6,780 nt of DNA from Nitrospinota bacterium (GTDB taxonomy: Bacteria > JADFOP01), in assembly GCA_022562795.1 (NCBI GenBank), contig JADFOP010000064.1, positions 1-6,780 on the forward strand, in the 5' to 3' direction. The notes beneath the pieces are model-generated. The model saw only the letters and a list, made by a program, of their open reading frames with translations, did not search any database and was not told the origin of the DNA. How positions within the stretch are numbered: position 1 is the first letter of the stretch; each line of letters begins with the position of its first letter. Of the stretch, positions 1 to 6,780 are shown piece after piece. Made by a program: the position numbers and the translations under genes.

Positions 1-13
1 ATACGAGGCGACG

Positions 14-118
14 ATGAGACGAGTCGGCGAGGGCTTCCCCCTCAAACGAGCCATCCCATTTCTGGCCTTACCGCTTACTTTCTTACTCCTGTGCGGTCAG
101 CTAGAAGCCCAAGCCTCG
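14..118 (+). other. Signal peptide region of the repeat protein
   Basis: This covers codons 1-35. It has an n-region with RR and KR, a hydrophobic stretch of about 16 residues, and a small-x-small site at AQA before Ser35. A Cys lies in the core (LLLCGQ), but the residues before it do not fit a lipobox, so signal peptidase I cleavage is the better reading. The exact cleavage residue is inferred. Confidence 0.75.
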
Positions 119-2425
119 CGCCCTAACGTCAAGTTCTTCTACAAGGCGGGCAAGGTCGTCCGCCAAGAGATGGATAAGGACCGAGACGGCCGGACGGATG
201 TCTGGTTCATGTATGAGCAAGGCGTGCTCATCAGGCAGGAGGAGGATACCGACGGCAACGGCCGAGCCGATGTATGGTATCACTACGAAGGAAACCGGCT
301 CAAAAAGCAAGAGAAGGACAGCAATGGGGACGGCAAGCCCGATGCCTGGTATTTCCTCAATGAACGAGGGGACCTTGAGAGGACATGGAAAGATACCAAC
401 TACGACCGAAAAGTTGACCGCTTCGGCTACTACGAGCGAGGGCGTCTCGTTCGCCAAGAAGGCGATACCAACGCAGACGGAAAGGTGGACCTCCTCGTCC
501 ATTACAACGCCGCCGGGAAGGTTATCAAGCGGCAGGAGGCGACGGGCAAGACGGGGGAGCTCAATTTCACGGCCATTTACAATAGCGCCGGCCAGCCGAT
601 ACGGGACGAAGAGGATACCAATGGCGATGGGTTTCCTGACATCATCCACTACTACAAGAACGGTCAGCTCCAGCGGCGCCTGGACGATACGAACGGGGAC
701 GGGAAGATCAACCTCTGGAGCTTCTTCATGGGCGGCCAAATGGTCAGGCGGGAGGCCGACACGAGTAAGGACGGCCGGGCCAACGTAATCACCCACTACC
801 GGAATAAGCAGCTGCTGAAACAGGAAGAGGACACCAACGGCGACGGTAAAATGGATGTCGTCTTTCTCTACGAGGGGGGCAAGATTGCACAGCGCAAAGA
901 AGATACTAACCACGATGGGCACTTTGACCTAACGGCATTATACCGGGGCGAAAAAGTGGTCAAGGAGGTGAGCGACCTCGACGCCGACGGCAGGCCCAAT
1001 GTCTCGACCTACTACGAGGGCGGCAAAATTGCTCGCGTCGAGGAAGACACCAACGGCGACGGCCGGATCGACCTTACAAGCTTCTACAAGGGTGGCGTGC
1101 GGGTGCGCCGGGAGGTGGACTCCGACAAGGACGGCCGGGTGGACCAATGGGAGACCTATAAGGCTAAGAAGTTGGTCCTCCAGGAGGTCGATAAGAACAG
1201 GGATGGCAAAAAAGACGTTATAGTCCACTATGATAGAGGCGTCGTCACCCGCCGGGAGGTCGACTCCAACAGGGACGGCCGCTTCGATATCGTAACCTAC
1301 TACAAGGGGGGCAAGGTCTCGCGCCAGGAGGAGGACAAAAACGGCGACGGCACCTTCGAATTTGTTATCTACTACCGGGCTGGCAAGATTTCCCAACAGG
1401 AGGAAGACAAAAACGGGGACGGCAGCGTGGATCTCTGGAGCTATTTCATCGGAGACCGGCTTGATAAGCAGGAGAAGGATTCCAACGGCGACGGCAAGGC
1501 CGATCTCTGGTTTTTCATGAACCAGGCAGGCAACCTAGAGCGCCATTGGAAGGATACCAACTTCGACGGGAAGCAAGACGTCTGGGTCTCCTATAGCGGG
1601 GGCAAGAAGGTCAAACAGGAGGCCGACACCGACTTTGACGGCGAGGTCGACCTCGTGCTGACCTATTCGGACAACGAACGGCTCGCCAAGCGGGAGGAGC
1701 GCCGTCGTAAGGAGGGCATGCTCGTCTCCTTTTATGATCGCTGGGGCAACCTGGAGCGGGAGGAGGAGGACAGAGACGAAGACGGACGCCCTGATGCCAT
1801 CTATCACTACAATGGCAAGAAGCTCGTCAGGGCCGAAGAGGCGAGAAAGGGCAAGGGCCGGATCGACCGCTGGTCGTATTACAAGAACAACCTCCTGGTT
1901 CGTCAGGAAGACGACACCGACGGCGACGGAAAGCCCGACCTCAAGAGCTTCTTTAGGAACAAGGTTTTGGTTCGTGTCGAGCAGGACCCCGATGAGGACG
2001 GGCGACCAAATGTGACGCAGCACTTGAAGAGGGGCAAGATCGTGCGGGAAGAGCGCGATGCCAACGGCGACGGAAAGCCCGATCTCGTTCTCGAATATAA
2101 GGACGAGAAGCTGGTCAAGAAATCAGAGGACACCGACTTTGACGGGCGCCCCAACGCCGTCTCCCACTACGAGGGCGGGGCTTTAGTCCTCCTTGAGGAA
2201 GATACAAACAAGGACGGCCAATTTGACGTCGTCTCCCACTACGAGGGCAAGAAGCTCGTCAGTCAAGAGGCCGACAGCAATCACGACGGCCGAATAGATA
2301 GATGGAATTACTATAAGCGCGGAAAGCTCTCCCGCCATGAGGAAGACGACAACGGCGATGGTCGACCCGACAGGCGGTGGACTTACGACTCCAAGGGCCA
2401 AATTACGAGCCTCGAGACCCTTTGA
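14..2425 (+). CDS. Exported repeat protein with ~32 calcium-loop/YY-GGK units
   Basis: No named family is recognised with certainty. The ATG is preceded by GAGG with a 5-nt spacing. Residues 1-34 form a Sec signal peptide: an Arg/Lys n-region, hydrophobic core AIPFLALPLTFLLL, likely cleavage after LEAQA. The rest is a solenoid of about 24-residue units, each a D-x-[ND]-x-D-G-x-x-D loop followed by a strand of the form [WY]xxYYxGGKxxRxEx. About 28 loops are near-canonical and about three units have lost the loop. The nine-residue loop resembles those of FG-GAP/VCBS and thrombospondin type 3 repeats, known Ca2+ ligands. The YY-G-K strand recalls MORN/YwqK-type repeats. I infer a Ca2+-stabilised exported or surface protein. 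No enzyme motif, transmembrane anchor or C-terminal sorting signal is visible; the protein ends within its last repeat. It converges on the exbB-exbD operon. Confidence 0.9.
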   Translation: MRRVGEGFPLKRAIPFLALPLTFLLLCGQLEAQASRPNVKFFYKAGKVVRQEMDKDRDGRTDVWFMYEQGVLIRQEEDTDGNGRADVWYHYEGNRLKKQEKDSNGDGKPDAWYFLNERGDLERTWKDTNYDRKVDRFGYYERGRLVRQEGDTNADGKVDLLVHYNAAGKVIKRQEATGKTGELNFTAIYNSAGQPIRDEEDTNGDGFPDIIHYYKNGQLQRRLDDTNGDGKINLWSFFMGGQMVRREADTSKDGRANVITHYRNKQLLKQEEDTNGDGKMDVVFLYEGGKIAQRKEDTNHDGHFDLTALYRGEKVVKEVSDLDADGRPNVSTYYEGGKIARVEEDTNGDGRIDLTSFYKGGVRVRREVDSDKDGRVDQWETYKAKKLVLQEVDKNRDGKKDVIVHYDRGVVTRREVDSNRDGRFDIVTYYKGGKVSRQEEDKNGDGTFEFVIYYRAGKISQQEEDKNGDGSVDLWSYFIGDRLDKQEKDSNGDGKADLWFFMNQAGNLERHWKDTNFDGKQDVWVSYSGGKKVKQEADTDFDGEVDLVLTYSDNERLAKREERRRKEGMLVSFYDRWGNLEREEEDRDEDGRPDAIYHYNGKKLVRAEEARKGKGRIDRWSYYKNNLLVRQEDDTDGDGKPDLKSFFRNKVLVRVEQDPDEDGRPNVTQHLKRGKIVREERDANGDGKPDLVLEYKDEKLVKKSEDTDFDGRPNAVSHYEGGALVLLEEDTNKDGQFDVVSHYEGKKLVSQEADSNHDGRIDRWNYYKRGKLSRHEEDDNGDGRPDRRWTYDSKGQITSLETL
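116..2422 (+). repeat. Coding tandem repeat array, ~72-bp period
   Basis: About 32 degenerate in-frame units of about 24 codons run from just after the signal peptide to the stop. The recurring DNA core, aac-ggc-gac-ggc and variants, encodes N-G-D-G. Units are diverged in DNA but conserved at the Asp/Asn/Gly loop positions and the aromatic pair, which indicates selection on protein rather than fresh slippage. Loop-less units lie near residues 177-200, 564-585 and 610-630. Confidence 0.85.
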
Positions 2426-2500
2426 GGCATCAATCACGCGAATTCCCCCTCGGATAAAATTTTAAGCAGAATTCGAAAATCCCGAAAAAAGCTGGTATTC

Positions 2501-2580
2501 GGAAATTCCCGGAAAATCCCGGGAAATCCAGATAAAAAAGTAGGCTAGGCGGAAAATCGCGGAAAATCGCGGAAAAAAAG
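2501..2580. repeat. Decamer repeat cluster GGAAAATCGC/GGAAAWTCCC
   Basis: Positions 2551-2560 and 2561-2570 are identical decamers (GGAAAATCGC), and 2571-2580 begins the same way before running into A7. Units at 2501-2530 are the related GGAAATTCCC, GGAAAATCCC and GGGAAATCCA. The period matches the DNA helical repeat, which predicts intrinsic curvature. Confidence 0.7.
2506..2525. terminator. Weak hairpin between convergent genes
   Basis: TTCCCGG (2506-2512) and CCGGGAA (2519-2525) are perfect 7-bp arms around a 6-nt loop. Neither side is followed by a proper T-run: the plus side continues ATCCAG and the minus side TTTCCG. It may contribute to two-way termination, but the evidence is only the hairpin and its convergent location. 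Confidence 0.3.
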
Positions 2581-2627
2581 GAGGGTAGCGGAAAGGGCGA
2601 AAAAATTACGAAACTGGCGTGAGGGTA

Positions 2628-3026
2628 TTATTGAACCGCGACGCCGATGTCGCGGATCTGAGCGTCTTTGACGAAGCCCATGACCTTGACCACGTCACCG
2701 TAGGGCAGACGTTTGTCGGCCTTGATAATTGCGCTACCTCTTTTCGCCGTCTTCATCTGCCGCTTTAGCTCGACCTCCAGCTCATCAAAAGTAACAAGCT
2801 TGCCGTTCAGGTGAATCCTCTTATCGATGCCCATCTCGATGATAAACGACTTGACCTTCTCGATGACCTGGGCCGCCTTGGCTTCTGGCAGCTGAATGTC
2901 AAGCCGGCGGGTGAAGTCAATAAAGGCCGTCGAGACCATGAAGAAGATGAGGAGGAGGAATATGACGTCTATCAGTGGGGTGAGCTGGAGGCTGTAGTCT
3001 TCCTCCGCTTCTTTACGAAACTGCAT
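2628..3026 (-). CDS. exbD: ExbD/TolR-family biopolymer transport protein
   Basis: This is the single-span inner-membrane subunit of an ExbB-ExbD (TolQ-TolR) proton-driven motor that energises outer-membrane processes. The 132-residue length is typical. A short charged cytoplasmic N-terminus (MQFRKEAEEDY) leads into the hallmark segment LTPLIDVIFLLLIFFM, residues 15-30. Asp20 is the conserved membrane-embedded proton-carrying residue of the family. The periplasmic domain follows, with the usual IKADKRLPYGDVVKVM-type motif near residues 104-120 and a C-terminus at DIGVAVQ. The ATG is preceded by AAGGAAGAGGG with 7-nt spacing, inside the end of the upstream exbB. Only 3 nt separate that stop from this start, so translation is probably coupled. 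ExbD and TolR cannot be told apart safely, because no tonB, tolA or tolB is visible in the window. Confidence 0.93.
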   Translation of the reverse strand: MQFRKEAEEDYSLQLTPLIDVIFLLLIFFMVSTAFIDFTRRLDIQLPEAKAAQVIEKVKSFIIEMGIDKRIHLNGKLVTFDELEVELKRQMKTAKRGSAIIKADKRLPYGDVVKVMGFVKDAQIRDIGVAVQ

Positions 3027-3029
3027 GGC

Positions 3030-3782
3030 CTAGCCCTCTTCCTTGGCAACCTCTTTTGCTCGGTAGGCAAGCTCCTCGAGGAGCTTCAAGCTGATCTCTT
3101 CCATCTCAAAGACGTACTTGTCGACCCTGCCCCTGAAGACGTGGTAGAGAGCCAGGGCGGGGATTCCGACGACGAGCCCCGAGGCCGTGGTGATTAGAGC
3201 CTCGGCGATACCTCCGGCGACGAGGCCCGGGTTTCCGGTGCCGCTTTGAGAAATGACGTTGAACGCCTTGATCATCCCCATCACCGTGCCTAGAAGCCCG
3301 AGCATCGGCGCCAGGTTCGCTATGGCGCCAAGGACCCGCAGGTTCGATACCAGCAGCCCCGCCTCGTGGTTTCCGGCTCCTTCAATAGCCCGCTCCATCT
3401 CTAAAAACCCGTACTCAAAACGCATGAGGCCTCCCCTCAGAATCCGGGCGATGGAGATGTCCCACTCCTGACAGGCCTCAATGGCTTTCGACACATCGTG
3501 GCGATACCAGTGGCGCTGGATATCTTCGAGAAATTCCGGGTGGATGATTTTGGAGCGGCGGAGGTTGAAGAGTCGCTCGAAGCAGATAGCCAGAGCGGCG
3601 ATGGAGCAGAAGAGTATAGGGTACATGACGACTCCTCCGCGCCGGAAAAGGCTGAGGACCGCCCAGCCCTCATCACCGCCCGTTGGGACCGGTTTCTGTT
3701 GGGCCAGAGCAGGCAACACCCAGGGTGCGAATATTAGAACGAATAGAGCAAGGCTCGCGGCGATGATTAGGCGCCTGGTCAT
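3030..3782 (-). CDS. exbB: ExbB/TolQ/MotA-family proton channel protein
   Basis: This 250-residue polytopic inner-membrane subunit assembles with the ExbD encoded next to it into a proton-conducting motor. I chose the ATG at 3782 because GGAGG lies 9 nt upstream and the protein then opens with a signal-peptide-like MTRRLIIAASLALFVLIF and an ALA-QQ site near residue 27. Some ExbB proteins do carry such an N-terminal extension. A TTG at 3833 would add 17 unsupported residues. Membrane segments lie near residues 50-68 (GGVVMYPILF), 148-170 (NLAPMLGLLGTVMGM, the family signature) and 192-214 (AEALITTASGLVVGIPAL). The large cytoplasmic loop falls between the first and second segments, as expected. 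A strong promoter lies upstream, but a terminator-like hairpin intervenes, suggesting controlled readthrough. Confidence 0.93.
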   Translation of the reverse strand: MTRRLIIAASLALFVLIFAPWVLPALAQQKPVPTGGDEGWAVLSLFRRGGVVMYPILFCSIAALAICFERLFNLRRSKIIHPEFLEDIQRHWYRHDVSKAIEACQEWDISIARILRGGLMRFEYGFLEMERAIEGAGNHEAGLLVSNLRVLGAIANLAPMLGLLGTVMGMIKAFNVISQSGTGNPGLVAGGIAEALITTASGLVVGIPALALYHVFRGRVDKYVFEMEEISLKLLEELAYRAKEVAKEEG

Positions 3783-3791
3783 GCTTATAGT

Positions 3792-3796
3792 CCTCC
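3792..3796 (-). promoter_or_regulatory. Ribosome binding site of exbB
   Basis: GGAGG on the minus strand lies 9 nt before the ATG at 3782. It decides the start in favour of this ATG over the in-frame TTG at 3833. Confidence 0.8.
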
Positions 3797-3842
3797 GTTG
3801 GTTGAGCGCCTCTTGAATGATTTGACCCACCAAGGGCGAATT

Positions 3843-3876
3843 AAGAAAAACCCCCGCCGGTTATTTCCGCAGGGGG
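3843..3876 (-). terminator. Rho-independent terminator/attenuator ahead of exbB
   Basis: On the minus strand CCCCC-T-GC-GG pairs with CC-G-GC-GGGGG across an AAATAA loop, with one bulge on each arm. The hairpin is followed at once by TTTTTCTTAA. This is a classic intrinsic terminator. It lies about 85 nt after the predicted transcription start and about 60 nt before the exbB start codon, with no second promoter evident between. Confidence 0.75.
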
Positions 3877-3960
3877 AATATCCATATGTTCGCCGCCCGA
3901 TTTCGGTGGGCCCATCTTAATCTTCCCTCGGGGCGACGCTTGAACTCCCAACTCCAACTA
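3843..3960 (-). ncRNA. Candidate structured leader or small RNA upstream of exbB
   Basis: The unit is bounded by the minus-strand promoter (start near 3960) and the T-tailed hairpin at 3843-3876, giving an RNA of about 118 nt. Inside it, GTTC pairs with GAAC and GTCGCCC-GA pairs with TC-GGGCGGC. Together they close one long arm over roughly 3891-3945, with an apical loop containing the self-complementary GGGCCC. No convincing ORF lies within it. I do not recognise the RNA family. It could be a cis-acting attenuator for exbB-exbD or an independent small RNA. A plus-strand structured RNA cannot be excluded, since the arms are self-complementary, but the promoter and terminator favour minus. Confidence 0.5.
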
Positions 3961-3999
3961 TGCCCGTTTGTAGCATAGGGCTTGAAAGAGTGTCAAGCC
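3958..3999. promoter_or_regulatory. Paired inverted repeats over the exbB promoter (candidate operators)
   Basis: CTATGC (3958-3963) and GCATAG (3973-3978) flank the -10 and start region with a 9-nt spacer. GGCTTGA (3979-3985) and TCAAGCC (3993-3999) are perfect 7-bp arms with a 7-nt spacer over the -35. The two dyads abut. They could bind a dimeric regulator, but no such regulator is identified here. Confidence 0.4.
3967..3996 (-). promoter_or_regulatory. Sigma70-type promoter toward exbB
   Basis: On the minus strand a perfect -35 TTGACA (3996-3991) is followed after 18 nt by TACAAA (3972-3967). TG lies one base before the -10 (TGCTACAAA), an extended -10 feature. The predicted start is about 3959-3961. 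Two inverted repeats overlap the elements. Confidence 0.65.
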
Positions 4000-4018
4000 T
4001 AAATCCGATTGTAATGCG

Positions 4019-4047
4019 TTGACAGGACCTTCCCTCTCGATTAGCAT
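4019..4047 (+). promoter_or_regulatory. Sigma70-type promoter for the lipoprotein gene
   Basis: TTGACA (4019-4024) is followed by exactly 17 nt and TAGCAT (4042-4047). The start would be near 4054, leaving a 5' leader of only about 19 nt before the GTG at 4073. It is divergent from the exbB promoter; the two -35 boxes are 22 nt apart. Confidence 0.6.
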
Positions 4048-4072
4048 CACGAGCGTGGGGGGTTCATAGAGA

Positions 4073-4903
4073 GTGAGGAAGGAAGGCGTAGCGGTCTTGG
4101 TCGCGGCTTTAACGGCCTCTATGGCTCTGGCTGCGGGGTGCGCCACCGAGACGGGTCGCGGAACCCTCGGCGGCCTCGTCTACGGCTCAATGGTAGGCAC
4201 CTCCATCGCTCCCGGCATCGGCTCTGCCATCGGTGCGGGCGTTGGGATGGTCGCCGGGGCGATTGAAGGAACCCAGAAAGAAGAGGTCGAGAAGGCTAGA
4301 GAGGAAGCATACCGCCGGGCGTTTTATCCCACAGAAGGTGAAATTTCGAGAACGGCCGCCGCCCGACGGGAGGGTGCTCCTTTCTCAAGCGAGTCGGGGC
4401 AGGCCTCCGACAGCTTCAGCAATCTCCTCGCTCTCCAGGACGACCAACCCATCGTCTCCATGCTAGAGAGAGAAGTCCACGAGACTGAGTCGCCGGGCCG
4501 GGTCGCGGGCAAGCCGGAGGCCGAAGCGGTGGCGATGGCCTCGGACGTTGCGAACCTATACCAGGAGTTGAGCGAGGTCCGCCGGGAGCGTAGCGACCTG
4601 GAAGCTCGGGTGGGCCTTCTCGCCGCGCTCCTAGAGGAATACGACCGGTCCGGCCGGACCTCCAAAGCCCTGCTGGAGAAGATGGAGGAGGCGCTGGGAC
4701 GACCTCCCAGGAATGATGTCGCCTCACCAGCGGGCCAGGAAAGCCCCGAGCTCCTCTACCTTCAGCAGGAATACGAGATCGCCCTCAGGATTGGAAACGC
4801 TCCCCTTGCCGAGGCGCTTGCCCGCCGCTTCGAGCGCCTGGCGGGCCGAAGGCCTCATCGGAGCCCCCTATCGTCTCCGCCGCCTCTGCCCACTAGACGA
4901 TAA
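4073..4903 (+). CDS. Glycine-zipper lipoprotein with coiled coil
   Basis: The GTG start is the earliest possible, since an in-frame TAG lies at 4067-4069. A run of six G lies 10 nt upstream as a poor Shine-Dalgarno. It keeps the basic n-region MRKEG before the hydrophobic core and lipobox-like AAGC, giving lipidation at Cys23. The -3 position is Ala rather than Leu, so the box is near-canonical. Residues 34-66 form a regular glycine zipper: G34, G38, G42, then G50, G54, G58, G62 and G66, every fourth residue. This suits a membrane-inserting helical hairpin. Residues 157-190 form a charged heptad-like coiled coil, and 244-276 form a second helix with a Pro/Arg-rich tail. Length is 276 residues. 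No specific family is recognised. It sits 67 nt upstream of the ECF sigma gene on the same strand and may be co-transcribed with it. Confidence 0.8.
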   Translation: MRKEGVAVLVAALTASMALAAGCATETGRGTLGGLVYGSMVGTSIAPGIGSAIGAGVGMVAGAIEGTQKEEVEKAREEAYRRAFYPTEGEISRTAAARREGAPFSSESGQASDSFSNLLALQDDQPIVSMLEREVHETESPGRVAGKPEAEAVAMASDVANLYQELSEVRRERSDLEARVGLLAALLEEYDRSGRTSKALLEKMEEALGRPPRNDVASPAGQESPELLYLQQEYEIALRIGNAPLAEALARRFERLAGRRPHRSPLSSPPPLPTRR

Positions 4904-4970
4904 GGAGCCTTCACTCGCATAGGCTTAAGAGAGTTGGATAAGAGGGGCAGGGTAGGGGGCCATTCATCCG

Positions 4971-5603
4971 ATGGACAAACCGAGCGTTCAGGTCGATAGA
5001 GAGGCATTTGAGGCAGCGGCCCTGCCGCACCTCGACGCCTGCTACGGGTTTGCCCTGCGCCTGACCCGAAACGTGGAGGAAGCCGAGGACCTCGTTCAAG
5101 ACGCGATCCTTCGGGCCCTACAGTACTTCCATCGCTTTGAGCCCGGCACAAATTTCAGAGCCTGGATATTCAAAGTCCTCCTGAACACCTTCATCAACTC
5201 CTACCGCAAGGGCGCGGCGGCGAGGGAAGGCCCCTCTTCCCATAACCTGGAGCTGTTGCACGAACGGATGGTCGGCACGCAGGGGCCCCACCCGAGCAGC
5301 GACCCCGAGCGGGCCGCCATTGGCCGTCAGGCGGCTAGAGCGCTGCACGAAGCCCTGGAGAAGCTCCCCGAGGCGTTCCGCACCGTCGTCCACCTGGCCG
5401 ACATCGAAGGGTGCGCTTACAAGGAGATAGCCTCAATCGTTGGCTGCCCCATTGGAACGGTGATGTCGCGGCTCCATCGGGCCCGCCGTCTTCTTCAAGC
5501 GGCTCTCGTTCCCCACGCGCCCCACCGCATCTCAACAACGACCCCCAAAGAAGAGGAATCAGGCGAGAGCGGCCGGGCGGGGTCACAAAAAGAGTCCTTG
5601 TAG
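4971..5603 (+). CDS. ECF-type RNA polymerase sigma factor (SigR/SigH/RpoE-like)
   Basis: This 210-residue sigma factor has region 2 at about residues 15-80 (AEDLVQDAILRAL, then GTNFRAWIFKVLLNTFINSY). Region 4 lies at about 123-177, with LPEAFRTVVHLADIEG leading into the helix-turn-helix YKEIASIVGCPIGTVMSRLH. The GTN-AW-NTFINSYRK and GTVMSRLHRAR strings match the group containing actinobacterial SigR/SigH. It has no region 1 or 3, so it is an ECF protein that directs RNA polymerase to stress or envelope promoters. GGGTAGGGGG lies about 11 nt before the ATG, a weak Shine-Dalgarno. SigR-type factors are usually followed by a zinc anti-sigma gene; here more than 600 nt of gene-free DNA follows. 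The last 30 residues (after HAPHR) are low-complexity and outside the sigma fold. Confidence 0.93.
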   Translation: MDKPSVQVDREAFEAAALPHLDACYGFALRLTRNVEEAEDLVQDAILRALQYFHRFEPGTNFRAWIFKVLLNTFINSYRKGAAAREGPSSHNLELLHERMVGTQGPHPSSDPERAAIGRQAARALHEALEKLPEAFRTVVHLADIEGCAYKEIASIVGCPIGTVMSRLHRARRLLQAALVPHAPHRISTTTPKEEESGESGRAGSQKESL

Positions 5604-5613
5604 ACACAGGACC

Positions 5614-5656
5614 GACCAAAGGTCGCTTGCGACCCAGCCAAAGGCTGCCTGCAGCA
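5614..5656. repeat. Tandem pair of ~21-nt hairpins with covarying stems
   Basis: Unit 1 (5614-5634) contains GGTCGC-TT-GCGACC. Unit 2 (5636-5656) contains GGCTGC-CT-GCAGC. Both begin with CCAAAGG. The stem pair TC/GA in the first is CT/AG in the second, so the sequences differ while pairing is kept. No T-run follows, so a terminator role for the sigma gene is not supported. Confidence 0.6.
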
Positions 5657-5686
5657 CCCCGACACCACCAGCCCGCCTAAGGCGGA
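5657..5686. repeat. 30-bp direct repeat, copy 1
   Basis: It starts CCCCGACACCACCAG and ends in the palindrome CCGCCT-A-AGGCGG. It matches 6005-6034 at 29 of 30 positions; the one difference falls in the single-base centre of the palindrome. Confidence 0.8.
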
Positions 5687-5710
5687 CTTCCCGCTCCCTG
5701 CCCTAAAGGC

Positions 5711-5736
5711 CGGACACCCACGAGGGGCGTCCCTAC
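5711..5736 (-). repeat. REP-like palindrome, copy 1 (minus orientation)
   Basis: Read on the minus strand it opens GTAGGGAC and closes GTCCG, with a GCCCC/GGGTG-type variable middle. It shares AAAGGCCGGACA and GTCCCTACATAAC flanks with copy 3 (5705-5741 versus 5833-5868). Confidence 0.65.
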
Positions 5737-5773
5737 ATAACAAGAGAACGGACAATACATTGCCCTATCCTGT

Positions 5774-5798
5774 GTAGGGACAGGGTTTACCCTGTCCG
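5774..5798 (+). repeat. REP-like palindrome, copy 2 (plus orientation)
   Basis: GTAGGGACAG-GG-TTTA-CC-CTGTCCG; the arms GGACAGGG and CCCTGTCC form an 8-bp stem with a TTTA loop. It is identical over 26 nt to the copy at 5900-5924 (one more base on the left also matches), and the downstream GTATGAAGG is shared too. Confidence 0.75.
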
Positions 5799-5838
5799 TG
5801 CGTATGAAGGCGGGTCGTTGTTCGAAAGGCCAAAAGGC

Positions 5839-5863
5839 CGGACAGCCTAAAGGCTGTCCCTAC
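5839..5863 (-). repeat. REP-like palindrome, copy 3 (minus orientation)
   Basis: On the minus strand it reads GTAGGGACAG-CC-TTTA-GG-CTGTCCG. Compared with copies 2 and 4, only two stem base pairs differ (GG/CC becomes CC/GG), and both are swapped on both arms, so pairing is preserved. Confidence 0.75.
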
Positions 5864-5899
5864 ATAACCAGAATTCGATGGTTTGGGGACGAATCCCCT

Positions 5900-5924
5900 G
5901 TAGGGACAGGGTTTACCCTGTCCG
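5900..5924 (+). repeat. REP-like palindrome, copy 4 (plus orientation)
   Basis: It is identical to copy 2 across the core and in the same orientation, 126 nt further on. Copies 1 and 3 are 128 nt apart. The cluster is therefore a two-fold repeat of a head-to-head pair with a period of about 127 nt. Confidence 0.75.
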
Positions 5925-5987
5925 CGGGTATGAAGGGCGAGACGTGTATACGGAGAGGGTTTATATATGCCCTCATAAAACCGGGTA

Positions 5988-6011
5988 GTCGGGGTCACCC
6001 CTGACCCCGAC
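5988..6011. repeat. 10-bp-arm hairpin
   Basis: GTCGGGGTCA (5988-5997) and TGACCCCGAC (6002-6011) are perfect inverted arms around CCCC. The right arm overlaps the start of the second copy of the 30-bp direct repeat. No T-run follows on either strand. Confidence 0.65.
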
Positions 6012-6034
6012 ACCACCAGCCCGCCTCAGGCGGA
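6005..6034. repeat. 30-bp direct repeat, copy 2
   Basis: It matches 5657-5686 except for one base at the palindrome centre (C for A). The two copies enclose the whole REP-like cluster, about 318 bp between them. After this copy GATGACCCCGACGCC continues with further partial echoes of the motif. Confidence 0.8.
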
Positions 6035-6081
6035 TGACCCCGACGCCTTTTTTGGCGGATAGCCGTGAAGGGTGTTCCTAC

Positions 6082-6167
6082 AAAAAAAATGCCCGCCACG
6101 CTTGACGGCCCCAGGAGGAAGAAGGGTTTTTACATCCATTCTTCAAGGCCGCCTGGCGGTGGCGGGC
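6082..6167 (-). terminator. Rho-independent terminator of the beta-helix gene
   Basis: On the minus strand GCCCGCCAC (6167-6159) pairs perfectly with GTGGCGGGC (6099-6091). Inside, GGCC/GGCC-type pairing and GAAGAA/TTCTTC extend the arm, and the stem is followed at once by AT8 (6090-6082). It lies about 70 nt past the stop of the minus-strand gene, right where its transcript should end. The arm is long (77 nt) for a simple terminator, so a stable 3' RNA end is also possible. Confidence 0.7.
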
Positions 6168-6183
6168 GGAAAGACTGCAGTAT

Positions 6184-6217
6184 GGGGTAAGGGGTGGGGG
6201 GGGAATGTAGGCCCCCC
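6184..6217 (+). other. G-rich tract (quadruplex-type) and GGGGGG/CCCCCC hairpin
   Basis: GGGG-TAA-GGGG-T-GGGGGGGG (6184-6203) fits a four-run G-quadruplex pattern on the plus strand. The last six G can also pair with CCCCCC at 6212-6217. It lies between the beta-helix stop codon and its terminator, so the minus transcript would carry the C-rich strand. Function is unknown. Confidence 0.45.
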
Positions 6218-6235
6218 GCTGCCCATTAAAAAACT

Positions 6236-6780
6236 TTAATCATCACTCGCTTTCGGGACGCAGGTGTCAAACCCGCCGGTGGAGAAGACGTTGCCGCCGA
6301 GGTCCGTCGCGGCGCCGGCGGAGCCGGTGCAGTCAGAATCGGTATCGTCGTCGCCCGCGCCGGCCAGGTCGGTCCGGTTGCCCCTCATGATGTTGTCCTC
6401 AAGGGTCGTATCAGTCCCGCCGTCGTTCTCGATACCCGTCCCGCGGTTTCTGATCGCCCTGTTGCCGACCATGGTGATCGTCGCGCTGTCGCCGTCTATG
6501 TCGAACCCATCCCCGTCGTTTCCCTTGGCCACGTTCTTAATCAGGTCCGTCGTTTCGGAGCCGCCATCTATATCAAAGCCGTCCCGCGCGTTGGTGAATG
6601 CCCTGTTTCCAGAGATCAAGGAATCATCGATGTCATCGAGCTCGAAGCCCTCGTCGCCGTTGTCTCTGGCCAGGTTCTTCTCAATGACCCCATCTATGAA
6701 CCCATTAATTTCGAAGCCATCGCCTTGGTTCCTGATGGCAACGTTCCCAGAGAGGGTGGTATCATCGAAGTCATTGAGCA
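6236..6780 (-). CDS. Right-handed parallel beta-helix repeat protein (C-terminal part, runs off window)
   Basis: The frame is open from the TAA at 6238-6236 to the window edge, about 180 residues, so the 5' end lies outside. The tempting TTG at 6619 is internal: translation upstream of it continues the same repeats (GDGFEINGF, NLARDNGDEGFELDDI). Units of about 23 residues follow the pattern xISGNxAxxNxxDGFDIDG. This is the NosD/Pbh1-like parallel beta-helix signature found in exported, often surface or carbohydrate-related proteins. The last about 45 residues are Asp/Gly-rich with two Cys (SDCTGSAG and FDTCVPK), possibly a disulfide-capped end. No catalytic residues can be assigned. A strong terminator follows downstream. 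Confidence 0.85.
   Translation of the reverse strand, partial: LNDFDDTTLSGNVAIRNQGDGFEINGFIDGVIEKNLARDNGDEGFELDDIDDSLISGNRAFTNARDGFDIDGGSETTDLIKNVAKGNDGDGFDIDGDSATITMVGNRAIRNRGTGIENDGGTDTTLEDNIMRGNRTDLAGAGDDDTDSDCTGSAGAATDLGGNVFSTGGFDTCVPKASDD

Follow-up and report, generated by a model that had tools for sequence, protein, structure and literature searches.

Here, we describe an exported repeat protein of a Nitrospinota bacterium that is encoded beside the genes of an Exb-TonB motor, and we show that its partnership with tonB is conserved across distant bacterial lineages. The repeating unit is predicted to join a MORN-like beta-hairpin to a calcium-type loop, and the protein very probably works with the TonB system. 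Most diderm bacteria rely on TonB motors to drive the uptake of nutrients through the outer membrane, and the way in which force is passed across the periplasm remains a matter of debate; a tonB neighbour that is widely conserved and predicted to have a stiff, calcium-dependent fold offers a concrete new handle on these motors. The finding also accounts for a family whose members are at present filed in databases under "adhesin", "FG-GAP" or hypothetical protein. An earlier note on this DNA, made from the sequence alone, had described the repeat and missed its conserved partnership with tonB, exbB and exbD, which is the new and testable point and gives the repeat protein a probable job.

The window analysed here is a whole contig (C64) of 6,780 nucleotides, which opens with the repeat gene:

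1..13, plus strand: contig end upstream of the repeat gene
14..2425, plus strand: gene of the exported hairpin-array protein, 803 aa with ATG start; the orthologue in the sister species is 75% identical
14..115, plus strand: signal peptide, residues 1-34, cleavage between AQA and S (34/35), assigned by eye
125..2422, plus strand: 32 beta-hairpins and 31 inter-hairpin Dx[DN]xDGxxD loops, residues 38-803
536..562, plus strand: degenerate loop EATGKTGEL, residue 175
1697..1723, plus strand: degenerate loop EERRRKEGM, residue 562
1841..1867, plus strand: degenerate loop EARKGKGRI, residue 610

Splitting the array with the loop pattern D.[NDS].D[GR]. gave 27 matches spaced by 24 residues, twice by 25, and by 48-50 across degenerate or variant loops; with four variant loops added, 31 loops at a spacing of 24-26 were obtained. 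The earlier reading of about 32 units of 24 residues in an exported protein with no other domain is borne out by these 31 loops and by the 32 hairpins of the AlphaFold2 model, as well as by the signal peptide and by repeats that run at a period of 24 residues as far as the C-terminus; Cys27 of the signal peptide lies outside any lipobox. Its estimate of up to about 28 calcium-type loops holds if DTDGNGRAD is counted, Dx[DN]x[DN]G then being kept in 28/31 loops, and falls to 27 on a strict count, with three loops degenerate (each at the same place in the orthologue). The unit consensus is D-T-N-G-D-G-R/K-x-D-V/L-x-x-Y/H-Y-x-G-G-K-L-V-R-Q-E-E, far beyond chance, with most information at loop positions 1, 5, 6 and 9 (D1 28/31, D5 27/31, G6 28/31; D9 23/31, with N instead in 5/31) and with Y14 in 23/31.

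Comparison with the sister-species orthologue shows where this unit is constrained. The D/G positions of the loop are 90-100% identical, whereas only 40-70% identity is seen at the loop spacers 2 and 4 and at positions 15 and 16, which form an exposed turn. The value of dN (0.157) against dS (0.895), a dN/dS of about 0.18, indicates purifying selection on the repeat gene. Aligned to each other, the orthologues are set apart by one complete 24-residue unit and three single-residue gaps. No tandem repeats at the DNA level were found inside the gene. The array is hence both old and under protein-level selection.

Structure prediction, which the earlier note had proposed as a check, was performed with AlphaFold2 on residues 36-297, with eight relatives in the alignment, and separately on the full-length protein. 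Residues 36-297 gave tandem hairpins with motif-filled loops at high confidence (pLDDT 94.1, pTM 0.81); each modelled unit consists of a strand of about six residues, a two-residue turn, a strand of about seven residues and then a nine-residue loop that coincides exactly with Dx[DN]xDGxxD. The full-length model is helix-free and carries the same pattern through 32 hairpins to the end (pLDDT 87.7), with the signal peptide region disordered (pLDDT about 30) and a pTM of 0.43 that is expected because the overall bend of a long repeat is uncertain. Hairpins are retained in modelled units whose loop is lost. Among structure-search matches, the single-layer sheets of OspA scored as high as Z 11.5, with an rmsd of 5-12; for the beta-hairpin domain of glycosyltransferases of the TarM/SdgB type, Z was 9-10.7 and the rmsd about 3 across 100 residues; MORN1 of Toxoplasma was matched at Z 9.0, below the OspA sheets; Rhs/Tc/teneurin YD shells gave a Foldseek E of 1e-7, yet a TM of only about 0.2. 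The MORN-type trait of one hairpin per unit of about 23 residues in an open sheet is present in the predicted model. These models support reading each unit as a MORN-like beta-hairpin plus a calcium-type loop. The loop lies exactly between hairpins, and the earlier proposal that loop and MORN-like strand form one unit is largely right as a predicted unit structure.

The loops themselves belong to a recognized class. A 2011 survey by Rigden et al. gives 16 structural contexts for Dx[DN]xDG calcium loops (PMC3123361), and 28 loops of the repeat protein fit the class of Rigden and Galperin, namely Dx[DN]xDG followed by one later acidic ligand at spacing 2 (PMC3123361). A text search of PMC3123361 found no hairpin, solenoid or MORN context for the loop. 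The predicted hairpin rod, if true, would be a new one.

Profile searches place the protein between families. The only Pfam match over its cut-off is FG-GAP_3 (PF13517; 31.7 vs 26.9 bits), from which automatic annotation would assign an FG-GAP/VCBS beta-propeller; this match reflects the loop rather than the architecture. A propeller would repeat at about 60 residues with four strands, the array here repeats at 24 with two, the high-confidence AlphaFold2 model is an open run of 32 hairpins, and the structures that match best are OspA, MORN and YD shells, no beta-propeller being among the matches listed. We regard a propeller as scarcely credible and reject it on the 24-residue period and the AlphaFold2 model.

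No MORN, TSP3 or EF-hand match was obtained in Pfam at E<=1, and a sequence search of the PDB returned weak EF-hand matches only (E>=0.1). However, NCBIfam NF050087 (Lsa25.6 family adhesin) aligns to 12 stretches of the protein (7.6e-42; for example, residues 414-502 onto profile positions 56-149) with 143.1 bits against a cut-off of 150, and relatives score 27.8-91 bits, also under that cut-off. The 24-residue unit is thus already modelled within a named family, and the array recurs in 27/386 genomes, so the earlier suggestion that this fusion is unique is wrong.

This best named match raises the reading that the protein is a secreted surface adhesin of the Lsa25.6 type, whose Ca2+ loops and charged strands bind extracellular polymers at the outer face; in vitro, Lsa25.6 made as a recombinant protein attached to laminin, plasminogen and fibrinogen (PMC7662565, PMC8657130). 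We give this reading little likelihood. The profile match covers part of the model only and stays under the curated cut-off, the Leptospira ligands are host proteins and irrelevant to an environmental Nitrospinota, the repeat protein has no surface anchor, and the tonB linkage and an N-terminal receptor fusion, both described below, point to the periplasm.

In the window, the repeat gene is followed by motor genes and a glycine-zipper gene:

2628..3026, minus strand: exbD/tolR-type gene, Pfam ExbD 2.1e-27, convergent with the repeat gene
3030..3833, minus strand: exbB/tolQ-type gene, Pfam MotA_ExbB 3.2e-30
4073..4903, plus strand: glycine-zipper protein, Gly-zipper_Omp 3.2e-05, just under cut-off, with a lipoprotein-like signal (GCATETGRG)

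The adjacency of tonB in the source genome rests on a contig-end overlap, in which the end of contig C6 and bases 1-260 of the window are 93% identical; that this identity is not full probably reflects strain variation. Just upstream of the repeat gene, C6 carries the gene of a 626-aa TonB (Pfam TonB_C 1.4e-8) and, beyond it, genes of a 159-aa exported protein (p159), a lipoprotein with a glycine zipper and a YhdP/AsmA-type protein. The sister species, Nitrospinae bacterium AH_259_B05_G02_I21, carries the glycine zipper, p159, tonB, repeat gene, exbD and exbB on a single contig (L022), as does a class relative (G002) for tonB, repeat gene, exbD and exbB; exbD occupies the same place in G001/L022 and lies nearby in G002. 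The source genome also contains a tolB elsewhere, near which lies an ExbB/TolQ homologue, and this makes the repeat-linked Exb-TonB a second system. The glycine-zipper protein is a possible outer-membrane partner of the repeat protein.

Several further features of these loci were observed. Between the repeat gene and exbD, which converge, positions 2475-2588 contain short A-rich direct repeats, GAAAATCSCGGAAAA in 10-nt steps plus a unit of about 40 nt, and no terminator-like hairpin was found there. An ECF sigma factor gene (4971-5603) adjoins the glycine-zipper gene, in the same order in the sister species, and might regulate the repeat/exb locus. Downstream of it, at 5656-6034, a unit of roughly 126 nt with inverted arms of 26 nt (GGACAGGGTTTACCCTGTCC) occurs in two diverged copies, and a direct repeat of 31 nt flanks them at 5656 and 6004; by its sequence, this region looks like a small mobile or palindromic element. 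The minus strand at 6236-6778 encodes the last 180 residues of a Beta_helix/NosD-like protein, a right-handed beta-helix with Asp/Gly-rich turns whose gene is cut by the contig end. In G002 (L016, 6226-8331), a lipoprotein with an LpoB-like part and FG-GAP repeats is divergent from exbB.

Across genomes, tonB is directly adjacent to the repeat gene in 46/66 repeat ORFs examined, from Nitrospinota, deltaproteobacterial and other lineages. All 46 linked pairs share a strand, and in most of them the end of tonB overlaps, or almost abuts, the start of the repeat gene. At loci labelled Nitrospinota, Deltaproteobacteria and Myxococcales, tonB adjoins the repeat gene, mostly together with exbB and exbD, and Pfam confirms TonB_C, ExbB and ExbD for the calls checked. 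TonB lies upstream of the repeat gene in L015, L017, L028 and L029, where the automatic "TonB_down" label reflects only a stop-to-stop frame overlap; the genuine exceptions are L025-L027, where TonB does lie downstream.

The linkage was also seen with a query that takes no account of neighbourhood. In a profile search of 386 sampled genomes with NF050087, 27 matched; TonB was adjacent in 10/24 fetched regions and in 13/26 genomes examined, a number that includes four previously seen (G000, G001, G002, G059). In the order of G155, the repeat protein occurs in 51/64 genomes (28/28 high-quality ones), and TonB lies within 1.5 kb, all of the flank examined, at 25/30 loci, two of the five others lying near contig ends. 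With the same models, TonB adjacency was seen in 0/20 FG-GAP control regions of 7-20 kb, a comparison to be read with the TonB/Exb HMMs having been seeded from linked loci and with some control genomes possibly lacking TonB. The plasmid collection returned only distant, unlinked matches, mainly in Gordonia. In the open-access literature on TonB with calcium repeats, MORN or EF-hand, we found no description of such a tonB neighbour; an article about how TolA and TonB evolved reports vWA and TPR genes in the vicinity of motor genes (PMC12204202) and nowhere uses the word calcium.

About a third of the repeat ORFs examined have no TonB nearby, which suggests that the fold is not TonB-specific and is used elsewhere too. 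Some of these genes belong to a cobalamin cluster, where they adjoin the gene of a CxxCH cytochrome-like protein, and some lie beside a thioredoxin-like gene; by eye, the repeat gene of L084 (3935-7165) and L113 sits within a cobalamin-type cluster and precedes the gene of a small lipoprotein that resembles a CxxCH cytochrome. Such unlinked copies in other clusters would suit a protein that shares an operon with tonB while doing separate work, for example as a scaffold of the envelope in general that is co-expressed because both respond to one stress. Operon sharing does not require contact, and operon position is no proof of contact with TonB. However, same-strand adjacency to tonB, often with overlapping ends, across very distant lineages, together with a fusion to a receptor, makes separate work quite unlikely, and membership of the repeat protein in the Exb-TonB system remains the likely reading.

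Neighbouring and fused genes suggest what the system may serve. Five clusters (G155, G096, G234 and, twice, G294) have a TonB-dependent receptor with plug and barrel no more than about 5 kb away. One of these clusters also has FecR and PepSY genes, and a small ABM-type monooxygenase adjoins the repeat gene in G096 (by Pfam) and G234 (by identical terminal sequence); these neighbours hint at iron or haem. One receptor of G037 starts with five repeats as its N-terminus, ahead of plug and barrel; by known receptor topology, this N-terminus is on the periplasmic side. In L025 and L021, repeats are fused to a glycine-zipper lipoprotein, by sequence. No plug domain was detected in G002, which has the locus, so a classic receptor cannot be the client there, and the Nitrospinota client may be a non-receptor such as the glycine-zipper proteins. 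At some deltaproteobacterial loci, a VWA protein may be the client. VWA-domain exported proteins occur near tonB-repeat genes in L025 (4858-6147) and L024 (2820-4790), for comparison with the vWA transducers of PMC12204202. Another G037 protein (L008, 1045-2232) has a zinc-ribbon-like N-terminus and a transmembrane stretch before its repeats, possibly a membrane-anchored version of the repeat protein.

Taken together, we think it fairly likely that the protein is a periplasmic, Ca2+-stapled hairpin rod that serves the Exb-TonB motor as a coupling or docking partner. The soluble rod would be one continuous run of 32 beta-hairpins, in which each Dx[DN]xDGxxD loop most likely holds Ca2+ and stiffens the joint between hairpins; Ca2+ binding by the protein is highly probable. 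ExbB-ExbD use the proton gradient to move TonB, and the rod would dock TonB or an outer-membrane client, which may be a TonB-dependent receptor in several lineages and possibly glycine-zipper lipoproteins in Nitrospinota, and would guide, extend or brace coupling across the periplasm by offering an extended surface. By our own estimate, a straight rod of 64 strands at 4.8 angstrom would measure about 30 nm, on the order of the periplasm. Array length nevertheless ranges from about 7 to 40 units across relatives, which argues against a fixed ruler spanning the periplasm; relatives with 7-10 units are too short to span it, making docking or bracing the safer wording. We further propose, tentatively, that in many Exb-TonB systems of several phyla such a rod is an unrecognised fourth component that docks TonB or the receptor and sets the transfer of force or client contact.

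A mechanical rather than metal-handling role is somewhat short of an even bet. Metal handling could take the form of a periplasmic buffer with a lanmodulin-like job, in which the loops capture Ca2+ or a lanthanide imported by the linked TonB system. The presence of up to 28 loops, the adjoining transport genes and lanmodulin matches (E 0.12 to 1e-4) would fit such a buffer, but these matches are weak and rest on the loop alone, strand positions 14, 22 and 23 are conserved too, the model is a sheet of hairpins and not of helices, and hairpins are kept in units with lost loops. We consider this particular buffer unlikely, and the docking or coupling rod remains our preferred reading.

The repeat protein shares single traits with several known systems. 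The Lsa25.6 adhesin (Leptospira LIC13059), known for in vitro host-protein binding, is likewise exported, and its profile aligns to runs of about four units; that profile has 196 positions, compared with 803 residues and 32 hairpins here, its curated cut-off is missed, and no TonB link of Lsa25.6 was found in PMC7662565 and PMC8657130. MORN repeats (PF02493, PF07661) also place one hairpin per 23-24 residues in an open single-layer sheet, whereas the repeat protein lacks a MORN Pfam match and its hairpins are joined by a nine-residue Dx[DN]xDGxxD loop. The OspA sheet and the Rhs/Tc/teneurin YD shells, the top structural matches, are tandem hairpins as well, but they have no recognised Dx[DN]xDG loops, are unrelated in sequence and gave an rmsd of 5-12 and a TM of about 0.2, respectively. 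FG-GAP/VCBS blades and thrombospondin type 3 repeats share the Dx[DN]xDGxxD loop; the former are propeller blades and the latter disulfide-linked wires, neither being hairpins at period 24.

Among motor accessories, TolB is a propeller and TtpC and CpoB have other folds. No sequence relation of the repeat protein to TolB, CpoB or the Ttp proteins was found. The repeat gene follows tonB as tolB follows tolA, and a role as a TolB substitute was considered and rejected, given the separate tolB of the genome. What the repeat protein has in common with TolB and CpoB of Tol-Pal, and with TtpC, TtpB2 and TtpD2 of the Vibrio TonB2 systems (PMC6957404), is that all are extra components encoded with an ExbB-ExbD-TonB/TolA motor.
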